Assembly (NCBI RefSeq): GCF_036053395.1
Contig: NZ_CP107942.1
Span: 9,270,001-9,334,000 of the forward strand
Reading direction: 5' to 3'
DNA from: Actinoplanes sp. NBC_00393
GTDB taxonomy: Bacteria; Actinomycetota; Actinomycetes; Mycobacteriales; Micromonosporaceae
Length of the DNA stretch: 64,000 nt
Shown here in pieces: positions 1 through 64,000 of this stretch. Numbering within the stretch: the stretch's first letter is position 1; the number at the start of each line of letters is the position of its first letter. The position numbers and the translations under genes are program-made. The notes beneath the pieces are model-generated. The model had not been told where the DNA came from and searched no databases. It was given only the letters and a program-made list of their open reading frames with translations.

Positions 1-1032
1 CAGCTTCGCCTTGATCGCCCGGACCTTCAGACGGTACGGCTCCTCGGCGTTGACCCGGCGGAACCGGTCCGCGATCTCGGGCAGGTTGTCGAGGTCCTGC
101 GCCAGGCTGGCGGACAGGTCCAGCGAGACGCCGCGCAGCCGGCGCGAGACGGACAGCTCGTCGATCAGCTTGTCCATGGCCTTCTCGGTGGCCTGGATGC
201 CGTGCTCGTGCTGGATCAGCAGGACGTCACGGGTGACCGTCGGGGTGACGAACGGGTTGCCGTCCCGGTCGCCGCCGATCCACGAGCCGAAGGTGAGCGG
301 CCGGGACGTCGGTGCGGTCTCCACCCCGAGCCGGCGCAGCGTCTCGGCCAGGTCGTCGAGGACCTGCGGGGCGGCCTCGGCGTACAGGTCCTTGAGGTAG
401 TAGACGGCGTTGCGGGCCTCGTCGGTCGGGTCCGGCCGGTCCAGGCGCAGCTCGTCGGTCTGCCAGAGCAGGTCGATCAGCTCGGCGAAGCGCTTGGTGG
501 AGGCGGTGGTGTCGGTCGCGCCGTACAGGGCTGCGGCGGCGGACTCGGCGTCGAGCGAGTCGGCGACCTGCCGCAGCTTCGACAGGATCGAGCGGCGGGC
601 GGCCTCGGTGGGGTGTGCGGTGAAGACCGGGCGGACCGCGAGGCGGCGGGCGGCCGCGGCGATCTCGTCGGCCGGGATCTCCCGCTCGGCGATCCGGGTG
701 GCCGCCTGGTCCAGCCAGCCGCCGTCCTTGGCGCGGCGCCGGCGCAGGTCCCGCGCGCGGTGCACCTGCTCGGTGATGTTGGCCAGGTGGAAGTAGGTGG
801 AGAAGGCGCGGGCCAGCTTGGTGCCGGTGGTGATGTCCATGGCGGAGAGCCGGTCGGCGGCGGCCGGCGCGTCCTGCCGGACCAGTGCGCGGATCTCCTC
901 GACCAGGTCCAGCAGCGGCCGGCCTTCCTGCCGGGCGAGGGTCTGGCCGAGCAGCGTGCCGATCCGCCGGATGTCGGCTCGTAACGCCGCGTCCGAACCC
1001 TCTCGGTCCAGGTGGGCAGGCTGGTCGGTCAT
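1..1032 (-). CDS. ppc: Phosphoenolpyruvate carboxylase, N-terminal part (cut by window edge)
   Basis: Carboxylates phosphoenolpyruvate to oxaloacetate to refill the TCA cycle; a cytosolic enzyme. I translated the minus strand from the ATG at 1030-1032 (preceded by GGAGCG). The first 344 codons are open to the window edge, and the rest (about 580 residues in the family) lies outside. The signature VFTAHPTEA falls at residues 136-144, with the catalytic histidine at about 140, and the PEP carboxylase stretch GSWIGGDRDGNPFVT follows. It lies about 100 bp downstream of cslZ on the same strand. Identity is secure; regulation is not visible. Confidence 0.95.
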   Translation of the reverse strand, partial: MTDQPAHLDREGSDAALRADIRRIGTLLGQTLARQEGRPLLDLVEEIRALVRQDAPAAADRLSAMDITTGTKLARAFSTYFHLANITEQVHRARDLRRRRAKDGGWLDQAATRIAEREIPADEIAAAARRLAVRPVFTAHPTEAARRSILSKLRQVADSLDAESAAAALYGATDTTASTKRFAELIDLLWQTDELRLDRPDPTDEARNAVYYLKDLYAEAAPQVLDDLAETLRRLGVETAPTSRPLTFGSWIGGDRDGNPFVTPTVTRDVLLIQHEHGIQATEKAMDKLIDELSVSRRLRGVSLDLSASLAQDLDNLPEIADRFRRVNAEEPYRLKVRAIKAKL

Positions 1033-1132
1033 CGGGGCGCTCCTTAGCTCGGATGGCTCCAGGACGGCGCTGTCCCGACTTCGCCGATGTTATCGGCGTA
1101 CCCCGGTCAAGGGGTGAATTGAGTCAAGAGTC

Positions 1133-2158
1133 TCATGACCCGGCGAGACTGCGCGCATAGGCCGGGTACCACTGACCTGCGGGCGGAGCGCCCCGGCCGC
1201 AGGCGCCGTCGGACTCACCCGGGCGTTTCACCCAGAGGTACGCATCGACGAGCGGCCGGCCGGTCCGCAGCGTGGGTGGTACTCCGAGCCGTCGCCCGGG
1301 CGGGTTGCACCAGTGCCGGTCGCCGGGTCCGCGGCGGGCCGGACCGTTGCCGTTGCGACTGGTGTCGATCACGAAGTGCCGGCCGTCGAGCAGCTTCGAG
1401 AGCTGTCGCCCGTACCGTAAATTGTCTGCCGTCGTCTCGAAGTTGGCGACGTTGAGCGCGAAGCCGCGCGCCTTGATGGCGCCGGCCAGGCGCAGCGCCG
1501 GCGCCATCCGTGCCGCCGGGACCCAGGTGGGATTGCCGGCGTCGAGATAGACCGACACCCCGGGCTGGGCCTGCAGGGTGGTCACCGCCGCGGCGAGCAG
1601 CGCGTAGCGCTGCCTGGCGGCGCGCGCGGTGAGGCATCCGCCGCCCACCGCCTGCGCGACCGCGTCCGGTTCCAGGATGATCAGCGCGCGATGCCCGCGG
1701 ATGGCCCGGGCCAGGGCCGAGACCCAGAGCCGGTACGCGTGAGCACTCGTCGCCCCACCCTTGGAATGGCTCCCGCAGTCCCGGTTCGGGATGAAGTAGA
1801 GCGCGAGCACCGGTAGCCGTTTGGCCGCGCTCGCCGCGGTCACCAGTCGCCGGGCCCGGGCCGGATATCCCGGCGCCGCGTCGGTGAACCAGGTGGCGGC
1901 GGGCCGATCGGAGATCCGCCGCAGGATCGCGGCCTCGGCCTTGCGCCCGGAGCGTTCGAGGGCCCGCACATACGCGGCGGCGGCGCCGTTCGGGTCGACA
2001 TAGAGGCCGGGGTACGCGATGCCGGTGGTCTCCGGTGTCACGCGAACCGCCGGCGCCGGTTCGCGGTCGTGCAGGATGACGCCGCCGGCCGCCACCCCGA
2101 GGAGGGCGGCCAGCAGCACGGCCCGCCGGCTGCGGCGGGCCTTCAGGTGCCGGCCCAT
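1133..2158 (-). CDS. cslZ: Glycoside hydrolase family 6 cellulase-like protein (CslZ type)
   Basis: Predicted 341-residue exported or membrane-anchored beta-1,4-glucanase. Residues 12-28 form a hydrophobic signal/anchor after an Arg-rich start. GH6 landmarks are present: NRDCGS (125-130, with the conserved Asp127), LEPDA with the general acid Asp165, DTSRNGNGP (265-273) and WVKRPGESDG (309-318). Cysteines in the usual disulfide positions are visible. It starts 3 bp after the glxA stop, so it is the third gene of the cslA-glxA operon; in Streptomyces the same order (cslA, glxA, cslZ) serves a tip-located beta-glucan. Residue Leu247 is encoded by TTA (positions 1420-1418), the only in-frame TTA I found in the window. 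The protein is short for the family and has no cellulose-binding module. Confidence 0.88.
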   Translation of the reverse strand: MGRHLKARRSRRAVLLAALLGVAAGGVILHDREPAPAVRVTPETTGIAYPGLYVDPNGAAAAYVRALERSGRKAEAAILRRISDRPAATWFTDAAPGYPARARRLVTAASAAKRLPVLALYFIPNRDCGSHSKGGATSAHAYRLWVSALARAIRGHRALIILEPDAVAQAVGGGCLTARAARQRYALLAAAVTTLQAQPGVSVYLDAGNPTWVPAARMAPALRLAGAIKARGFALNVANFETTADNLRYGRQLSKLLDGRHFVIDTSRNGNGPARRGPGDRHWCNPPGRRLGVPPTLRTGRPLVDAYLWVKRPGESDGACGRGAPPAGQWYPAYARSLAGS

Positions 2159-2161
2159 CAG

Positions 2162-4111
2162 CTAACGCACCCGGACCCACCGGGCCGTCGACGGTACGCC
2201 CTTGTCGTCCACGAGGAAGAGCATGTACCAACCGGACGGCACGAGTCCGGGCTTCTCCGGAACCGACACCTCGACACCGTCGGCGCCGGTCTCCAGTTCG
2301 ACGGCCACGGACCGCTGATCGGTGTCGGTCACGTGGGTGACCGAGCTGGGCCGCAGCAGCCGGGCCGAGGCGATCCGGGCGGCGTCCGGGGTGGTGAACC
2401 GGGCGGTCGAGCCACGGTCGATCTCGGCCGGCCCGCCGGTGATCCGGGGTCGTTCGCCGTGGAACAGGTAGGGCGGGCTGAACACCTCGATCCGCTGCTC
2501 GAACGTGCCGGCGTTCTTCCCGGACTTGTCGTAGAGCGGGTCGCCGCCCAGGGTGATCACCCGGCCGTCGGGGAGCAGGATCGCCTCGGAGTGGTAATTG
2601 CGGCCGACGGTCGACTCGGCGGCGGTCGCGAAGTCGTTCTCGGCCGGCCGGTAGATCTGCGAGTTGAACAGATCGCTGCGGGGTTTGCCCTGGTACGGCC
2701 CGCCGCGGTAGCCCGACGACCCGCCGGTGGTGAAGAGCGTGTCGTCCGGCAGCACCACTGTGGACAGGTAGCGGGCCGGGCGGGGCAGGTCCGGGCCGGG
2801 CTTGTACTCCGGCTTCTTCGCGTCGAGGTCGATGATGTCGGTCCGTGCCGTGGAGACCGGCGACTCACCGATCTCCCCGCCGCCCAGGATCATCACCTTC
2901 TGCTCCTGCGCCGGCGGGAGGAGCACGGAGGAGCTGGTCTCGGTCATCCGCGGGTCCCGCAGCCCCGGAACGGTCTTGAATCTGTTGCGCCGCACGTCCC
3001 AGACGCCCGGCGTACGGCCCTCGGTGTCCGAGCCGTAGCCGGCGTTCGAACCGGAGTAGAAGACCTGCCCGTCGGCCATCATGTGCAGGCCGGGATAGGT
3101 GGGGAAGTATCGCTTGAGCTCCGGGGCGCGGACCCAGCGGCGCTCGCCCGGCAGGTACCGCTCGTTGCGCCCGGGCAGCACCCGGCCGAACTGGTCGAGG
3201 CCGGAGACGGCGAGGACCTCACCGTTGGTCAGCCCGATCAGGGTCGGGTACCACCGGTGGTCCCGCAGGCTTCCGGTCTTGACGTAACGCTCGGCGACCG
3301 GGTCGAACTCGTACGACGTCTTGTCCCCGCCGTACTCCTGCTTCTCCCTGGTGATCTTGTCGGCCACGCCGTACAGGTTCTTGGCGTCGTCCCCGGTCAA
3401 CCCGTCGATCCGGTACTGGGCGCCCTCGCGGGCCACCGGGGCGTCGCCCTTGCGTTCGGCGTCCACCCAGACCTCGGCCTCGCCGGCGTGCACCATCGTG
3501 TGCGCGCCGTGGGTGACCTTCTTCGCCGCCGGCACGGTCACCTTGGTCCGGGTCAGGTAGACCTCGCCGGTGGCGGAGAGCAGCCGGGTGCCCTTCTCGA
3601 AGGTCCGGTCGCCGTGGTCCGGCGACTCGTTCTTGAGCTTCATGACGCCGGCGGCGTGCTCGACGTCCTTCTCCAGCACCTCGTACGACTTGGTGCCGCC
3701 GGCCACCAGCAGATTGCCGTTCGGCAGGAAGGTGTGCCCGGCGCAGAACACGTCGGTGGGTGTCTCCACCTCGGTGAACTTCTCGGTGGCCGGGTCGTAC
3801 AGGACCGTACGGAAACTCTTCTCCTCGAAGGCGTCGCGGTTGTTGCCGCTGCCCGCGATGATCAGCACCTTGCCGGTGTGCAGCAGCGCCGCGTGGATCG
3901 CGTTGACCCGGTAGCCGCGCGGCACCGGCAGGCGGGCCCAGTGGCCGTACTTCTTCTTGTAGGACTCCCGGTTGATCTGGTACGTGTGCAGCGCCTCGGC
4001 GCCGACCGCGACCATCGGCCGGTTGGCGACCGCGACTCCGGCGAGCACCACCAGCGTGGCCAGACCGCTCACCAGGCGACGAGCGAGGGTGGGACGCGAG
4101 GGGGGCTTCAT
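2162..4111 (-). CDS. glxA: GlxA-type mononuclear copper radical oxidase (galactose/glyoxal oxidase-like)
   Basis: 649 residues with an N-terminal signal/anchor helix (about 12-30), a seven-bladed kelch propeller and a C-terminal DUF1929 domain. Putative copper/radical-site residues by analogy with galactose oxidase: Cys123 (VFCAGH), which would form the thioether with Tyr288 of RWYPT (286-290), neighbouring Trp287, Tyr506-His507 in GRNYHSEA, and His593 in VTHVTD. In Streptomyces lividans GlxA oxidises a glycan made by CslA at hyphal tips. The ATG (4109-4111) overlaps the cslA stop as ATGA, so translation is probably coupled. A longer upstream reading frame exists but runs through cslA. Substrate here is inferred from the operon. 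Confidence 0.93.
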   Translation of the reverse strand: MKPPSRPTLARRLVSGLATLVVLAGVAVANRPMVAVGAEALHTYQINRESYKKKYGHWARLPVPRGYRVNAIHAALLHTGKVLIIAGSGNNRDAFEEKSFRTVLYDPATEKFTEVETPTDVFCAGHTFLPNGNLLVAGGTKSYEVLEKDVEHAAGVMKLKNESPDHGDRTFEKGTRLLSATGEVYLTRTKVTVPAAKKVTHGAHTMVHAGEAEVWVDAERKGDAPVAREGAQYRIDGLTGDDAKNLYGVADKITREKQEYGGDKTSYEFDPVAERYVKTGSLRDHRWYPTLIGLTNGEVLAVSGLDQFGRVLPGRNERYLPGERRWVRAPELKRYFPTYPGLHMMADGQVFYSGSNAGYGSDTEGRTPGVWDVRRNRFKTVPGLRDPRMTETSSSVLLPPAQEQKVMILGGGEIGESPVSTARTDIIDLDAKKPEYKPGPDLPRPARYLSTVVLPDDTLFTTGGSSGYRGGPYQGKPRSDLFNSQIYRPAENDFATAAESTVGRNYHSEAILLPDGRVITLGGDPLYDKSGKNAGTFEQRIEVFSPPYLFHGERPRITGGPAEIDRGSTARFTTPDAARIASARLLRPSSVTHVTDTDQRSVAVELETGADGVEVSVPEKPGLVPSGWYMLFLVDDKGVPSTARWVRVR

Positions 4112-5910
4112 GCGGAGGGCTCCTTCCGGGTACGGGTCAGCCAGATCATGGCCGGGGTGAGGCAGATGACGAGGTTGAGCGCGGGCCAGGCGTACATGGC
4201 GGCGTCGACGTGGTCGATGAACGGCGCGACGGCCAGCATCGCGGCGTACAGGGCGGCCCAGCGCAGTCCGGGTGCGAACGTGGCGAGCCGGTCCGGGCTG
4301 GTCGAGTCGCCCTTCGGCGTGACGACGAACCCGGCCCTCCGGCGCAGCACCGCGCCGAGGAACGACGACACGTAGATCGGAGTGCACAAAGTGGACGCCA
4401 GCATCCCGGCGAGCCCGGAGGATCCGGAACCCTCGTGCGGACTGACGTTGTGCCGCCGGTTGAACAGGTAGAGCCCGATCTGGAACAGCGCGGCGTCCAC
4501 ATAGAGCATCAGCCAGACCGACTCCGGCACCTGTACGCCCTTCGCGCCCAGCAGCAGGAATCCGGCCGCGTTCGCCGCGCCGAGCAGCCAGGCCGCCGCG
4601 GTCAGCGGGTAGTACGACATCAGCAGCGAGTAGTGCAGCGCCCGGCCCACCCCGAGCCGCCACGCCAGCCGGGCGAAACGGCGGACCACCACCTCGTCGG
4701 TGCCCCGGGACCAGCGGTGCTGCTGGGTGAAGTAGTCGGTCCAGGAGGACGGGCCCTCACCGACGGCGAGCACGTCCGGGGTGTAGACGGAACGCCAGCG
4801 GCGGCCGGTCTCCGGGTTCTTCGTGGCGTGCATCCGCAGGCTGGTCGCCATGTCCTCGGTGATCGAGTCCTGCAGACCGTCGATCGATCTGAGGGCGGAG
4901 ATGCGTACGGCGTTGTTGGTGCCGACCAGCATCGCGATGCCACGCCGGTTGCCGGCCCGCTGCAGCAGCGAGTGGAACAGGTACTGCTGCGACTCGGCCC
5001 ACCGGGTCACCAGGTTGTCGTAGTTGCCGTAGATCTGCGGGCCCACCACGAACCCGACGTCCGGGTCGCGGAAGTAACCGAGCAGCCGCTCGCAGAAGTT
5101 CGGCGCCGGCACGTGGTCCGGGTCGACCGAGACGAAGACGTCGTAGCCGTCGCCGTGCGCGTCGAGCCAGGAGTTGTAGTTGCCGTGCTTGGTCTTCGTC
5201 TTGAACGCGCCGGTTCGGGTGTTGTACTCGTCCCGCCCGTTCCGGCTGAAGTGGCGTACCCCCAGCCGCCGGCACATCAGCTTCACGATCGGGTCGTCGC
5301 CCTCGTCGAGCAGCCACACGTCGTACGTGCCGGCGTACCGGATCTTCCGGGCCGCCCGCAGTGTCTTCTCCACCATGGCGATCGGCTCCTTGCCCGGCAC
5401 GATCGTGGTGAGGAAGGCGACCCGCAGCGTGGTGTCCGGGACGACCGGCACCGGATCGCAGGCCCAGAGCGTGGCGAGGCACAGCGTCACGACGTTGACC
5501 AGCCGGAACAGCTCGATCAGCGCGGTCGCACCGATCATGAAGACGGTGGCCACGTAGAGCACGGTGTGCAGGCGCTGGTCGGGCAGCTCGATCGAGGTGA
5601 TCAGCCAGCCGAAGAAGGTGCTCTCGAAGGCGAACGCGAACAGCGTGATCAGCACCGTCCGGATCGGACGGCGGCGGGCCAGCCGCCGCATCCGGACCCG
5701 GTACGGCTCGCCGTCCGCGGGCGGCGGCTCGGCCGGCCCGGCCAGCACGCTGTACGCGCTGTACTCGAACTGGGCCGGGAACAGCATGGTGCTGCCCAGC
5801 TGGTCGCGGGGCATCGGAGCACGTCCGGTCGGCGGGCGCTGAGTGGGGACGGTGCGGTCATCGTGGGCAGGGGGAGTCGCCCCGGAACCCGGGGTGCGCA
5901 GAACACTCAT
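4108..5910 (-). CDS. cslA: Cellulose synthase-like glycosyltransferase 2, CslA
   Basis: 600-residue membrane processive glycosyltransferase, family GT2. There is a disordered N-terminus (1-75), two membrane helices (about 85-150), the cytosolic GT-A domain, then further helices (about 418-595). Catalytic motifs: DEGDD (202-206), DPDH as the DxD motif (263-266), TED (351-353) and QQHRW (396-400), the acceptor-binding Q(Q/R)xRW motif. No PilZ domain is fused, although a separate PilZ protein is encoded at 16881-17531. It begins 3 nt after the hypX stop and overlaps glxA by 4 nt. The product is inferred to be a beta-1,4-glucan-like polymer at growing tips, from the Streptomyces counterpart. Confidence 0.93.
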   Translation of the reverse strand: MSVLRTPGSGATPPAHDDRTVPTQRPPTGRAPMPRDQLGSTMLFPAQFEYSAYSVLAGPAEPPPADGEPYRVRMRRLARRRPIRTVLITLFAFAFESTFFGWLITSIELPDQRLHTVLYVATVFMIGATALIELFRLVNVVTLCLATLWACDPVPVVPDTTLRVAFLTTIVPGKEPIAMVEKTLRAARKIRYAGTYDVWLLDEGDDPIVKLMCRRLGVRHFSRNGRDEYNTRTGAFKTKTKHGNYNSWLDAHGDGYDVFVSVDPDHVPAPNFCERLLGYFRDPDVGFVVGPQIYGNYDNLVTRWAESQQYLFHSLLQRAGNRRGIAMLVGTNNAVRISALRSIDGLQDSITEDMATSLRMHATKNPETGRRWRSVYTPDVLAVGEGPSSWTDYFTQQHRWSRGTDEVVVRRFARLAWRLGVGRALHYSLLMSYYPLTAAAWLLGAANAAGFLLLGAKGVQVPESVWLMLYVDAALFQIGLYLFNRRHNVSPHEGSGSSGLAGMLASTLCTPIYVSSFLGAVLRRRAGFVVTPKGDSTSPDRLATFAPGLRWAALYAAMLAVAPFIDHVDAAMYAWPALNLVICLTPAMIWLTRTRKEPSA

Positions 5911-5913
5911 CGA

Positions 5914-7704
5914 TCAGGCCGACACCGACACCGGGACCGCTGGGCGAAGGGCAGGTCGTCGTTCGGCGGCCGGCCCGGCGTTCGTGGCCCGGGACCGGGT
6001 TGCAGTGGCCGGTCCAGCGTTCGCGGCCAGCAGCAGTCGCCGCGGCGTGCCGTCCGGGCGGATCTTGCGGACGAAGCCGCGGCGGGCGGCGGCGAAACCG
6101 GACCGGTCGGTGTAGATGTCCCGGCTCATCTCGGCCAGCTCGCGGGTCTCGTACACGTCCAGCGGAATCCGCTCGGCGGCCAGCCGCCTCGCCTTCGCTG
6201 CGCGTCGCTTGCGCGCGGTGCGCACGTCACTGTGGTGCTCGGCCAGGGCGGCGAGCCATTGCGCGTACGCCTCCGGGTGCCGCGGCCCGACCTCGTCCAC
6301 CAGACCCATCCGGGCCGCCTGGCTCGCACTCACCGGCAGCCGCTCGTCGATCAGCCGTTGCGCCCGGTCCGCGCCGACCCGCCGGGGCAGCGTGAAGGTG
6401 TGCAGCTCGGAGCCGAACAGGCCGATGTCGTAGTAGGGGTTCAGCACGATCCCGTCCCGGGCGGCGATCACGTCGGCGCCGAGCCCGAGCATCACGCCGC
6501 CGGCTCCGGCGCTGCCCGCGTACGCCGCCACCACCAGCTGCCGGGTGCAGGTGATGATCTCCCGGCACACCTCGTTGATCGCCCGGATGCCGGCCCAGGC
6601 CGCCCCGGCCGGATCGGCCGACGCCTCGATCGCGTTGAGGTGGATGCCGTTGCTGAATGCCTCGGTCCCGCCGCGCAGCACCAGCACCCGGGTGTCCTGG
6701 GCGGCCGCGTGGCGCAGCCCGGCCAGCAGCCGGCGTGAGTGCCCGGGCGCCATCGCGCCGTTGTAGAAGTCGAAATGCAGCCAGCCCACCGCCCCGGAAC
6801 GCCGGTAGCGGATCTGCCGGTACGCCGACGGCGCCTCCGGGTCGATCTCCGGCCCCACCGGCGCGTGCGGGACACCGCGCAGCCGCGCGCCGAGCACGCT
6901 GGTGGCCGGCAGTTTGATCCCGTCGTCACCGGCCGGGCGCAGGTGCCCGATCCACAGGCTGCCGTCGCCGGTGCCGACCAGGACCGCGCCCTGGCGGCGG
7001 CTGAGGATCACGCCCGGCCGGCCACCGCGGGCCAGGCCGGGGTGGGCGTCGTAGACGTACGCCGCCAGCCCACCCACGTCGGTGAGCACCCCGGGCGACC
7101 CGTCAGCGGCCCGGATCCGGCGCAGGATGACGTCGGTCGGCTCGGACCAGTCGAACGCCCGGTCCTCCTGCCGCATCTGCGGCCGGGGACGGGCGCCGGG
7201 CGCCTCGGTCGGAGCGTCCTCGGCCGGAACCGGGACGAACATCGGGTCGGCGGCCTTCGCCACGACCTCGAAGACGCACTCCAGCATGGCGTCCGAGACC
7301 GGCCCCGTATACAGCGCCGACTTCCGTGGCGGGGCCGCGGGCAGCGGAAACGTCCGGGTGGCCCAGATCGGGCCGGCGTCCAGCTCCTCGACCGCCTGCA
7401 GCGCGGTGACGCCCCAGGCCGGCAGTCCCTCGCTGATCGCCCAGTCCAGAGAGGACGGGCCGCGGTCGCCGACCGGTCCGGGATGCAGGATGATCGTCCG
7501 CCAGTGCTGCCAGACCTGCGCCGGCACGCGGTCCTTCAGGTACGGGCAGAGGATCAGGTCGGGCCGGGCCGCATGCACCCCGTCGACGATCTCCGGCCCG
7601 CTGGTGGCCAGCAGGACGCCCACCTCGTGCCCCGCCTCCCGCAGGGCGCACCAGACACGCTGGCTCAGGCCGTTGAACGCTGTAACGAGCAGCAGGATCC
7701 GCAC
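5914..7704 (-). CDS. hypX: HypX-like protein: formyl-THF hydrolase/transferase fused to a crotonase domain
   Basis: 596 residues. The N-terminal half resembles methionyl-tRNA formyltransferase-type domains and carries HPGPVGDRGPSSLDWA (74-89). The C-terminal half (about 300-530) is an enoyl-CoA hydratase fold with an oxyanion-type segment (YAGSAGAGGVMLGLGAD, 395-411). This fusion is HypX/HoxX, which makes the CO ligand of [NiFe]-hydrogenase from N10-formyl-THF through formyl-CoA. The last 35 residues are an Ala/Pro/Arg-rich tail. Start is a GTG with a strong GGGGAGG site. No hydrogenase or other hyp gene is in the window; instead the stop is only 3 nt before cslA, so it heads the csl operon. 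Family call is firm; its role here is open. Confidence 0.88.
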   Translation of the reverse strand: MRILLLVTAFNGLSQRVWCALREAGHEVGVLLATSGPEIVDGVHAARPDLILCPYLKDRVPAQVWQHWRTIILHPGPVGDRGPSSLDWAISEGLPAWGVTALQAVEELDAGPIWATRTFPLPAAPPRKSALYTGPVSDAMLECVFEVVAKAADPMFVPVPAEDAPTEAPGARPRPQMRQEDRAFDWSEPTDVILRRIRAADGSPGVLTDVGGLAAYVYDAHPGLARGGRPGVILSRRQGAVLVGTGDGSLWIGHLRPAGDDGIKLPATSVLGARLRGVPHAPVGPEIDPEAPSAYRQIRYRRSGAVGWLHFDFYNGAMAPGHSRRLLAGLRHAAAQDTRVLVLRGGTEAFSNGIHLNAIEASADPAGAAWAGIRAINEVCREIITCTRQLVVAAYAGSAGAGGVMLGLGADVIAARDGIVLNPYYDIGLFGSELHTFTLPRRVGADRAQRLIDERLPVSASQAARMGLVDEVGPRHPEAYAQWLAALAEHHSDVRTARKRRAAKARRLAAERIPLDVYETRELAEMSRDIYTDRSGFAAARRGFVRKIRPDGTPRRLLLAANAGPATATRSRATNAGPAAERRPALRPAVPVSVSA

Positions 7705-7765
7705 GTTGCCTCCCCGGATGATGTGCTCCGCAACGTTCGGGCACTCTTCACGACCCCTTCGCGCT

Positions 7766-7778
7766 CATGTCGGACATG
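7766..7778. promoter_or_regulatory. 13-bp dyad, possible operator between hypX and mfd
   Basis: The divergent 192-bp spacer between hypX and mfd contains CATGTCGGACATG, a perfect inverted repeat around a central G. Its position between two divergent genes fits an operator. A similar dyad (ATGTC, 2-nt spacer, GACAT) occurs at 39511-39522. I do not recognise the cognate regulator. Confidence 0.35.
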
Positions 7779-7896
7779 CTGTGCGATAACACGCGCCCAG
7801 CCGGAAGTGTCGGAGGGGCGGACTAAGCTGTTCCGTATACCCCCGCCCCCTTCGGGCGTCCGGGGTTGTTCGTCGTGCCTTCGGGGGTCTTCTCGC

Positions 7897-10800
7897 ATGC
7901 AGCTTTCCGGTCTGATCCCAGCCGCCCTGCGCGACCGTGGTCTCGCCCGTGCCCGCGACCTGGCCCGCAAAGGCTTCGTCGACTCGGACTCGCTCGACCT
8001 CACGGCGCCGGTCTCGCTGCGGCCGTTCGTGGTCGCCACCGTGGCCGGCTCCGGCGAGTTCGGCGGGGCGCAGCGCCCGGTGCTCGCCGTCACCGCGACC
8101 TCGCGTGAGGCCGACGACCTGGCCGACGCCCTCGGTTGCCTGATCGAGCCGGGCCGGGTCGCCGTCTACCCGTCCTGGGAGACGCTGCCGCACGAGCGGC
8201 TCTCCCCACGCTCCGACACGGTCGGCAAGCGGCTCGCCGTGCTCCGCCGCCTGGCGCACCCCGGCGAGCAGCCCCTGCAGGTCGTCGTCGCGCCGGTCCG
8301 GTCGATGCTCCAGCCGCAGCTCAAGGGCCTCGGCGACCTGGAGCCGGTGGAGCTGGTCGCGGGCCGCGAGGCGGAGCTGGAGGGGGTCGCCCGCCGGCTC
8401 ACCGACATGGCATACGCGCGGGTCGACCTGGTCACCAAACGCGGCGAGTTCGCGGTCCGCGGCGGCATCCTCGATGTCTTCCCGCCCACCGACGAGCACC
8501 CGTCCCGGGTCGAGTTCTGGGGCGACGAGGTGGAGGAGATCCGCACCTTCGCGGTCGCCGACCAGCGCACCATCGACCAGGTGGAGCGGCTCTGGGCGCC
8601 GCCGTGCCGCGAGCTGCTGCTCACCCCGGAGGTCCGGGCCAAGGCCGCGGCCCTCGCCGCGCAGCATCCCGAGCTGGCCGAGATCCTCGACAAGCTGGCC
8701 GAGGGCATCCCGGTCGAGGGCATGGAGTCGCTGGCGCCCGCTCTGCTCGACGGGACGGACAGCATGGAGCTGCTGCTCGACTGCATGCCGGCCGGCACGC
8801 ACGTGCTGCTCTGCGACCCGGAGCGGATCCGCACGAGGGCGCACGACCTCACGCGTACCTCGGATGAATTCCTCGAGGCCTCCTGGGCCGCGGCCGCCGT
8901 CGGCGGCCAGGCCCCCATCGATGTCGGCGCGGTCGCCTTCCGGCCCCTCTCTGATGTACGCGCTCATGCCGCGACCCTGAAGCAGCCCTGGTGGACGGTC
9001 TCCCCGTTCGGCCTGGCCGTCGAGGAACCCGCCGCCGCGCTCCCCTGGGAGGACGCCACGTCGGTCGAGGTCTCACCGGACCTCGGCGACGCGGTGGCGC
9101 TCGCCGCGCAGCCGGTCCCGCTCTACCACGGCGACACCGCGAAACTGGCGGGCGACCTGTCGGAGTGGGCCGGCCGGGGCTGGGCCATCGCCCTGGTCTT
9201 CGAGGGCAAGGGGACCGCGCAGCGGGCCACCGAGCTGCTGCGCGACGCCGGCCTCGGGGTCACCCCGGTCGACTCCATCTCGTCGCCGATCGAGGACAAC
9301 CAGATCCTGATCACCTGCGGCGGGCTGAACCACGGGTTCGTCGACGAGGCGTCCCGGCTCGCGGTGATCACCGGCAACGACATCTCCGGCGGCCGCGGCG
9401 CGTCCACGAAGGACATGCGCAAGATGCCGGCCCGCCGGCGCAACACCATCGACCCGCTGGAGCTCAAGACCGGCGACTTCGTGGTGCACGAGCAGCACGG
9501 CATCGGCCGCTACATCGAGCTGGTGCAGCGCACGGTCAACGGCGCCGACCGGGAATACCTGGTGATTGAGTACGCCGCCTCCAAGCGGGGCCAGCCCGGC
9601 GACCGGCTCTACGTGCCCACCGACCAGCTCGACCAGCTCTCCCGCTACGTCGGCGGCGAGTCGCCCTCGCTGCACAAGATGGGCGGCGCCGACTGGCAGA
9701 AGAGCAAGGCCCGGGCCAAGAAGGCGGTGAAGGAGATCGCCGCCCAGCTCATCCAGCTGTATGCGGCTCGGCAGGCCTCGCAGGGCCACGCGTTCGGGCC
9801 GGACACCCCGTGGCAGCGGGAGCTGGAGGACGCCTTCCCGTACACGGAGACACCCGACCAGCTTGCGGCCATCCACGAGGTCAAGCACGACATGGAGCTG
9901 GCCGTCCCGATGGACCGGCTGATCTGCGGTGACGTCGGCTACGGCAAGACCGAGATCGCGGTGCGGGCCGCCTTCAAGGCGGTGCAGGACGGCAAGCAGG
10001 TGGCGATTCTGGTGCCCACCACACTGCTGGCCCAGCAGCACTTCAACACGTTCACCGACCGGATGAGCCAGTTCCCGATCCAGATCAAGCAGCTCTCCCG
10101 GTTCCAGACGCCGAAAGAGGCAGCGCTCGTCGTGGAGCAGGCCGCCGACGGCACCGCGGACATCGTCATCGGTACGCACCGGCTGATCGCGCAGTCGACC
10201 CGGTTCAAGAACCTCGGCCTGATCATCGTGGACGAGGAACAGCGCTTCGGCGTCGAGCACAAGGAGCAGCTCAAGGCGCTGCGGGCGTCGGTCGACGTGC
10301 TGACCATGTCGGCCACCCCGATCCCGCGGACCCTGGAGATGGCGATCACCGGCATCCGGGAGATGTCGACGATCGCCACCCCGCCGGAGGAACGGCACCC
10401 CGTGCTGACCTACGTGGGGGCGTATGACGAGAAGCAGGTCGCCGCGGCCATCCACCGCGAGCTGCTCCGCGACGGCCAGGTCTTCTACCTGCACAACCGG
10501 GTCGAGTCGATCGACCGGGCGGCCCGCAAGCTGCGCGAGCTGGTCCCCGAGGCGCGGGTCGCGGTGGCGCACGGCCAGATGAGCGAGGAACAGCTCGAGA
10601 AGGTGATGGTCGGCTTCTGGGAGAAGGAGTTCGACGTCCTGGTCTGCACCACGATCGTCGAGTCCGGCATCGACATCCCGAACGCGAACACGCTGATCCT
10701 GGAGCGCGCCGACCTGCTCGGCCTGGCCCAGCTGCACCAGATCCGCGGCCGGGTCGGCCGGGGACGCGAGCGGGCGTATGCGTACTTCCTCTACCCGCGC

Positions 10801-11511
10801 GACAAGCCGCTCACCGAGCACGCCCACGAGCGGCTCGCCACCATCGCCCAGCACACCGAGCTCGGCGCGGGGATGTATGTGGCGATGAAGGACCTGGAGA
10901 TCCGCGGCGCCGGCAACCTGCTCGGCGGCGAGCAGTCCGGCCACATCGAGGGCGTCGGTTTCGACCTCTACGTGCGGATGGTCGGCGAGGCGGTCGCGCA
11001 GTTCAAGGGCGAGCGCCCGGAGGAGGAGCCCGAGGTCAAGATCGACCTGCCGGTCGACGCGCACCTGCCCACGGAGTACATCGCGGTCGAACGCCTCCGC
11101 CTGGAGATGTACCGCAAACTCGCCGAGGCCCGCGACAACGTCCGCCTGGAAGAGGTGATCGCCGAGATGACCGACCGGTACGGCGAGCCGCCGGCCCAGG
11201 TCGTCAACCTGATCGCGGTGGCCCGCTTCCGCCAGCTGGCCCGGCAGTACGGTTTGACCGACGTCTCCCTGCAGGGCAAGCACATCCGCTTCTCCCCGCT
11301 GCCGCTGCCCGACTCGAAACAGATGCGGCTCAAGCGCTACCACCCGGACTCGGTCTACAAGGCCGCCAACGACCAGGTGAGCGTCCCCCGGCCGAGCACC
11401 CGCCGGGTGGGCGGCGAACCCTTGCGTGACCAGGAGCTTCTGCAGTGGTGCGCCCAGCTGCTCAAGGACGTCCTCGGCGAGGTGCCCACCCCGGCCGCGG
11501 CAGGGCGGTAG
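7897..11511 (+). CDS. mfd: Transcription-repair coupling factor Mfd
   Basis: 1204-residue ATP-dependent translocase that removes stalled RNA polymerase and recruits UvrA to template-strand lesions. The N-terminal third is the UvrB-like damage-recognition region, followed by the RNA-polymerase-interacting segment and superfamily 2 helicase motifs: Walker A GDVGYGKTE (about 678-686), DEEQRFG (about 779), SATPIPRT (about 805), and the TRG-type region around ESGIDIPNANT. The C-terminal domain that binds UvrA follows. Start chosen at ATG 7897 because homologues begin near MQLSGL; an open frame continues far upstream through hypX antisense and is not coding. mfd next to mazG and eno is a conserved actinobacterial order. 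Confidence 0.97.
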   Translation: MQLSGLIPAALRDRGLARARDLARKGFVDSDSLDLTAPVSLRPFVVATVAGSGEFGGAQRPVLAVTATSREADDLADALGCLIEPGRVAVYPSWETLPHERLSPRSDTVGKRLAVLRRLAHPGEQPLQVVVAPVRSMLQPQLKGLGDLEPVELVAGREAELEGVARRLTDMAYARVDLVTKRGEFAVRGGILDVFPPTDEHPSRVEFWGDEVEEIRTFAVADQRTIDQVERLWAPPCRELLLTPEVRAKAAALAAQHPELAEILDKLAEGIPVEGMESLAPALLDGTDSMELLLDCMPAGTHVLLCDPERIRTRAHDLTRTSDEFLEASWAAAAVGGQAPIDVGAVAFRPLSDVRAHAATLKQPWWTVSPFGLAVEEPAAALPWEDATSVEVSPDLGDAVALAAQPVPLYHGDTAKLAGDLSEWAGRGWAIALVFEGKGTAQRATELLRDAGLGVTPVDSISSPIEDNQILITCGGLNHGFVDEASRLAVITGNDISGGRGASTKDMRKMPARRRNTIDPLELKTGDFVVHEQHGIGRYIELVQRTVNGADREYLVIEYAASKRGQPGDRLYVPTDQLDQLSRYVGGESPSLHKMGGADWQKSKARAKKAVKEIAAQLIQLYAARQASQGHAFGPDTPWQRELEDAFPYTETPDQLAAIHEVKHDMELAVPMDRLICGDVGYGKTEIAVRAAFKAVQDGKQVAILVPTTLLAQQHFNTFTDRMSQFPIQIKQLSRFQTPKEAALVVEQAADGTADIVIGTHRLIAQSTRFKNLGLIIVDEEQRFGVEHKEQLKALRASVDVLTMSATPIPRTLEMAITGIREMSTIATPPEERHPVLTYVGAYDEKQVAAAIHRELLRDGQVFYLHNRVESIDRAARKLRELVPEARVAVAHGQMSEEQLEKVMVGFWEKEFDVLVCTTIVESGIDIPNANTLILERADLLGLAQLHQIRGRVGRGRERAYAYFLYPRDKPLTEHAHERLATIAQHTELGAGMYVAMKDLEIRGAGNLLGGEQSGHIEGVGFDLYVRMVGEAVAQFKGERPEEEPEVKIDLPVDAHLPTEYIAVERLRLEMYRKLAEARDNVRLEEVIAEMTDRYGEPPAQVVNLIAVARFRQLARQYGLTDVSLQGKHIRFSPLPLPDSKQMRLKRYHPDSVYKAANDQVSVPRPSTRRVGGEPLRDQELLQWCAQLLKDVLGEVPTPAAAGR

Positions 11512-11556
11512 GGGGTGGGCGACGCACATCACATTGCGCATGAGACAGTTCTGACC

Positions 11557-12303
11557 ATGCTGCGTGCTCGCCGACTCGCCACCGCTGTTGTCGTCGCGTC
11601 TCTCACCGTGGGCGGGCTCGCCGCCTGCCGGTCCGAGCCAACCGTCGCCGCCTATCTCGGTGACACCGAGCGGGTTTCCGAGCAGCAGGTCCAGGAGATC
11701 TGGGACGAGGCGTACGACGTGCTCGCCGAGAACCCGGCGCCGCCGGCCGAGGGTGAGCAGGCCAAGCCGGTGCAGGTGCCGTTCACCCGGGGCGACGTCG
11801 TGCACGCGCTGGTCACCCGGGAGCTTCTCGGGCAGGTCGCCGGGCAGCACGGGGTCACGCTGCCCGCGCAGATGCCGTACGAAGAGGGTGCCGCCCAGAT
11901 CCAGCTGCCGCCCGACCTGCAGTACGTGCGGCTCTACGTGGACAACCTCGTCCTGCGCAACCAGCTGATGGAGAAGGTCCAGACCAGCACTCCGCCGGCC
12001 GACGACGACCTGCGGCTCGTCTACGACACGCTGGCCGCGAACGGCGGGGTGCAGCCCGGGCAGACCTTCGAGACCTGGAAGTCCGAGCAGGTCACCGACC
12101 AGAACAAGCAGGTGGTCGCCACCGCGGCCGTCCTGCGCGACGAGCTCGAGGCGGCCGCCGAGGACCTCTCGGTCAAGGTCAACCCGCGCTACCAGCCGTA
12201 CGAGGTGAATCTTCTGCAGGTCAACGACGGCACCAACAGTCTCGACCTGCTCAGCGCCGAGTTCGGCGAGGACCAGTCGGTTCCGGTGGCCGACGTCTCT
12301 TGA
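11557..12303 (+). CDS. SurA N-terminal-domain lipoprotein
   Basis: 248-residue predicted lipoprotein: positively charged start, hydrophobic segment (9-20) and lipobox GLAAC with Cys24 as the lipidated residue. The rest resembles the SurA_N chaperone region of peptidyl-prolyl isomerases (a short strand followed by EQQVQEIWDEAYD and helical segments), but I see no parvulin catalytic domain. A periplasm-side chaperone role is inferred. ATG 11557 was preferred over an in-frame GTG at 11515, which would put 14 polar residues before the signal sequence. The stop overlaps the mazG start by 3 nt (TTGA), so the pair is probably translationally coupled. Confidence 0.82.
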   Translation: MLRARRLATAVVVASLTVGGLAACRSEPTVAAYLGDTERVSEQQVQEIWDEAYDVLAENPAPPAEGEQAKPVQVPFTRGDVVHALVTRELLGQVAGQHGVTLPAQMPYEEGAAQIQLPPDLQYVRLYVDNLVLRNQLMEKVQTSTPPADDDLRLVYDTLAANGGVQPGQTFETWKSEQVTDQNKQVVATAAVLRDELEAAAEDLSVKVNPRYQPYEVNLLQVNDGTNSLDLLSAEFGEDQSVPVADVS

Positions 12304-13241
12304 GCACCCGGATCGTCCTGCTGGTCACCTCGCCGCGACTGCCGGCCGGGCTGTTGACCGCTGAGGCCTGGGATGTCGTCCGGGCGTACCCCGTCTTCGC
12401 CGCCGCCGACAGTGACCAGGCCGAAGCCCTGCGGGTGACCGGTGTGCCGGTCACCATCCTGGACACCGATGCGCAAGGCCTGCTCGATGCCATCGCCGGG
12501 CAACCCGCCGCGGTCTGGCTCGCCGGATCCGGCGGCGACCAGGCGTTCGCCCGGCAGCTGGGTCTGCGGCTGGCCCGCGAGCCCGGGCTGGCCGAGTTGG
12601 AGCTGATGTACGGCTCGTGGGATCCGCCCGGCGCGCGGCTGCTCGACGCGGTCGCCGTGATGGACCGGCTGGTCTCGCCCGGTGGCGACCCGTGGAAGCA
12701 GGCACAGACGCATCAGTCGCTCGCTCCCTATCTGCTGGAGGAGAGCTACGAGGCGTACGACGCGATCGAGTCGGACGACCTCGACGCGCTGCGCGAGGAA
12801 CTCGGGGACGTGCTGCTCCAGGTCGTGCTGCACGCGCGGCTGGCCGAGGAGTGGACCATCGACGACGTGGCCGGTGGGCTGGTCGAGAAGATGGTGCGGC
12901 GCAATCCGCATGTGTTCGCGGGGGAGCAGGTGCGTGACCTCGAGGAGATCACGGCCAACTGGGAGCGGATCAAGCAGGCGGAGAAGGAACGGGAGTCGGT
13001 GCTCGACGGGATCGCGTTGAGTCAGCCGGCGCTCGCTCTGGCGGCGAAGATTCTGCAGCGGGTGGAACGGGGCGGGGTGGGCGTACCGTTGCCGGACCCT
13101 GACGACCTGGGCGCCGTCCTACTGAAGGTGGTCGCCGAGGCCCTCGCCGCGGGCCTCGATCCCGAGGCCGAGCTACGCCGAACCGCACTCGGGTACGCGG
13201 ACGCGGTGCGTGCGGCGGAAAATGTCGGTCCCTCCGAGTAG
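12300..13241 (+). CDS. mazG: Nucleoside triphosphate pyrophosphohydrolase MazG
   Basis: 313-residue house-cleaning enzyme that hydrolyses (d)NTPs, especially damaged ones, to monophosphates and pyrophosphate. The MazG fold spans about 115-225 with the metal-binding helices EESYE (147-151) and EELGD (166-170). The N-terminal 110 residues form a Rossmann-like extension common in actinobacterial MazG. Start is TTG at 12300 (TTGAGC), overlapping the stop of the preceding lipoprotein gene. It follows mfd and precedes the eno block, as in mycobacteria, where MazG protects against oxidised dCTP. Confidence 0.93.
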   Translation: MSTRIVLLVTSPRLPAGLLTAEAWDVVRAYPVFAAADSDQAEALRVTGVPVTILDTDAQGLLDAIAGQPAAVWLAGSGGDQAFARQLGLRLAREPGLAELELMYGSWDPPGARLLDAVAVMDRLVSPGGDPWKQAQTHQSLAPYLLEESYEAYDAIESDDLDALREELGDVLLQVVLHARLAEEWTIDDVAGGLVEKMVRRNPHVFAGEQVRDLEEITANWERIKQAEKERESVLDGIALSQPALALAAKILQRVERGGVGVPLPDPDDLGAVLLKVVAEALAAGLDPEAELRRTALGYADAVRAAENVGPSE

Positions 13242-13251
13242 GTTTTTCGGC

Positions 13252-14868
13252 ATGCCGGAGTTCGTACCGCTCGCCGAGCGCATCGTCGACGCCCTCCTGG
13301 AAAGCGATCCCGCGACCGCGTCCTACGCGGGGGATCACCGGTTCGACGACCGCCTGCCAGACCTGTCCGCGTCCGGTGTCGCCGGGCGGCTCGCCATGCT
13401 GCGTGACGCCGGTGACGCGCTCAGCGGGGTCGACGCCGACGGGCTCGCCCCGGAGGAGCAGGTCGACCACGCCATCCTGGCGGCGCAGGTCGAGCGGGCC
13501 CTCTTCGAGCTGAGCGACGTGCGCGAGCACGAGTGGAACCCGTTGGAGCACAATCCCGGGCCGCTGCTGCACGGGCTGATCGCGCGGCCGTTCGCCCCGG
13601 TCGAGGAGCGGCTGGAGAGCCTGGCCGGCCGGCTCGCCGCGATCCCCGACGCACTCGCCACCGCCCGTGCCGTCCTGCGTGACGTGCCGCGGATCCACGC
13701 CGAGACCGCGGCCGGGCAGTTCGCCGGCACCGCCGCCCTGATCCGCGACGAGGTGCCCGCCATGCTCGCGGGCGCGCCCGCGATGCGCGACGTCGTTGAG
13801 CCGGCCTCAGCTGCCGCGCTGGAGGCGCTGGGCGAGTTCGACGGCTGGCTGCGCGGGCTGCTCGACCGGGGCGAGCCGGGCCGCGACCCACGACTCGGCC
13901 GCCGGCTCTGGGAGGCGCGGCTCTGGCACACGCTGGACACCGAGCTCTCCGCCGCCGAGGTGCTCTCCCGGGCCTGGGCCAACCTCGACCGGGTCAGCGA
14001 GGAGCTGCGGGCAGCCGCCGGCGAGCTGGTCGGTGGTCCGGCCACCGACGAGACGGTGCGTCGTGGGCTGAACATGATTGCCGAGCAGCACCCCGACAAC
14101 ACGTCCATCGTCGGGCTGGCCAAGGTGACGATGGACGAGGCCACCGAGTTCGTCCGCCGGCACGACATCGTGTCGCTGGTGGACGATCCCTGCGTCATCG
14201 AGGAGATGCCGGAGTTCGCCCGCGGCGTCGCGGTGGCCTACTGCGACCCACCCGGCCCGCTGGAGACCGCGGAAGTCCCCACCTTCTACTGCATCGCGCC
14301 GGCTCCCGCCGACTGGCCCGCCGAGCGGATCGCCAGCTTCTACCGGGAGTACAACAACGAGATGCTCCGCAATCTCACCGTGCACGAGGCCATGCCCGGC
14401 CACTTCCTGCAGATCGCCCACTCCCGTCGTTTCCGGGCCGCGACCCGCGTGCGGGCGCTGGGCTGGTCCGGCCCGTTCGTCGAGGGTTGGGCAGTCTACG
14501 CGGAGGAGCTGATGACCGGCCTCGGCTTCGGCGGCCTGCCGGTCCGGCTCCAGCAGCTCAAGATGCAGCTGCGGATGAGCCTCAACGCGATCATCGACCA
14601 GCTCACGCACTGCGACGGCCTGCCCGAGTCCGAGGCGATGTCCCTGATGACCGGCCGCGGCTTCCAGGAGGAGGGCGAGGCCGCCGGCAAGTGGCGGCGG
14701 GCGCTGCTCACCTCGACCCAGCTCTCCACCTACTTCGTCGGCTACACCGAGGTCGCAGCCATCGCAGCGGCCCGCCCCTTCGGCGCCACCCCCCGAGCCT
14801 GGCACGACGCGATGCTGGCGCATGGCTCACCGCCACCCCGCCACTTGCGCACCCTGCTGGGCGTCTGA
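13252..14868 (+). CDS. DUF885 family zinc metallopeptidase-like protein
   Basis: 538 residues, about the usual length for DUF885 proteins, which share a fold with M32/M3-like zinc peptidases. The family signature HEAMPGH is at 378-384, and the downstream glutamate-containing segment FVEGWAVYAEELM supplies the third expected ligand. No signal peptide is seen, so it is probably cytosolic. ATG 13252 lies 10 bp after the mazG stop; an in-frame GTG at 13210 would overlap mazG and give a non-family leader. Substrate unknown. The 1-kb repeat region follows directly. Confidence 0.85.
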   Translation: MPEFVPLAERIVDALLESDPATASYAGDHRFDDRLPDLSASGVAGRLAMLRDAGDALSGVDADGLAPEEQVDHAILAAQVERALFELSDVREHEWNPLEHNPGPLLHGLIARPFAPVEERLESLAGRLAAIPDALATARAVLRDVPRIHAETAAGQFAGTAALIRDEVPAMLAGAPAMRDVVEPASAAALEALGEFDGWLRGLLDRGEPGRDPRLGRRLWEARLWHTLDTELSAAEVLSRAWANLDRVSEELRAAAGELVGGPATDETVRRGLNMIAEQHPDNTSIVGLAKVTMDEATEFVRRHDIVSLVDDPCVIEEMPEFARGVAVAYCDPPGPLETAEVPTFYCIAPAPADWPAERIASFYREYNNEMLRNLTVHEAMPGHFLQIAHSRRFRAATRVRALGWSGPFVEGWAVYAEELMTGLGFGGLPVRLQQLKMQLRMSLNAIIDQLTHCDGLPESEAMSLMTGRGFQEEGEAAGKWRRALLTSTQLSTYFVGYTEVAAIAAARPFGATPRAWHDAMLAHGSPPPRHLRTLLGV

Positions 14869-14895
14869 CCCACCCGTCACAGCCCAGCCCACTCC

Positions 14896-15003
14896 GGCCG
14901 CAGCCCCAGCCTGCTTCGGCCGCAGCCCCTGCTCGCTCTGGCCGCAGCCCCAGCCCGCTCTGGCCGCAGCCCCAGCCCGCTCTGGCCGCAGCCCGCCCGC
15001 TCC
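14896..15003. repeat. 22-bp tandem repeat array (about 5 copies)
   Basis: The octamer GGCCGCAG recurs at 14896, 14918, 14940, 14962 and 14984, a strict 22-bp period. The unit approximates GGCCGCAGCCCCAGCCCGCT plus two bases, and copies 3-5 are nearly identical. It is noncoding, beginning about 27 bp after the DUF885 stop. Confidence 0.8.
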
Positions 15004-15040
15004 GTCCGCAGCCGAGCCACTTCGACTACGGTCGGAACCC

Positions 15041-15106
15041 GCGTCGGCCGTGGCTCGAGTCCGCGTCGGCCGTGGCTCGAGTCCGCGTCGGCCGTGGCTG
15101 AGATGG
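15041..15106. repeat. Second 22-bp tandem repeat array (about 3 copies)
   Basis: GCGTCGGCCGTGGCTCGAGT plus two bases recurs at 15041 and 15063 and, diverging near its end, at 15085. The period is again 22 bp although the unit differs from that at 14896. No gene overlaps it. Confidence 0.75.
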
Positions 15107-15423
15107 GTTCGGCCGCGGCCCAAGACCGCCTCAGCCGTGCTCGACACGGATTGGACCGCAGCCCGAGGCCCGTCCCTACAGCAGCCACGACCAAACCCGA
15201 TCCAACACGGCGAGTCGCCAGCATCCGCCACTCGGTGCTGGGCCTTCCGCGGGTCGTCTCCGGCCCGGGTTCTGGCCCGGCCTGGGTTCTGGCCCTGCCC
15301 TGCCGCTCACGGCGTGGCCAGCGATAAGGCTTCCGTCCAGTAGTTCGTCTCCGAAAGGGCACAGGCAATTGCTGCTGCTCGGCTACAAGCTGCAGCCATG
15401 TTCAACCACGGCTCGGCGGCAGG

Positions 15424-15714
15424 GGCTGACCCAGCTGTCGCTCTTGCCGGTTATCCGAGGCCAAGAGCTGCCTGGGCGACGGCTGAGTTGATCCGGCTGT
15501 CGCTCAGGCTGGTTATTGGAGGCTGGAGGCCTGGCTGGGCGACGGCTGGGTTGATCCGGCTGTCGCTCAGGCTGGTTATTCGAGGCTGGAGGCCTGGCTG
15601 GGCGACGGCTGGGTTGATCCGGCTGTCGCTCAGGCTGGTTATTCGAGGCTGGAGGCCTGGCTGGGCGACGGCTGGGCTGGTCCGGCCGACGTTCACGCTG
15701 GTTATTCGCGGCGG
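15424..15714. repeat. 63-bp tandem repeat array (2 identical-type copies plus degenerate flanking copies)
   Basis: The landmark GTTGATCCGGCTGTCGCTCA occurs at 15487, 15550 and 15613, exactly 63 bp apart. Copies at 15550 and 15487 differ at one or two bases; a degenerate copy precedes (15424) and a partial diverged one follows (15676-15714). The unit is free of stops in several frames, which creates artificial open frames with 21-residue repeats on both strands. Confidence 0.88.
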
Positions 15715-15878
15715 TGACTTGACCCGGCGAGGGTGGAACCGACGGCGGAGTGGCCAGGCGAGGGCGGAAGCCGGCGGCGGCCTGGCGAGGGCGGAAGCCG
15801 GTGGCGGCATGGCTCGGACAAGGCGGCCTGGCGAGGGCGGATGCCGGTGGCGGGGCGAGGCTAGGCGGTGCGGCGGGA

Positions 15879-16823
15879 TCAGTTGCTGCGGCGGTCGACG
15901 AAGTGGGCGTTCGGCGGGATGGTGAAGTCGAGGTCGTCAGTCTCTTCGGTGTACTCGACCAGCACCATCTCCACCGCGGCGCCGTCGATGTGGCCGGTGA
16001 AGCTGGCCAGCATGCCTTCCACCGTCACGCAGGTGCGGAAGCTGTCCGGGCCGCGGATCTGCAGGCAGGTGGCTGGGCGGCCGGCGAGCGTGGTGTCCTG
16101 CCGCTCGATCTCCAAGGCCGGGTCGATCGAGGCGTCCTCCAGCATGGTGAGCACGGCCTCCGGCTCCACCATGCCGGAGGTCGGCGGCAGGGAGCGGGGT
16201 GAAGCCGGCTTGGCCGTGACCCGGGCGGCGGGTGACCGGCCAGAGAAGGGCTGGGCGGATGGCTGGGTGGCAGGCGGCCGGGCCGATGGCAGCTGGGCGG
16301 AGGGTTGCTGGGCCGATGGCAACTGGGCGGAGGGTAGCTGGGCCGACGGCAGCTGGGCGGAGGGCAGCCGGCTGGCAGGCGACTGGGCCGATGGCAGCTG
16401 GGCGGAGGGCAGCTGAGCGGCGGGCGGCTGCGCGGAGGGTGGCTGGTTGCCGGCGCTGCCTGGGTCGGTGGTGGTACAGACCAGCTTGTCCGCCGGCCGG
16501 GTGCACTCCGTGATGGTGGAGGACGTGGTGATCATGCGGCCGGAGGGATACACATACGCGGTGCGCAGGGGATCTGTGCGCCGCGCTGCGCGGGCCGTTG
16601 CGCCGCCGGGTAGGCGGTATGTCGCTGTGTAAGTCAGTGCTGACGTCCCGGCCAGCTGGGTGGCCATCTCGGCGGCCAGGTCCTGGCGGGTGCTGCCGGC
16701 GGCGCTCGCCTGGTCCAGGTCCGTGCACGAGGTGGTGACCATGATCAACAGGGTGGCGGTCAGGATGGTGCCGGCGGATACGCGGCGGGGCCGCGCGGTC
16801 GCGTGAAGCGGGAAGGCGGGCAC
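15879..16823 (-). CDS. Exported protein with PSAQL pentapeptide-repeat linker
   Basis: About 314 residues, family not recognised. The N-terminus has a hydrophobic signal (ILTATLLIMV) ending in TTSC, a weak lipobox. Next comes a domain of about 90 residues, then a low-complexity linker with about 12 PSAQ(L/P/Q) units, and a C-terminal domain with paired cysteines (TCLQIRGPD, TCVTVEGM). A LolA/LppX-like sensor or carrier is possible but unproven. I chose the GTG at 16823 because AAGGGTGAG lies just upstream; a TTG at 16859 would lengthen it by 12 residues. The gene lies 3' of pilZ on the same strand. Confidence 0.65.
   Translation of the reverse strand: MPAFPLHATARPRRVSAGTILTATLLIMVTTSCTDLDQASAAGSTRQDLAAEMATQLAGTSALTYTATYRLPGGATARAARRTDPLRTAYVYPSGRMITTSSTITECTRPADKLVCTTTDPGSAGNQPPSAQPPAAQLPSAQLPSAQSPASRLPSAQLPSAQLPSAQLPSAQQPSAQLPSARPPATQPSAQPFSGRSPAARVTAKPASPRSLPPTSGMVEPEAVLTMLEDASIDPALEIERQDTTLAGRPATCLQIRGPDSFRTCVTVEGMLASFTGHIDGAAVEMVLVEYTEETDDLDFTIPPNAHFVDRRSN
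16281..16440. repeat. 15-bp coding tandem repeats (PSAQL units)
   Basis: On the plus strand a GGCAGCTGGGCGGAG-like 15-mer with variants repeats about 11-12 times. On the coding (minus) strand it encodes Pro-Ser-Ala-Gln-Leu pentapeptides. The unit length keeps frame, so copy number could vary without breaking the gene. Confidence 0.8.
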
Positions 16824-16880
16824 GAGGCTCACCCTTGCGCACCCGCCGACACCGTGCAATCGAGTTAACCGGCGCGGGGC

Positions 16881-17531
16881 TCAGACGGCGGTGAGGGCGT
16901 CGGATGCGGCCAGCGCCGCCACGCGGGCGCGGGCGACCTGCTGGCGTAGGACGTACCGTCTGATGATTTTTGCCTGGCGTTCGTCCTGCTCGAAGATTGC
17001 CACCATCTCCACCACGACCGGGCCGCGGACCGGCACCTGCTGCCGGATCGCGCTGACCCGCAGGGCGGTGGCCGGGAACTCCACCACCTCCCCGTCGAGT
17101 TGCACCCGCAGGGTCATCTCCTGCCCCGGCCGCAACTCGACGTCCGTGAAGTGGGCCCGCACCGAGCGCTCGCTGATGTCGTGGACCAGCCCGACACACT
17201 CGGGCGCGTCGGCGCGGACCAGCTGGACGCTTTCGCCTCCGCCGCCACGGACGAACATGCGCCGCTGCTCGATGACCGGGGTCGTGGAGATCGTGAAGTC
17301 GGCCCGGTTCTCGTCCAGCGAGACCACCGTGGCGCGTACGGCGTAAAGCCCTCGGGGCACGGCCGGCCAGCGCAGGGTCACCGACGACCCCAGCGGTGGC
17401 ACGTCGTCCAGGGCTAGCGAGAGTGTCACGGCAGCGTCGGTGACCCGGACCACTCGGACTTCCGAGAGGCGTTCGTCCCCGGTGTCCATCTCGACGCGGG
17501 TGCCGGCGGCGGGAAACAGGCTACTGGTCAT
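16881..17531 (-). CDS. PilZ domain protein (predicted cyclic-di-GMP receptor)
   Basis: 216 residues: an N-terminal YcgR-like beta domain (about 1-90), then PilZ. The RxxxR motif is visible in QRRMFVRG; the second motif, normally (D/N)xSxxG, reads DISERSVRA with Ser replacing Gly, so ligand binding may be weakened. The C-terminal helix (QAKIIRRYVLRQQ) is typical. ATG 17531 is preferred to a GTG at 17699, which would overlap the eno ribosome-binding region and add a disordered leader. It is divergent from eno. With the GGDEF-EAL protein at 53540 it gives the window two cyclic-di-GMP components. Confidence 0.8.
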   Translation of the reverse strand: MTSSLFPAAGTRVEMDTGDERLSEVRVVRVTDAAVTLSLALDDVPPLGSSVTLRWPAVPRGLYAVRATVVSLDENRADFTISTTPVIEQRRMFVRGGGGESVQLVRADAPECVGLVHDISERSVRAHFTDVELRPGQEMTLRVQLDGEVVEFPATALRVSAIRQQVPVRGPVVVEMVAIFEQDERQAKIIRRYVLRQQVARARVAALAASDALTAV

Positions 17532-17689
17532 AGTGCCCACTGGTTCGGCAGTCCGGGCGGGTGTTTGAGGGATAGCGACCGGAGAGTTCACCGGCCCCGC
17601 GAACGTGTCACCGCCCGACTCGATACGCTCAGGTGCGTGGTCGGCCCGCAGGGTCGCGGACCGGAACTGAATAACGTTCAACTCTTTAG

Positions 17690-18988
<1,299 letters not shown>

Positions 18989-19015
18989 CGTCCAGCAGAC
19001 AGATCATGGAGTAAC

Positions 19016-19039
19016 GGCGCCCCGCTCAGGCGGGGCGCC
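19016..19039 (+). terminator. Hairpin terminator after eno
   Basis: A perfect 10-bp GC stem (GGCGCCCCGC / GCGGGGCGCC) closes a TCAG tetraloop 27 nt after the eno stop. There is no U-tract, usual for actinobacterial terminators. It sits just before the ftsB Shine-Dalgarno sequence, so it may attenuate rather than end the operon. Confidence 0.75.
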
Positions 19040-19066
19040 ACCACGGTCGGTGGGGAGGGCAGGGAT

Positions 19067-19639
19067 TTGACGCAACGCCGCATGCCGAGCGGGCAGGGCC
19101 CGGCCCGCCGCACCGGTCCGCGCGCGGGTGCCGGTGGCCGCCCGTCGACCTCGTCGACCACACGGGTTCGTAACACCGGGCCGATCCGGGTGCCGGCGTC
19201 CCGGCGTACCCCGAGGTCTGAAGGCGGCCCGGCCGCCAAGCGCACCGACGCTCCCCGCCCGCGCGCCCTGACCGGCCGGGCCACTGTCCTGATCGCGGTT
19301 TTCGTCGCCCTTGCGCTGGCCTACACCTACCCCCTGCGGGTGTATCTGGAGCAGGAGTCGCAGATCGCCGAGATGGAGCGGGCCGCGACCGCCCAGCGGG
19401 CGAAGATCGCGGACACCGCCAAGGAGCTGGAGAAGTGGAACGACCCGGAGTACCTGCGGATCCAGGCCCGGGAGAACTTCTTCTACGTGCGCCCCGGCGA
19501 GACGCCGCTGCTGGTCTATTACGATGCGGCTGGCGCCGCTCGCGACGCCGAGGAGAAAGCGCCGGCGGCCGCTCCGGACCGCTGGTACGACACGCTGTGG
19601 AGCAGCGTCCAAGCCGCGAATGCGGAGCCCGCTGACTGA
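19067..19639 (+). CDS. ftsB: FtsB/DivIC-family septum formation initiator
   Basis: 190-residue bitopic divisome protein: a basic, disordered cytosolic N-terminus (1-70), one membrane helix (71-88), an extracytoplasmic coiled coil (about 92-125) and a conserved tail with WNDPEYLRIQARENFFYVRPGE. It would bridge FtsQ and FtsL at the septum. TTG 19067 was chosen because GGGGAGGG lies 7 nt upstream; the internal ATG at 19082 is too far from it. The stop overlaps the next ATG by 1 nt. Confidence 0.9.
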   Translation: MTQRRMPSGQGPARRTGPRAGAGGRPSTSSTTRVRNTGPIRVPASRRTPRSEGGPAAKRTDAPRPRALTGRATVLIAVFVALALAYTYPLRVYLEQESQIAEMERAATAQRAKIADTAKELEKWNDPEYLRIQARENFFYVRPGETPLLVYYDAAGAARDAEEKAPAAAPDRWYDTLWSSVQAANAEPAD

Positions 19640-20133
19640 TGTCTGAAGCACCAACCCCCGAGGATCTCGACGCTGTCGCGGCCCAACTCGGCCGTCGACC
19701 GCGTGGCACCAGGGCGGTCGCGCACCGCTGCCCGTGCGGCAACCCGGACGTGGTGGAGACCGCGCCGCGCCTCGACGACGGCACCCCGTTCCCCACGCTG
19801 TTCTACCTGACCTGTCCGCATGCCACCGCGGCGTGCAGCCGGCTGGAGTCCGCCGGCGTCATGCGCGACATGCAGGAACGCCTGAGCACCGACCCCGAGC
19901 TGGCCAAACGGTACGCCGAAGCACACCAGGACTACCTGGACCGGCGAACCGCCATCGAGGACGTTCCGGAGATCGCCAAGGTGAGCGCGGGCGGGATGCC
20001 CGACCGGGTGAAGTGCCTGCACGTCCACCTTGGCCACGCGCTGGCGGCCGGCCCCGGGGTGAACCCGTTCGGCGACGAGGTCCGCGACGCGATCGGGCCG
20101 TACTGGTCCGGCGGATCCTGTGTGAACCGATGA
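19639..20133 (+). CDS. DUF501 domain protein
   Basis: 164 residues of a conserved actinobacterial family of unknown function that almost always sits between the DivIC-like gene and ppx. It has a cysteine cluster (HRCPCGNPD and LTCPHATAACSR) and a conserved C-terminus (VKCLHVHLGHALA), suggesting metal or iron-sulfur binding, but no catalytic motif I can name. Overlaps ftsB by 1 nt and the next gene by 4 nt, hence tightly coupled. No membrane segment. Confidence 0.88.
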   Translation: MSEAPTPEDLDAVAAQLGRRPRGTRAVAHRCPCGNPDVVETAPRLDDGTPFPTLFYLTCPHATAACSRLESAGVMRDMQERLSTDPELAKRYAEAHQDYLDRRTAIEDVPEIAKVSAGGMPDRVKCLHVHLGHALAAGPGVNPFGDEVRDAIGPYWSGGSCVNR

Positions 20134-20624
20134 TCGTCCGGCGGGCGCGCACCACCGATGTCAAAGCGATCCGGGCGCTGGTGGACACCTACACCACCGA
20201 TCGCCGGCTGCTCAGCAAGGCGACGGTCACCCTCTACGAGGCCGTCCAGGAGTTCTGGGTGGCGGCCGACGAGGACGATCAGGTGGTCGGCTGCGGCGCC
20301 CTGCACGTGATGTGGGAGGACCTCGCGGAGATCCGCACGGTCGCCGTCGACCCCGCTCGGCGCGGTCAGAAGATCGGCCACCGGATCGTCGCCGCCCTCA
20401 TCGAGCAGGCGCGGGAGCTCGGCGTGGCCCGGGTCTTCTGCCTCACCTTCGAGACCCGGTTCTTCGGCTCGTTCGGGTTTACCGAGATCGACGGGGCGCC
20501 GGTTCCGCACTCGGTCTACGAGCAACTGCTTCGCTCGTACGACGAGGGTGTCGCCGAGTTCCTCGATCTGGAGCGGGTCAAGCCGAACACCCTCGGGAAC
20601 ACAAGGATGTTGTTGCACCTATGA
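20130..20624 (+). CDS. argA: Short-form N-acetylglutamate synthase (GNAT)
   Basis: 164-residue acetyltransferase matching the short mycobacterial ArgA type, which acetylates glutamate (or glutamine) as the first step of arginine synthesis. The start IVRRARTTDVKAIRALVDTY, the acetyl-CoA loop segment AEIRTVAVDPARRGQKIGHR and the tail FLDLERVKPNTLGN are characteristic. It lacks the kinase-like domain of long NAGS enzymes. ATG overlaps the DUF501 stop (ATGA), and its own stop overlaps the ppx ATG in the same way, so it is embedded in the cell-division/polyphosphate operon rather than with arginine genes. Confidence 0.85.
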   Translation: MIVRRARTTDVKAIRALVDTYTTDRRLLSKATVTLYEAVQEFWVAADEDDQVVGCGALHVMWEDLAEIRTVAVDPARRGQKIGHRIVAALIEQARELGVARVFCLTFETRFFGSFGFTEIDGAPVPHSVYEQLLRSYDEGVAEFLDLERVKPNTLGNTRMLLHL

Positions 20625-21529
20625 GAGTCGCCGCGATCGACTGTGGGACCAACGCGATCCGCCTGCTGATCGCTGACGTCAACGGGGACGAGCTGGTCGA
20701 CGTCGCCCGCCGGATGGAGATCGTCCGGCTGGGGGAGGGCGTCGACCGTACCGGTCTGCTGGCTCCGGCCGCGATCGAACGCACCCGCCAGGCCCTGCTC
20801 GGCTACGCCGCCGAGATCGCCGAGCTGGGCGTGACCCGGGTCCGGATGTGCGCCACCTCGGCGAGCCGGGACGCGAGGAACGCGCAGGATTTCCGCGACA
20901 TGGTCCGCGGCGTGCTCGGCATCGATCCCGAGGTGATCACCGGCGAGGAGGAGGCCCAGCTCTCCTTCCTCGGCGCGGTGCAGGGCCTCGACGCCGAGGG
21001 GCCGTTCCTGGTCTACGACCTGGGTGGCGGCTCCACCGAGTTCGTCACCGGCACCACCACGGTCGAGCGGGCGATCTCGATGGACATCGGCTGCGTCCGG
21101 ATGACCGAGCGGCATCTGCACTCCGATCCACCCACCGCCGCCGAGATCGCTGCGGCGGAGGCGGACATCACGGCGGCCGTCGACACGGCCTTGGCGGCCG
21201 TTTCCGGCCAGGAAGCCAGGACGCTGGTCGGCCTGGCCGGGACGGTCACGACCGTGACCGCTCTCGCTCACGACCTTCCGGCGTACGACTCCGCGCGCAT
21301 CCACCACAGCCGGGTCGAGGCCGCCGACGTCTCCCGGGTGACGCGTGACCTGCTGAAGATGACCGTCGCCGAGCGGCGAGCCCTGCCGGTCATGCACCCC
21401 GGCCGGGCCGACGTGATCGGCGCCGGCGCCCTGATCATGAAGATCATCCAGGCCCGTTCCGGCCTGCCTTCGGTGATCGCCTCCGAACACGACATTCTCG
21501 ACGGCATAGCCTTCGGCCTCTCCCCCTGA
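20621..21529 (+). CDS. ppx: Exopolyphosphatase / guanosine pentaphosphatase (Ppx/GppA)
   Basis: 302-residue member of the ASKHA-fold Ppx/GppA family: N-terminal phosphate-binding DCGTNAIRLL (8-17), the second phosphate loop in YDLGGGSTEF, and LAGTVTTVTAL. It is the short two-domain type without the C-terminal HD-like domain, as in mycobacterial Ppx2. It degrades polyphosphate and/or pppGpp. ATGA overlap with argA. Last gene of the eno operon; the repeat-filled spacer follows. Confidence 0.92.
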   Translation: MRVAAIDCGTNAIRLLIADVNGDELVDVARRMEIVRLGEGVDRTGLLAPAAIERTRQALLGYAAEIAELGVTRVRMCATSASRDARNAQDFRDMVRGVLGIDPEVITGEEEAQLSFLGAVQGLDAEGPFLVYDLGGGSTEFVTGTTTVERAISMDIGCVRMTERHLHSDPPTAAEIAAAEADITAAVDTALAAVSGQEARTLVGLAGTVTTVTALAHDLPAYDSARIHHSRVEAADVSRVTRDLLKMTVAERRALPVMHPGRADVIGAGALIMKIIQARSGLPSVIASEHDILDGIAFGLSP

Positions 21530-21691
21530 CACGACCCGCCACCCGCGGCCCGCCACACGTCCTGGCCTCCGCCGCCGCCTCCTCCTCCTCCTCGATCTTG
21601 CAGAGCTGGCCGGAATGGTGCGTGCGAACGTGCATACCGGGCGGCTGGTGTGCGCGAGCCGCCCGTCCGACATGTCTCCAGCGCGGCAAAC

Positions 21692-21913
21692 GTGTCTGGG
21701 TGGCGGCTCGTGGGTGGCGGCCGCCTGTCAGACGTGTTTTGAGGGCGGTGAGACGTGTCTGGGTGGCGGCTCGGGGGTGGCGGCCGCCTGTCAGACGTGT
21801 TTTGAGGGCGGTGAGACGTGTCTGGGTGGCGGCTCGTGGGTGGCGGCCGCCTGTCAGACGCGTATTGAGGGCGGTGAGACGTGCCTGGCTGGCGGCTCGT
21901 AGGCGGTGGCGCC
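21692..21913. repeat. 63-bp tandem repeat array (3 copies plus partial)
   Basis: GTGTCTGGGTGGCGGCTCG recurs at 21692, 21755 and 21818 and, diverged, at 21881: exactly 63 bp each time. Full copies differ at only a few bases, and a degenerate copy may precede at about 21629. The unit sequence is unrelated to the 63-bp array at 15424, yet the period is identical. Confidence 0.88.
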
Positions 21914-21997
21914 ATAGCACGTACGGGGAGGCGGCGGCCGGCTGCCGGAATGCGTTCCGCGCGCCGTCGCGTCGACCGCCAGGCGGGTAGCGCGCTG

Positions 21998-22027
21998 TTG
22001 ACGGTACTTCGGATTGCGCAGTAGTGT
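21998..22027 (+). promoter_or_regulatory. Promoter of padR, predicted leaderless
   Basis: TTGACG (21998-22003) and TAGTGT (22022-22027) are separated by 18 bp and fit a housekeeping actinobacterial promoter. The expected start point, 6-8 nt downstream, coincides with the GTG start codon at 22035, so the transcript would be leaderless. Confidence 0.6.
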
Positions 22028-22034
22028 GCCTCGC

Positions 22035-22364
22035 GTGGATCCGACCCAGCTACTCAAGGGCGTGCTCGACCTGGCGGTTCTCGCTGTCCTGCGGGACGGG
22101 GACGGCTACGGCTACGACATCCTGCGCCGTCTGCGTTCCGCCGGGCTGGAGGACGTCGGCGACGCCTCCGTCTACGGCACGTTGCGCCGCCTCTTCAACG
22201 GCGGCCTGCTGAACAGTTACGTGGTCCCCAGCGACGAGGGGCCGCACCGCAAGTACTACGCCCTCAACGAGGCCGGCCGCGCCGAGCTGCAGCGGTCCGG
22301 CAAGGTGTGGCAGGGCTTTGCTTCGATCATGGACGATCTGCTTCGCGAGCGGGGGACGGCGTGA
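22035..22364 (+). CDS. PadR-family transcriptional regulator
   Basis: 109 residues with the PadR winged helix: VDPTQLLKGVLDLAVLAVL at the N-terminus, GYGYDILRRLRSAG, then VYGTLRRLFNGGLL and the wing GPHRKYYALNEAG. There is no long C-terminal dimerisation helix, so it is the short subfamily-1 type. GTG start 22035 directly follows a good promoter. Its stop overlaps the next gene (GTGA), which encodes a membrane protein with a HAAS-like N-terminus; PadR-HAAS pairs are a common regulator-sensor arrangement. Target probably its own operon. Confidence 0.9.
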   Translation: MDPTQLLKGVLDLAVLAVLRDGDGYGYDILRRLRSAGLEDVGDASVYGTLRRLFNGGLLNSYVVPSDEGPHRKYYALNEAGRAELQRSGKVWQGFASIMDDLLRERGTA

Positions 22365-23320
22365 ACCTGACAGCACAGGACGAGATCGCTTCCTATGTCG
22401 AGCAGGTGCGGCTGGCGCTCGCGCACCTGCCCGCGACCACTCGCGAGGAGCTGCTCGAGGATCTTCCGGAACACCTCGCCGAGGTGCTGGCCGAGGGCGG
22501 CGGCTCACTCGTCGATCGCCTCGGCACGCCGCAGGCGTACGCCGCGGAGTTGAGCGCGAGCGCCGGGATTGCCGGCTCGGGCAAGGCGCCGCGGCCGCCG
22601 GCGGGCGCCGCCCGTCTCGCCGAGCTGCGGGGGCGGCTCGGCGAGGCGACGCGGCGGGCCGATGTCCGGGTCGGTCCCCTTCTGGGGTACGCGAAAGCCA
22701 GCGACTTCCTCGTGCTGCTCCGCCCGGCCTGGTGGGTGCTGCGCGGTTACCTGGTCGCGATGGCTCTCGCCTACATGTTCTACAACGCGGGCGCGCCGCT
22801 CGGCCTGCTGCCCCGGATCGAGGACAACGAGCTGCTCGGCCTGCTGCTGCTGATCGGCACGGTGCTCGGCTCGATCTGGCTCGGCCGCCGCGGCCCGCTC
22901 GTCAAGCCCGTGCAGCGGTTCCTGCTCGGGGCCGGCACCGTGCTGCTGCTGCTCTTCGCGGTGGTCGGCCTCTTCGAGGCGGACGAGCAGGCACGCCGCT
23001 CGGGCTACATCGAAACCACGACGTACGTCAGCGACTACAACGGCGTCGACGACGTGTTCGTCTTCGACAGCCAGGGCAAGCTCGTCCAGGGCGCCCAGCT
23101 CTACGACCAGAACGGTCAGCCGATCAAGATCGGTGGCGATGCCTTCTGCCTCGACGACGAGGGGAACGAGATCGAGAGCCGCCGGCTCGGCTACCCGCGC
23201 TGCCCGGAGCAGGCGCCGTTCCTGATGGCCGTGCCCGAGGAGTCGGTCGCCCCGACACCGTCGGCGGCGGCTCCGTCACCGTCCGCCAGCGCTGCCCCGT
23301 CTTCCTCCAGCACCAAGTAA
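22361..23320 (+). CDS. HAAS/DUF1700-like membrane protein paired with PadR
   Basis: 319 residues. The N-terminal 70 residues (DEIASYVEQVRLALAHLP, then LEDLPEHLAEVL) look like the HAAS signalling domain that accompanies PadR regulators. Membrane helices are seen at about 127-145, 155-172 and 180-200, followed by an extracytoplasmic region rich in Asp/Gly (VDDVFVFDSQGKLVQGAQLY) and a Pro/Ser/Ala tail. GTG start overlaps padR by 4 nt. Probably a membrane-stress sensor or PadR partner; function not established. Confidence 0.75.
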   Translation: MNLTAQDEIASYVEQVRLALAHLPATTREELLEDLPEHLAEVLAEGGGSLVDRLGTPQAYAAELSASAGIAGSGKAPRPPAGAARLAELRGRLGEATRRADVRVGPLLGYAKASDFLVLLRPAWWVLRGYLVAMALAYMFYNAGAPLGLLPRIEDNELLGLLLLIGTVLGSIWLGRRGPLVKPVQRFLLGAGTVLLLLFAVVGLFEADEQARRSGYIETTTYVSDYNGVDDVFVFDSQGKLVQGAQLYDQNGQPIKIGGDAFCLDDEGNEIESRRLGYPRCPEQAPFLMAVPEESVAPTPSAAAPSPSASAAPSSSSTK

Positions 23321-23340
23321 CACCTGGTCATCGGGGGGTC

Positions 23341-23374
23341 GCGCGGGAGGATGGCGATCGCTATCCTCCCGTGC
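23341..23374. promoter_or_regulatory. Long dyad centred on GCGATCGC
   Basis: GGGAGGATGGCGA (23345-23357) is followed immediately by its near-perfect complement TCGCTATCCTCCC (one mismatch), and pairing extends four more positions outward with one G-T pair. It lies 20 bp after the preceding stop and about 45 bp before the next ATG. It could be an operator for the downstream gene or a loop-less terminator. Confidence 0.5.
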
Positions 23375-23419
23375 GGCGGTCGGCTCTCCGGCCGCGCCCC
23401 TCGAAATCAAGGAACGTTC

Positions 23420-23857
23420 ATGACTGACCCGGTCGCACCGCCCCAGCCCGCTGCCGAGCCGGAGGTGCCCGCCGACCCGCCGAAGAAGAAGACGGTGGGC
23501 AAGCGGATTCTCGGCCTCCTCGGCGGCCTGCTGATCATCGTGGTGGTCGTGGCGCTGAAGACCGGTCTCGGCGCGGTGCTGCGGCCCGACCCGACCGGCG
23601 ACGCGAAGGCGGGCGACTGCCTCGCGATCAAGTCCGACCTGGGCGAGGCGGCGACCGAGGTCGAGGCCGAGGTGACCGAGTGTTCCGCGTCGGACGCCAA
23701 GTTCACCGTGCTGGGCCGCGTCGACGGCGTGTCGGACGTGTACAGCACGGCCTGTGACCCGACCTTCGACGCGAAGCTCAAGGAGGGTGAGGAGGGCTCG
23801 GTCATCGGCAGCAAGGAGGGCGACGGCTACCTGCTCTGCCTGAAGACCAACGCCTGA
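23420..23857 (+). CDS. LppU-like membrane-anchored protein
   Basis: 145 residues: a Pro-rich cytosolic N-terminus, KKK, one membrane helix (about 27-48), then an extracytoplasmic domain with cysteines in GDCLAIK, TECSASDAKF, TACDPTFD and YLLCLK, spaced as in the actinobacterial LppU/SCO3897 family (two disulfides). Function of the family is unknown. AAGGAA lies 7 nt before the ATG. An in-frame upstream start exists but would cross the dyad at 23341-23374. Confidence 0.75.
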   Translation: MTDPVAPPQPAAEPEVPADPPKKKTVGKRILGLLGGLLIIVVVVALKTGLGAVLRPDPTGDAKAGDCLAIKSDLGEAATEVEAEVTECSASDAKFTVLGRVDGVSDVYSTACDPTFDAKLKEGEEGSVIGSKEGDGYLLCLKTNA

Positions 23858-23899
23858 CCCGGGTGCGGGGCGATCGGCCGGGGATGTTGTGCTGATCCG

Positions 23900-24652
23900 G
23901 TGCATCCGTCCGAGTCGTCCCCGCGTACCCCCGAAGAGGTCGCCGCCCAGGCGTCGGACGCCGCCTCGCTGAGCGTGCTGGACGCCCGGATCGCGGATTG
24001 TTTCGCCTGCCCGCGCCTGGTCAGCTGGCGCACCGACATCGCCGTGACGCGCCGGGCCGCCTTCCGGGACCAGGAGTACTGGGGCCGGCCGGTGCCCGGC
24101 TACGGCGTCGCCGACGCCGAGATCGCCATCCTGGGCCTGGCGCCGGCCGCGCACGGCGGCAACCGGACCGGGCGGATCTTCACCGGCGACCGCTCCGGTG
24201 ACGTGCTCTTCGCGGCGCTGCACCGGGCCGGCCTGGCGAACCAGCCGACCAGCGAGGCCGCCGACGACGGCCTCGAGCTGCGGCACACCCGGATCTTCGC
24301 GGCGGTGCGCTGCGCGCCGCCGGACAACAAGCCGCTGCCCGAGGAGCGCGACACCTGCGCGCCCTGGGTGCGGCGCGAGCTCGATCTGATCCGGCCCACC
24401 CTGAAGGTGGTGGTCGCTCTGGGTGCCTTCGCCTGGCACGCATGGTGGCCGGCGATGACCGCGGTGTACGGCGTACGCCCACCCGTCCCGCGTCCGAAAT
24501 TCGGGCATGGCGCCCATGTGAGTCAGCCCGGAGTCCCCGATCTGCTCGGGTGTTTCCACGTCAGCCAGCAGAACACGTTCACCGGAAAGCTCACTCCGGC
24601 GATGTTGGACGGCGTGTTCGCCCGTGCGAAGGCTCTGGCGGGCCTGGCATGA
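23900..24652 (+). CDS. udgB: Family 5 uracil-DNA glycosylase (UdgB)
   Basis: 250-residue base-excision repair glycosylase removing uracil and deaminated bases. Four cysteines fit the [4Fe-4S] cluster of family 4/5 enzymes: Cys34 and Cys37 (CFACPR), Cys138 and Cys153. Motif A reads GLAPAAHGGNRTGR (79-92), the family-5 form without the usual catalytic Asp, and motif B is HVSQQNT. High-GC actinobacteria commonly carry this enzyme beside Ung. GTG 23900 chosen as the first start in frame after the preceding gene; a slightly later start cannot be excluded. Confidence 0.9.
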   Translation: MHPSESSPRTPEEVAAQASDAASLSVLDARIADCFACPRLVSWRTDIAVTRRAAFRDQEYWGRPVPGYGVADAEIAILGLAPAAHGGNRTGRIFTGDRSGDVLFAALHRAGLANQPTSEAADDGLELRHTRIFAAVRCAPPDNKPLPEERDTCAPWVRRELDLIRPTLKVVVALGAFAWHAWWPAMTAVYGVRPPVPRPKFGHGAHVSQPGVPDLLGCFHVSQQNTFTGKLTPAMLDGVFARAKALAGLA

Positions 24653-24698
24653 TGCGGGGTCTGCCGTCCACCCTTATGTCACGGATCTGAGCCCCCGC

Positions 24699-25409
24699 AT
24701 GGACCTGTCCGCACTCCGCCGATGGTGGCCACTGGCCGCCGTCATCGGGCTGCTCTTCGTGCTCTCGATGGCTGCCACCCGGTCGTCGCCCCAGTTGGAC
24801 CAGGTCACGCCGGAGGCGACCCCGACCACGACGGCGCCACCGCTGCTGCCCCCGCGCACCGAAGTGGCCGGCACGCCGACCGCGGAGCCGCCGGTCCCCG
24901 AGGCGGCCCGCAACCTGCCGGACTGGGTGGGCACCGCCGCGCTGGTGGTGCTGGGCATCCTCGCCATCTCGATGATCATCGTGCTCACCGCGGCGCTGGT
25001 GCGCGACCAGATGCGCCGGCGCTCCGGTCGCCGCGGGCAGCGGGGTCAGCGCCGCCAGCCTCGTACGGCCGAGGACCTGGTCGCCGCCCTGGACGCCGGT
25101 CTGGAGGAGCTCTCCGACACCGACCGGGACCCGCGCCGCGCGGTGATCGCCTGCTGGGTCCGGCTGGAGGACGCGGCGGCCGCCGCCGGCACGCCGCGCC
25201 ACCCCGGGGACAGCCCGACCGACCTGGTCGGACGCCTGCTGGCCGAGCAGCGGGTGGACGCCGGGGTGCTGGCCGCGCTGCTGGAGGTCTACCGCGAGGC
25301 CCGGTACGCGACGCACACCGTGGATGATCAGATGCGGTTGCAGGCCCGCTCGGCGCTGGAACGGCTCCGGGCTGATCTGGGCTCCGCTCGTAGTGGAGTG
25401 TCGGCGTGA
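24699..25409 (+). CDS. DUF4129 membrane protein
   Basis: 236 residues with membrane helices at about 12-29 and 78-102, separated by a Pro/Thr-rich extracytoplasmic loop, and a C-terminal cytosolic DUF4129 helical domain (ACWVRLEDAAAAAGTPRHPG... DLVGRLL). DUF4129 occurs with transglutaminase, MoxR and DUF58 proteins, here without the transglutaminase. ATG 24699 was preferred over an upstream start overlapping udgB. GTGA overlap with the next gene: first gene of a five-gene cluster. Confidence 0.82.
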   Translation: MDLSALRRWWPLAAVIGLLFVLSMAATRSSPQLDQVTPEATPTTTAPPLLPPRTEVAGTPTAEPPVPEAARNLPDWVGTAALVVLGILAISMIIVLTAALVRDQMRRRSGRRGQRGQRRQPRTAEDLVAALDAGLEELSDTDRDPRRAVIACWVRLEDAAAAAGTPRHPGDSPTDLVGRLLAEQRVDAGVLAALLEVYREARYATHTVDDQMRLQARSALERLRADLGSARSGVSA

Positions 25410-25981
25410 GCGACGGGGGACTGGACGACCTGTTCGGGGTGGCCGAGGCGCCGGCCGTCGAGGAAGCGCCGCCGGTTGAGAAGCGGCGTTCCCCGATCCC
25501 GCGCCTGGCGGGGGAGGCCGCGCTCCTCGCGCTGACCACGGTGGTGATCGTGGCCGGTCTGCGGGCGGGTGGCGTACGGATCCCGCTGCTCTTGATCGTC
25601 GCCGCCCTGGTGGTCCTCCGCCTGATTCTCTATGCGGCCTCGCTGGTCACGCCGCCCCCGGCGCCCCACCTGCGGTCGCGCTTCGGGCCGGAGGCGCCAC
25701 CGGTGGCGGACGCGTTGCGTGCCACCGTCCGCCGCTGGGAGCAGAACCTGGACCGGGCGCACTCGGACCCGGAACTGTATACGCGTAACGTTCTGCCGGT
25801 GCTCGCCGAGCTGACCGACGAACGGCTGCGGTTGCGGCACGGCATCACCCGGGCCAGTGACCCCCGCCGCGCCCGGGAGTTGCTCGGGGAGGAACTGTGG
25901 TCGGCGCTGGCCGCGCCCGGCCGGCGTGGCCTGCGGGCCCGTGACATCGAGACCTTCGTCAATGCGTTGGAACGACTGTGA
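25406..25981 (+). CDS. Membrane protein in the DUF4129-MoxR-DUF58 cluster
   Basis: 191 residues: an acidic N-terminal 30 residues, two hydrophobic helices (about 35-52 and 57-77) and a helical, charged cytosolic C-terminus (RRWEQNLDRAHSDPELYTRN). No named domain recognised, but this protein regularly accompanies MoxR-DUF58 in Micromonosporaceae-type clusters. GTG start overlaps the preceding stop; the moxR start follows 13 bp after its end. Confidence 0.75.
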   Translation: MSDGGLDDLFGVAEAPAVEEAPPVEKRRSPIPRLAGEAALLALTTVVIVAGLRAGGVRIPLLLIVAALVVLRLILYAASLVTPPPAPHLRSRFGPEAPPVADALRATVRRWEQNLDRAHSDPELYTRNVLPVLAELTDERLRLRHGITRASDPRRARELLGEELWSALAAPGRRGLRARDIETFVNALERL

Positions 25982-25994
25982 GAAAGGCGTGCCG

Positions 25995-26984
25995 GTGACC
26001 CAGGCTCTTCCCCCGTACGAGGTCGGGCGGCTGGCCGGAGCGGTTCTCGACTCCGTCGGCACCGTGGTGGTGGGCAAGCGGGACTCGCTGGAGCTGGTGC
26101 TCGCGGGCATCCTGGCCGGCGGGCACGTCCTGCTGGAGGACCTGCCAGGACTGGGCAAGACGCTGACCGCCCGCTGCTTCGCCCAGGCCCTCGGGCTGGA
26201 CTTCCGCCGGCTGCAGTTCACCCCCGACCTGCTGCCCGCCGACGTCACCGGCTCCTTCCTGTACGACCAGCGCAAGGGCGACTTCGCGTTCCGGGCCGGT
26301 CCGGTCTTCACCAACATGCTGCTGGCCGACGAGATCAACCGGACGCCGCCGAAGACCCAGGCCGCCCTGCTCGAGGCGATGCAGGAGAAGCAGGTCTCGG
26401 TGGAGGGCGTGACGTACCGGCTGGACCCGCCGTTCCACGTGCTGGCGACCGCCAACCCGATCGAGTACGAGGGGACGTACCCGCTGCCCGAGGCGCAGCT
26501 GGACCGCTTCATGCTGCGGGTGTCCTTCGGCTACCCGACCGCCGAGGAGGAGTGGGACGTGCTGCGCCGCCGGATGTCGCGGCGCCAGGAGGAGGCCCAG
26601 CTCGCCCCGGTCGTCAACTCGCAGACCCTGCAGCACATGCAGGCCGCGCTGGAGTCGGTGGCGGTGGAGGACTCGATCGGCCGCTACATCGTGGCGCTGA
26701 CCTCGGCCACCCGGGAACACGGCGCGGTCCTGGTCGGCTCGTCACCCCGTGGTTCGCTCGCGCTGCTCCTGCTGGCCCGGGCCCGGGCGGCGATGGCCGG
26801 CCGCGACTACGTGGTGCCGGAGGACGTGAAGGACGTGGCGGTGCCCGCGCTGGCACACCGGATAACGCTGCGCCCGGAGATGTGGCTGCGCCAGGTCAAC
26901 CCGTCGTTCGTGGTGCAGGAGGTGCTCTCGGCGGTGCCGGCCCCGGCCAGTGGCGCGCTCCCGACCTACGCCCACCATGACTGA
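25995..26984 (+). CDS. MoxR-family AAA+ ATPase
   Basis: 329-residue AAA+ chaperone-like ATPase. Walker A LEDLPGLGKT, Walker B LLADEINR followed by TPPKTQAALLEAMQE, sensor 1 LATANPIE and the C-terminal lid with PRGSLALLLLARA identify MoxR. Such proteins help assemble or activate partners with von Willebrand-like domains, here presumably the DUF58 protein encoded next. Of two candidate GTG codons, 25995 is favoured because AGAAAGG is 7 nt upstream. The 3' end overlaps the DUF58 gene by 8 nt. Confidence 0.92.
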   Translation: MTQALPPYEVGRLAGAVLDSVGTVVVGKRDSLELVLAGILAGGHVLLEDLPGLGKTLTARCFAQALGLDFRRLQFTPDLLPADVTGSFLYDQRKGDFAFRAGPVFTNMLLADEINRTPPKTQAALLEAMQEKQVSVEGVTYRLDPPFHVLATANPIEYEGTYPLPEAQLDRFMLRVSFGYPTAEEEWDVLRRRMSRRQEEAQLAPVVNSQTLQHMQAALESVAVEDSIGRYIVALTSATREHGAVLVGSSPRGSLALLLLARARAAMAGRDYVVPEDVKDVAVPALAHRITLRPEMWLRQVNPSFVVQEVLSAVPAPASGALPTYAHHD

Positions 26985-28272
26985 CACCTGGGTGCCCACC
27001 CGGGCACTCGGCCGGTCGGTCCTGCTCACCGGACTGTTGCTGGTCCTCGGGGTGGTCCTCGGCCGGGTGGACCTGGTGCTGCTGGCCGCGCCGTTCGCCA
27101 TCGGCGCGGCCTTCCACCTGCGCCGGGTGCCCCGCTCCGCGCCGGAGGTGACGATCACCGCCGGCGACGAGCACATCGTCGAGGGCGGGCAGGTCGAGGC
27201 CGGTCTGACCGTCGCCAACCCGGACGAGATCGGCTACGACCTGGTCGTCGTCCGTACCCGTACCTCCCGCTGGCTGCGCCTGGAGCAGTCCGACCGCCCG
27301 TTCGCGATCACCGTGCCGTCCGACGGCTGGGCCTCGATCGACCTGCCCGGCGAGGCGCTGCGCTGGGGCCGGCAGGACGTCGGCCCGGCCGCCGCCCGGG
27401 CCGTGGCCTGCGGTGGTCTGCTCACCTCGCGCCCGGTGGTCACCGACGCCCGGGGGGTACGCGTCTACCCGGTCACCGAGCCGTTCAACGCGACCGAGGC
27501 GATGCCCGCCGCAGCCGGTCTGGTGGGCGCGCACCGGTCCCGGCGTCCCGGCGAGGGTGGTGAGCTGGCCGGCGTACGCCAGTTCGCGCCCGGTGACCGG
27601 CTGCGCCGCATCGACTGGCGGGTGTCGCTGCGCACCCGCGACCTGCACGTGGCGTACACCCTGTCGGACCGCGACGCCGAGGTGCTGCTGCTGCTCGACG
27701 TGCTGGGCGAGGTCGGCCTGCCCGGCGGGGTACGCGGTAACGCGTCGGTCCTGGACACCACGGTCCGGGCGGCCGCCGCGATCGCCGAGCACTACCTGCA
27801 CCGGGGCGACCGGGTGTCGCTGCTGGAGTACGGCGCCGCGTCCCGCCGGCTGCGTCCCGCCTCCGGCCGCCGCCAGTACCTGACTGTGCTCGAGTGGCTG
27901 CTCGACGTCCGGCCCGACCCGGTCGACACCGAGCAGTACGAGCCGATCCTCAGCGCACATCACATCTCCTCGTCAGCGCTGGTCGTGGTGCTGACCCCGC
28001 TGGTCGACCCGCGCGCCGCCGACATGCTGGCCCAGCTCACCCAGACCGGCCGGTACACCGTCGCGGTCGACACCCTGCCGCCCGGGGCCGCCCCGCCGGT
28101 CCGCAACCAGTGGACGCCGCTGGCCACCCGGCTGTGGCGGATCGAACGGGAGAATGTGCTGGGCCGGTTGCGCGAGCACGGCGTACCGGTGGTGGCCTGG
28201 GCCGGCGCCGGCAGTCTCGACCTCGTGCTGCGCGACGTGGCCCGGATTGCCTCCGCACCGAGGGGGCGCTGA
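26977..28272 (+). CDS. DUF58 domain protein
   Basis: 431 residues: two N-terminal membrane helices (about 9-45), a beta-rich middle, then the DUF58 signature GDRLRRIDWRVSLRTRDLHV and a von Willebrand factor A-like fold (EVLLLLDV, DRVSLLEYG). MoxR-DUF58 pairs are thought to act in envelope assembly or stress. ATG 26977 lies inside the moxR 3' end (8-nt overlap). A plausible client of the MoxR ATPase. Confidence 0.88.
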   Translation: MTDTWVPTRALGRSVLLTGLLLVLGVVLGRVDLVLLAAPFAIGAAFHLRRVPRSAPEVTITAGDEHIVEGGQVEAGLTVANPDEIGYDLVVVRTRTSRWLRLEQSDRPFAITVPSDGWASIDLPGEALRWGRQDVGPAAARAVACGGLLTSRPVVTDARGVRVYPVTEPFNATEAMPAAAGLVGAHRSRRPGEGGELAGVRQFAPGDRLRRIDWRVSLRTRDLHVAYTLSDRDAEVLLLLDVLGEVGLPGGVRGNASVLDTTVRAAAAIAEHYLHRGDRVSLLEYGAASRRLRPASGRRQYLTVLEWLLDVRPDPVDTEQYEPILSAHHISSSALVVVLTPLVDPRAADMLAQLTQTGRYTVAVDTLPPGAAPPVRNQWTPLATRLWRIERENVLGRLREHGVPVVAWAGAGSLDLVLRDVARIASAPRGR

Positions 28273-28273
28273 C

Positions 28274-28837
28274 GTGCTGACCGCGATCACCCGCCGGGTG
28301 GAGAAGCTGCGGACCATCGCCCGGCGTGCGACTGCCGTACCGGTGCTGATCCGCTGTGGTGTTCTGCTCGCCGGCCTGCTCGCCATGGCGGTGGCCTGGC
28401 CGCCCGCGCTGCTGGCCGGCCGTTTCCTGATCCCGCTGTTCCTGGTCGCGCTCTGGCCGGCGGTCGCGCCGCGCGGTCGCGGTGGCACCGTCGCCGCGCT
28501 CGTCGTGGTGGCCGGCTGGCTCGCCGACACCGCCTGGTACGACAGCCGGATCGCGCTCTGGCGCGTGCTGGCCCTGGCCACCCTGCTCTATCTGGCCCAC
28601 ACGCTGACCGCGCTCGCCGCCCTCCTGCCGTACGACGCGATGGTGAACGTCGACGTCCCGGCGCTCTGGCTGGCCCGCGCCGGCGCCGTGATCCTGATCT
28701 CCGCGGTGCTGATCGTGCTCGCCCTCGGGCTGACCGCCGACCTCGGCGGTGACCCGTTCCAACTGGCCACTCTCACCGGCTTGGCGTGCGCCGTCGCTGT
28801 GACACTTCTCCTAGCACAGACAATCCGGCGGAGATAA
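28274..28837 (+). CDS. Integral membrane protein, end of MoxR cluster
   Basis: 187 residues, almost entirely hydrophobic, with about 5 predicted helices and a basic N-terminus (ITRRVEKLRTIARRA). No family signature. GTG 28274 starts 1 nt after the DUF58 stop. As the last gene of the DUF4129-MoxR-DUF58 cluster it may be a membrane partner. I see no clear terminator before ndh. Confidence 0.7.
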   Translation: MLTAITRRVEKLRTIARRATAVPVLIRCGVLLAGLLAMAVAWPPALLAGRFLIPLFLVALWPAVAPRGRGGTVAALVVVAGWLADTAWYDSRIALWRVLALATLLYLAHTLTALAALLPYDAMVNVDVPALWLARAGAVILISAVLIVLALGLTADLGGDPFQLATLTGLACAVAVTLLLAQTIRRR

Positions 28838-28936
28838 AAATCCCGGTCAAACTGTGGGTTACGACACTTGACTTTCGTTGGTTGCGATGGTCACAGAACC
28901 GCGCACGAAATGGCTCGCGCGCGCGACAATAGGGAC

Positions 28937-30292
28937 GTGAATCCGCCGCGCATAGTCGTCGTAGGAGCAGGTCACGTCGGGCTTTACGCCGCCCTCCGCC
29001 TGTCCAAGAAGCTGAATCGGAATCGGGCCGAGGTGGTCGTCATCGACCCTGTTCCGCACATGACTTACCAGCCGTTCCTGCCTGAGGCAGCGGCTGGGAA
29101 CATTTCGCCGCGACACGCTGTGGTGCCGCTGCGCCGGGAGTTGAAGAAGTGCCGGATCGTTTCCGGTGAGGTGACCCGGGTCGAGCACGCTCGCAAGACC
29201 GTCACCGTGCAGCCGATCGACGGCCCGGCCTACGAGATGGAGTACGACCACATCATCGTGGCCCCGGGCTCCGTCTCGCGTACCCTGCCCATCCCGGGTC
29301 TGAGCGACATGGGTATCGGCCTCAAGACCATCGGTGAGGCGATCTACCTGCGCAACCACATCCTCGACCGGCTGGACGTCGCCGCGGTGACGCCCGACGA
29401 GGAGGTGCGCAAGGCCTCGCTGAACTTCGTCTTCGTCGGTGGTGGCTTCGCCGGCATCGAGGCGCTCGCCGAGATGCAGGACGTGGTCGCCGACGCCCTG
29501 AAGTACTACCCGGAGCTGGACCCCAAGGAGGTCCATTTCATCCTGGTCGAGGCGACCAACCGGATCCTGCCCGAGGTGGGGCCGGAGATGGGCGCCTACA
29601 CCGCCCGCCAGCTCGCCGCCCGTGGCGTCGACCTGCGCCTGAGCACCTTCCTCGAGTCCTGCGTCGACGGCCGGATCGTGCTCTCCGACGGGGACTCGTT
29701 CCGCGCCGAGACGCTGGTCTGGACGGCCGGTGTCAAGCCGTCGCCGATGATCGAGCAGACCGACCTGCCGAAGGGCCCGCGCGGGCACGTCAACTGCCTG
29801 CCCACCCTCCAGGTGGCCTCGCTCGAGGGCGAGGTGTGGGAGGGCGCCTGGTCCGCCGGTGACTGCGCCCAGGTGCCGGACCTGACCAACCCGGGTGGCT
29901 GGTGCTCGCCGAGCGCCCAGCACGCGGTCCGGCAGGCCAAGGTGCTCGCCGACAACATCGCCCAGGTCATCCTCGGTGGCGCGCCGAAGGAGTACCGGCA
30001 CAAGCACGTCGGTGGCGTCGCCGGCCTCGGCATCAACAAGGGCGTCGCCCACGTGTACGGCGTCAAGGTCAAGGGCTACCCGGCGTGGCTGATGCACCGC
30101 TTCTACCACGTCAGCCGGATCCCGTCGTTCAACCGCAAGGTCCGGGTGCTGGCCGACTGGGTGCTGGCGTTCCTGCTCAAGCGCGAGACCGTGGCGCTGG
30201 GGCAGCTGCACCACCCGCGTGAGGAGTTCACTGAGGTGACCCCGCCGGTCGACATGCCCGCCGCCAAGAAGGTGGGCGCCGGCTCGCGCTGA
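28937..30292 (+). CDS. ndh: Type II NADH dehydrogenase (NDH-2)
   Basis: 451-residue single-subunit flavoenzyme oxidising NADH and reducing menaquinone without proton pumping. FAD-binding GAGHVG (10-15), NAD-binding FVGGGFAGIEALAEM (about 176-190), the second FAD motif WSAGDCAQVPD, and a C-terminal amphipathic membrane-binding tail (WLMHRFYHVSRIPS, VLADWVLAFLLKRE). GTG 28937 follows AGGGA. It is immediately upstream of tRNA-Leu(UAA), an arrangement I recall around bldA in Streptomyces. Confidence 0.93.
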   Translation: MNPPRIVVVGAGHVGLYAALRLSKKLNRNRAEVVVIDPVPHMTYQPFLPEAAAGNISPRHAVVPLRRELKKCRIVSGEVTRVEHARKTVTVQPIDGPAYEMEYDHIIVAPGSVSRTLPIPGLSDMGIGLKTIGEAIYLRNHILDRLDVAAVTPDEEVRKASLNFVFVGGGFAGIEALAEMQDVVADALKYYPELDPKEVHFILVEATNRILPEVGPEMGAYTARQLAARGVDLRLSTFLESCVDGRIVLSDGDSFRAETLVWTAGVKPSPMIEQTDLPKGPRGHVNCLPTLQVASLEGEVWEGAWSAGDCAQVPDLTNPGGWCSPSAQHAVRQAKVLADNIAQVILGGAPKEYRHKHVGGVAGLGINKGVAHVYGVKVKGYPAWLMHRFYHVSRIPSFNRKVRVLADWVLAFLLKRETVALGQLHHPREEFTEVTPPVDMPAAKKVGAGSR

Positions 30293-30348
30293 CGGGCCAT
30301 GGCCGATTCCGCCGCCCGGGTGGCACCCGCTACGGTGTTCGCAGGCCC

Positions 30349-30431
30349 GCCCGGGTGGTGGAATGGCAGACACGGCCGCCTTAAAAGCGGCTGCCTGACA
30401 AGGCGTGCGGGTTCGAGACCCGCCCCGGGCA
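30349..30431 (+). tRNA. tRNA-Leu(UAA), bldA type
   Basis: 83-nt class II tRNA folded by hand: acceptor GCCCGGG/CCCGGGC (30349-30355 with 30424-30430), discriminator A at 30431, anticodon stem GCCGC/GCGGC with loop CTTAAAA and anticodon TAA at 30382-30384, a long variable arm (about 30392-30406) and T arm GCGGG-TTCGAGA-CCCGC. No CCA is encoded. It reads UUA, the rarest codon in such genomes; in Streptomyces the equivalent gene, bldA, gates development and secondary metabolism. Confidence 0.95.
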
Positions 30432-30592
30432 CGGTTCTCCGCGGTCGTGGCATCAAGCTGCGGCCGCGTTCGTGTTCGGGAGAGATCCCCTCTCAGTCTG
30501 CTCACAGCTTCGGGGTGCGGCAGGATGTGCTTCCAGCCCGTACCCTTGACCAACAGGCACAGCGCCTCAACCTCAAAGGGAGGCTGGAAACA

Positions 30593-31447
30593 GTGAAGAC
30601 ATCGAACCCGGTGCTCTCGCGCCTCGGCCAGGCGGCCGAGCGGGAGCGAGCGGCCGGATACGGGCCGGCCGGTCAGCCCGCCTACGGCCAGCAGCCGGGT
30701 TACGGTCAGCCGGCCTATGGTCAGCCGGCCTACGGCGAGCCGTACCCGACTGCGACGGGCTACCCCGCGTCCCCGCCGGCCGTCCAGCCGATGACCATCG
30801 ACGACGTCGTCGTCAAGACGGTCACGGTTCTGGGCATCACCGGCATCTCCGCCGCAGCCGCCTGGGCCCTCATCCCGGACGCGCTCGTCGGCCCCGCCTG
30901 GATCGGCGCAGCGCTGGTCGGCCTCGTGCTCGGCCTCGTCATCTCGTTCTCGCGGATGGCCAACCCCGCTCTGGTCGTCACCTACGCGGTGATCGAGGGC
31001 GTGTTCGTCGGCATGATCAGCAAGTTCTTCGAGACCCTCTACAGCGGCATCGTGGTCCAGGCGGTGATCGCCACCTTCGGGGTCTTCTTCCTGATGGCGA
31101 TCCTCTACCGGGCCCGGGTGATCCGGGCGACGAAGAAGTTCACCCGCATCATGATCGCGGTCATGGGTGGTCTCTTCGCCGTCATGCTGATCAACCTCGT
31201 GCTGGCGCTCTTCGGCGTCAACACCGGCCTGCGTGACTCCGGCCCGCTGGGCATCATCTTCAGCCTGGTCTGCATCGTGGTCGCCTCGCTGAGCTTCATT
31301 CTGAACTTCAACGAGATCGAGGAGGGCGTGCGGATGGGTCTTCCGCAGCGCTACTCCTGGACCGCGGCCTTCGGCATCCTGGTCGGGCTGATCTGGCTCT
31401 ACATCGAGGTCCTGCGGCTCCTGTCGTTCCTCCAGGGCGACGACTGA
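30593..31447 (+). CDS. Bax inhibitor-1 / YccA family membrane protein
   Basis: 284 residues: a Tyr/Gly/Pro/Gln-rich cytosolic N-terminus with PAYGQ-type repeats (about 20-60), then about seven membrane helices of the BI-1/YccA fold, ending in a helix before FLQGDD. Family members act as calcium leak channels or bind FtsH; substrate here unknown. GTG 30593 is chosen because AAAGGGAGG lies 8 nt upstream and the tail matches. A strong hairpin terminator follows. Confidence 0.87.
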   Translation: MKTSNPVLSRLGQAAERERAAGYGPAGQPAYGQQPGYGQPAYGQPAYGEPYPTATGYPASPPAVQPMTIDDVVVKTVTVLGITGISAAAAWALIPDALVGPAWIGAALVGLVLGLVISFSRMANPALVVTYAVIEGVFVGMISKFFETLYSGIVVQAVIATFGVFFLMAILYRARVIRATKKFTRIMIAVMGGLFAVMLINLVLALFGVNTGLRDSGPLGIIFSLVCIVVASLSFILNFNEIEEGVRMGLPQRYSWTAAFGILVGLIWLYIEVLRLLSFLQGDD

Positions 31448-31471
31448 CGATTCGCCGGTCGTCCTACCAGC

Positions 31472-31505
31472 AACGCTCGGTCCGTCTCCCCGCGGACCGG
31501 GCGTT
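31472..31505 (+). terminator. Hairpin terminator after BI-1 gene
   Basis: Stem AACGCTCGGTCCG / CGGACCGGGCGTT (13 bp including one T-G pair) with an 8-nt loop, 24 nt after the stop codon and followed by GTCCCGTTT. It separates the gene from the small protein gene that follows. Confidence 0.75.
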
Positions 31506-31531
31506 GTCCCGTTTCCGGGTACCTTTACGCC

Positions 31532-31840
31532 GTGCCCGACTTCGCCACCTCGATCGACCGGCTGCTCAATCTGGTGCACCACTGGGTGGAGACCCGCTGG
31601 TCCGCCCCGTCCGGTGCCGGCACCCGGGCCGAGATGGTCCACACCCTGGTCCAGCAGCTCGCCGACCTGGGCGCCGAGGCCGAGCAGCGCCCGCCCCGTC
31701 CGGTCCCGCGCCTGCACCACATGGTCCTGCCCGACCAGATCCGCGTGATGGCCGACGACCTGCTCGCCGCAGACCCGTCCGCCGACCTGCTAACGCGAGC
31801 CACCGCCGAGGTCGACCGGGTCCGCGCCGCGCTCAGCTGA
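31532..31840 (+). CDS. Small conserved-looking protein, function unknown
   Basis: 102 residues, soluble and helical (FATSIDRLLNLVHHWVE... EMVHTLVQQLADLGAEAE), with a conserved-looking middle LHHMVLPDQIRVMADDLLAA. Codon bias is that of a real gene (third positions nearly all G/C). GTG 31532 is the start; no obvious Shine-Dalgarno, so possibly leaderless. No family recognised. A strong hairpin follows directly. Confidence 0.7.
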   Translation: MPDFATSIDRLLNLVHHWVETRWSAPSGAGTRAEMVHTLVQQLADLGAEAEQRPPRPVPRLHHMVLPDQIRVMADDLLAADPSADLLTRATAEVDRVRAALS

Positions 31841-31891
31841 GCCCCAAAAAGACAGGCCCGGCGCGTGGTGCGACGCGCCGGGCCTGGGGCT
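31840..31891. terminator. Bidirectional terminator between converging genes
   Basis: A 14-bp perfect stem CAGGCCCGGCGCGT (31853-31866) / ACGCGCCGGGCCTG (31873-31886) has a 6-nt loop, and AGCCCC/GGGGCT can pair outside it. An A-run (CCAAAAAG) on the left gives a U-run for the leftward transcript. It ends both the small gene (plus) and the thiolase gene (minus). Confidence 0.85.
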
Positions 31892-31898
31892 GAGTGGG

Positions 31899-33143
31899 TC
31901 AGCTGAGGCGTTCCAGGATCAGGGCCATGCCCTGCCCGCCGCCGACGCACATGGTCTCCAGACCGATGCTCTTGTCGTGCCAGTCCAGCGCGTTGAGCAG
32001 GGTGCCGGTGATCCGGGCGCCGGTCATGCCGAACGGGTGGCCGATCGCGATCGCGCCGCCGTTCACGTTCAGCTTCTCGATCGGGATGCCCAGATCCTGG
32101 TACGACGGGATGACCTGCGCCGCGAAAGCCTCGTTGATCTCGACCAGGTCGACGTCGCCGATGCTCATGCCGGCCCGCTTCAGCGCCTGCTTCGACGCCT
32201 CGACCGGCCCGTACCCCATGATCTCGGGGGAGAGCGCGGTGACACCGGTGGAGACGATCCGGGCGATCGGGGTGATGCCCAGCTCCCGCGCCTTGGTGTC
32301 GCTCATGATGACCACCGCGGCGGCGCCGTCGTTGAGCGGGCAGCAGTTGCCGGCGGTGACCCGGCCGTCGGGGCGGAACACCGGCTTGAGCTGCGAGACC
32401 GCGTCCAGCGTGACACCCGGGCGGGGGCCGTCGTCCTTCGACACGACCGTACCGTCGGGGAGGGTGACCGGGGTGATCTCACGGTCCCAGAAGCCGTTGG
32501 CGATGGCCTTCTCCGCGAGGTTCTGACTGCGTACGCCGAACTCGTCCATTTCCGCACGGGAGATGTTCTTGATCTGGGCGAGGTTCTCGGCGGTGTAGCC
32601 CATCCCGATGTAGATGTCGGGGAGCAGGCCGTCCTCGCGCGGGTCGTGCCAGGTGCCGCCGTTCTTGGCGGTGGACACGGTGCGGGCCTGGGCCTCGTCG
32701 AAGGCGGGGTTGGTCCAGCTGCCGCCGACGAGCTCCTGCGCGGCCGACGGGAGGCCGTCCGAGCTGCCTCGCGCGTACCGGGAGACGGTCTCGACGCCGG
32801 CCGAGATGAACACGTCTCCCTCGCCGGCCTTGATGGCGTGGAACGCCATCCGGGTGGTCTGCAAGGAGGAGGAGCAGTACCGGGTGATCGTGGCGCCGGG
32901 CAGACCGTCCAGGCCCAGCTTGGTAGCGATCACGCGGGCCATGTTGAAGCCCTGTTCGCCGCCCGGCAGACCGCAGCCGAGGTAGAGGTCCTCGATGAGC
33001 GTGCGGTCCAGCTGCGGCACCTTGTTCAGGGCGGCGTCGACGATCGTGGTGGCGAGATCGTCCGGACGCAGATCCTTCAGCGAGCCCTTGTGGGCGCGTC
33101 CGATCGGGGAGCGGGCAGTGGCGACGATGACAGCTTCCGGCAT
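31899..33143 (-). CDS. Acetyl-CoA acetyltransferase (thiolase)
   Basis: 414-residue thiolase: nucleophile Cys90 in TRYCSSSLQT, His369 in GHPFGMTG and the general base Cys399 in CVGGGQG. Such enzymes either condense acetyl-CoA to acetoacetyl-CoA or cleave 3-ketoacyl-CoA in beta-oxidation; the insert (EDGLLPDIYIGMGYTAENLA) resembles the FadA-type actinobacterial group. ATG 33143. Next to SGNH hydrolase and cbs genes, as in the mycobacterial fadA3 neighbourhood. It appears transcribed alone. Confidence 0.92.
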   Translation of the reverse strand: MPEAVIVATARSPIGRAHKGSLKDLRPDDLATTIVDAALNKVPQLDRTLIEDLYLGCGLPGGEQGFNMARVIATKLGLDGLPGATITRYCSSSLQTTRMAFHAIKAGEGDVFISAGVETVSRYARGSSDGLPSAAQELVGGSWTNPAFDEAQARTVSTAKNGGTWHDPREDGLLPDIYIGMGYTAENLAQIKNISRAEMDEFGVRSQNLAEKAIANGFWDREITPVTLPDGTVVSKDDGPRPGVTLDAVSQLKPVFRPDGRVTAGNCCPLNDGAAAVVIMSDTKARELGITPIARIVSTGVTALSPEIMGYGPVEASKQALKRAGMSIGDVDLVEINEAFAAQVIPSYQDLGIPIEKLNVNGGAIAIGHPFGMTGARITGTLLNALDWHDKSIGLETMCVGGGQGMALILERLS

Positions 33144-33197
33144 GCGGTCAGTTTACTCACCGGTAACATGGTCGGAAGCGCGAATTTGTCACACCCG

Positions 33198-33986
33198 TCA
33201 TACACCGCTCATTGCGGCACGAGCTACCGCCGGATACAGCGCGTGCGCCCACACCCGATAGCCGTCCGCGGACGGGTGGAAGCCGTCGTAACAAAGCGTT
33301 CCGGCGTCAGCGCGGAACACCGCACCCGTCTCCGCGGCCAGATCGACGACCACGCCGCCGGCATCGGCCACGGCCTTGGCCTGCGCCTTCGCCATCCGGC
33401 GGCCGACCACCCCGGCGATCTGCCGCAGCGGCGGCGCCATCGACCGGGCCGCCCCGAGATCCGGGCAGGTCCCGACCACCACCTGAACGCCGGCCGCGCG
33501 CAACCGGCGGACCGCCTGCCCCAGATGGCCGGCCGCGTCCTCCGGGCTGCGACCGGACGCGGCATCGTACGAGCCGATCAGCACCACGGCGACGTCCGGC
33601 CGTTCGCCGAGCAGCGCGCGGGCGACCTGGGTGGCGAGGTCGCTCGAACGGGACCCGGCCACCCCGACGCTGGAGAGCAGCACGTGCCGCTGACCGGTGT
33701 CCGGCGAGCCGTCGGCCAGCAGACGGGCCAGCTGGCCGCCGACCGTCTCGGAGAGCCACTCCACGCCGACACCGACCGCGGCCGAGTCGCCGAGCAGCAC
33801 CAGGCGCAGCGGCGGAGCGCTCTGCGGGCCCATCGAGGTGCGCAGTGCCAGGCCCATCGTGGGCTTCGCATATCGGCGGGCCTTCGCGGCGAGCATCTCG
33901 CCCGCGAGCAGGGCGGCGCCGCCCACCACACCGGCCAGAAGGCTGGTGGCAGCGGCCTTGCTCAGTCGTTCCGGCAGACCAGCCAT
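33198..33986 (-). CDS. SGNH/GDSL hydrolase (first of tandem pair)
   Basis: 262-residue esterase/acyl-hydrolase fold: an N-terminal hydrophobic signal/anchor (about 12-30), block I LLGDSAAVG with Ser68, block III-like GSYDAA where the usual GxND is altered, and block V DGFHPSADG with Asp234 and His237. ATG 33986 is preferred because GGGAGG lies 6 nt upstream; an upstream GTG at 34022 overlaps the previous stop. It shares the stretch VVVGTCPD(L/I)GA with its neighbour, indicating duplication. Probably envelope-facing; substrate unknown. Confidence 0.82.
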   Translation of the reverse strand: MAGLPERLSKAAATSLLAGVVGGAALLAGEMLAAKARRYAKPTMGLALRTSMGPQSAPPLRLVLLGDSAAVGVGVEWLSETVGGQLARLLADGSPDTGQRHVLLSSVGVAGSRSSDLATQVARALLGERPDVAVVLIGSYDAASGRSPEDAAGHLGQAVRRLRAAGVQVVVGTCPDLGAARSMAPPLRQIAGVVGRRMAKAQAKAVADAGGVVVDLAAETGAVFRADAGTLCYDGFHPSADGYRVWAHALYPAVARAAMSGV

Positions 33987-34018
33987 GTCCCGCCTCCCTG
34001 CTTGATCCCGACTCTGCG

Positions 34019-35113
34019 TCACCCGACTTGATGATCCTCTGGGGTATACCCTACGGCCCCGTCAGCCGGGGCACCGCCGGGAACTGTGGGGGTCCGTACG
34101 CCGAACCAGTGCCTCGGCTCGCCGAACCACGGGTGCTTGCGCAACTGCGCCCACCGCCCGGCCCCACCGCGCACACTCGTGGGGCTGACCTCGGTGCCGG
34201 GTGCCCGAACCGCCTCGTCGGCTGCCTCAGGCAGGGTGCGCAGCGCCTCGGCGACCGGGACGGCCGTGCGGTCGTCCTCGCCCAGGGCGGCAAGCACCGT
34301 CGGCATCATCACGGCCGCTGCTCGTGCGTACCCGGTCGCGGACGGGTGGAAACGATCCGAGGCGAACATCCGCACGGGATCGGCCTCGAACATCGGGCCG
34401 AGCAGGTTGCCGAGCGACACCGTACGCCCACCGGCCTCGACCACGGCCACCGTCTGCGCGGCGGCGAGCTGCCGGCTCCAGCGCCGGGCCAGCCAGCGCA
34501 GCGGCGGTTTGATCGGCTTGATCGCGCCGATGTCCGGGCAGGTGCCGACCACCACCCGGCAGCCGGCCGCGCGCAGCCGGCGCACGGTGTCGGCGAGATG
34601 GCGGACGGCCGCGGGGAAGCCCGAGGCGTGCGTCACGTCGTTCCCGCCGATGAAGATGATCGCGATGTCCGGTGCATACTCCAGGGCCGCGTCCACCTGG
34701 TAGGGCAGGCCGGCTGAGATCGAGCCGACCACGGCCAGCCGGTGCAGGCGGACCGGGCGGCGCAGGCGACGGGAGATCCCGGTGGCGAAAAGCGCGCCGG
34801 GGGTCTCGCGGGGGCGGTGTACGCCGTACCCGGCCGCGGTCGAGTCCCCGAGGATCACCAGGTTGATCGGCTTCCCGCCGAACTTCGCCCCGTAGACGCC
34901 GTCGCCGCGCGGCGGTGGCGCCTCGGCCATCGGGATGATCCGGCGGGCATCGGCCGCCTGCCGCATCAACAGCCCTGCCGAGAGGGCGGTCAACCCCGCG
35001 AGCGCGCCGGTCACCTGTCCGGCGACCCGCCCGGCTGTTCTGATCCGCCGCCGGTCCTCGGGGGAGAGATCGCGGATCCGTGCCGTCGCGCTAGTCCAAT
35101 CGATGCTGCTCAC
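34019..35113 (-). CDS. SGNH/GDSL hydrolase (second of tandem pair)
   Basis: 364 residues: a cytosolic start, hydrophobic helix (about 30-50), block I VILGDSTAAG with Ser91, block III IGGNDVTH, and block V DRFHPSATGYA. The last 80 residues after the catalytic His form a Pro/Arg-rich tail that ends HWFGVRTP..., absent from its sister. GTG 35113 was chosen because GAGGGAG precedes it. The frame continues upstream antisense to DUF1232 and cbs and is not coding there. The stop overlaps a possible GTG of the sister gene. Confidence 0.82.
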   Translation of the reverse strand: MSSIDWTSATARIRDLSPEDRRRIRTAGRVAGQVTGALAGLTALSAGLLMRQAADARRIIPMAEAPPPRGDGVYGAKFGGKPINLVILGDSTAAGYGVHRPRETPGALFATGISRRLRRPVRLHRLAVVGSISAGLPYQVDAALEYAPDIAIIFIGGNDVTHASGFPAAVRHLADTVRRLRAAGCRVVVGTCPDIGAIKPIKPPLRWLARRWSRQLAAAQTVAVVEAGGRTVSLGNLLGPMFEADPVRMFASDRFHPSATGYARAAAVMMPTVLAALGEDDRTAVPVAEALRTLPEAADEAVRAPGTEVSPTSVRGGAGRWAQLRKHPWFGEPRHWFGVRTPTVPGGAPADGAVGYTPEDHQVG

Positions 35114-35257
35114 AGTCTCCCTCGCTGTCTCTCGAAGGGAACCATCCGGCTCGCCGTAGATCGGCACCTGGGGTGGGAATTCGAGGCTAACTCGCGATGG
35201 CGAGAGGCAATCATGGCGCGTCCAGGTCATGCTGGAGTGGCGGAAAGGGGAACACGG

Positions 35258-35602
35258 ATGGCCAAAACGTTGAAACGTGCGGCGGCGTTCACGGCACTCA
35301 GCCGGGCGCTGACCGCCGGTGCCCGAGGCGGACCGTCGGTCGGCAAGCGGCTCGCCGCCCTGCCGAGGATGGCGACCGCCACAGCCCGCGGGGAGTACGA
35401 CGGCGGCCTGCGGATCGCGCTGATGACGGCCGCGACCGTCTACGTGGTCTCGCCGATCGACGCGGTGCCGGAGGCGCTGTTGTGGGTCTTCGGGCTGATC
35501 GACGACGCCGTCATGGTCACCTGGTTGGCCGGCGCGGTGCTCGCCGAGACCGAGCGGTTCCTGGAGTGGGAGCGGACCCGCCCGCGCCTGGTCGTAAAGT
35601 AA
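35258..35602 (+). CDS. DUF1232 (YkvA-like) membrane protein
   Basis: 114 residues with the family core YVVSPIDAVPEALLWVFG, in which the SPID motif sits at the start of a hydrophobic hairpin, followed by LIDDAVMVTWLAGAV. Function of DUF1232 is unknown; it may be membrane associated. ATG 35258 follows GAAAGGGG at 8 nt. The cbs gene begins 3 nt after its stop, so the two are co-transcribed, although no functional link is known. Confidence 0.8.
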   Translation: MAKTLKRAAAFTALSRALTAGARGGPSVGKRLAALPRMATATARGEYDGGLRIALMTAATVYVVSPIDAVPEALLWVFGLIDDAVMVTWLAGAVLAETERFLEWERTRPRLVVK

Positions 35603-35605
35603 AGC

Positions 35606-36964
35606 GTGCGCTATTACGACAACGTGGTCGAGATCATCGGCAATACCCCGCTGGTCCGATTGAACAGCGTGACCGACGGCATCAGCGCCACCGTGCTGGC
35701 CAAGGTCGAGTACTTGAACCCCGGCGGCTCGGTCAAGGACCGGATCGCGCTGCGGATGGTGGAGGACGCCGAGAAGGCGGGCCTGCTCAAACCCGGCGGC
35801 ACGATCGTCGAGCCGACCAGCGGCAACACCGGCGTGGGTCTGGCCCTGGTGGCCCAGCAACGCGGTTACAAGTGCGTCTTCGTCTGCCCCGACAAGGTCA
35901 GCGAGGACAAGCAGAATGTGCTCCGGGCGTACGGTGCGGAGGTGGTGGTCTGCCCGACCGCCGTCGCGCCGGAGGACCCGCGCTCCTACTACAACGTCTC
36001 CGACCAGCTGACCCGGGACATCCCGGGCGCCTGGAAACCGGACCAGTACAGCAATCCGGCGAACCCCCGGTCGCACTACGAACAGACCGGGCCGGAGCTG
36101 TGGGAACAGACCAACGGCAAGATCACCCACTTCGTGGCGGGGGTCGGCACCGGCGGCACGATCAGCGGCGTCGGGCGATACCTGAAAGAGCAGGGCTCGG
36201 TACGGGTGATCGGCGCCGACCCGGAGGGGTCCGTCTACTCCGGCGGCACCGGCCGGCCGTACCTGGTCGAGGGGGTCGGCGAGGACTTCTGGCCGACCGC
36301 GTACGACCGTCAGGTCACCGACGAGGTCATCGAGGTCAGCGACTCCGACTCGTTCGAGATGACCCGCCGGCTCGCCCGTGAGGAAGGCCTGCTCGTGGGC
36401 GGCTCTTGCGGGATGGCCGTGGTGGCGGCGCTCGAGGTGGCCCGCAAGGCCGGACCGGACGACGTCGTCGTGGTCCTGCTGCCGGACGGTGGCCGTGGGT
36501 ACCTGTCCAAGATCTTCAACGACAAGTGGATGGCCCGGTACGGGTTCCTGCGTACCCAGACCGGCACGCCGACCGTCGCCGACGCGCTGGCCGGCAAGGG
36601 CGCCGAGATCCCGCCGCTGATCCACGTGCACCCGACCGAGACGGTGCGCGACGCGATCGACTACATGCGGGAGTACGGCGTTTCGCAGCTCCCGGTGCTC
36701 AAGGCCGAGCCGCCGGTGGTGACCGGTGAGGTGGCCGGTTCCATCTCGGAGAAGGCGCTGCTGGACGCGCTGTTCACCGGGCAGGCCCACCTGCACGACA
36801 CCATCGAGAAGCACATGAGCGACGCGCTGCCGATGATCGGCGGTGGCGAGCCGGTGGCCGAGGCGGTCGTGCTCCTGGAGAAGTCGGACGCCGCGATGGT
36901 CCTGGTCGACGGCAAACCCGCCGGCGTCCTGACCCGGCAGGATCTGCTCGCCCATCTGAGCTAG
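35606..36964 (+). CDS. cbs: Cystathionine beta-synthase with CBS domain pair
   Basis: 452-residue PLP enzyme condensing homocysteine with serine to cystathionine. PLP lysine Lys44 in NPGGSVKDR, phosphate-binding TSGNTGVG (71-78), a GGTISG loop (GTGGTISGVGRY), then a Bateman module of two CBS domains (about 335-450, starting IHVHPTETVRDAI). GTG 35606. With metB at 47047 it completes a transsulfuration route. No heme-binding N-terminal region of the human type is present. Confidence 0.93.
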   Translation: MRYYDNVVEIIGNTPLVRLNSVTDGISATVLAKVEYLNPGGSVKDRIALRMVEDAEKAGLLKPGGTIVEPTSGNTGVGLALVAQQRGYKCVFVCPDKVSEDKQNVLRAYGAEVVVCPTAVAPEDPRSYYNVSDQLTRDIPGAWKPDQYSNPANPRSHYEQTGPELWEQTNGKITHFVAGVGTGGTISGVGRYLKEQGSVRVIGADPEGSVYSGGTGRPYLVEGVGEDFWPTAYDRQVTDEVIEVSDSDSFEMTRRLAREEGLLVGGSCGMAVVAALEVARKAGPDDVVVVLLPDGGRGYLSKIFNDKWMARYGFLRTQTGTPTVADALAGKGAEIPPLIHVHPTETVRDAIDYMREYGVSQLPVLKAEPPVVTGEVAGSISEKALLDALFTGQAHLHDTIEKHMSDALPMIGGGEPVAEAVVLLEKSDAAMVLVDGKPAGVLTRQDLLAHLS

Positions 36965-37004
36965 CTGGCTCCGCTTCGCTCCTCACCGGCGGCGTTTTGC
37001 GGGT

Positions 37005-37571
37005 TCACCGGCGGGTGAAGTGTGACACCTGCTTCCAGGCCGGGTCGGGCGTGACGGTCATCCGGACGCGCCCGTCCGGCCAGGAGGCGATCAGCGGCTT
37101 CAGCGACTCGGCGGCGGCCGGGCGGTCGGCGTACAGGTGTGTGGTGCGTACGCCGTCGCAGGTCTCGTGGGCGACGATGACCGCGCCGTCCGCGTACCGG
37201 CCGAAGTGGTCCTCCAGGGCGTGCAGCTGCGGCAGGACGTCCCTGACCGGGAGGCCGTTCTCGTCCCGGCCGCGGTACGGCACGTCCAGCCGGACGTGCA
37301 GGTCGTGGCCGGGATGACAGGCCGGCTGCAGCGGGCTCTGCACGAGAACGATGAGCGGTTTGCCGTCCCGGGCTCCGGACAGCGCGCGCCAGTTGTACCC
37401 GCCGTCGACCGGCGCCAGGCCCGCGACCAGCGCGACCAGGTCCCGGCCGGTCAGGCCGTCGCCGGGTGTAGTGGCCGCGGCGATCCCGCCCACCCAGATC
37501 TCGACGGTGTCCTCGCCGAGCAGCCAGTCCAGCGAGAGGAACGCGACCTGGTTGCGGGCCTCCTCCGGCAT
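37005..37571 (-). CDS. DUF695-like protein, probably the 3' remnant of a disrupted gene
   Basis: 188 residues beginning PEEARNQVAFLSLDWLLGED, which in relatives I recall is an internal block of a longer protein, followed by a DUF695-like end. No membrane segment or signal. Immediately upstream (37572-37684) another frame encodes HLLVVSAAGDPELRSLAERW, the expected N-terminus of the same family. About 60 residues that normally lie between the two blocks seem missing, and the frames do not match, suggesting an out-of-frame internal deletion. If translated, this part would start at ATG 37571. Convergent with cbs, 40 bp away. Confidence 0.6.
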   Translation of the reverse strand: MPEEARNQVAFLSLDWLLGEDTVEIWVGGIAAATTPGDGLTGRDLVALVAGLAPVDGGYNWRALSGARDGKPLIVLVQSPLQPACHPGHDLHVRLDVPYRGRDENGLPVRDVLPQLHALEDHFGRYADGAVIVAHETCDGVRTTHLYADRPAAAESLKPLIASWPDGRVRMTVTPDPAWKQVSHFTRR

Positions 37572-37684
37572 GGCGGCGGACCGGCCCGGCGCCAGCGTTC
37601 GGCCAGTGAGCGCAGCTCCGGATCGCCGGCCGCGCTGACCACCAGCAGGTGCCGGATTCGTCTTCGACCGCCGCTTGAAAGCAC
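37572..37684 (-). pseudogene. N-terminal remnant of the DUF695-like gene, out of frame
   Basis: From GTG 37684 the minus strand reads RRRIRHLLVVSAAGDPEL and continues SLAERWRRAGP before losing family similarity where the downstream fragment begins in another frame. It fits the 5' end of the gene at 37005-37571. The assignment rests on remembered family layout, not an alignment. Confidence 0.45.
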
Positions 37685-37703
37685 CCGCGGACGGTATCGC
37701 GAC

Positions 37704-38633
37704 TCAGGTGAGTTCGGTGGGGCGGGCGATCACGTCGACCAGGGCGTTGCGGCGGAGCAGGGTGATCGGCAGGTCGGCGCCGATCGCCGGGCCCAGCATC
37801 AGGCGCTGCAGGGCCTGCACGCTCTGCACCGGACGGCCGCCCGCGGTGACCAGGATGTCGCCGAGGTAGACACCCGCGGTGCCGGCCGGGCTGCCCGGCA
37901 CCACCTCGACCACTCGCAGGCCGGACTTCTGGCCGAGCCGTTCGGCCAGCTGCGGCGGCAGCGGGGTGGGCAGGCCCGCCACGCCCAGCCAGGCCCGGCG
38001 GACCCGGCCGGTGGCGACCAGTTCGCCGATGATCGACCGGGTGGTGGCGTTGATCGGTACGGCCAGGCCGAGCCCGTAGCCGGCCACCGCCGTGTTGATG
38101 CCGATCACGGTGCCGGAGGAGTCGGCGAGAGCCCCACCGGAGTTGCCCGGGTTGAGGGCGGCGTCAGTCTGGATGACGTTGTCGATGATGCGTACCCGGC
38201 GGCCGTCCCGGGCCGGGAGCGACCGGCCCAGTCCGGACACGACGCCGGCGGTGACCGAGCCGGCCAGGCCCATCGGGTTGCCGACCGCGACCACGAGCTG
38301 GCCGATCTTCAGCCCGTCGGCGTCGCCGAGCGGCGCGGCCGGCGCGCCCGGATGGTGCACCCGCACCACGGCGAGGTCGGAGAGCGCGTCGGCGCCCACC
38401 ACGTCGAACGGGGTCTCGACACCGTCGGCGAAGGCCGCCGAGCCGCCGTTCGCGCCGGCCACGACGTGCGCGTTGGTGAGTAGGAAACCGTCGTCGGTGA
38501 AGGTGACCGCGGAACCGGCCCCGCCTCGGGGAGACCGGACCGAGAGAGCGGCCACCGAGGGCAGCAGGCGGGCCGCCACGCCGGTGACGACCCGGCTGTA
38601 GGCGTCCAGAGCCTCGGATTCTTCGGTGTCCAT
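37704..38633 (-). CDS. HtrA/DegP-like trypsin-fold serine protease with PDZ domain
   Basis: 309 residues. Catalytic triad His56 (LTNAHVV), Asp86 (ALSDLAVV) and Ser165 (NPGNSGGAL); a C-terminal PDZ domain (about 215-305, GLRVVEVVPGSPAGTAGVYLG). Unlike classic HtrA it has no signal peptide or membrane helix; the protein starts MDTEESEALDAYSR. It would therefore act in the cytosol, unless exported by another route. ATG 38633 is the only start compatible with this domain layout; the frame extends upstream without protein-like sequence. Regulation not visible. Confidence 0.88.
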   Translation of the reverse strand: MDTEESEALDAYSRVVTGVAARLLPSVAALSVRSPRGGAGSAVTFTDDGFLLTNAHVVAGANGGSAAFADGVETPFDVVGADALSDLAVVRVHHPGAPAAPLGDADGLKIGQLVVAVGNPMGLAGSVTAGVVSGLGRSLPARDGRRVRIIDNVIQTDAALNPGNSGGALADSSGTVIGINTAVAGYGLGLAVPINATTRSIIGELVATGRVRRAWLGVAGLPTPLPPQLAERLGQKSGLRVVEVVPGSPAGTAGVYLGDILVTAGGRPVQSVQALQRLMLGPAIGADLPITLLRRNALVDVIARPTELT

Positions 38634-38810
38634 GTGACAGACAACAGCCGCTGACCCCGGTCGATGCCCGTGGTGCGTCCGCCCATGGCGAACAACGGCC
38701 GTCACGGATAGTCGCCGCAATCGCACAGACAGTCCGACCGGCCGATGGTTCGCTGCGGTTGTATCTGTCGTGACGGAGCTTTGAGCCAGTCCCGGACGGA
38801 GGGTTAGGGA

Positions 38811-39146
38811 ATGGTCGACGTCGATGAGGCGGCGCCCAGTGACATCGTGGACCGCCTGCTGTGGCGCGACGCGCAGCACATGCTCGAACGCCACGAGGCG
38901 GCCGGCGCGGACGGTAACTGCGTCTGGTGCGGGTGGCGGTGGCCGTGTTCGGCACGCCGGCTGGCCGAGCGGGCCGACGCCGTGGCCCGCCGTCCGTGGC
39001 GCGAGGCCTGGACGTTGCGGCACGACGTCAACAGCATGCGGACCCTGCCCGGCCGGCGTTACGGCCTGGAGGACGGTGGGAACGCTCCGGGTCGTCATCG
39101 CACCGATTTCAGCCCCAACGACCATCAGTGGAGGTACCTCGACTGA
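38811..39146 (+). CDS. Small cysteine-containing protein, function unknown
   Basis: 111 residues with CVWCGWRWPCSARRLAERA, a Cys-x2-Cys-x5-Cys cluster that may bind zinc, after an acidic helix ERHEAAGADG. The rest is Arg-rich and partly disordered. Similar short proteins with one C-W-C-G patch are common in actinobacteria, but I cannot name the family. ATG 38811 follows TTAGGGA. It is divergent from the HtrA-like gene, 177 bp away. Confidence 0.65.
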   Translation: MVDVDEAAPSDIVDRLLWRDAQHMLERHEAAGADGNCVWCGWRWPCSARRLAERADAVARRPWREAWTLRHDVNSMRTLPGRRYGLEDGGNAPGRHRTDFSPNDHQWRYLD

Positions 39147-39358
39147 ACCAGAGATCTGGACGTCGTCGACGAGCTTGACCGTCCCCCGGCAAGCAACGGC
39201 TTCCCGGCCCGGCGACGTCACCCGGCGGTGACGCCGGGGCGCCCCGCCAGCGTTCCGGCATCCCGCGCCCAGACCCGCCCTTGAACTGGATCATCGGACC
39301 AGCACGCCTCCGCTGGTCCGCGCCTCCGGCCAGGCGCATCCGGTTCGGGCGGGGCGGT

Positions 39359-39417
39359 GGGCGGGAGTACGTGACCAACAGGTTCCCCCGCATTCACTCG
39401 GTCACGTACTCCCGCCC
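39359..39417. repeat. 18-bp perfect inverted repeat with 23-nt loop
   Basis: GGGCGGGAGTACGTGACC (39359-39376) and its exact complement (39400-39417) flank a 23-nt spacer. This exceeds what a terminator needs and lies over 200 bp from the nearest upstream stop. No transposase or target duplication is visible. Confidence 0.8.
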
Positions 39418-39421
39418 GACC

Positions 39422-39454
39422 AGCAGCCCGCCGCACTCGTTGCGGCGGGCTGCT
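39422..39454. terminator. 13-bp perfect hairpin, terminator-like
   Basis: AGCAGCCCGCCGC / GCGGCGGGCTGCT with loop ACTCGTT, followed by TCGGCTTCGG. Only 4 bp from the preceding inverted repeat. It could terminate the plus-strand small gene at 38811, although 275 nt downstream. Confidence 0.6.
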
Positions 39455-39541
39455 TCGGCTTCGGCAAGTGCCCGACCCACTTTTCACACCTGAGATCGAA
39501 AAAAATCGACATGTCAGGACATCTCGCGCAGACTCGGAAGT

Positions 39542-39868
39542 ATGTCGCCGAGATTCCGCAACAACGAGGAGCGGGCCGCCTGGGAGCTCGCCGAATCCCT
39601 GATCCAGCAGGGCCGGGCCATGATGCGCGAGGCCGAGAAGGCCATGGAGACGTGGCGGACCGGCAAGGAGATGAACCGCCAGCGGTGCGCCCGCCGGGGG
39701 ATCAGCGCCTCGGACGCGGAGATCCGCTGGTCGGCGACGGCCACCGCGAAGAACGCCATCACCAACAACAACTTCCACATGGGCCTCGCGACGATGTATT
39801 TCGGCGCCGCCACCGCGAATTACACCCGGGCGCTGTACCTGCGCGACAACGACAGCGCCCGGATCTGA
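39542..39868 (+). CDS. Small helical protein, function unknown
   Basis: 108 residues, predicted largely alpha-helical and soluble (RAAWELAESLIQQGRAMMRE, then NFHMGLATMYFGAATANYTR). No recognised domain, signal or membrane helix; the repeated Ala/Met helices suggest a helical hairpin. ATG 39542 has only GGAAG very close upstream, so initiation may be leaderless. The dyad at 39511-39522 lies 20 bp before the start and could be its operator. Confidence 0.65.
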   Translation: MSPRFRNNEERAAWELAESLIQQGRAMMREAEKAMETWRTGKEMNRQRCARRGISASDAEIRWSATATAKNAITNNNFHMGLATMYFGAATANYTRALYLRDNDSARI

Positions 39869-39884
39869 GCCGTGTGGCTGCCGC

Positions 39885-40049
39885 TCAGTCGTCGGGCGCG
39901 TCGTGCTCGGCGACCGGCGAGGCCGGCGGCCGGGGCGGGTCCGCCTGAGCCGGCGAGGCCGGGACAGCCAGCGCCAGTCCGAGGACGGCGCCCGCGCCGA
40001 TGAGGCGCAGACCGGCGAGGGAGACGGGACGGCGTTCGGACTTCTCCAT
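39885..40049 (-). CDS. Very small secreted peptide (54 residues)
   Basis: A complete signal peptide: basic start EKSERR, a hydrophobic core (GAGAVLGLALAVPAS) and a signal-peptidase site AQA-D at about 36/37, leaving an 18-residue mature part rich in Pro and acidic residues that ends EHDAPDD. AGAAGGAGT lies 7 nt before the ATG, a strong site, which is why I accept so short a gene. Convergent with the gene at 39542 (16 bp) and divergent from the CYTH-CHAD gene. Function unknown. Confidence 0.65.
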   Translation of the reverse strand: MEKSERRPVSLAGLRLIGAGAVLGLALAVPASPAQADPPRPPASPVAEHDAPDD

Positions 40050-40139
40050 GCAGCACTCCTTCTGAGCCGGGCTCCCACGATGCCAGCCGAACCTGAGACA
40101 CCGCTGTGTTAGAAGCGCCGGAACGGGCACCATTGACCT

Positions 40140-41564
40140 GTGGAGATCGCCACCGAAACCGAGCGCAAGTACGACGTCCCCGAGACCTTCGAACTTCCCG
40201 AGCTGGCCGGTGCGGCCGGCATCGCCGGTGTCGGCGACGCCGAGATCCATGATCTCGACGCCACCTACTTCGACACCGCGGACCTGCGGTTGATGAAAAA
40301 CCGTCGGACACTTCGGCGGCGCACCGGCGGGCACGACGCGGGCTGGCATCTGAAAACGCCCGGGGACGGCTCCGGGCGTACCGAGCATCGGGTTTCCGGT
40401 GAGTCCGCAACGCCCCCCGACGAGCTGCTGGACCTGGTCCGGGTGATCGTCCGGCGGCATCCGGTGACGCCCGTCGCCCGCCTCTGCACCCACCGGGTGG
40501 AGACGCCGCTGCGCGACGCCGACGGCCGCACCCTGGCGCTTATCGCGCAGGATCAGGTGCGCGCCGAGTCGGACGGCGAACAGACCTCCTGGCAGGAGGT
40601 CGAGGTGGAGCTCGTCGACGGCGACATCGCGGTCCTTGACGCGGTCGAGCGGGCGCTGCTCGACGCCGGCGCCCGCCCGGCGGAGGGCCCGTCGAAGGTG
40701 GCGCGGGCGCTGGCCGGGCGTCTCGCCGCCGCGCAGCAGGAGAAGACCAAGGGCAAGATCAACCCCGTTTTCCGGTACGCGCGGGAGCAGCGCGACGCCA
40801 TCCTCGAACGCGACCCGGCCGCCCGTCGTGGCGAGGAGGAGGGCGTGCACAAGATGCGGGTCGCCACCCGGCGGCTGCGCAGCACGCTGAAGACCTACAA
40901 GCGCTGGTTCCCCGAGAACCAGGTGGGCGACGAGCTGCGCTGGCTGGCCCATACGCTCGGCGCGGTCCGCGACCCGCAGGTGCTGGAGGAGAAACTGCTG
41001 GCCGGGGTGGCCGACTCCGGGCCGGAGTTCGAGCCGGCCGCACAGCGGATCAAGTCGGGTCTGGAGCACCGGGTCGCGCAGGGCCGGGAGGAGTTGGCCG
41101 AGGCACTCGGTTCGGACCGCTACCTCGATCTGCTGGACCGCATCGACGAGCTGGTCGACCAGCCCACCTCGGCCGGCAACCCGGCGAAACGGACCCGGAA
41201 GGCCGTCCGCAAGGCGGACGACGAGCTGGACGCCGCGCTGGCGGGCGGGGTGGACGAGGAGATCCACGAGGCCCGCAAGAGCTACAAGAAGGCCCGGTAC
41301 GCGGTCGAGGTGATCGCCCCCGAGGTCGGTAAACCCGCCAAGCGTCTGGTGAAGGCGCTGACCGCCCTGCAGGACGGGCTCGGCGCCCATCAGGACTCCA
41401 CCGTCGCCCGCGAAGTGCTGCGCGAACTCGGTTCGGACAGTTTTCACTTCGGCGTGCTATACGGCAGGCAGGAACAAGTGGGTAAAGAGACGCTGGCAGC
41501 AGTGCCCGCGCTGGTGCGGGCCTCTCGGCGCAAGAAGGTACGGCGGTGGCTGGCGAAGACATGA
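40140..41564 (+). CDS. CYTH-CHAD domain protein (polyphosphate-associated)
   Basis: 474 residues: an N-terminal CYTH triphosphate tunnel domain (about 1-195, with ETERKYDVP carrying the ExExK motif) and a C-terminal CHAD helical domain (about 215-470; EGVHKMRVATRRLRSTLK and EIHEARKSYKKARYAVEV give the paired histidine/basic helices). CYTH enzymes hydrolyse triphosphate compounds and CHAD domains bind polyphosphate. The stop overlaps the ppk2 ATG (ATGA), linking it to polyphosphate metabolism. GTG 40140. Confidence 0.9.
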   Translation: MEIATETERKYDVPETFELPELAGAAGIAGVGDAEIHDLDATYFDTADLRLMKNRRTLRRRTGGHDAGWHLKTPGDGSGRTEHRVSGESATPPDELLDLVRVIVRRHPVTPVARLCTHRVETPLRDADGRTLALIAQDQVRAESDGEQTSWQEVEVELVDGDIAVLDAVERALLDAGARPAEGPSKVARALAGRLAAAQQEKTKGKINPVFRYAREQRDAILERDPAARRGEEEGVHKMRVATRRLRSTLKTYKRWFPENQVGDELRWLAHTLGAVRDPQVLEEKLLAGVADSGPEFEPAAQRIKSGLEHRVAQGREELAEALGSDRYLDLLDRIDELVDQPTSAGNPAKRTRKAVRKADDELDAALAGGVDEEIHEARKSYKKARYAVEVIAPEVGKPAKRLVKALTALQDGLGAHQDSTVAREVLRELGSDSFHFGVLYGRQEQVGKETLAAVPALVRASRRKKVRRWLAKT

Positions 41565-42514
41565 GCATCGACATCGACACTTCCTACGACGACACCACGA
41601 CGGGCCCCTATGACGGCCCGGTCGCCGAATTGGCCGGTTACCGGGTGGTGGACGACGAGGACGACGACCCGCGGCTGCTGAAGGCGGACGGCACCCCGGT
41701 CGACACCTGGCGCGAGGACTACCCGTACGACGAGCGGATGGACCGCACCGAGTACGACCACGACAAACGGCTGCTCCAGATCGAATTGCTGAAGCTGCAG
41801 AACTGGTGCAAGGACACCGGCGAGCGGTTGGTGATCCTCTTCGAGGGCCGGGACGCGGCCGGCAAGGGCGGCACCATCAAGCGGTTCATGGAGCATCTCA
41901 ATCCGCGCGGCGCCCGGGTGGTGGCCCTGGAGAAGCCGAACGAGAAGGAGAGCAGCCAGTGGTATTACCAGCGTTACATCAAGCACCTGCCGTCCGCCGG
42001 TGAGATCGTGCTCTTCGACCGGTCCTGGTACAACCGGGCCGGCGTCGAGCGGGTGATGGGCTTCTGCACCCGCGCGGAGTACCTGGAGTTCATGCGGCAG
42101 ACCCCGGAACTCGAGCGGATGCTCGTCCGGTCCGGCGTACATCTGGTGAAGTTCTGGTTCTCGGTGACCAGCGGCGAGCAGCGGACCCGGTTCGCGATCC
42201 GTCAGGTCGACCCGGTACGCCAGTGGAAGCTCTCCCCGATGGACCTGGAGTCCCTGGACAAGTGGGACGACTACACCGAGGCCAAGGAGGCGATGTTCTT
42301 CTACACGGACACCGCCGACGCCCCGTGGACCGTGGTGAAGAGCAACGACAAGAAGCGGGCCCGGCTCGCAGCGATGCGGCACGTGCTGCACCGGTTCGAT
42401 TACACCGGCAAGGATCCCGAGATCGTCGGCACGCCCGACCCGCTGATCGTGGGCCCCGCCTCGCTGGTGGTGGAAAGCACCGAAATGTCGCCCAGGGTAT
42501 TCCCGCGGCTGTAG
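41561..42514 (+). CDS. ppk2: Polyphosphate kinase 2 family protein
   Basis: 317-residue P-loop kinase transferring phosphate between polyphosphate and nucleotides. Walker A EGRDAAGKGG (95-104), Walker B/lid FDRSWYNRAGVERVMGF (152-168), and the core WKLSPMDLESLDKWDDYTEA. The N-terminal 55 residues are acidic (DDEDDDPRLL), a feature of the group that phosphorylates ADP or GDP. ATG 41561 overlaps the preceding stop; a GTG at 41546 is also possible. It works with the CYTH-CHAD partner and, in reverse, with Ppx at 20621. Confidence 0.92.
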   Translation: MSIDIDTSYDDTTTGPYDGPVAELAGYRVVDDEDDDPRLLKADGTPVDTWREDYPYDERMDRTEYDHDKRLLQIELLKLQNWCKDTGERLVILFEGRDAAGKGGTIKRFMEHLNPRGARVVALEKPNEKESSQWYYQRYIKHLPSAGEIVLFDRSWYNRAGVERVMGFCTRAEYLEFMRQTPELERMLVRSGVHLVKFWFSVTSGEQRTRFAIRQVDPVRQWKLSPMDLESLDKWDDYTEAKEAMFFYTDTADAPWTVVKSNDKKRARLAAMRHVLHRFDYTGKDPEIVGTPDPLIVGPASLVVESTEMSPRVFPRL

Positions 42515-42528
42515 TGATTCTAAAAGCG

Positions 42529-42558
42529 TTGGCAGGACGCCTCTCGGGTGGCTAACGT
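42529..42558 (+). promoter_or_regulatory. Promoter of the rnz leader
   Basis: TTGGCA (42529-42534) and TAACGT (42553-42558) with an 18-bp spacer. The start point would be about 42565, just before the Shine-Dalgarno sequence of the small leader ORF, giving a 5' leader of about 230 nt ahead of rnz. Confidence 0.55.
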
Positions 42559-42564
42559 GGCCGT

Positions 42565-42793
42565 ACACGTGAAGGGAGGTGGTCCGAAGTTGTATAGCAA
42601 CGGGACTCGTGAGGTGGCTGTCCGCTAGCCGCTGTCCTTGACAGCTTCGTTTGAAAACGTCGAGACCGTGTGGCAGCGGCCCGGCGAGTACCAGACAGCC
42701 ACCCGACCCCAGGGGATCCGGCCTTGTCCGACCGGACCACGCTCGTCAGCGAGCGTGGAAGTCCCCTGGGGTCGCTTCATATGGGGGTCCCAG
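42565..42793 (+). promoter_or_regulatory. Structured, attenuator-like 5' leader of rnz
   Basis: Elements in order: leader ORF; GGTGGCTGTC (42613-42622) complementary to GACAGCCACC (42694-42703); a second GCTGTC (42631-42636) that can pair with GACAGC at 42640-42645; then a large terminal structure, CGACCCCAGGGGA (42704-42716) with TCCCCTGGGGTCG (42762-42774), enclosing CCACGCTCG-TCAG-CGAGCGTGG (42737-42758). The two GCTGTC and two GACAGC blocks allow mutually exclusive pairings. I do not recognise a named riboswitch. Confidence 0.55.
42590..42628 (+). CDS. Leader peptide ORF upstream of rnz (12 codons)
   Basis: TTG start preceded by AAGGGAGGTGG (42572-42582), nearly a full complement of the 16S rRNA 3' end. 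Reads (M)YSNGTREVAVR then TAG. The codons GAG GTG GCT GTC form the left arm of a stem with 42694-42703, so ribosomes on this ORF would affect folding. Too short for homology; support is the exceptional ribosome-binding site and its fit with the RNA structure. Confidence 0.5.
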   Translation: MYSNGTREVAVR

Positions 42794-43702
42794 ATGCGTG
42801 AGCTCGTTGTGCTCGGCACGGCCAGCCAGGTGCCGACCCGGCACCGCAACCACAACGGCTACCTCCTGCGCTGGGACGACGAGGTGATCCTCTTCGACCC
42901 GGGTGAGGGCACCCAGCGGCAGATGCTGATGGCCGGCCTCGCCGTCACCCCGCTCAAGCGCATCTGCATCACCCACTTCCACGGCGACCACAGCCTCGGC
43001 CTGCCCGGCATCCTGCAGCGCATCTCGCTGGACCGGGTGCCGCATCCGGTGCACGTCCACTACCCGGCCGGCGGCCAGGAGTTCTACGACCGGCTCCGGC
43101 ACGCCACCAGCTACTGGGACAACGCCGAGATCGTCGCTTCGCCGGTCGGCGCCGGCTTCGTCGCGGAGACCTCCGCGGGGCGCCTCATCGCCCTGCCGCT
43201 CTGGCATTCCATCGAGGCGTACGGGTATCGCCTGGCCGAACCCGACTCCCGCCGCATGCTGCCCGCCCTGCTCGCCGAACACGGCATCAGCGGCCCGGCC
43301 GTCGGCGAGCTGCAGCGCACCGGCCGGCTCGGCGACGTCACACTCGAGCAGGTCAGCGCGGTCCGCCCCGGCCAGAGCTTCGCCTTCGTGATGGACACCG
43401 GCCTGTGCGACAACGTCTACGCCCTGGCCGACGGCGTCGACATGCTGGTGATCGAGTCGACGTTCCTCGCCGAGGACGCCGCGATGGCAGCGCAGGTCGG
43501 CCACCTCACGGCCGGCCAGGCCGCCATGGTGGCGCGCGAGTCCGGCGTACGGATGCTGGTCCTGACCCATTTCTCTCAGCGCTACCAGGACGCCTCGCGT
43601 TTCCTCGACGAGGCCCGCAAGGAGTTCGACGGCCCGATAGTGATCGCCGAGGACCTGCTCCGCGTCCCGATCCCGCCCCGGCGGCTACCGTCGACTCCAT
43701 GA
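42794..43702 (+). CDS. rnz: Ribonuclease Z-like metallo-beta-lactamase fold protein
   Basis: 302 residues of the tRNase Z (tRNA 3' endonuclease) type: zinc motif [10 protein letters not shown] (60-69), preceded by [12 protein letters not shown] as in RNase Z; later ligands in VMDTGLCDN and LTHFSQRY. It would trim tRNA 3' ends before CCA addition, relevant here because the window's tRNA lacks an encoded CCA. ATG 42794 follows GGGGG at 6 nt; the frame is open further upstream but runs through the leader structure. ATGA overlap with the next gene. Confidence 0.9.
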
Positions 43703-44232
43703 CCGTTCTGCTGCGCCCGGCCTCGGACGCCGACTTGCCCCTGGTAGGCGACCTGCATCACCGGTCCCGCGCGTCCGCGTACGCCGACCTGCTCGACCCC
43801 GCCACCTTCGCAGCCCGCGGCCCGTCCATGCTCGCGGAGTGGTGGTCCGAGCGCTGGCGCTGGGAGCGCGACACCCACCGCCTGACCGTCGCCGAACAGG
43901 GCGGCAGCTTGCTGGGTTTCACGTACATCGGCCCGAGCGAAACCCCCGGCGCCGCGGAGCTGTATGCGATCCATGTGGACCCGGCCTGGGTGGGCGCCGG
44001 CATCGGCCGCCAGCTGATGCTCAAGGCCTTGACGGACCTGCCCCGCTACGGCGAGCCCCGGGCTGTTCTGTGGGTGCTGGAGGCCAACAAGACAGCGCGC
44101 CGCTTCTACGAGGCCGGAGGCTGGCACCCGGACGGCGCGAGCAGGGTTGCTCCGGTCAACGACCAGCCGCTGCCGCAGCTCCGCTACACCCACTCACTCC
44201 CGCGTGCACCGCTTCCTTCTTCGAGCCGCTGA
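43699..44232 (+). CDS. GNAT family N-acetyltransferase
   Basis: 177 residues with the acetyl-CoA binding loop [15 protein letters not shown] (about 95-109) and the C-terminal [20 protein letters not shown] typical of RimI-like GNATs. Substrate unknown. The ATG overlaps the rnz stop (ATGA), so the two genes are coupled. The stop lies 2 bp from the converging end of the zinc-ribbon gene on the other strand. Confidence 0.87.
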
Positions 44233-44234
44233 GG

Positions 44235-44597
44235 TCAGCCAAGATCGTACGGATCCCGGGCGGCTATCGCCTCAGCCTCCGGCACCCCGAGGCGGCGGGC
44301 GACGCGCCGCCGCATCCGAACCTGAGCGCGCGTCCGCGGCCGGAACTTCGGCTCCCGGCCGCACCCGCAGACCTCAAAGCCCTCGTAGAGCAGCCCCGCC
44401 CCGAGAACCGCCGCAACCGCGGCCCAGGCGGAGTCATTCCGCCGGCGCGGAGCCGCGAAATCATGCCCCGCGAACACCATCGGCTGCCGACAGGACGTGC
44501 AGAGATGCAGCGCATCGTCCCAGCCGTACTTGTGACTGCGCCGGCAAGGCACGCAGACGTAGTGCACCTTGTAGATGCTCTGCACGTACCGACACAC
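44235..44597 (-). CDS. Zinc-ribbon protein, function unknown
   Basis: About 120 residues: an N-terminal zinc ribbon with two Cys pairs (YVCVPCRRSHKYG and LHLCTSCRQPM), then an Arg-rich region, a hydrophobic stretch WAAVAAVLGAGLLYEGF and a basic helix RAQVRMRRRVARRL. Similar short zinc-ribbon proteins are widespread in actinobacteria; function unknown. The start is uncertain: GTG 44597 is proposed because the frame upstream (open to 44846) has composition unlike coding sequence. A TATCAT hexamer 6 nt before this GTG could make it leaderless. Confidence 0.6.
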   Translation of the reverse strand: MCRYVQSIYKVHYVCVPCRRSHKYGWDDALHLCTSCRQPMVFAGHDFAAPRRRNDSAWAAVAAVLGAGLLYEGFEVCGCGREPKFRPRTRAQVRMRRRVARRLGVPEAEAIAARDPYDLG

Positions 44598-44945
44598 GGC
44601 CGAATGATAGACAGCGTTCCGGGTCGAGGTCCGCCCGCCGCGCTCCGCACACTTTCGGACGATCTTGGCGACTTGCGCCCGGCTAAGGCGCCAAGATCGC
44701 GCCAGGGCTCGACGGCGGCGTGTCGACCCTCGGCACAAACCAAGGTGACGGCGCTGCCGCGCGGCTGAGGCCTCGAATTGGGTCCGGCTGATCACCCGGC
44801 CGCGCGGCAGCACTGCCTCACGGCCCGTGAGACGACTCCGGCGCACGGCTCAGTGATCGAACAAGCCGAAATTTCGGCCCCAGCCGCACGCTGGCGCTGT
44901 CACCCACCAGCCACCCGGATGCCGGCACACCCGCTGCGCGTGTGA

Positions 44946-44966
44946 CCACACCCGCAGCGGGTGTGG
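44946..44966. repeat. 21-bp near-perfect palindrome
   Basis: CCACACCCGC-A-GCGGGTGTGG: two perfect 10-bp arms around a single A. As RNA it would fold with a small loop; as DNA it has the form of an operator. No gene start is close enough to assign it. Confidence 0.55.
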
Positions 44967-45197
44967 CCGCGTATCGGAAAGGCCTCGCCCTGAATCGCTG
45001 CACTGTGGCAGATGCAGAAGTGCCGCAACTCCCAGCCGGGCGGCCCCCACAGCCGGTTTCCGGCGGTCGGCTGGGACCTGGTGCTGCCTCCACCCCCTTG
45101 AAGGGGTGCGCAGCTGCCAGCCGGACGATCGAAAACCCGGCCGTAGGGGCGCCCGTCTCGCGTTGACCGAGGTCGCGACTTTCAATACAGAGTCAAG

Positions 45198-45216
45198 GCG
45201 GCCCGAAACGGGCCGC
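45198..45216. terminator. Short hairpin, possible terminator
   Basis: GCGGCCCG-AAA-CGGGCCGC, 8 perfect pairs, followed by TCAGGCCGGGCCTG, which is itself partly palindromic. No gene clearly ends at this point. Confidence 0.35.
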
Positions 45217-45361
45217 TCAGGCCGGGCCTGGGCGGGTGCCCGTCGCTTAGCTGCCGCACACGACGGCCACTCAAGCAGCCCGGCGGCTGGCGTGCAGAGG
45301 GGCGCAGGCTGCGGCATGCGCGCTGCCAACCCGGCACCGTATGTAACCGGGGAGATCACCT

Positions 45362-45579
45362 GTGCCGCCGCGTTACCGATACGAAGAGATCGCTGACGAC
45401 CTTCAGAAGCGGATCGCCGCTGGCGAGTACCCGCCGGGCTCTCGGCTGCCAGTCGCCGCGAATTGATCGCGCACTACGAGGTCACCGAACCCGTCATCGA
45501 CCGTGCGATGCAGATCCTGAGGGTCAAGGAGATCACCGAGACCCTGCCAGGCGTCGGAGTCTTCGTCCGCGAGCAGTGA
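45362..45579 (+). pseudogene. GntR-type regulator with a one-base frameshift
   Basis: From GTG 45362 (GGGGAGA 6 nt upstream) the frame reads PPRYRYEEIADDLQKRIAAG, EYPPGSRLP, and then hits TGA at 45464. Shifting frame near 45450 restores SRRELIAHYEVTEPVIDRAM and continues to GVGVFVREQ and a stop at 45579. The two parts make one continuous short GntR winged-helix protein of about 72 residues, so one base appears to be missing at CTGCC^AGT. Either a recent pseudogene or a sequencing error. Confidence 0.8.
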
Positions 45580-45913
45580 CCGCCGGTCGCGCTCGGCCTG
45601 CTGGCGGCGCAAGCGCCGGCATCGGCCGGCGCACCGGCTCACAATCAGGGCCGAACTAACAGCCCTGCCCCCGGCGGGGATCTCAGGCCTCCGGGATGAG
45701 GAAGCCATCCCGACGTCCGTCGCCCCAGGCGCAGCCGAGCAAACCACCGCCGGGACCGCCAAGCCTTCGCACGCACCTCACGCCATGCGTGCAGTGGCGG
45801 CCCCGACGGCGGCCCGCTCCACGGAGGGCGGGTCGACGGCCGACGGGATGGCAGGCAGAAACGAGCTGAGCCCGCACTCGCCGAAGCGAGCACGAGCCCA
45901 GATCAGTAGAGCG
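45580..45913. other. Spacer between gntR remnant and msrA
   Basis: 334 bp with no supported gene; open frames on both strands lack start signals and family similarity. It holds the hairpin at 45613-45632. The msrA gene ends at 45914 on the minus strand, so the two genes converge. Confidence 0.55.
45613..45632 (+). terminator. Hairpin after the gntR remnant
   Basis: GCGCCGGC-ATCG-GCCGGCGC, 8 perfect pairs with a tetraloop, 34 nt after the stop of the gntR remnant. No U-tract. Confidence 0.5.
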
Positions 45914-46579
45914 TTAGTTGGTGCGAGCGACACCGATCGGACAGGTCATCCCGTTCGGCCCGTGGTTGCAGTACCCGTTGGGGTTTTTATCACTTGAGAG
46001 GTACTGCTGGTGGTAATCCTCGGCGTAGTAGTACGTCGTCAGCGGCCTCACCTCGGTGGTGATCTGGCCCCGGCCGGCGGCCGTCACCACCGGCTGGAAG
46101 GCCTCCAAGGAGGCCGCCGCCGTGGTGGCCTGGGCGTCCGTCGTGGTGTAGATCGCGGACCGGTACTGGGTGCCCACGTCATTGCCCTGGCGCATGCCCT
46201 GGGTCGGGTCGTGATTCTCCCAGAACGCCTTCAGCAGGTCCGCGTAGTCGATCACCGCGGGGTCGTAGACGACCTGGACCACCTCGGTGTGGCCGGTCGT
46301 GCCCGAGCAGGTCTCCTCGTACGTCGGGTTGGCGGTGAAGCCGCCGGCGTATCCGACGGACGTCGAGTACACGCCCGGGAGCTGCCAGAAGATGCGCTCC
46401 GCGCCCCAGAAACAGCCCATCCCGAAGACCGCGGTCTCGAGGCCGGCCGGCCACGGGCCCTTCAGCGGGGTGCCGAGGACGGTGTGCTTCGCAGCGACCG
46501 GCATCTCGATGTCGCGGCCGGGCAGGGCGGTGTCGGCGGTGGGCAGGTCGAGCTTCTTGTGCCGCAGGAACACGGTCAC
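45914..46579 (-). CDS. msrA: Peptide methionine-S-sulfoxide reductase MsrA
   Basis: 221-residue repair enzyme reducing methionine-S-sulfoxide in proteins. Catalytic Cys56 in GMGCFWGAE, and resolving cysteines Cys204 and Cys213 near the C-terminus ([13 protein letters not shown]). The N-terminal 45-residue extension ([18 protein letters not shown]) is typical of actinobacterial and fungal-type MsrA. GTG 46579 overlaps the stop of the upstream HIT gene by 4 nt, so the two form an operon. Confidence 0.96.
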
Positions 46580-47022
46580 TCCCTTCGTCCGGTCTCTGCA
46601 ACGCTCAACCGGACGTATTCCTTACCGATGGCGCCGGCGATCTCGGTGGCCTCGTCGTCGCTGTCGTATTTGCGGCGGGGCCAGAAGAAGCCGCGCAGGC
46701 CGTCGCCCTTGGTGCGGGGGACCACGTGGGTGTGCAGGTGGGGGACCGACTGGGAGACGATGTTGTTGTTCGCGACGAAGGTGCCCTGCGAGCCGAGCGC
46801 CGCGGGCACCGCGGCGGCGACTAGCTGGACAAACCGGAAATATCCCGGCAGTTCAGAGGCTGGTAGATCAACGAGCTCGACGAAGTGCGGACGGGGAACC
46901 ACCAGGACGTGACCTTTGAATACCGGGCGGATGTCGAGGAAGGCGACGCCGGCCGGCGACGAGGCCACTATGAACGCCGGGATCGATCCCGCCACGATGC
47001 CGCAGAACAAGCAGTCGGCCAT
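46576..47022 (-). CDS. HIT family nucleotide hydrolase
   Basis: 148 residues: N-terminal [14 protein letters not shown] with a Cys-x2-Cys pair, and the histidine triad HLHTHVVPR (95-103). Histidine-triad proteins hydrolyse nucleoside phosphoramidates or dinucleotides. ATG 47022 is 24 bp from the divergent metB ATG. First gene of the HIT-msrA pair. Confidence 0.92.
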
Positions 47023-47046
47023 CAGGTGAGACTAGCCTTGCGCAAC
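47023..47046. promoter_or_regulatory. Compact divergent promoter region, HIT/metB
   Basis: Only 24 bp separate the two ATG codons. TAGCCT (47033-47038) lies 8 nt before metB; on the other strand TAGTCT lies 6-7 nt before the HIT ATG. Both look like -10 elements of leaderless transcripts, so the promoters overlap each other and the opposite coding sequences. The -35 elements are poor. Confidence 0.4.
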
Positions 47047-48198
47047 ATGACGGCTAACGAGTACGGGTTCGACACCCTCGCGATCCACGCCGGCCAGGAG
47101 CCGGATCCGCGGACCGGCGCGGTGGTGCCACCCATCTATCAGACGAGCACCTACGCCCAGGACGCCGTCGGCGCCCCCCGCCTGGGCTACGAGTACAGCC
47201 GGTCCGGCAATCCGACCCGGGACGCGCTGCAGGAATGCCTGGCGGCGATCGAGGGCGGCCGGCGCGGGCTCGCTTTCGCGAGCGGCCTTGCCGCCGAGGA
47301 CACCCTTCTGCGTACGGTGTGCCGGCCCGGCGATCACGTGGTCATCCCCAATGACGCGTACGGCGGCACCTACCGCCTCTTCGCGAAGGTCGCCGAGCGC
47401 TGGGGCCTGGACTGGACCGCCGCGCCGCTGGACGACCTGGACGCGGTGCGCGCCGCCTTCCGCCCCGGGCACACCCGCCTGATCTGGGCGGAGACGCCGA
47501 CCAACCCGCTGCTCAACATCGCCGACATCACGGCGCTGGCCACGCTGGCCCACGAGTATGACGCGATGCTCGCGGTGGACAACACGTTCGCCTCGCCGTA
47601 CCTTCAGCAGCCGCTCGCGCTCGGCGCCGACGTGGTGATCCACTCGACCACGAAGTACCTGGGCGGGCACTCCGATGTGGTCGGCGGCGCGCTGGTCACC
47701 GCGGACGCCGGCCTCGGCGACGAGTTGGCCTTTCACCAGAACGCGATGGGCGGGGTTAACGGCCCCTTCGACGCCTGGCTCACTCTGCGCGGCATCAAGA
47801 CTCTGGGCGTACGCATGGACCGGCATTGCGACAATGCCGAGCGGATCGTGGGCTACCTGCGTGAGCACCCGGCTGTCGGCCAGGTCCTGTACCCGGGCCT
47901 GGAGAGCCACCCGGGGCACGAGACCGCCGCGAAGCAGATGCAGCGGTTCGGCGGCATGGTGTCGTTCCGTGCGGCCGGTGGTCCCGAGCAGGCGATCGCC
48001 ATCTGCAACAAGACGAAGCTCTTCGTGCTCGCGGAGTCGCTCGGCGGAGTCGAGTCGCTGATCGAGCACCCGGGACAGATGACACACCTGTCGGCTGCTG
48101 GCTCGGCGCTTGAAGTTCCCGCCGATCTCGTGCGACTGTCTGTCGGCATCGAGACCGTTGACGATCTGCTCGCCGACCTGGAGCAGGCGCTCGGATAA
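47047..48198 (+). CDS. metB: Cystathionine gamma-synthase / gamma-lyase (PLP, Cys/Met metabolism)
   Basis: 383 residues of the trans-sulfuration PLP family: [15 protein letters not shown] (48-62), substrate region [11 protein letters not shown], and PLP-lysine Lys203 in [12 protein letters not shown]. Sequence alone does not separate gamma-synthase (O-succinylhomoserine plus cysteine) from gamma-lyase (cystathionine to cysteine). With cbs at 35606, reverse transsulfuration is plausible. ATG 47047; an upstream frame would overlap the HIT gene. Confidence 0.92.
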
Positions 48199-48220
48199 GA
48201 CGGACGCTGGAGATCTGCGC

Positions 48221-49579
48221 ATGGAATCGACGACCTGGGTTGGCGCCACCGCGAAGCAGATCGCCCGTGCGGTGAGGCGCGGCGATGCGAGCGCGACCCA
48301 GGTCGTGGCCGACCATCTGGAACAGATCGCCATCTCGGATCCGGCGCTCGGCGCGTTCCGGGTGGTCCGCGGCGGTGAGGCGATCACCGAGGCGGAGAAG
48401 GTCGACGACCAGGAGGACCTGGCGAACCTGCCGCTCGCCGGGGTGCCGGTGGCGGTCAAGGAGAACACCGCGGTGGCGGGCCTGCCGACCTGGCACGGCT
48501 CCGCGGCGGCGCGGACCGCCGAGGTCGAGGAGGAGGACCACGAGGTGGTCCGGCGGCTGCGAGGCGCCGGCGCGGTCGTCGTCGGTGTCACCAAGATGCC
48601 GGAGATGGGCCTGTGGGCGGTGACCGACGACGAGGACGGCCCGACCCGGAATCCGTGGGATCTGGATCGCACACCGGGCGGTTCGTCGGGTGGTTCGGCC
48701 GCTGCGGTCGCCGCCGGGCTGGTGCCGATGGCGCAGGGCAACGACGGACTGGGTTCGATCCGGATTCCGGCGGCCTGCTGCGGTCTGGTCGGGCTCAAGC
48801 CCGGTCGCGGTGTGGTGCCGGTCGGCTTCGGTGACAAGGACTGGTTCGGCCTGACGGAGAACGGGGTTCTCACCACCACGGTGGCGGACGCGGCGCTCGG
48901 CTTCTCGGTGCTGGCGGGACAGGCCCCGGCGAAGCTGGTGGAGCCGGCCAAACTGCGCATCGGCGTCTCGCTGCGGTCCCCGGTCGCCGGGGTCAAACCG
49001 GACGAGCCGAACGTCTCGGCCGTCACCACGGCGTCGAAGTTGCTGGTCCAGGCCGGTCACGACACGGTGACCGCCGACCCGCGCTATCCGAACGGTGTCG
49101 CTCTCGGCGTGCTCGCCACCTGGTTCGCGGGTGCGTACGTGAACTCCGAGGGTCTGGACGTGCGCAGCCTGCAGCCCCGCACCCGCAACCACATCCGGCT
49201 CGGCAGGGCCGCGATGCGGGCCGGGCTGGTCCGGCAGAAGCAGCGGGACGCCTGGCGCGAGCGTTCCATCCAGTTCTTCGCCGATCGCTCGATCGACCTG
49301 CTGCTCACCCCGGCGCTGGCGACTGCCCCTCCGCCGGCGGTGCAGTACTCGGGCGAGTCGTGGCGGCGGAACATGTGGGCCAACGCGTCCTACGCGCCGT
49401 ACGCGGCGCCGTGGAACTACGCCGGTCTGCCGGCCATCGTGATCCCGGTCGGCTTCCGCCCGGACGGCCTTCCGCTCGCCGTGCAGATCGTCGGCCCGCC
49501 CGACTCCGAGCTGCTGCTTCTCGCGGTCGCCGGGCAGTTCGAGGTCCTCAACCCCTGGCAGCGGCACGCGCTTGTGTAG
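48221..49579 (+). CDS. Amidase signature family hydrolase
   Basis: 452 residues with the Ser-cisSer-Lys triad of amidases: Lys80 ([11 protein letters not shown]), cis-Ser155 in [16 protein letters not shown], and nucleophile Ser179 in [14 protein letters not shown]. The length matches family members acting on small amides; it is not GatA, as no gatB or gatC is nearby. ATG 48221, 22 bp after metB. Substrate unknown. Confidence 0.9.
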
Positions 49580-49600
49580 GCGGTGGCACGATTGGTGGCC

Positions 49601-50842
49601 ATGACCGATCCGCTGGACCTGCTCACCCTCGCCGACGTCGAAGCCGCCCGTGACCTGCTGGCCGGGGTGGTCAAGGAGACGCCGCTGATCCCGTCCCGGC
49701 CGCTGGCCGAGATCACCGGCGCGCCGGTCTGGCTGAAGTGCGAGAACCAGCAGCGGGCCGGGTCGTACAAGGTGCGGGGGGCGTACACCCGGATCTCGCG
49801 GCTGTCGGACGCGGACCGCGCCCGCGGGGTGGTCGCCGCCAGTGCCGGCAACCACGCCCAGGGCGTGGCGCTCGCCGCCGGCCTGCTGGGCACGCGGGCC
49901 ACCGTTTTCATGCCGGAGGGCGCCCCACTTCCCAAGGTCACGGCGACCAAGGGGTACGGCGCCGCAGTCGAATACGCCGGCACCAGTGTGGACGACGCGC
50001 TGGAGGCGGCACACGACTTCGCCCGCAGCACCGGGGCGATCCTGATCCACCCGTTCGACCACCCGGACGTGATCGCCGGCCAGGGCACGGTGGCGCTGGA
50101 GATCCTGAACCAGTGCCCGGAGGCGGCGACGATCGTGACCGCGGTCGGCGGCGGTGGCCTGATCTCCGGGCTGGCGGTGGCGGCGAAGGCGATCCGGCCG
50201 GACATCCGGATCGTCGGGGTGCAGGCCAGCGGCGCGGCGGCGTACCCTCCCTCGCTCGCTGCCGGAGCACCGCGCAAGCTGGACGCCTGCGCGACCATCG
50301 CGGACGGCATCGCCGTCATGCGGCCGGGCGATCTGACCTTCGCGCATGTCGCGAAGCTGGTCGACGAGATCGTCACGGTCACCGACGAGGACCTGTCGGC
50401 GGCGCTGCTGGTGCTGCTCGAACGGCACAAGATGGTGGTGGAGCCGGCCGGTGCGGCCGCGGTGGCGGCGCTGCTCACCGGTGCTTACGTGCCGCCGCGC
50501 AGTGGCCCGGTGGTGGCGATCCTGTCCGGCGGCAACATCGACCCGATGCTGCTGCTGCGGGTGATCGAACACGGTCTGGCGTCGGCCGGCCGCTTCCTGC
50601 GCCTCGCGGTGCGCTGCGCGGACCGGCCGGGGCAGCTGGCCCGGCTGTTGCGTGAGATCGCCGAGCAGCGGGCGAACATCGTCGACGTCTCGCACTCGCG
50701 GCAGAGCCCGCGCCTGGGGTTCGGCGAGGTGGAGGTGGCGCTCTCGGTGGAGACCCGCGGCCCGGCCCACTCGTCGGCCCTGATCAGCGCCCTGCGCGAC
50801 GCCGGTTACCGGGTCGCCCTGCTGGCGGAGGCGACGCCGTGA
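49601..50842 (+). CDS. ilvA: Threonine dehydratase with ACT domain
   Basis: 413-residue PLP enzyme converting threonine to 2-oxobutyrate. PLP-lysine Lys57 in QRAGSYKVRGAY, a glycine-rich phosphate loop TAVGGGGLISGLAVA, and a C-terminal ACT-like regulatory domain (about 330-410, LRLAVRCADRPGQLARLL). The single ACT domain suggests the shorter, possibly catabolic type. ATG 49601 with GGTGG close upstream; earlier in-frame GTG codons are possible. The terminator at 50847 follows. Confidence 0.92.
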   Translation: MTDPLDLLTLADVEAARDLLAGVVKETPLIPSRPLAEITGAPVWLKCENQQRAGSYKVRGAYTRISRLSDADRARGVVAASAGNHAQGVALAAGLLGTRATVFMPEGAPLPKVTATKGYGAAVEYAGTSVDDALEAAHDFARSTGAILIHPFDHPDVIAGQGTVALEILNQCPEAATIVTAVGGGGLISGLAVAAKAIRPDIRIVGVQASGAAAYPPSLAAGAPRKLDACATIADGIAVMRPGDLTFAHVAKLVDEIVTVTDEDLSAALLVLLERHKMVVEPAGAAAVAALLTGAYVPPRSGPVVAILSGGNIDPMLLLRVIEHGLASAGRFLRLAVRCADRPGQLARLLREIAEQRANIVDVSHSRQSPRLGFGEVEVALSVETRGPAHSSALISALRDAGYRVALLAEATP

Positions 50843-50846
50843 TGCA

Positions 50847-50880
50847 CGAAGAGCTCGCGGCGGGTGCCGCGAGCTCTTCG
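50847..50880. terminator. Bidirectional terminator between ilvA and greA
   Basis: CGAAGAGCTCGCGGC-GGGT-GCCGCGAGCTCTTCG: 15 perfect pairs with a 4-nt loop, 4 nt after the ilvA stop and 13 nt from the converging greA stop. It serves both transcripts. Confidence 0.88.
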
Positions 50881-50893
50881 ACAGAACCGGGTA

Positions 50894-51388
50894 CTAACCC
50901 TCGAAGGGGCCGAACTTCACCACGGTGACCTTGATGTCGGCGCCGCTGGGGGCCGTGTAGGTCACGGTCTGGCCGGGCCGGGCGCCGAGGATCGCCTTGC
51001 CGAGCGCCGACTCCGGGCTGTACACGGTGAGATCCGTGGTGGAGGAGATCTCCCGGGAACCGAGCAGGAACGTCTCGGTGTCCGCCTGGTCGTCGTCGAA
51101 GTAGATGGTCACGACCGAGCCGGCGGCGACCGAGTCGGCCACCTGGACCTCGCCGACCTCGGCGTTGCGCAGGAACTCCTTCAAGTAGAGGATGCGGCCT
51201 TCCTGCCGGCTCTGCTCCTCACGGGCGGCGTGGTAGCCACCGTTCTCCCGGAGGTCACCCTCCTCGCGCCGGGCGTTGATCTCCGCAGCCACCGCCGGCC
51301 GGTTCGCGATCAACTCGTCGAGCTCGGCCTGTAGCCGGTCGTAAGCGTCCTGGGAGAGCCAGGTCTTCGGCGCCTCGGAACTGGACAA
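50894..51388 (-). CDS. greA: Transcription elongation factor GreA
   Basis: 164 residues: an N-terminal antiparallel coiled coil with the acidic tip (EINARREEGDLRENGGYHAA) and a C-terminal FKBP-like domain (SPESALGKAILGARPGQTV). It stimulates cleavage of the backtracked transcript by RNA polymerase. TTG 51388 is chosen, with GGAGA 6 nt upstream and a start matching homologues; the frame is open further upstream. Next to DUF4307 and mca as in mycobacteria. Confidence 0.96.
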   Translation of the reverse strand: MSSSEAPKTWLSQDAYDRLQAELDELIANRPAVAAEINARREEGDLRENGGYHAAREEQSRQEGRILYLKEFLRNAEVGEVQVADSVAAGSVVTIYFDDDQADTETFLLGSREISSTTDLTVYSPESALGKAILGARPGQTVTYTAPSGADIKVTVVKFGPFEG

Positions 51389-51520
51389 GGTCGATCTCCT
51401 TGCTGGGACTGGGCAGTGTTGTGGCACACCGAGAACACGGCGTGCCGAACGCAGCGAATCACCAAGCTTACCAGCGGTAGGCGATCCGCCTGGAAGGCGA
51501 AAGATCGTCGGATTGCGCGG

Positions 51521-51940
51521 TCACCCGGCCGCGCGGCAGCCCATCACGTCGCCCACCGACGCGCGGGCCTTGGTGGCGACCTTCTCGCTCACCTCAACCG
51601 AGCCGCCACCGTCCGGCGCCGGCACGAGCACCGCCTGCCGCCCGACCTCGAACCCGTCGTAGTCGCGCGCCCGCAGCATGCAGGTGGCCGTGCCGCCCTC
51701 GGGGACCCAGACCCGGAACTGGATGACCATCTCGGTGTCGGTCGGCTCACTCCACCCGATGATCTGCGGCGTGTAGTCGGTCTGCCCGAACTTGTCGTAG
51801 AACTTCAGCGTGAGCCCGAGGATGGCGGCGGCGAACAGCACGACGAGAAGGATCGGCAGCCAGCGGCGCTTGCGGCCGTCGCGCCGGCGACCGTAGCGAC
51901 CCGGCGGGAACACCGGCGTTGTGGCGTGCGTCTCGCTCAC
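51521..51940 (-). CDS. DUF4307 membrane-anchored protein
   Basis: 139 residues: a basic N-terminus with GRYGRRRDGRKRRW, one membrane helix (about 28-46), then an extracytoplasmic beta domain with two cysteines (ATCMLRARDYDGFEVG and DVMGCRAAG). DUF4307 is an actinobacterial family between greA and mca; function unknown. GTG 51940 is chosen; a long frame upstream is antisense to mca and not coding. Confidence 0.88.
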   Translation of the reverse strand: MSETHATTPVFPPGRYGRRRDGRKRRWLPILLVVLFAAAILGLTLKFYDKFGQTDYTPQIIGWSEPTDTEMVIQFRVWVPEGGTATCMLRARDYDGFEVGRQAVLVPAPDGGGSVEVSEKVATKARASVGDVMGCRAAG

Positions 51941-52054
51941 CTGACGACCTCTCGTGCGTTTGTTGTCGGGGGGATCGGCCAGAATGGCAGAGTTCCATCT
52001 TCGCAGCCGATCCCGGCATGCCCACGGCAGGCCTGGTCGAGAGGATCTCCACAC

Positions 52055-52936
52055 GTGGCTGAGCAGTTGCGCCTGATGACCGTGCACGCGCACCCCGACG
52101 ACGAGTCGAGCAAGGGTGCCGCCACCATGGCCAAGTATGTTGCCGAGGGTGTCCAGGTGCTGGTCGCAACCTGTACCGGTGGGGAACGGGGCAGCGTCCT
52201 GAACCCCAAGATGGACCGCCCCGAGGTGCTGGCGGACATCACGAACATCCGCCGCGCCGAGATGGACAAGGCGCGCGAGATTCTCGGTGTCGATCAGGCC
52301 TGGCTTGGCTTCGTCGACTCCGGCCTGCCCGAGGGCGACCCGCTGCCCCCGCTGCCGGACGGTTGCTTCGGTCTGCAGGACCCGCAGGAGGCGGCGAAAC
52401 CGCTGATCAAGCTGATCCGCGAGTTCCGGCCGCACGTCATGACGACGTATGACGAGAACGGCGGCTATCCGCACCCCGACCACATCATGTGCCACAAGGT
52501 GTCGGTGGTGGCGTTCGAGCAGGCCGGCGACCCCGAGTTGTACCCGGAGCTCGGCGAGCCCTGGCAGCCCCTGAAGCTGTACTACAACTCCGGCTGGACC
52601 CGGGCGCGGATGCTCGCGCTGCACGAGGGGATGCTGGCGGCCGGCCTCGAGTCGCCGTACACGGAGTGGCTGGAGAAGTGGTCGGACCGGCACGACCGGG
52701 GTGACAAGATCACCACTCGGATCGAGTGCGGGGACTATTTCGGGATTCGCGACGATGCGCTGCGGGCGCACGCCACCCAGGTCGACCCGGACGGGTTCTG
52801 GTTCCACATCCCGCTCGAGCTGCAGCAGAAGGTGTGGCCGACCGAGGACTTCGAGCTGGCCCGCTCGCTCGTCGACAGCCCGGTCCCCGAGTCGGACCTG
52901 TTCGCGGGCATCCGGGAGAAGGTCGACGCCCACTGA
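52055..52936 (+). CDS. mca: Mycothiol S-conjugate amidase
   Basis: 293-residue zinc amidase cleaving mycothiol-toxin conjugates to release mercapturic acids. Zinc site HAHPDDESSKG (11-21, with His13, Asp15 and Asp16) and HPDH (140-143). The insert and C-terminus (GDKITTRIECGDYFGIRDD) match Mca rather than MshB. GTG 52055, with GAGAGGAT upstream. Divergent from DUF4307. Mycothiol itself marks the organism as an actinobacterium. Confidence 0.95.
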   Translation: MAEQLRLMTVHAHPDDESSKGAATMAKYVAEGVQVLVATCTGGERGSVLNPKMDRPEVLADITNIRRAEMDKAREILGVDQAWLGFVDSGLPEGDPLPPLPDGCFGLQDPQEAAKPLIKLIREFRPHVMTTYDENGGYPHPDHIMCHKVSVVAFEQAGDPELYPELGEPWQPLKLYYNSGWTRARMLALHEGMLAAGLESPYTEWLEKWSDRHDRGDKITTRIECGDYFGIRDDALRAHATQVDPDGFWFHIPLELQQKVWPTEDFELARSLVDSPVPESDLFAGIREKVDAH

Positions 52937-52952
52937 GCAGTACGCTGAGCAC

Positions 52953-53303
52953 GTGGACGTCTTCGCGGTCAACAATTTCGGCGACACCCGATCGGGCGGT
53001 CTGGCCGGTCCGATGGGGCTGTTCCTCATCGTCCTCATGTGTGTCGCCACCGTGCTCCTGATCCGCAACATGAACAAGCGGATTCGTCGGCTTCCCGACA
53101 GTTTCCCGGCCGCCGGCGAGCGTGAGCGTGTGGCGGAAATCGCGCGTCTCGATGCCGATCTCGAGCGATCCGCCGCCACGGCGGCTCCGGATGTCGAAGC
53201 GAATCGATCGGCGACGGCTGCCGCGGCCGAAGAACGCGAGGTGGGAGCCGCTCCGGAAGCCGAGCGCGGCACCGCCGGTGAGAGCGGTTCGACCAAGGCC
53301 TGA
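52953..53303 (+). CDS. Small membrane protein downstream of mca
   Basis: 116 residues: a short N-terminus, one membrane helix (about 19-38, MGLFLIVLMCVATVLLIRN), then RNMNKRIRRLPDSFP and an acidic, Ala-rich disordered tail. The mycobacterial gene after mca (Rv1083 in my recollection) is similar in size and layout. GTG 52953 is 16 nt after mca. TACGCT 6 nt before the GTG is -10-like. Confidence 0.78.
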   Translation: MDVFAVNNFGDTRSGGLAGPMGLFLIVLMCVATVLLIRNMNKRIRRLPDSFPAAGERERVAEIARLDADLERSAATAAPDVEANRSATAAAAEEREVGAAPEAERGTAGESGSTKA

Positions 53304-53312
53304 GGGTTGACG

Positions 53313-53356
53313 TGCTCGGCGTACCCCGGGGGTTTTCGACCCTGGAACGCCGAGCA
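53313..53356 (+). terminator. Hairpin terminator after the small membrane gene
   Basis: TGCTCGGCGT (53313-53322) pairs perfectly with ACGCCGAGCA (53347-53356) around a 24-nt loop that includes CCCCGGGGG and TTTTC. It follows the stop by 10 nt and separates the gene from the next transcription unit. Confidence 0.7.
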
Positions 53357-53462
53357 TTACCTTCTGGGGTCCGTCAAGCCCTGTTGCGTTCATCGGTATT
53401 GATTTAGCCTTCCGCCGGGGGCCGACACGGCCCCGGGACCCTGCGCGGAAGGGGGCGCCGAC

Positions 53463-53543
53463 ATGGACACAGTCTGGCGCAAAGTCTCCGCGAAGCATTT
53501 GCACGTGCATCTTCCTGTGCACCCGGTGTGGGTGCCATCGTGA
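53463..53543 (+). CDS. 26-residue His-rich peptide ORF overlapping the GGDEF-EAL start
   Basis: ATG 53463, with GGAAGGGGG upstream, encodes DTVWRKVSAKHLHVHLPVH and then PVWVPS. Five of the 26 residues are His, alternating with hydrophobic residues. The stop overlaps the GGDEF-EAL GTG (GTGA), so it is probably translated and coupled. No signal sequence. A leader peptide or small regulator; no family recognised. Third positions are mixed, which does not settle whether it codes. Confidence 0.55.
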   Translation: MDTVWRKVSAKHLHVHLPVHPVWVPS

Positions 53544-56047
53544 CGATCCGTGATCACTCGTGGCTCGGTCGCCCGCGACCCGTACGCATCCTGACGGTCG
53601 TCGTCGTGGTGGCGGCCCTGGCCGCTGTCGTGCTCGGCGCCCTGCAGCCGGCGGACCTTCCGGCCGACCGCCCGCTCTCCCCGCTGGACGGCGTCTGTGT
53701 CGCCGCCGTCCTGGCGGCCATCGCCCAACTCGCCGGCCTGCGCTTCCGGCTCGGGCCGGACGCGGTCTCGGTGAGCTGGGCGGAAGCGGCCGTCGTGGTC
53801 GGCTTCGTGGTCGCGCCGGCCGGCTGGCTACCCGCCGCTACCCTGATCGGCACCGGTCTGGCCTGGTCGCTGCTCTCCTGGCTGACCGGGATCCGCAACA
53901 CCGCCGAGGTGGTCCATCTCATCGCCTCGATGACCCTCGGGGTGGCCGGCGCCGCGCTGGTCACCGCGCTGCTCGCCGGGGACGCGCCGCTGGGCAGCGC
54001 CCGCCTGCCGCTCGCCCTGGTCGCCGGTGCGGTCACCTATCTGCTCATCACGTTCGGGCTGGTGGTGCTCACCCTCACCCTGCACCGGGACGTCGAGCCG
54101 ACCCAGATCGCCACCCGGGTGCTGCACGCCAAGCTGCCGATGTCGGTGGGCAACGTGCTGGTCGGCCTCTGCGCGGTGTTCGCGCTGGCCCGCGAGCCGC
54201 TCTGGCTGGTCGCCTTCGGGCCGGCGCTCTGGCTGCTGCACCGCACCTACCGGTTCCACCTGCGCGCCGCCGAGGAACGCCGGATGTGGGAGGCGTTCGC
54301 CACCGCCACCGCCCGGCTGCCGGGGACGAGCGAGGCTGAGGTGGCCCGGGCCGGGCTGCGCGGCGCCCTGGACGTCTTCGGCGCCCGTCGTGCGGAGCTG
54401 GAGGTGCACACCGGCAACGGGAACCGGCGCTACACCCAGGACGGCCCCGGCGAGGACGAGGCGCCCGGTGGCCGCTCCGGTCCGGCGATCACCCGCAGCA
54501 TGGCGGTGGCCGGCCGACCGGTCGGCGAGCTCACCGTGTGGCTCGGCGAGCCCAATCTGCCGGTGCCGCAGGACGAGGCGGCCATCACGGCGTACGGGGA
54601 GGCGCTGGCCGGGGCGTTGCACGACGCGGCGGCACACCAGCGGATGATCGAGCTGGACGCCCGGGCGGCCCATGACCGGATCCACGACCCGCTGACCGGG
54701 CTGGTCAACCGGACGGCGTTCGCCGGCGTCGGCGATCCGCTGCTGCGCACCCTGGACCGGGGCCGGCAGGTCGCCGTGCTGCTGCTCGACGTGGTCGACT
54801 TCCGGCAGGTCAACAGCACCCTCGGGCATCGCGGCGGCGACGAGGTGCTGCGCCTGGTCGCCGGGCGGCTCACCGACCTGGCCCGGCCGCAGGAGATCGT
54901 GGCGCGTACCGGCGATGACGAGTTCGCGCTGCTGGCGCCCACGGTTGCGGCGCTCGCCGACTCCGCGGCGTGGCCGCAGGGCGAGCCCAGCCCGCTGCCG
55001 GCGGCCCTGCGCCGGGCTCGGGAGCTGGTGGAACAGCTGCGGCTGCCGATGGAGGTGGCCGGCGTACGGCTGGCCATCGAGGTGACCGTGGGCGTGGTCG
55101 TGGCGCCGGCCGGCCAGGTGGAGATCGGCGAGCTGCTCCGGCGGGCGTCGCTGGCGGTCGGTACGGCCAAGGAACTGGGCGTCACCGTCGGTACGTACGA
55201 CAGCGGGCAGGACGCGAGCAGTACCGATCAGCTGGCCCTGCTCGCCGAACTGCAGGACGCGTTCGTCGCCGACGACCAGATCGTGCTGCACCTGCAGCCG
55301 GCCGTGGATCTGGTGACCTCGGTGCCGACCGGGGTGGAGGCCCTGGTCCGGTGGCGGCACCCGCGGCGCGGTCAGCTGTCGCCGGGCGACTTCCTGCCCG
55401 CGGTGGAGCGCAGCGAGCTGCTCATCCCGTTCACCCGGCGGGTTCTGGACCTGGCGCTGGCCGCGGCGGCGAGCTGGAACGCGCACGGCATCGATGTGCC
55501 GGTTTCTGTGAACGTGTCCGCACGCAGCCTCACCGACCCGACGTTCCCGGCTCAGGTCACCGAGGCGCTGCGCCGGCACCGTACGCCGGCGTCGCGCCTG
55601 GTCCTCGAGATCACCGAGTCGGTGGCGGTGAGCGAGCAGGAGATCGTCGACGAGGTGCTGGCCCGGCTGCGGGCGTCCGGCGTACAGGTCTCGCTGGACG
55701 ACTTCGGCACCGGGTTCTCGTCGCTCGCCTCGGTCACCCGGATGCCGGTCGACGAGATCAAGATCGACCGGTCGTTCGTGGACGAGATGATCGACTCGGC
55801 GGCGGCCGGGGCGGTCGTGCGCGGGGCTGTCGAGCTCGGGGCCCGCCTGGGCGTGCGGGTGGTGGCCGAGGGCATCGAGACGATGGAGCAGCGGGCGGCC
55901 CTGATCGCGCTCGGCTGCCCGACCGCGCAGGGCTACCACTTCTGCAAGCCGATGCCGGCCGACAAGATCGTGCAGGCGCTGACCCAGTTGGCCGCGACCA
56001 CCCCCGCCGCCCAGATCACGCCGCTGCGCGCCGAGGACGCCTCCTGA
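53540..56047 (+). CDS. GGDEF-EAL cyclic-di-GMP enzyme with membrane sensor
   Basis: 835 residues: an N-terminal membrane region of about 6 helices (15-230), a GAF-like segment (about 250-355), GGDEF domain (about 375-530) and EAL domain (about 575-825). The GGDEF signature is degenerate (TGDDEF, GDDEF at 458-462), so cyclase activity is doubtful. The EAL is intact: EALVRW (600-605), NVSARSL, EITES, DDFGTG (720-725) and EGIET (777-781), so it is probably a phosphodiesterase. GTG 53540 overlaps the small ORF upstream; a GTG at 53528 in the same frame is also possible. Confidence 0.9.
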   Translation: MTIRDHSWLGRPRPVRILTVVVVVAALAAVVLGALQPADLPADRPLSPLDGVCVAAVLAAIAQLAGLRFRLGPDAVSVSWAEAAVVVGFVVAPAGWLPAATLIGTGLAWSLLSWLTGIRNTAEVVHLIASMTLGVAGAALVTALLAGDAPLGSARLPLALVAGAVTYLLITFGLVVLTLTLHRDVEPTQIATRVLHAKLPMSVGNVLVGLCAVFALAREPLWLVAFGPALWLLHRTYRFHLRAAEERRMWEAFATATARLPGTSEAEVARAGLRGALDVFGARRAELEVHTGNGNRRYTQDGPGEDEAPGGRSGPAITRSMAVAGRPVGELTVWLGEPNLPVPQDEAAITAYGEALAGALHDAAAHQRMIELDARAAHDRIHDPLTGLVNRTAFAGVGDPLLRTLDRGRQVAVLLLDVVDFRQVNSTLGHRGGDEVLRLVAGRLTDLARPQEIVARTGDDEFALLAPTVAALADSAAWPQGEPSPLPAALRRARELVEQLRLPMEVAGVRLAIEVTVGVVVAPAGQVEIGELLRRASLAVGTAKELGVTVGTYDSGQDASSTDQLALLAELQDAFVADDQIVLHLQPAVDLVTSVPTGVEALVRWRHPRRGQLSPGDFLPAVERSELLIPFTRRVLDLALAAAASWNAHGIDVPVSVNVSARSLTDPTFPAQVTEALRRHRTPASRLVLEITESVAVSEQEIVDEVLARLRASGVQVSLDDFGTGFSSLASVTRMPVDEIKIDRSFVDEMIDSAAAGAVVRGAVELGARLGVRVVAEGIETMEQRAALIALGCPTAQGYHFCKPMPADKIVQALTQLAATTPAAQITPLRAEDAS

Positions 56048-56083
56048 TCGGCGAACCGCGTTCTGCGTGAGAGGGTTGCAGAC

Positions 56084-58075
<1,992 letters not shown>

Positions 58076-58636
58076 TCAATGGTCTCGCGGTAGGAACTCC
58101 TGTGGATCCGACTGCAGTAGCCAGGTGAGTGGCTTCTCGGCAGTGGTCTGGTAGGCCCCGTTCACGAGTCGATACATCGTCACCGTGTTGGCTGTGTCGC
58201 GTGCCACCGTCCAGTACCGCGGGATGCCCGCGGCGGCATACTCCTTGACCTTGGTGACCTGATCTGTCGCCTCGGAACCTGGAGAAACGATCTCGATGAC
58301 CAGTAGGAGGTCATCGACATCCAGCCAGACTGCATCCTCGGGAGGGCGGGACCAGAGTGCCAGGTCGGGGATGCGCCCGGCATCTCCGGCCGGCCCAGGG
58401 ATTCGGATGCCTGGCACCTGAATGATCTGGTCGCCGGACCAGCCGGCCCTGCCGAACCACAACATCAAATGGCCGGCGATCTTGGCGTGCTTACTGTCGG
58501 GGGGCGGAACCACGGAGAGCACTCCTTGGGTGCTTGTCTCATATCGGTGTCCGTGCGTGTCCGCCGCGATCATGGCGGCCAGGTCGTCGAGCGTGATGAC
58601 GGCGGGCATCAACCGGCCGATGGCCTCTGCGCTCAT
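58076..58636 (-). CDS. Uma2-family restriction-endonuclease-fold protein
   Basis: 186 residues of the Uma2/DUF820 family, PD-(D/E)xK nuclease-like. The core is visible: PDLALWSRPPEDAVWL, then DLLLVIEIVSPGSEATDQ with the acidic Glu, and VTKVKEYAAAGIPRYWTVA with Lys. Biological role unknown; such genes are numerous in actinobacteria. ATG 58636 is favoured, with ATG 58645 as alternative. The stop touches that of the YyaL-like gene, so transcripts must overlap. Confidence 0.83.
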   Translation of the reverse strand: MSAEAIGRLMPAVITLDDLAAMIAADTHGHRYETSTQGVLSVVPPPDSKHAKIAGHLMLWFGRAGWSGDQIIQVPGIRIPGPAGDAGRIPDLALWSRPPEDAVWLDVDDLLLVIEIVSPGSEATDQVTKVKEYAAAGIPRYWTVARDTANTVTMYRLVNGAYQTTAEKPLTWLLQSDPQEFLPRDH

Positions 58637-58810
58637 GCCGGTCATGCTACTGGCGACGACCGACATTTTCGTCACTCGTGGGGCGGGGCACCGGCTGGCG
58701 GTAGCGCCCGCAGGGCGGGGGGCAGGCCGGTCGACGTGGGGAGGTGTAGGCGTACCGGGAATGGGGTTGATTTTTCTGGTGAGCTGGACCGTCGCTAGGC
58801 TTGACCGGCG

Positions 58811-59953
58811 ATGGATACCCGAACCGGTCTGCCCGTAGTCGGCATGGTGGGCGGTGGCCAGCTGGCCCGGATGACCCACCAGGCTGCCATTTCTCTCGGC
58901 CAGTCACTGCGTGTGCTCAGTGAGAAGCCTGATGACAGTGCCGCGCTGGTCGCGGCGGATGTGCCGATCGGCACGCATACCGATCTTGCTGCGCTGCGTG
59001 AGTTCGCGAAGGGGTGCGACGCGGTCACCTTCGACCATGAGCACGTGCCGACCGAGCACATCGAGGCGCTCGAGAGTGAGGGTGTGAAGATCTTCCCGGG
59101 CTCGAAGGCGCTCGTCTTCGCCCAGGACAAGGGCATGATGCGGGAGCGTCTCGCGGCGCTCGGCGCGCCGGTGCCGCGATGGCAGCGGGTGAGCACGGCC
59201 GAGGAGATCGAGGCCTTCGCGGGTGGCTCCTGGCCGGTGGTGGCCAAGGCGACCCGCGGGGGGTACGACGGTCGCGGCGTCTGGATGGTCGGCTCACCGG
59301 AGGCGGCCGCGGATCTGGTGTCCACCGGGATTCCGCTGATCGTCGAGGAGAAGGTGCCGCTGCGCCGGGAGCTCGCCGCGCTGGTGGCGCGCTCGCCGTT
59401 CGGGCAGGTCGCGGCCTACCCGGTGGTGGAGACCGTGCAGCAGGACGGGATCTGCGTCGAGGTGATCGCCCCGGCGCCGGGGCTGTCCGAGGAGCTGGCC
59501 GTCGAGGCGCAGCAGCTGGCGATCGACCTGGCGAACGCGCTCGGGGTGGTCGGGCTGCTCGCTGTCGAGCTGTTCGAGACCGACGCCGGCATCGTGGTGA
59601 ACGAGCTGGCGATGCGCCCGCACAACTCCGGGCACTGGACCATCGAGGGGGCCCGGACCTCGCAGTTCGAGCAGCACCTGCGGGCGGTGCTGGACTATCC
59701 GATGGGTTCCACGGCGCTGACCGCGCCGGTGGTCGTGATGGCGAACGTGCTCGGCGGGGAGCCGGGCGGGATCTCCATCGACGAGCGGCTGCACCACCTT
59801 TTCGCTGCGGACCCGGGCGCGCGGGTGCACCTCTACGGCAAGCAGGTCCGGCCGGGCCGCAAGATCGGGCATGTGACCGTGCTCGGCGACTCGTTGGAAG
59901 AGGTGCGCGCGCGGGCTGTGCGCGCCGCCAAGTGGCTTCAGGAAGGCGTGTAG
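58811..59953 (+). CDS. purK: N5-carboxyaminoimidazole ribonucleotide synthase PurK
   Basis: 380-residue ATP-grasp enzyme: ATP plus bicarbonate plus AIR gives N5-CAIR. N-terminal dinucleotide-like fold PVVGMVGGGQLARM (8-21), ATP-grasp loop KATRGGYDGRGVW, and metal site VNELAMRPHNSGHWT. ATG 58811; a TAGGCT -10-like box ends 9 nt upstream, so the leader is very short. purE follows directly. Confidence 0.96.
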   Translation: MDTRTGLPVVGMVGGGQLARMTHQAAISLGQSLRVLSEKPDDSAALVAADVPIGTHTDLAALREFAKGCDAVTFDHEHVPTEHIEALESEGVKIFPGSKALVFAQDKGMMRERLAALGAPVPRWQRVSTAEEIEAFAGGSWPVVAKATRGGYDGRGVWMVGSPEAAADLVSTGIPLIVEEKVPLRRELAALVARSPFGQVAAYPVVETVQQDGICVEVIAPAPGLSEELAVEAQQLAIDLANALGVVGLLAVELFETDAGIVVNELAMRPHNSGHWTIEGARTSQFEQHLRAVLDYPMGSTALTAPVVVMANVLGGEPGGISIDERLHHLFAADPGARVHLYGKQVRPGRKIGHVTVLGDSLEEVRARAVRAAKWLQEGV

Positions 59954-60451
59954 ATGGGCCCGCAGGTCGGCATCATCATGGGCAGCGACTCGGACTGGCC
60001 CACCATGGAGGCCGCCGCGGTCGCGCTCGCCGAGTTCGAGGTGCCGTTCGAGGTCGGGGTCGTCTCCGCGCACCGCACGGTGCGCAAGATGGTGGATTAC
60101 GCCGAGTCGGCTGCGGACCGTGGCATCAAGGCGATCATTGCGGGCGCCGGGGGAGCGGCCCACCTGCCGGGCATGGTCGCGGCCCTGACGCCGCTGCCGG
60201 TGATCGGTGTGCCGGTGCCGCTCAAGCACCTGGACGGCATGGATTCGCTGCTCTCCATCGTGCAGATGCCGGCCGGCGTGCCGGTCGCCACCGTGTCGAT
60301 CGGCGGCGCCCGCAACGCCGGGCTGCTCGCGGTCCGGATCCTCGGCGCGTCCGACCCGGCGCTGCGGCAGAAGATGGCCGACTTCCAGTCCGGGCTGGAG
60401 AAGATGGTCGCCGAGAAGGATGCCGCCCTGCGGAGCAAGCTTCTCGGCTAG
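59954..60451 (+). CDS. purE: N5-carboxyaminoimidazole ribonucleotide mutase PurE
   Basis: 165-residue class I PurE, converting N5-CAIR to [14 protein letters not shown] (9-18), [10 protein letters not shown] with the conserved histidine, and the [11 protein letters not shown] loop. The ATG follows the purK stop with no gap (TAG-ATG), so translation is coupled. Converging membrane gene starts its stop 18 bp downstream, without a clear hairpin. Confidence 0.97.
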
Positions 60452-60469
60452 CGAGGCCCGGACGCGGCT

Positions 60470-63400
60470 CTAGCGCATCTGCGAGACCACGTTTCGCAGC
60501 TCCTGGGCGCGCCGGCGGCTTTCGCTGGTGGCGCCCAGGAAGAGCAGGATCACGCCGATCGGGATCAGCATCAGCCACGGCCCGCCCAGGGTGAAGGCGA
60601 ACCGGAACGCGGCGATCACGGTGGCGATGGTGCCGACCACCACCGGGGCCTGCTGCCTGCTCCGCGACCCGATGATCAGCGTGATCACCGCGCCGAGCAG
60701 CAGCAACACCTCGCGAACGTCACCGCCGTTGCCGGCCAGCACGATGCCCATGGTCGGCACGAAGGCGGCGAGCAGGGCCGGCCCGTACGCCGCCCAGCTG
60801 CTCAGATCGGGCCGGTGATGCGCCTCGACCACACCGACGGCAAGGGCGAGAGCCGCGAACGGCAGCGTGTACGCCTCCGGCAGCCCCACCTCGGCCAGCG
60901 CGATGAACAGCCACCAGCCGACGATCTCGAAGCCGACCGCCGTCCAGAACAGGGTCCGCCGCTGGTTGGGGGTCCGGTCCGGGCGGGACGCCGCAAGGCC
61001 GAGCACCGCACCCCAGGCGGCCAGCAGCGCGGCCAGGTGTGGCAGTGAGTCGAAGGCCAGGGCGCCGGCGATGATCGCGGACGCATACCCGCACCATTCG
61101 ACGGTGATCGCCTCGGCCCGGTACTGCGCGAGGCCCAACCGGGGCAGAGCCGCCTCCAGGGAGAGCAGCGCGGCGCCGACGGCGAGTACCCCGAACGCCG
61201 CCCAGTGCCGTTCCAGCCCGGCCGCGATCGCTCCGGTCAGCACGAACGCCTGACCCATCAGGGCGGCGAACAGCCAGCCCAGCAGACGTGCCATCTGGGT
61301 GCGGCCGCCGATCGCCGCGACCAGGCCGACGCCGACCGCGCTGCCCAGCGTGAACAGGGTGAGCGGCTGCTCGGCGAGACTGCCGGAAAGGCCGGCGCCA
61401 CCGGCGAGCAGACCGATCACGAAGACGACGTTGCGGGTGCCACGCAGCAGCGGCGCGCGGGTCGCCACCGGGGGCGGGGTGAGGGCCAGTCCCAGCATCG
61501 AGATGGTGAAGACCACCAGGGCGGCGCCGGTCGCCGCCGGGAACGACGCGCCCAGCGCGATCGGGGTGATCAGCAGGGTGAGCGCGATACCGGGCAGGAC
61601 CACCGGCACGGCCTCGGACGCCTTGCCGCCGAAACCGATCGCTGCCAGCACCGCGGCGCCGGTGAGCAGCACGGCCGCCAGGGCGCTGGTCGCGTCGACG
61701 TTGCCGGCCGCCGGGTTCGCCAGCGCCGGGATCGGGCCCTCCCAGATCGCCTGCAGCTGCCGCAGGGGGTCGACGAGGGCGGCGCGCAGGGCCGGCGCGA
61801 GCGAGAAGAGCGCCAGTACCGTCGGGATCAGGGCCATCGCCACCGCACCGGTCGCCGGGTCGGCGAGCCAGCGCTCGACCCAACCGCCGCGGGTCAGGCC
61901 GCTGGAGCGCAGCGCACCGCGGCGCAGACGGGTGTACCGGCTCGACGGTGGGTACTCGATCGGGGCGACCCGCTGCACCGGGGCCGGCACCGCGCCGCGC
62001 AGCAGCTCGGCGAGGACGCCGAGGAGTGCGGCCGCAGCGGCGTACAGGGCGGTGGGGTAGTCGGTCGGCACGGACGTGAGCGCCGTGATGGTGGCCCCGA
62101 GGACCAGGCCGATCGTCGCCCAGGGCAGGTACTGCGGGATGTGCCGGCCGGCTGCCGCGAGCAGGGCCAGGCCCAGGCTGGAACCGGCCAGCGCGGCGGT
62201 CAGCACCACCTGGATGCCGTTGCTCTGGTCGGCGGCGAGGGCGGCGAGGACACCGGGCAGCGCGAGCAGCACCGAGGCGGTCGCGGCGCCGCCGAGCTGG
62301 GCGCGGTGCGGGGGGAGCACGGCAAGGGGCGGCTCGTCCGGTGCGATCTCGGCGTACTCGACGGTGGGCGCCGGGTCCTCCGGGGTGCCGACGGACGGGC
62401 CGACCGGGACCCGCGCCATCACTGCCACGAGCGCGCCGAGCAGCACGACGAGCAGCAGGGCCAGCGCGGTGGACCAGGGACGGGCCAGACCGGTCGCGGC
62501 GGCGTGCAGCAGCACCAGGGCGGCGACCCCGGCGCGGGCCCGGGCCGCTGCGGGCTGTGCAGTGGCGACGGCGGCCAGCGCGTACGCGATAGCGACCGCC
62601 CCGCCCACCACCAGGGGCGACCACCAGGGCAGACCGAGCGCCCACGGCGTACCCATCGTGGCGAGTGCGGCGGCCAGCCCGGAGGCGTAGTGCGAATACG
62701 GCTTCGGCATCGCAATCGCGGCCGTGATCGCGACCATGACCAGGGCGAACGGCGCCTGCCACGCCCCGGCCGGCGGATCGGTCGAGAACTGGCTCAGGTC
62801 GGCGTCCCAGAGCGGCCCCGGCGCGGACAGGATCCGCAGGCTGCCTCCGATCGCCTGCCAGCCGGCGATCACACCGACCACCGCGGCGGCGACGCCCAGT
62901 CCCCGGGCGGGTCCGCGCCGCAGATCCTCCTCGAGCAGCGACACCCCCATCCCGACCAGCAGCACCACGACGCCGGCCACAGCGAGCGGCGCGTTCGGGA
63001 AAGCGAGGGCGGCGACCCGGGCCAGCGCCCCGCAGATCGCGACGGTGGCGGCCGCGGCGGCGATGTCCGGCCCGTCCAGGCTGCGCTGGTTGTGGCCGCG
63101 GGCGTCGATCGACTTGGCGAAGAAGAGCAGACCGGCGGCGCCCAGCAGCAGCGCGCCGACCCAGATGTCGGGTGCGGCGGCGCCGGGGGCGAAGAGCGCG
63201 GCGAACGCCATCGAGAGCGCGCCCAGCCCGGTGCCGACGGTCAGCGGCAGGCTGATCTCCCGGTGCGCGACCTGGAAGACCGCCGCGTAGCTCAGCGTGC
63301 CGGCCACCGCGAGGAAGCCCGCGGCCAGCGCCGGAACGGTCGAGCCCGCGGTGGGCGGGGGACCGCCGCCGGTGTCGGAGATGGCCAGGGCGGCGGTGAC

Positions 63401-64000
63401 GGCGGCGCCCGGGATCGCCAGCGCGGCGGCGCCGGCGGCCCAGTCACCGACCAGCCAGGCGAAGATGCGCACCGGGATCTGCCGGGCGGCGATCGCGACC
63501 ATCACACCCGCGCCGGCGATCGCGGTGAGCACCGCCGCGGTCAGCCAGGAGGCGCTGAGCGCGGCGCCGGCGCCGAACAGGCCGACGATGCCGGCCGCCA
63601 GCACGTGGGCGATCGCGACCCTGCGGGTGCCGGCCCACAGACCGGCCGCGCCCAGGCCGATGGCCGCCAGCACGAGCGGCCAGGGGGCCTCGGACCAGGG
63701 AAGACCCAGGGAGGCGGGCACGGCCAGGGCGGTCATCGCGATGCCGGCGACGGCACCCTCGTGCCGGATGGTGGTGGGCAGGGCCAGTGCGGCGGCGATG
63801 GTCAGCAGCAGCGCGCTGAACGCGAGCAGCCAGCCGGCCGGGCCGACCGCGTCGGCCAACTGCTGGGAGTAGGCAGCTGTGTCGGCGTTCCAGATCGGGC
63901 GGACCGCGGCGACCGGGGCGATGGCCGCCCGGACCACGTCGACGGCCACGATCAGGCCGATCAGGGCCAGCGCGCCGGTCGACGCGTACTGCGGGCCACG
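60470..64000 (-). CDS. Very large multi-spanning membrane protein (5' end outside window)
   Basis: At least 1177 codons open to the window edge: the frame reads YASTGALALIGLIVAVDVVR across a possible GTG at 63949, so the gene continues beyond 64000. It is built almost entirely of hydrophobic Ala/Leu/Val-rich helices (about 30 or more) with a few loops, one basic (RYTRLRRGALRSSGL) and one acidic/Pro-rich (VEYAEIAPDEPPLAVLP). The C-terminus is basic and cytosolic (SESRRRAQELRNVVSQ). Similar giant permease-like hypothetical proteins occur in Streptomyces. No transport or enzyme motif found. Function unknown. Confidence 0.8.
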   Translation of the reverse strand, partial: RGPQYASTGALALIGLIVAVDVVRAAIAPVAAVRPIWNADTAAYSQQLADAVGPAGWLLAFSALLLTIAAALALPTTIRHEGAVAGIAMTALAVPASLGLPWSEAPWPLVLAAIGLGAAGLWAGTRRVAIAHVLAAGIVGLFGAGAALSASWLTAAVLTAIAGAGVMVAIAARQIPVRIFAWLVGDWAAGAAALAIPGAAVTAALAISDTGGGPPPTAGSTVPALAAGFLAVAGTLSYAAVFQVAHREISLPLTVGTGLGALSMAFAALFAPGAAAPDIWVGALLLGAAGLLFFAKSIDARGHNQRSLDGPDIAAAAATVAICGALARVAALAFPNAPLAVAGVVVLLVGMGVSLLEEDLRRGPARGLGVAAAVVGVIAGWQAIGGSLRILSAPGPLWDADLSQFSTDPPAGAWQAPFALVMVAITAAIAMPKPYSHYASGLAAALATMGTPWALGLPWWSPLVVGGAVAIAYALAAVATAQPAAARARAGVAALVLLHAAATGLARPWSTALALLLVVLLGALVAVMARVPVGPSVGTPEDPAPTVEYAEIAPDEPPLAVLPPHRAQLGGAATASVLLALPGVLAALAADQSNGIQVVLTAALAGSSLGLALLAAAGRHIPQYLPWATIGLVLGATITALTSVPTDYPTALYAAAAALLGVLAELLRGAVPAPVQRVAPIEYPPSSRYTRLRRGALRSSGLTRGGWVERWLADPATGAVAMALIPTVLALFSLAPALRAALVDPLRQLQAIWEGPIPALANPAAGNVDATSALAAVLLTGAAVLAAIGFGGKASEAVPVVLPGIALTLLITPIALGASFPAATGAALVVFTISMLGLALTPPPVATRAPLLRGTRNVVFVIGLLAGGAGLSGSLAEQPLTLFTLGSAVGVGLVAAIGGRTQMARLLGWLFAALMGQAFVLTGAIAAGLERHWAAFGVLAVGAALLSLEAALPRLGLAQYRAEAITVEWCGYASAIIAGALAFDSLPHLAALLAAWGAVLGLAASRPDRTPNQRRTLFWTAVGFEIVGWWLFIALAEVGLPEAYTLPFAALALAVGVVEAHHRPDLSSWAAYGPALLAAFVPTMGIVLAGNGGDVREVLLLLGAVITLIIGSRSRQQAPVVVGTIATVIAAFRFAFTLGGPWLMLIPIGVILLFLGATSESRRRAQELRNVVSQMR

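Follow-up and report, generated by a model that had tools for sequence, protein, structure and literature searches.

Ribosome-mediated attenuators and upstream-ORF leaders of the trp, his, erm and topAI type carry a short ORF that overlaps alternative pairings, and dual-function sRNAs such as SgrS combine a structured small RNA and a short coding sequence. The RNA family RF02471, to which the element described here belongs, resembles both. It differs from the attenuators in having no fixed downstream gene, a promoter-like element of its own and no conserved peptide or codon run, and from the SgrS type in that its peptide is not conserved whereas its complement to 16S rRNA is. Long Shine-Dalgarno (SD) pairing is shared with the extended SD sites and STAR repeats of Staphylococcus aureus, and the recruitment of ribosomes by RNA outside annotated genes, which those repeats exemplify, is close to what we propose below (PMC13009471). 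S. aureus belongs to another phylum, however, and the available part of that description contains no conserved pseudoknotted RNA with two SD sequences. A possible analogy is offered by Ms1 and 6S RNA, RNAs that bind a core gene-expression machine, although the partner of Ms1, according to the accessible text, is RNA polymerase (PMC4191392), whereas that of RF02471 would be the ribosome.

Identity, context and transcription of the RNA

The window, the whole 64-kb stretch of DNA that was analysed, contains on its forward strand (42565-42780) a match to RF02471 (Ms_IGR-5, "Actinobacteria sRNA") that scores 101.7 bits in cmscan, the cut-off being 45. The match is complete over model positions 1-184 and lies above the gathering score, which makes the window RNA a full-length member of the family. 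The initial annotation had recognised no named RNA family here and had described an attenuator-like leader of rnz; its segment starts at 42565, the first position of the Rfam match, and the parts it listed (ORF, SD sequence, GCTGTC and GACAGC blocks, terminal stem) are all present. RF02471 itself is already known. It was reportedly described originally in M. smegmatis in 2013, and that description may hold parts of the anatomy presented here. Rfam files it under 'Gene; sRNA' with no assigned function, and its structure line lacks stem P1 and the pseudoknot; a search of open PubMed Central papers turned up no mention of two SDs, of a complement to 16S, of an ORF conserved independently of its peptide, or of a pseudoknot. 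The features discussed below are as follows.

42529..42558, forward strand: promoter candidate, TTGGCA (42529-42534), an 18-nt spacer and TAACGT (42553-42558), from the sequence and relatives
42565..42780, forward strand: whole RNA, RF02471 Ms_IGR-5, from cmscan and the fold
42566..42611, forward strand: stem P1, 42566-42569 with 42608-42611, paired in 98.0% of cells, double changes at 3/4 pairs
42571..42585, forward strand: SD1, GAAGGGAGGTGGTCC, a 15-nt complement of the 16S rRNA 3' end, from a genome-wide pattern search and relatives
42590..42628, forward strand: ORF TTG...TAG of 12 codons, MYSNGTREVAVR, stop (TAG 42626-42628) kept in relatives
42603..42729, forward strand: pseudoknot, GGAC (42603-42606) with GUCC at 42726-42729 in the loop of the 3' hairpin, 4/4 pairs
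42611..42616, forward strand: SD2, GAGGTG, within the ORF, its G 15 nt ahead of the stop codon, a distance kept in relatives
42613..42703, forward strand: stem P4, 42613-42622 with 42694-42703, from covariation and fold
42686..42692, forward strand: conserved linker GAGTACC, consensus GAATCCC in alignment A1
42705..42773, forward strand: 3' hairpin, probable transcript end, followed by no T run
42794..43702, forward strand: rnz (ORF; gene name from the initial annotation), 13 nt after the RNA

At an E value of 0.001 RF02471 matches 70 of 396 genomes sampled from the phylum, 249 of 394 from the class and 53 of 61 from the family of the window. A model of the 5' domain (R1) matches 158/396 phylum genomes at E 0.01; it was built partly from genomes that it later matched, and its weakest matches may be due to chance. 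No R1 match was found in the other 238/396, some of which are incomplete, and this absence from many sampled genomes counts against the engagement with ribosomes that we propose below. The Rfam model missed three of ten genomes that contain the SD1-SD2 pattern (L180, L213 and L216, with Solirubrobacterales or Patulibacter names). A scan of named genomes for this pattern gave at least 120 matches and, among the 80 listed, 78 carry Actinomycetota names. The other two, contigs labelled Acidobacteria (L154 and L188; labels as given), carry the RNA, and RF02471 matches both genomes, which are either mislabelled MAGs or a sign of spread beyond the phylum. Most genomes with a match have one copy of the RNA; two matches were seen in G799 (side by side), G466, G700 and G224 (both strong, E about 4e-13, on different contigs). 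A viral origin was discarded, as the single match among viral contigs (L272) has no stop codon at the conserved position and looks like a product of chance.

A strict sigma-70 consensus scan of window positions 42480-42830 returned 0 sites, so that the promoter candidate of the window is drawn from a reading of the sequence and from conservation in relatives. There, a -10-like element (TA...T) lies upstream of the RNA in 237/272 loci (shuffles 14.2 +/- 3.6) and a TTG-like -35 in 180/272 (shuffles 1.3); a promoter-like element of its own, as looked for in a trans-acting sRNA, is thus present in the relatives. According to the accessible text of one study, the homologue in S. avermitilis is an sRNA transcription unit with mapped ends, its 3' end included, and is classed as an sRNA unit and not as cis-regulatory (PMC8780764); a homologue in S. 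lividans is listed with RNA-seq support in the available part of another (PMC8079986). Both agree with a separate transcript. Separate expression as a small RNA is therefore reported for homologues, and by its sequence the window RNA is a candidate for the same.

These data would also suit an ordinary trans-acting sRNA in which base-pairing to mRNA does the work, perhaps via the CACC-containing strand of P4, and in which SD1, ORF and SD2 only set exposure or decay. The Rfam type, the separate transcript in S. avermitilis (PMC8780764, as far as its accessible text goes) and a structured RNA present once in most genomes with a match all favour it, but it leaves unexplained why start, frame and stop are kept and why SD1 is complementary to 16S rRNA over at least 15 nt. 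We regard it as rather unlikely, if a serious competitor.

Control of rnz, a tRNA-processing enzyme in the initial annotation, had been seen there as the purpose of the element. Within a named Rfam family this does not agree with synteny: in tblastn searches with the Rnz of the window, rnz was found downstream in only 2 of 83 loci of the phylum and class samples (the downstream DNA covered ranging from 6 nt to about 1.5 kb), both from the window's own family. A further 150 loci gave 20, counting the window's own site (L273), a repeat (L151) of L115, a weak partial match (L242, 34% identity) and one whose Rnz match begins only at residue 136 (L150). Among the fetched loci of the window's family, rnz lies downstream in 14/30. 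Taken over the 83 loci, the nearest downstream ORF is on the opposite strand in 55 and on the same strand in 26, and none was found in 2, the ORF calls being approximate and wrong for rnz in the window itself. An rnz leader as a family trait is thereby rejected. An effect confined to those Micromonosporaceae in which rnz directly follows the RNA, added to the general role of the RNA, is a different matter: the 14 loci, the T-rich hairpin at 42631-42645 and the mere 13 nt before rnz in the window, which leave little room for an intervening promoter, argue for attenuation there, while the element is kept without rnz in 81/83 loci and in 16/30 of the family, and its S. avermitilis homologue, in the part of the report available, is not cis-regulatory (PMC8780764). 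A local effect on rnz is possible; as an account of attenuation we think it improbable.

Among ten proteins scanned from other neighbouring genes are a class IV aminotransferase, encoded upstream (L066), and, from the opposite strand, an NAD-dependent DNA ligase (L032). In the window, the two ORFs upstream of the RNA (40140-42514) presumably encode a CYTH-CHAD protein and a polyphosphate kinase 2, judging from motifs, and the only tRNA found in the 64 kb is a tRNA-Leu with anticodon TAA at 30349-30432.

Two Shine-Dalgarno sequences and a short ORF

SD1 exceeds the near-perfect Shine-Dalgarno sequence that the initial annotation had seen, since all of its 15 nt can pair with the 3' end of 16S rRNA. 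When the searchable part of the 11.4-Mb genome was scanned with this 15-nt pattern (G-U allowed), SD1 was the sole match, and the reversed control pattern gave 2. The 16S 3'-end sequence used was found in 8 of 20 relatives, including 3 from the window's genus, and was not seen in the searchable part of the window's own genome. Unbroken 16S complementarity of at least 15 nt is present in 252 of 253 elements (L272 omitted) and of at least 16 nt in 249 of them, G-U allowed; by the same rule, a smaller set of 123 elements, aligned on GGAGG, contains 122 with an uninterrupted run of 16 or more 16S-pairing bases. That such a complement might be unique in every genome had to be rejected: over 60 class genomes a slightly narrower pattern gave 72 matches vs 69 for its reverse, many of the 72 lying at the RNA itself. 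Such sites elsewhere thus arise at about the chance rate, and the constant one is the SD1 of this RNA. The invariance of SD1 is by itself no proof of pairing with 16S, although its complementarity suggests that it would do so in vivo.

The complementarity extends over the 16S 3' end up to GGAUC, which we take to lie beside helix 45. This, and the weak start codons described below, would also fit a partner of the 16S 3' end in maturation or quality control of 30S subunits, with the ORF as a trial translation for new subunits, but such an explanation is wholly inferential and we judge it very unlikely.

The leader ORF of 12 codons noted in the initial annotation runs, as described there, from TTG at 42590 to TAG at 42626-42628. 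Its conservation in relatives is extensive, in place of the loss that would have spoken against a functional leader: of 254 distinct elements, 249 have a stop codon that begins 15 nt downstream from the G of GAGGTG (TAG 215, TGA 23, TAA 11), a count that omits L273 and L151 and in which 271 elements were collapsed to 254, L272 included. The loop after SD1 contains an in-frame ATG, GTG or TTG in 214/249 elements (26% of shuffled loops), and all 249 have either one of these or CTG, ATT, ATC, ATA or ACG; shuffled loops reach 53% by this wider definition, which counts against a part for the ribosome. In the 35 elements with no canonical start the most upstream near-cognate codon stands 2-3 nt after SD1, so judging by sequence the ORF of some elements can start at CTG, ATT, ATC or ACG. 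The frame is intact in the 249 although the spacing between SD1 and SD2 varies, usually lying between 36 and 44 nt and ranging overall from 29 to 54 nt. ORF length ranges from 10 to 15 codons, once 19, and is 12 in 185 of the 236/273 elements with an assigned start; the other 37 comprise the 35 near-cognate ones, where an internal GTG ended the search, plus L123 and L297. L123 is an otherwise normal element with TGG at the stop position, through which the frame runs on, and L297 was called by the script as lacking an ORF; both count against selection for visits by ribosomes. The divergent lineages retrieved with the broader 5'-domain model keep the ORF, in some of them with another frame over SD2. 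In three small-genome relatives (L057, L058 and L061) the RNA is shorter and its ORF crosses SD2 in a different frame; two of them, L057 and L058, also have a hairpin with T-rich DNA behind it.

The encoded peptides share little, as illustrated by MYSNGTREVAVR in the window and by MKPGTQRATVEVMSR, MHSTSGGGSS and MLKTSGGDCR, and among 17 peptides from 18 chosen elements we found no shared regulatory codon run of the kind expected in an amino-acid attenuator. A conserved functional peptide, as in a dual-function sRNA, was rejected on the grounds that both the peptides and the frame over SD2 differ between lineages. Since the ORF is kept while these change, its start, length and stop appear to be under selection, unlike the peptide, and comparison of the sequences suggests that selection seems to act on translation itself. 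The conserved start, frame and stop, together with the EV found in many peptides, could still be taken to mark a messenger for a functional micro-peptide; yet the residues in common are encoded at positions whose bases are set by P1, the pseudoknot and SD2, and the peptides otherwise differ, so that we consider a micro-peptide scarcely credible.

SD2 stands inside the ORF at a constant distance from its end. When the stop codon occupies the A site, the GAGG of SD2 and the P-site codon are 8 nt apart, which is ordinary SD spacing, so a terminating ribosome would meet a Shine-Dalgarno sequence in place. Ribosome reads on the homologues in M. abscessus and M. smegmatis appear in the accessible part of a published study, whose authors caution there that non-coding RNAs can yield such reads without being translated (PMC4974804).

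Fold and pseudoknot

Folding goes well beyond that of shuffled sequences. The whole 216 nt reach -112.3 kcal/mol (z -6.05), a value matched by 0 of 200 shuffles, and 42613-42703 (z -4.16) and 42704-42780 (z -5.59) each exceed shuffles separately; the initial 64 nt on their own show no such advantage (z 0.28). P4 covers SD2 and encloses P3 (about 42623-42685), which contains the stop codon. P4, P3 and the 3' hairpin, the large terminal stem placed before the rnz start by the initial annotation, are mutually compatible in the minimum-energy fold.

The mutually exclusive pairings proposed earlier are supported in a different form. The GCTGTC blocks (42617 and 42631) and the GACAGC blocks (42640 and 42694) exist as described. 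The pairing of 42617 with 42694 is part of the conserved P4, and the hairpin 42631-42645, whose sequence is seen in much of the window's family only, overlaps P3 and competes with P3 alone. This hairpin is the sole terminator-like match of a consensus scan (1 found, 0.2 expected). In the window a T-rich stretch follows it, and the block of the P3 loop around CTGTCCTTGACAG is nearly letter-for-letter the same in much of the family, P3 varying elsewhere. The choice supported is that of GGAC (42603-42606), which can pair with the GUCC of the SD1 arm (42582-42585) or with that of the 3' hairpin loop (42726-42729), the latter forming a pseudoknot absent from the initial annotation. In 50 sequences the 3'-loop partner is full in 50/50 and the SD1-side partner in 45/50. 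In L028 and L030 changes in the GGAC strand are matched in the 3' loop but not on the SD1 side, which is still 16S-complementary, and in divergent lineages the two strands of the pseudoknot have changed together (TGTGACC/GGTCACA, CGCGACC/GGTCGCG, TGTGACG/CGTCACA).

Covariation was counted in fixed columns. From 123 elements 108 were kept, and alignment A1 uses 50 of these; A2 holds 68 of the 117 offered, and A3 consists of 19 chosen divergent rows. P1, P4 and the pseudoknot taken together have standard pairs in 92.3% of cells of the 50 sequences, and double-change cells number 56 there vs 11.3 +/- 3.0 when shuffled and 2 to 16 when slid; the 19 divergent sequences give 65 vs 27.4 +/- 4.0 and 3 to 13, respectively. 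Relatedness can inflate these counts, and the structure was derived from the same sequences. Further pair types in the 19 sequences are not above shuffles (149/500 reach the observed number). In the 16S-complement set the P1 counts are the best of four registers, and in the partner counts for GGAC given above those for the pseudoknot and P2 are the better of two. With A1 as input RNAalifold returned P4 but missed both P1 and the pseudoknot. When the longest complement within 140 nt was used to test the pseudoknot (160/268 elements), the excess was small, 5.81 vs 5.50 (sd 0.07); the fixed-column counts are the better test. A lack of compensatory changes would have told against the initial annotation as much as loss of the ORF, and that objection fails because the stems covary and the ORF is kept. 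From this comparison of sequences, ORF and structure appear to be real and selected.

A possible ribosome client in Actinomycetota

A long landing site for ribosomes and a tiny ORF that is kept make the RNA look made for visits by ribosomes rather than for control of its neighbours. We propose that it is a stand-alone, separately transcribed RF02471 RNA whose job depends on ribosome engagement, a proposal that we hold to be about as probable as its opposite. Its anatomy and the selection on it come from sequence comparison, and the mechanism that follows is what we infer from them.

From what is generally known of initiation, a 30S subunit would dock on SD1 by a long duplex, which in some lineages could be strong enough for initiation at CTG, ATT, ATC or ACG. 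Docking would occupy the GUCC arm of SD1 and leave GGAC for the loop of the 3' hairpin. The ribosome would then read 10-15 codons, opening the pseudoknot, P1, P4 and P3, and would end with SD2 about 8 nt before the P-site codon, where the terminating ribosome or its 30S subunit could be held. The fold of the RNA, its lifetime or an exposed CACC strand would in this way report the frequency of translation. Its most likely use would be to act in trans and to sense or buffer the free 30S subunits and the activity of initiation. This last is the weakest step, and that the RNA senses or buffers initiation capacity is only faintly suggested by the anatomy.

Put at its fullest, the proposal is that RF02471 is neither a message nor an ordinary sRNA but a dedicated client of the ribosome, one that captures 30S subunits by a duplex of at least 15 nt, allows initiation at weak start codons, holds the subunits at the stop codon by means of SD2 and uses its pseudoknot to report or limit initiation capacity; this we offer tentatively, as possible and short of probable. 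An sRNA of Actinomycetota, streptomycetes and mycobacteria included, has so far been filed with no function, and its anatomy points to the ribosome. If we are right, selection on this bacterial RNA would favour its translation and not the product it encodes, the RNA would be accessible to toeprinting and to single-codon changes, and, were it indeed a dedicated client, it would be a phylum-wide sensor, sink or test message for 30S subunits.
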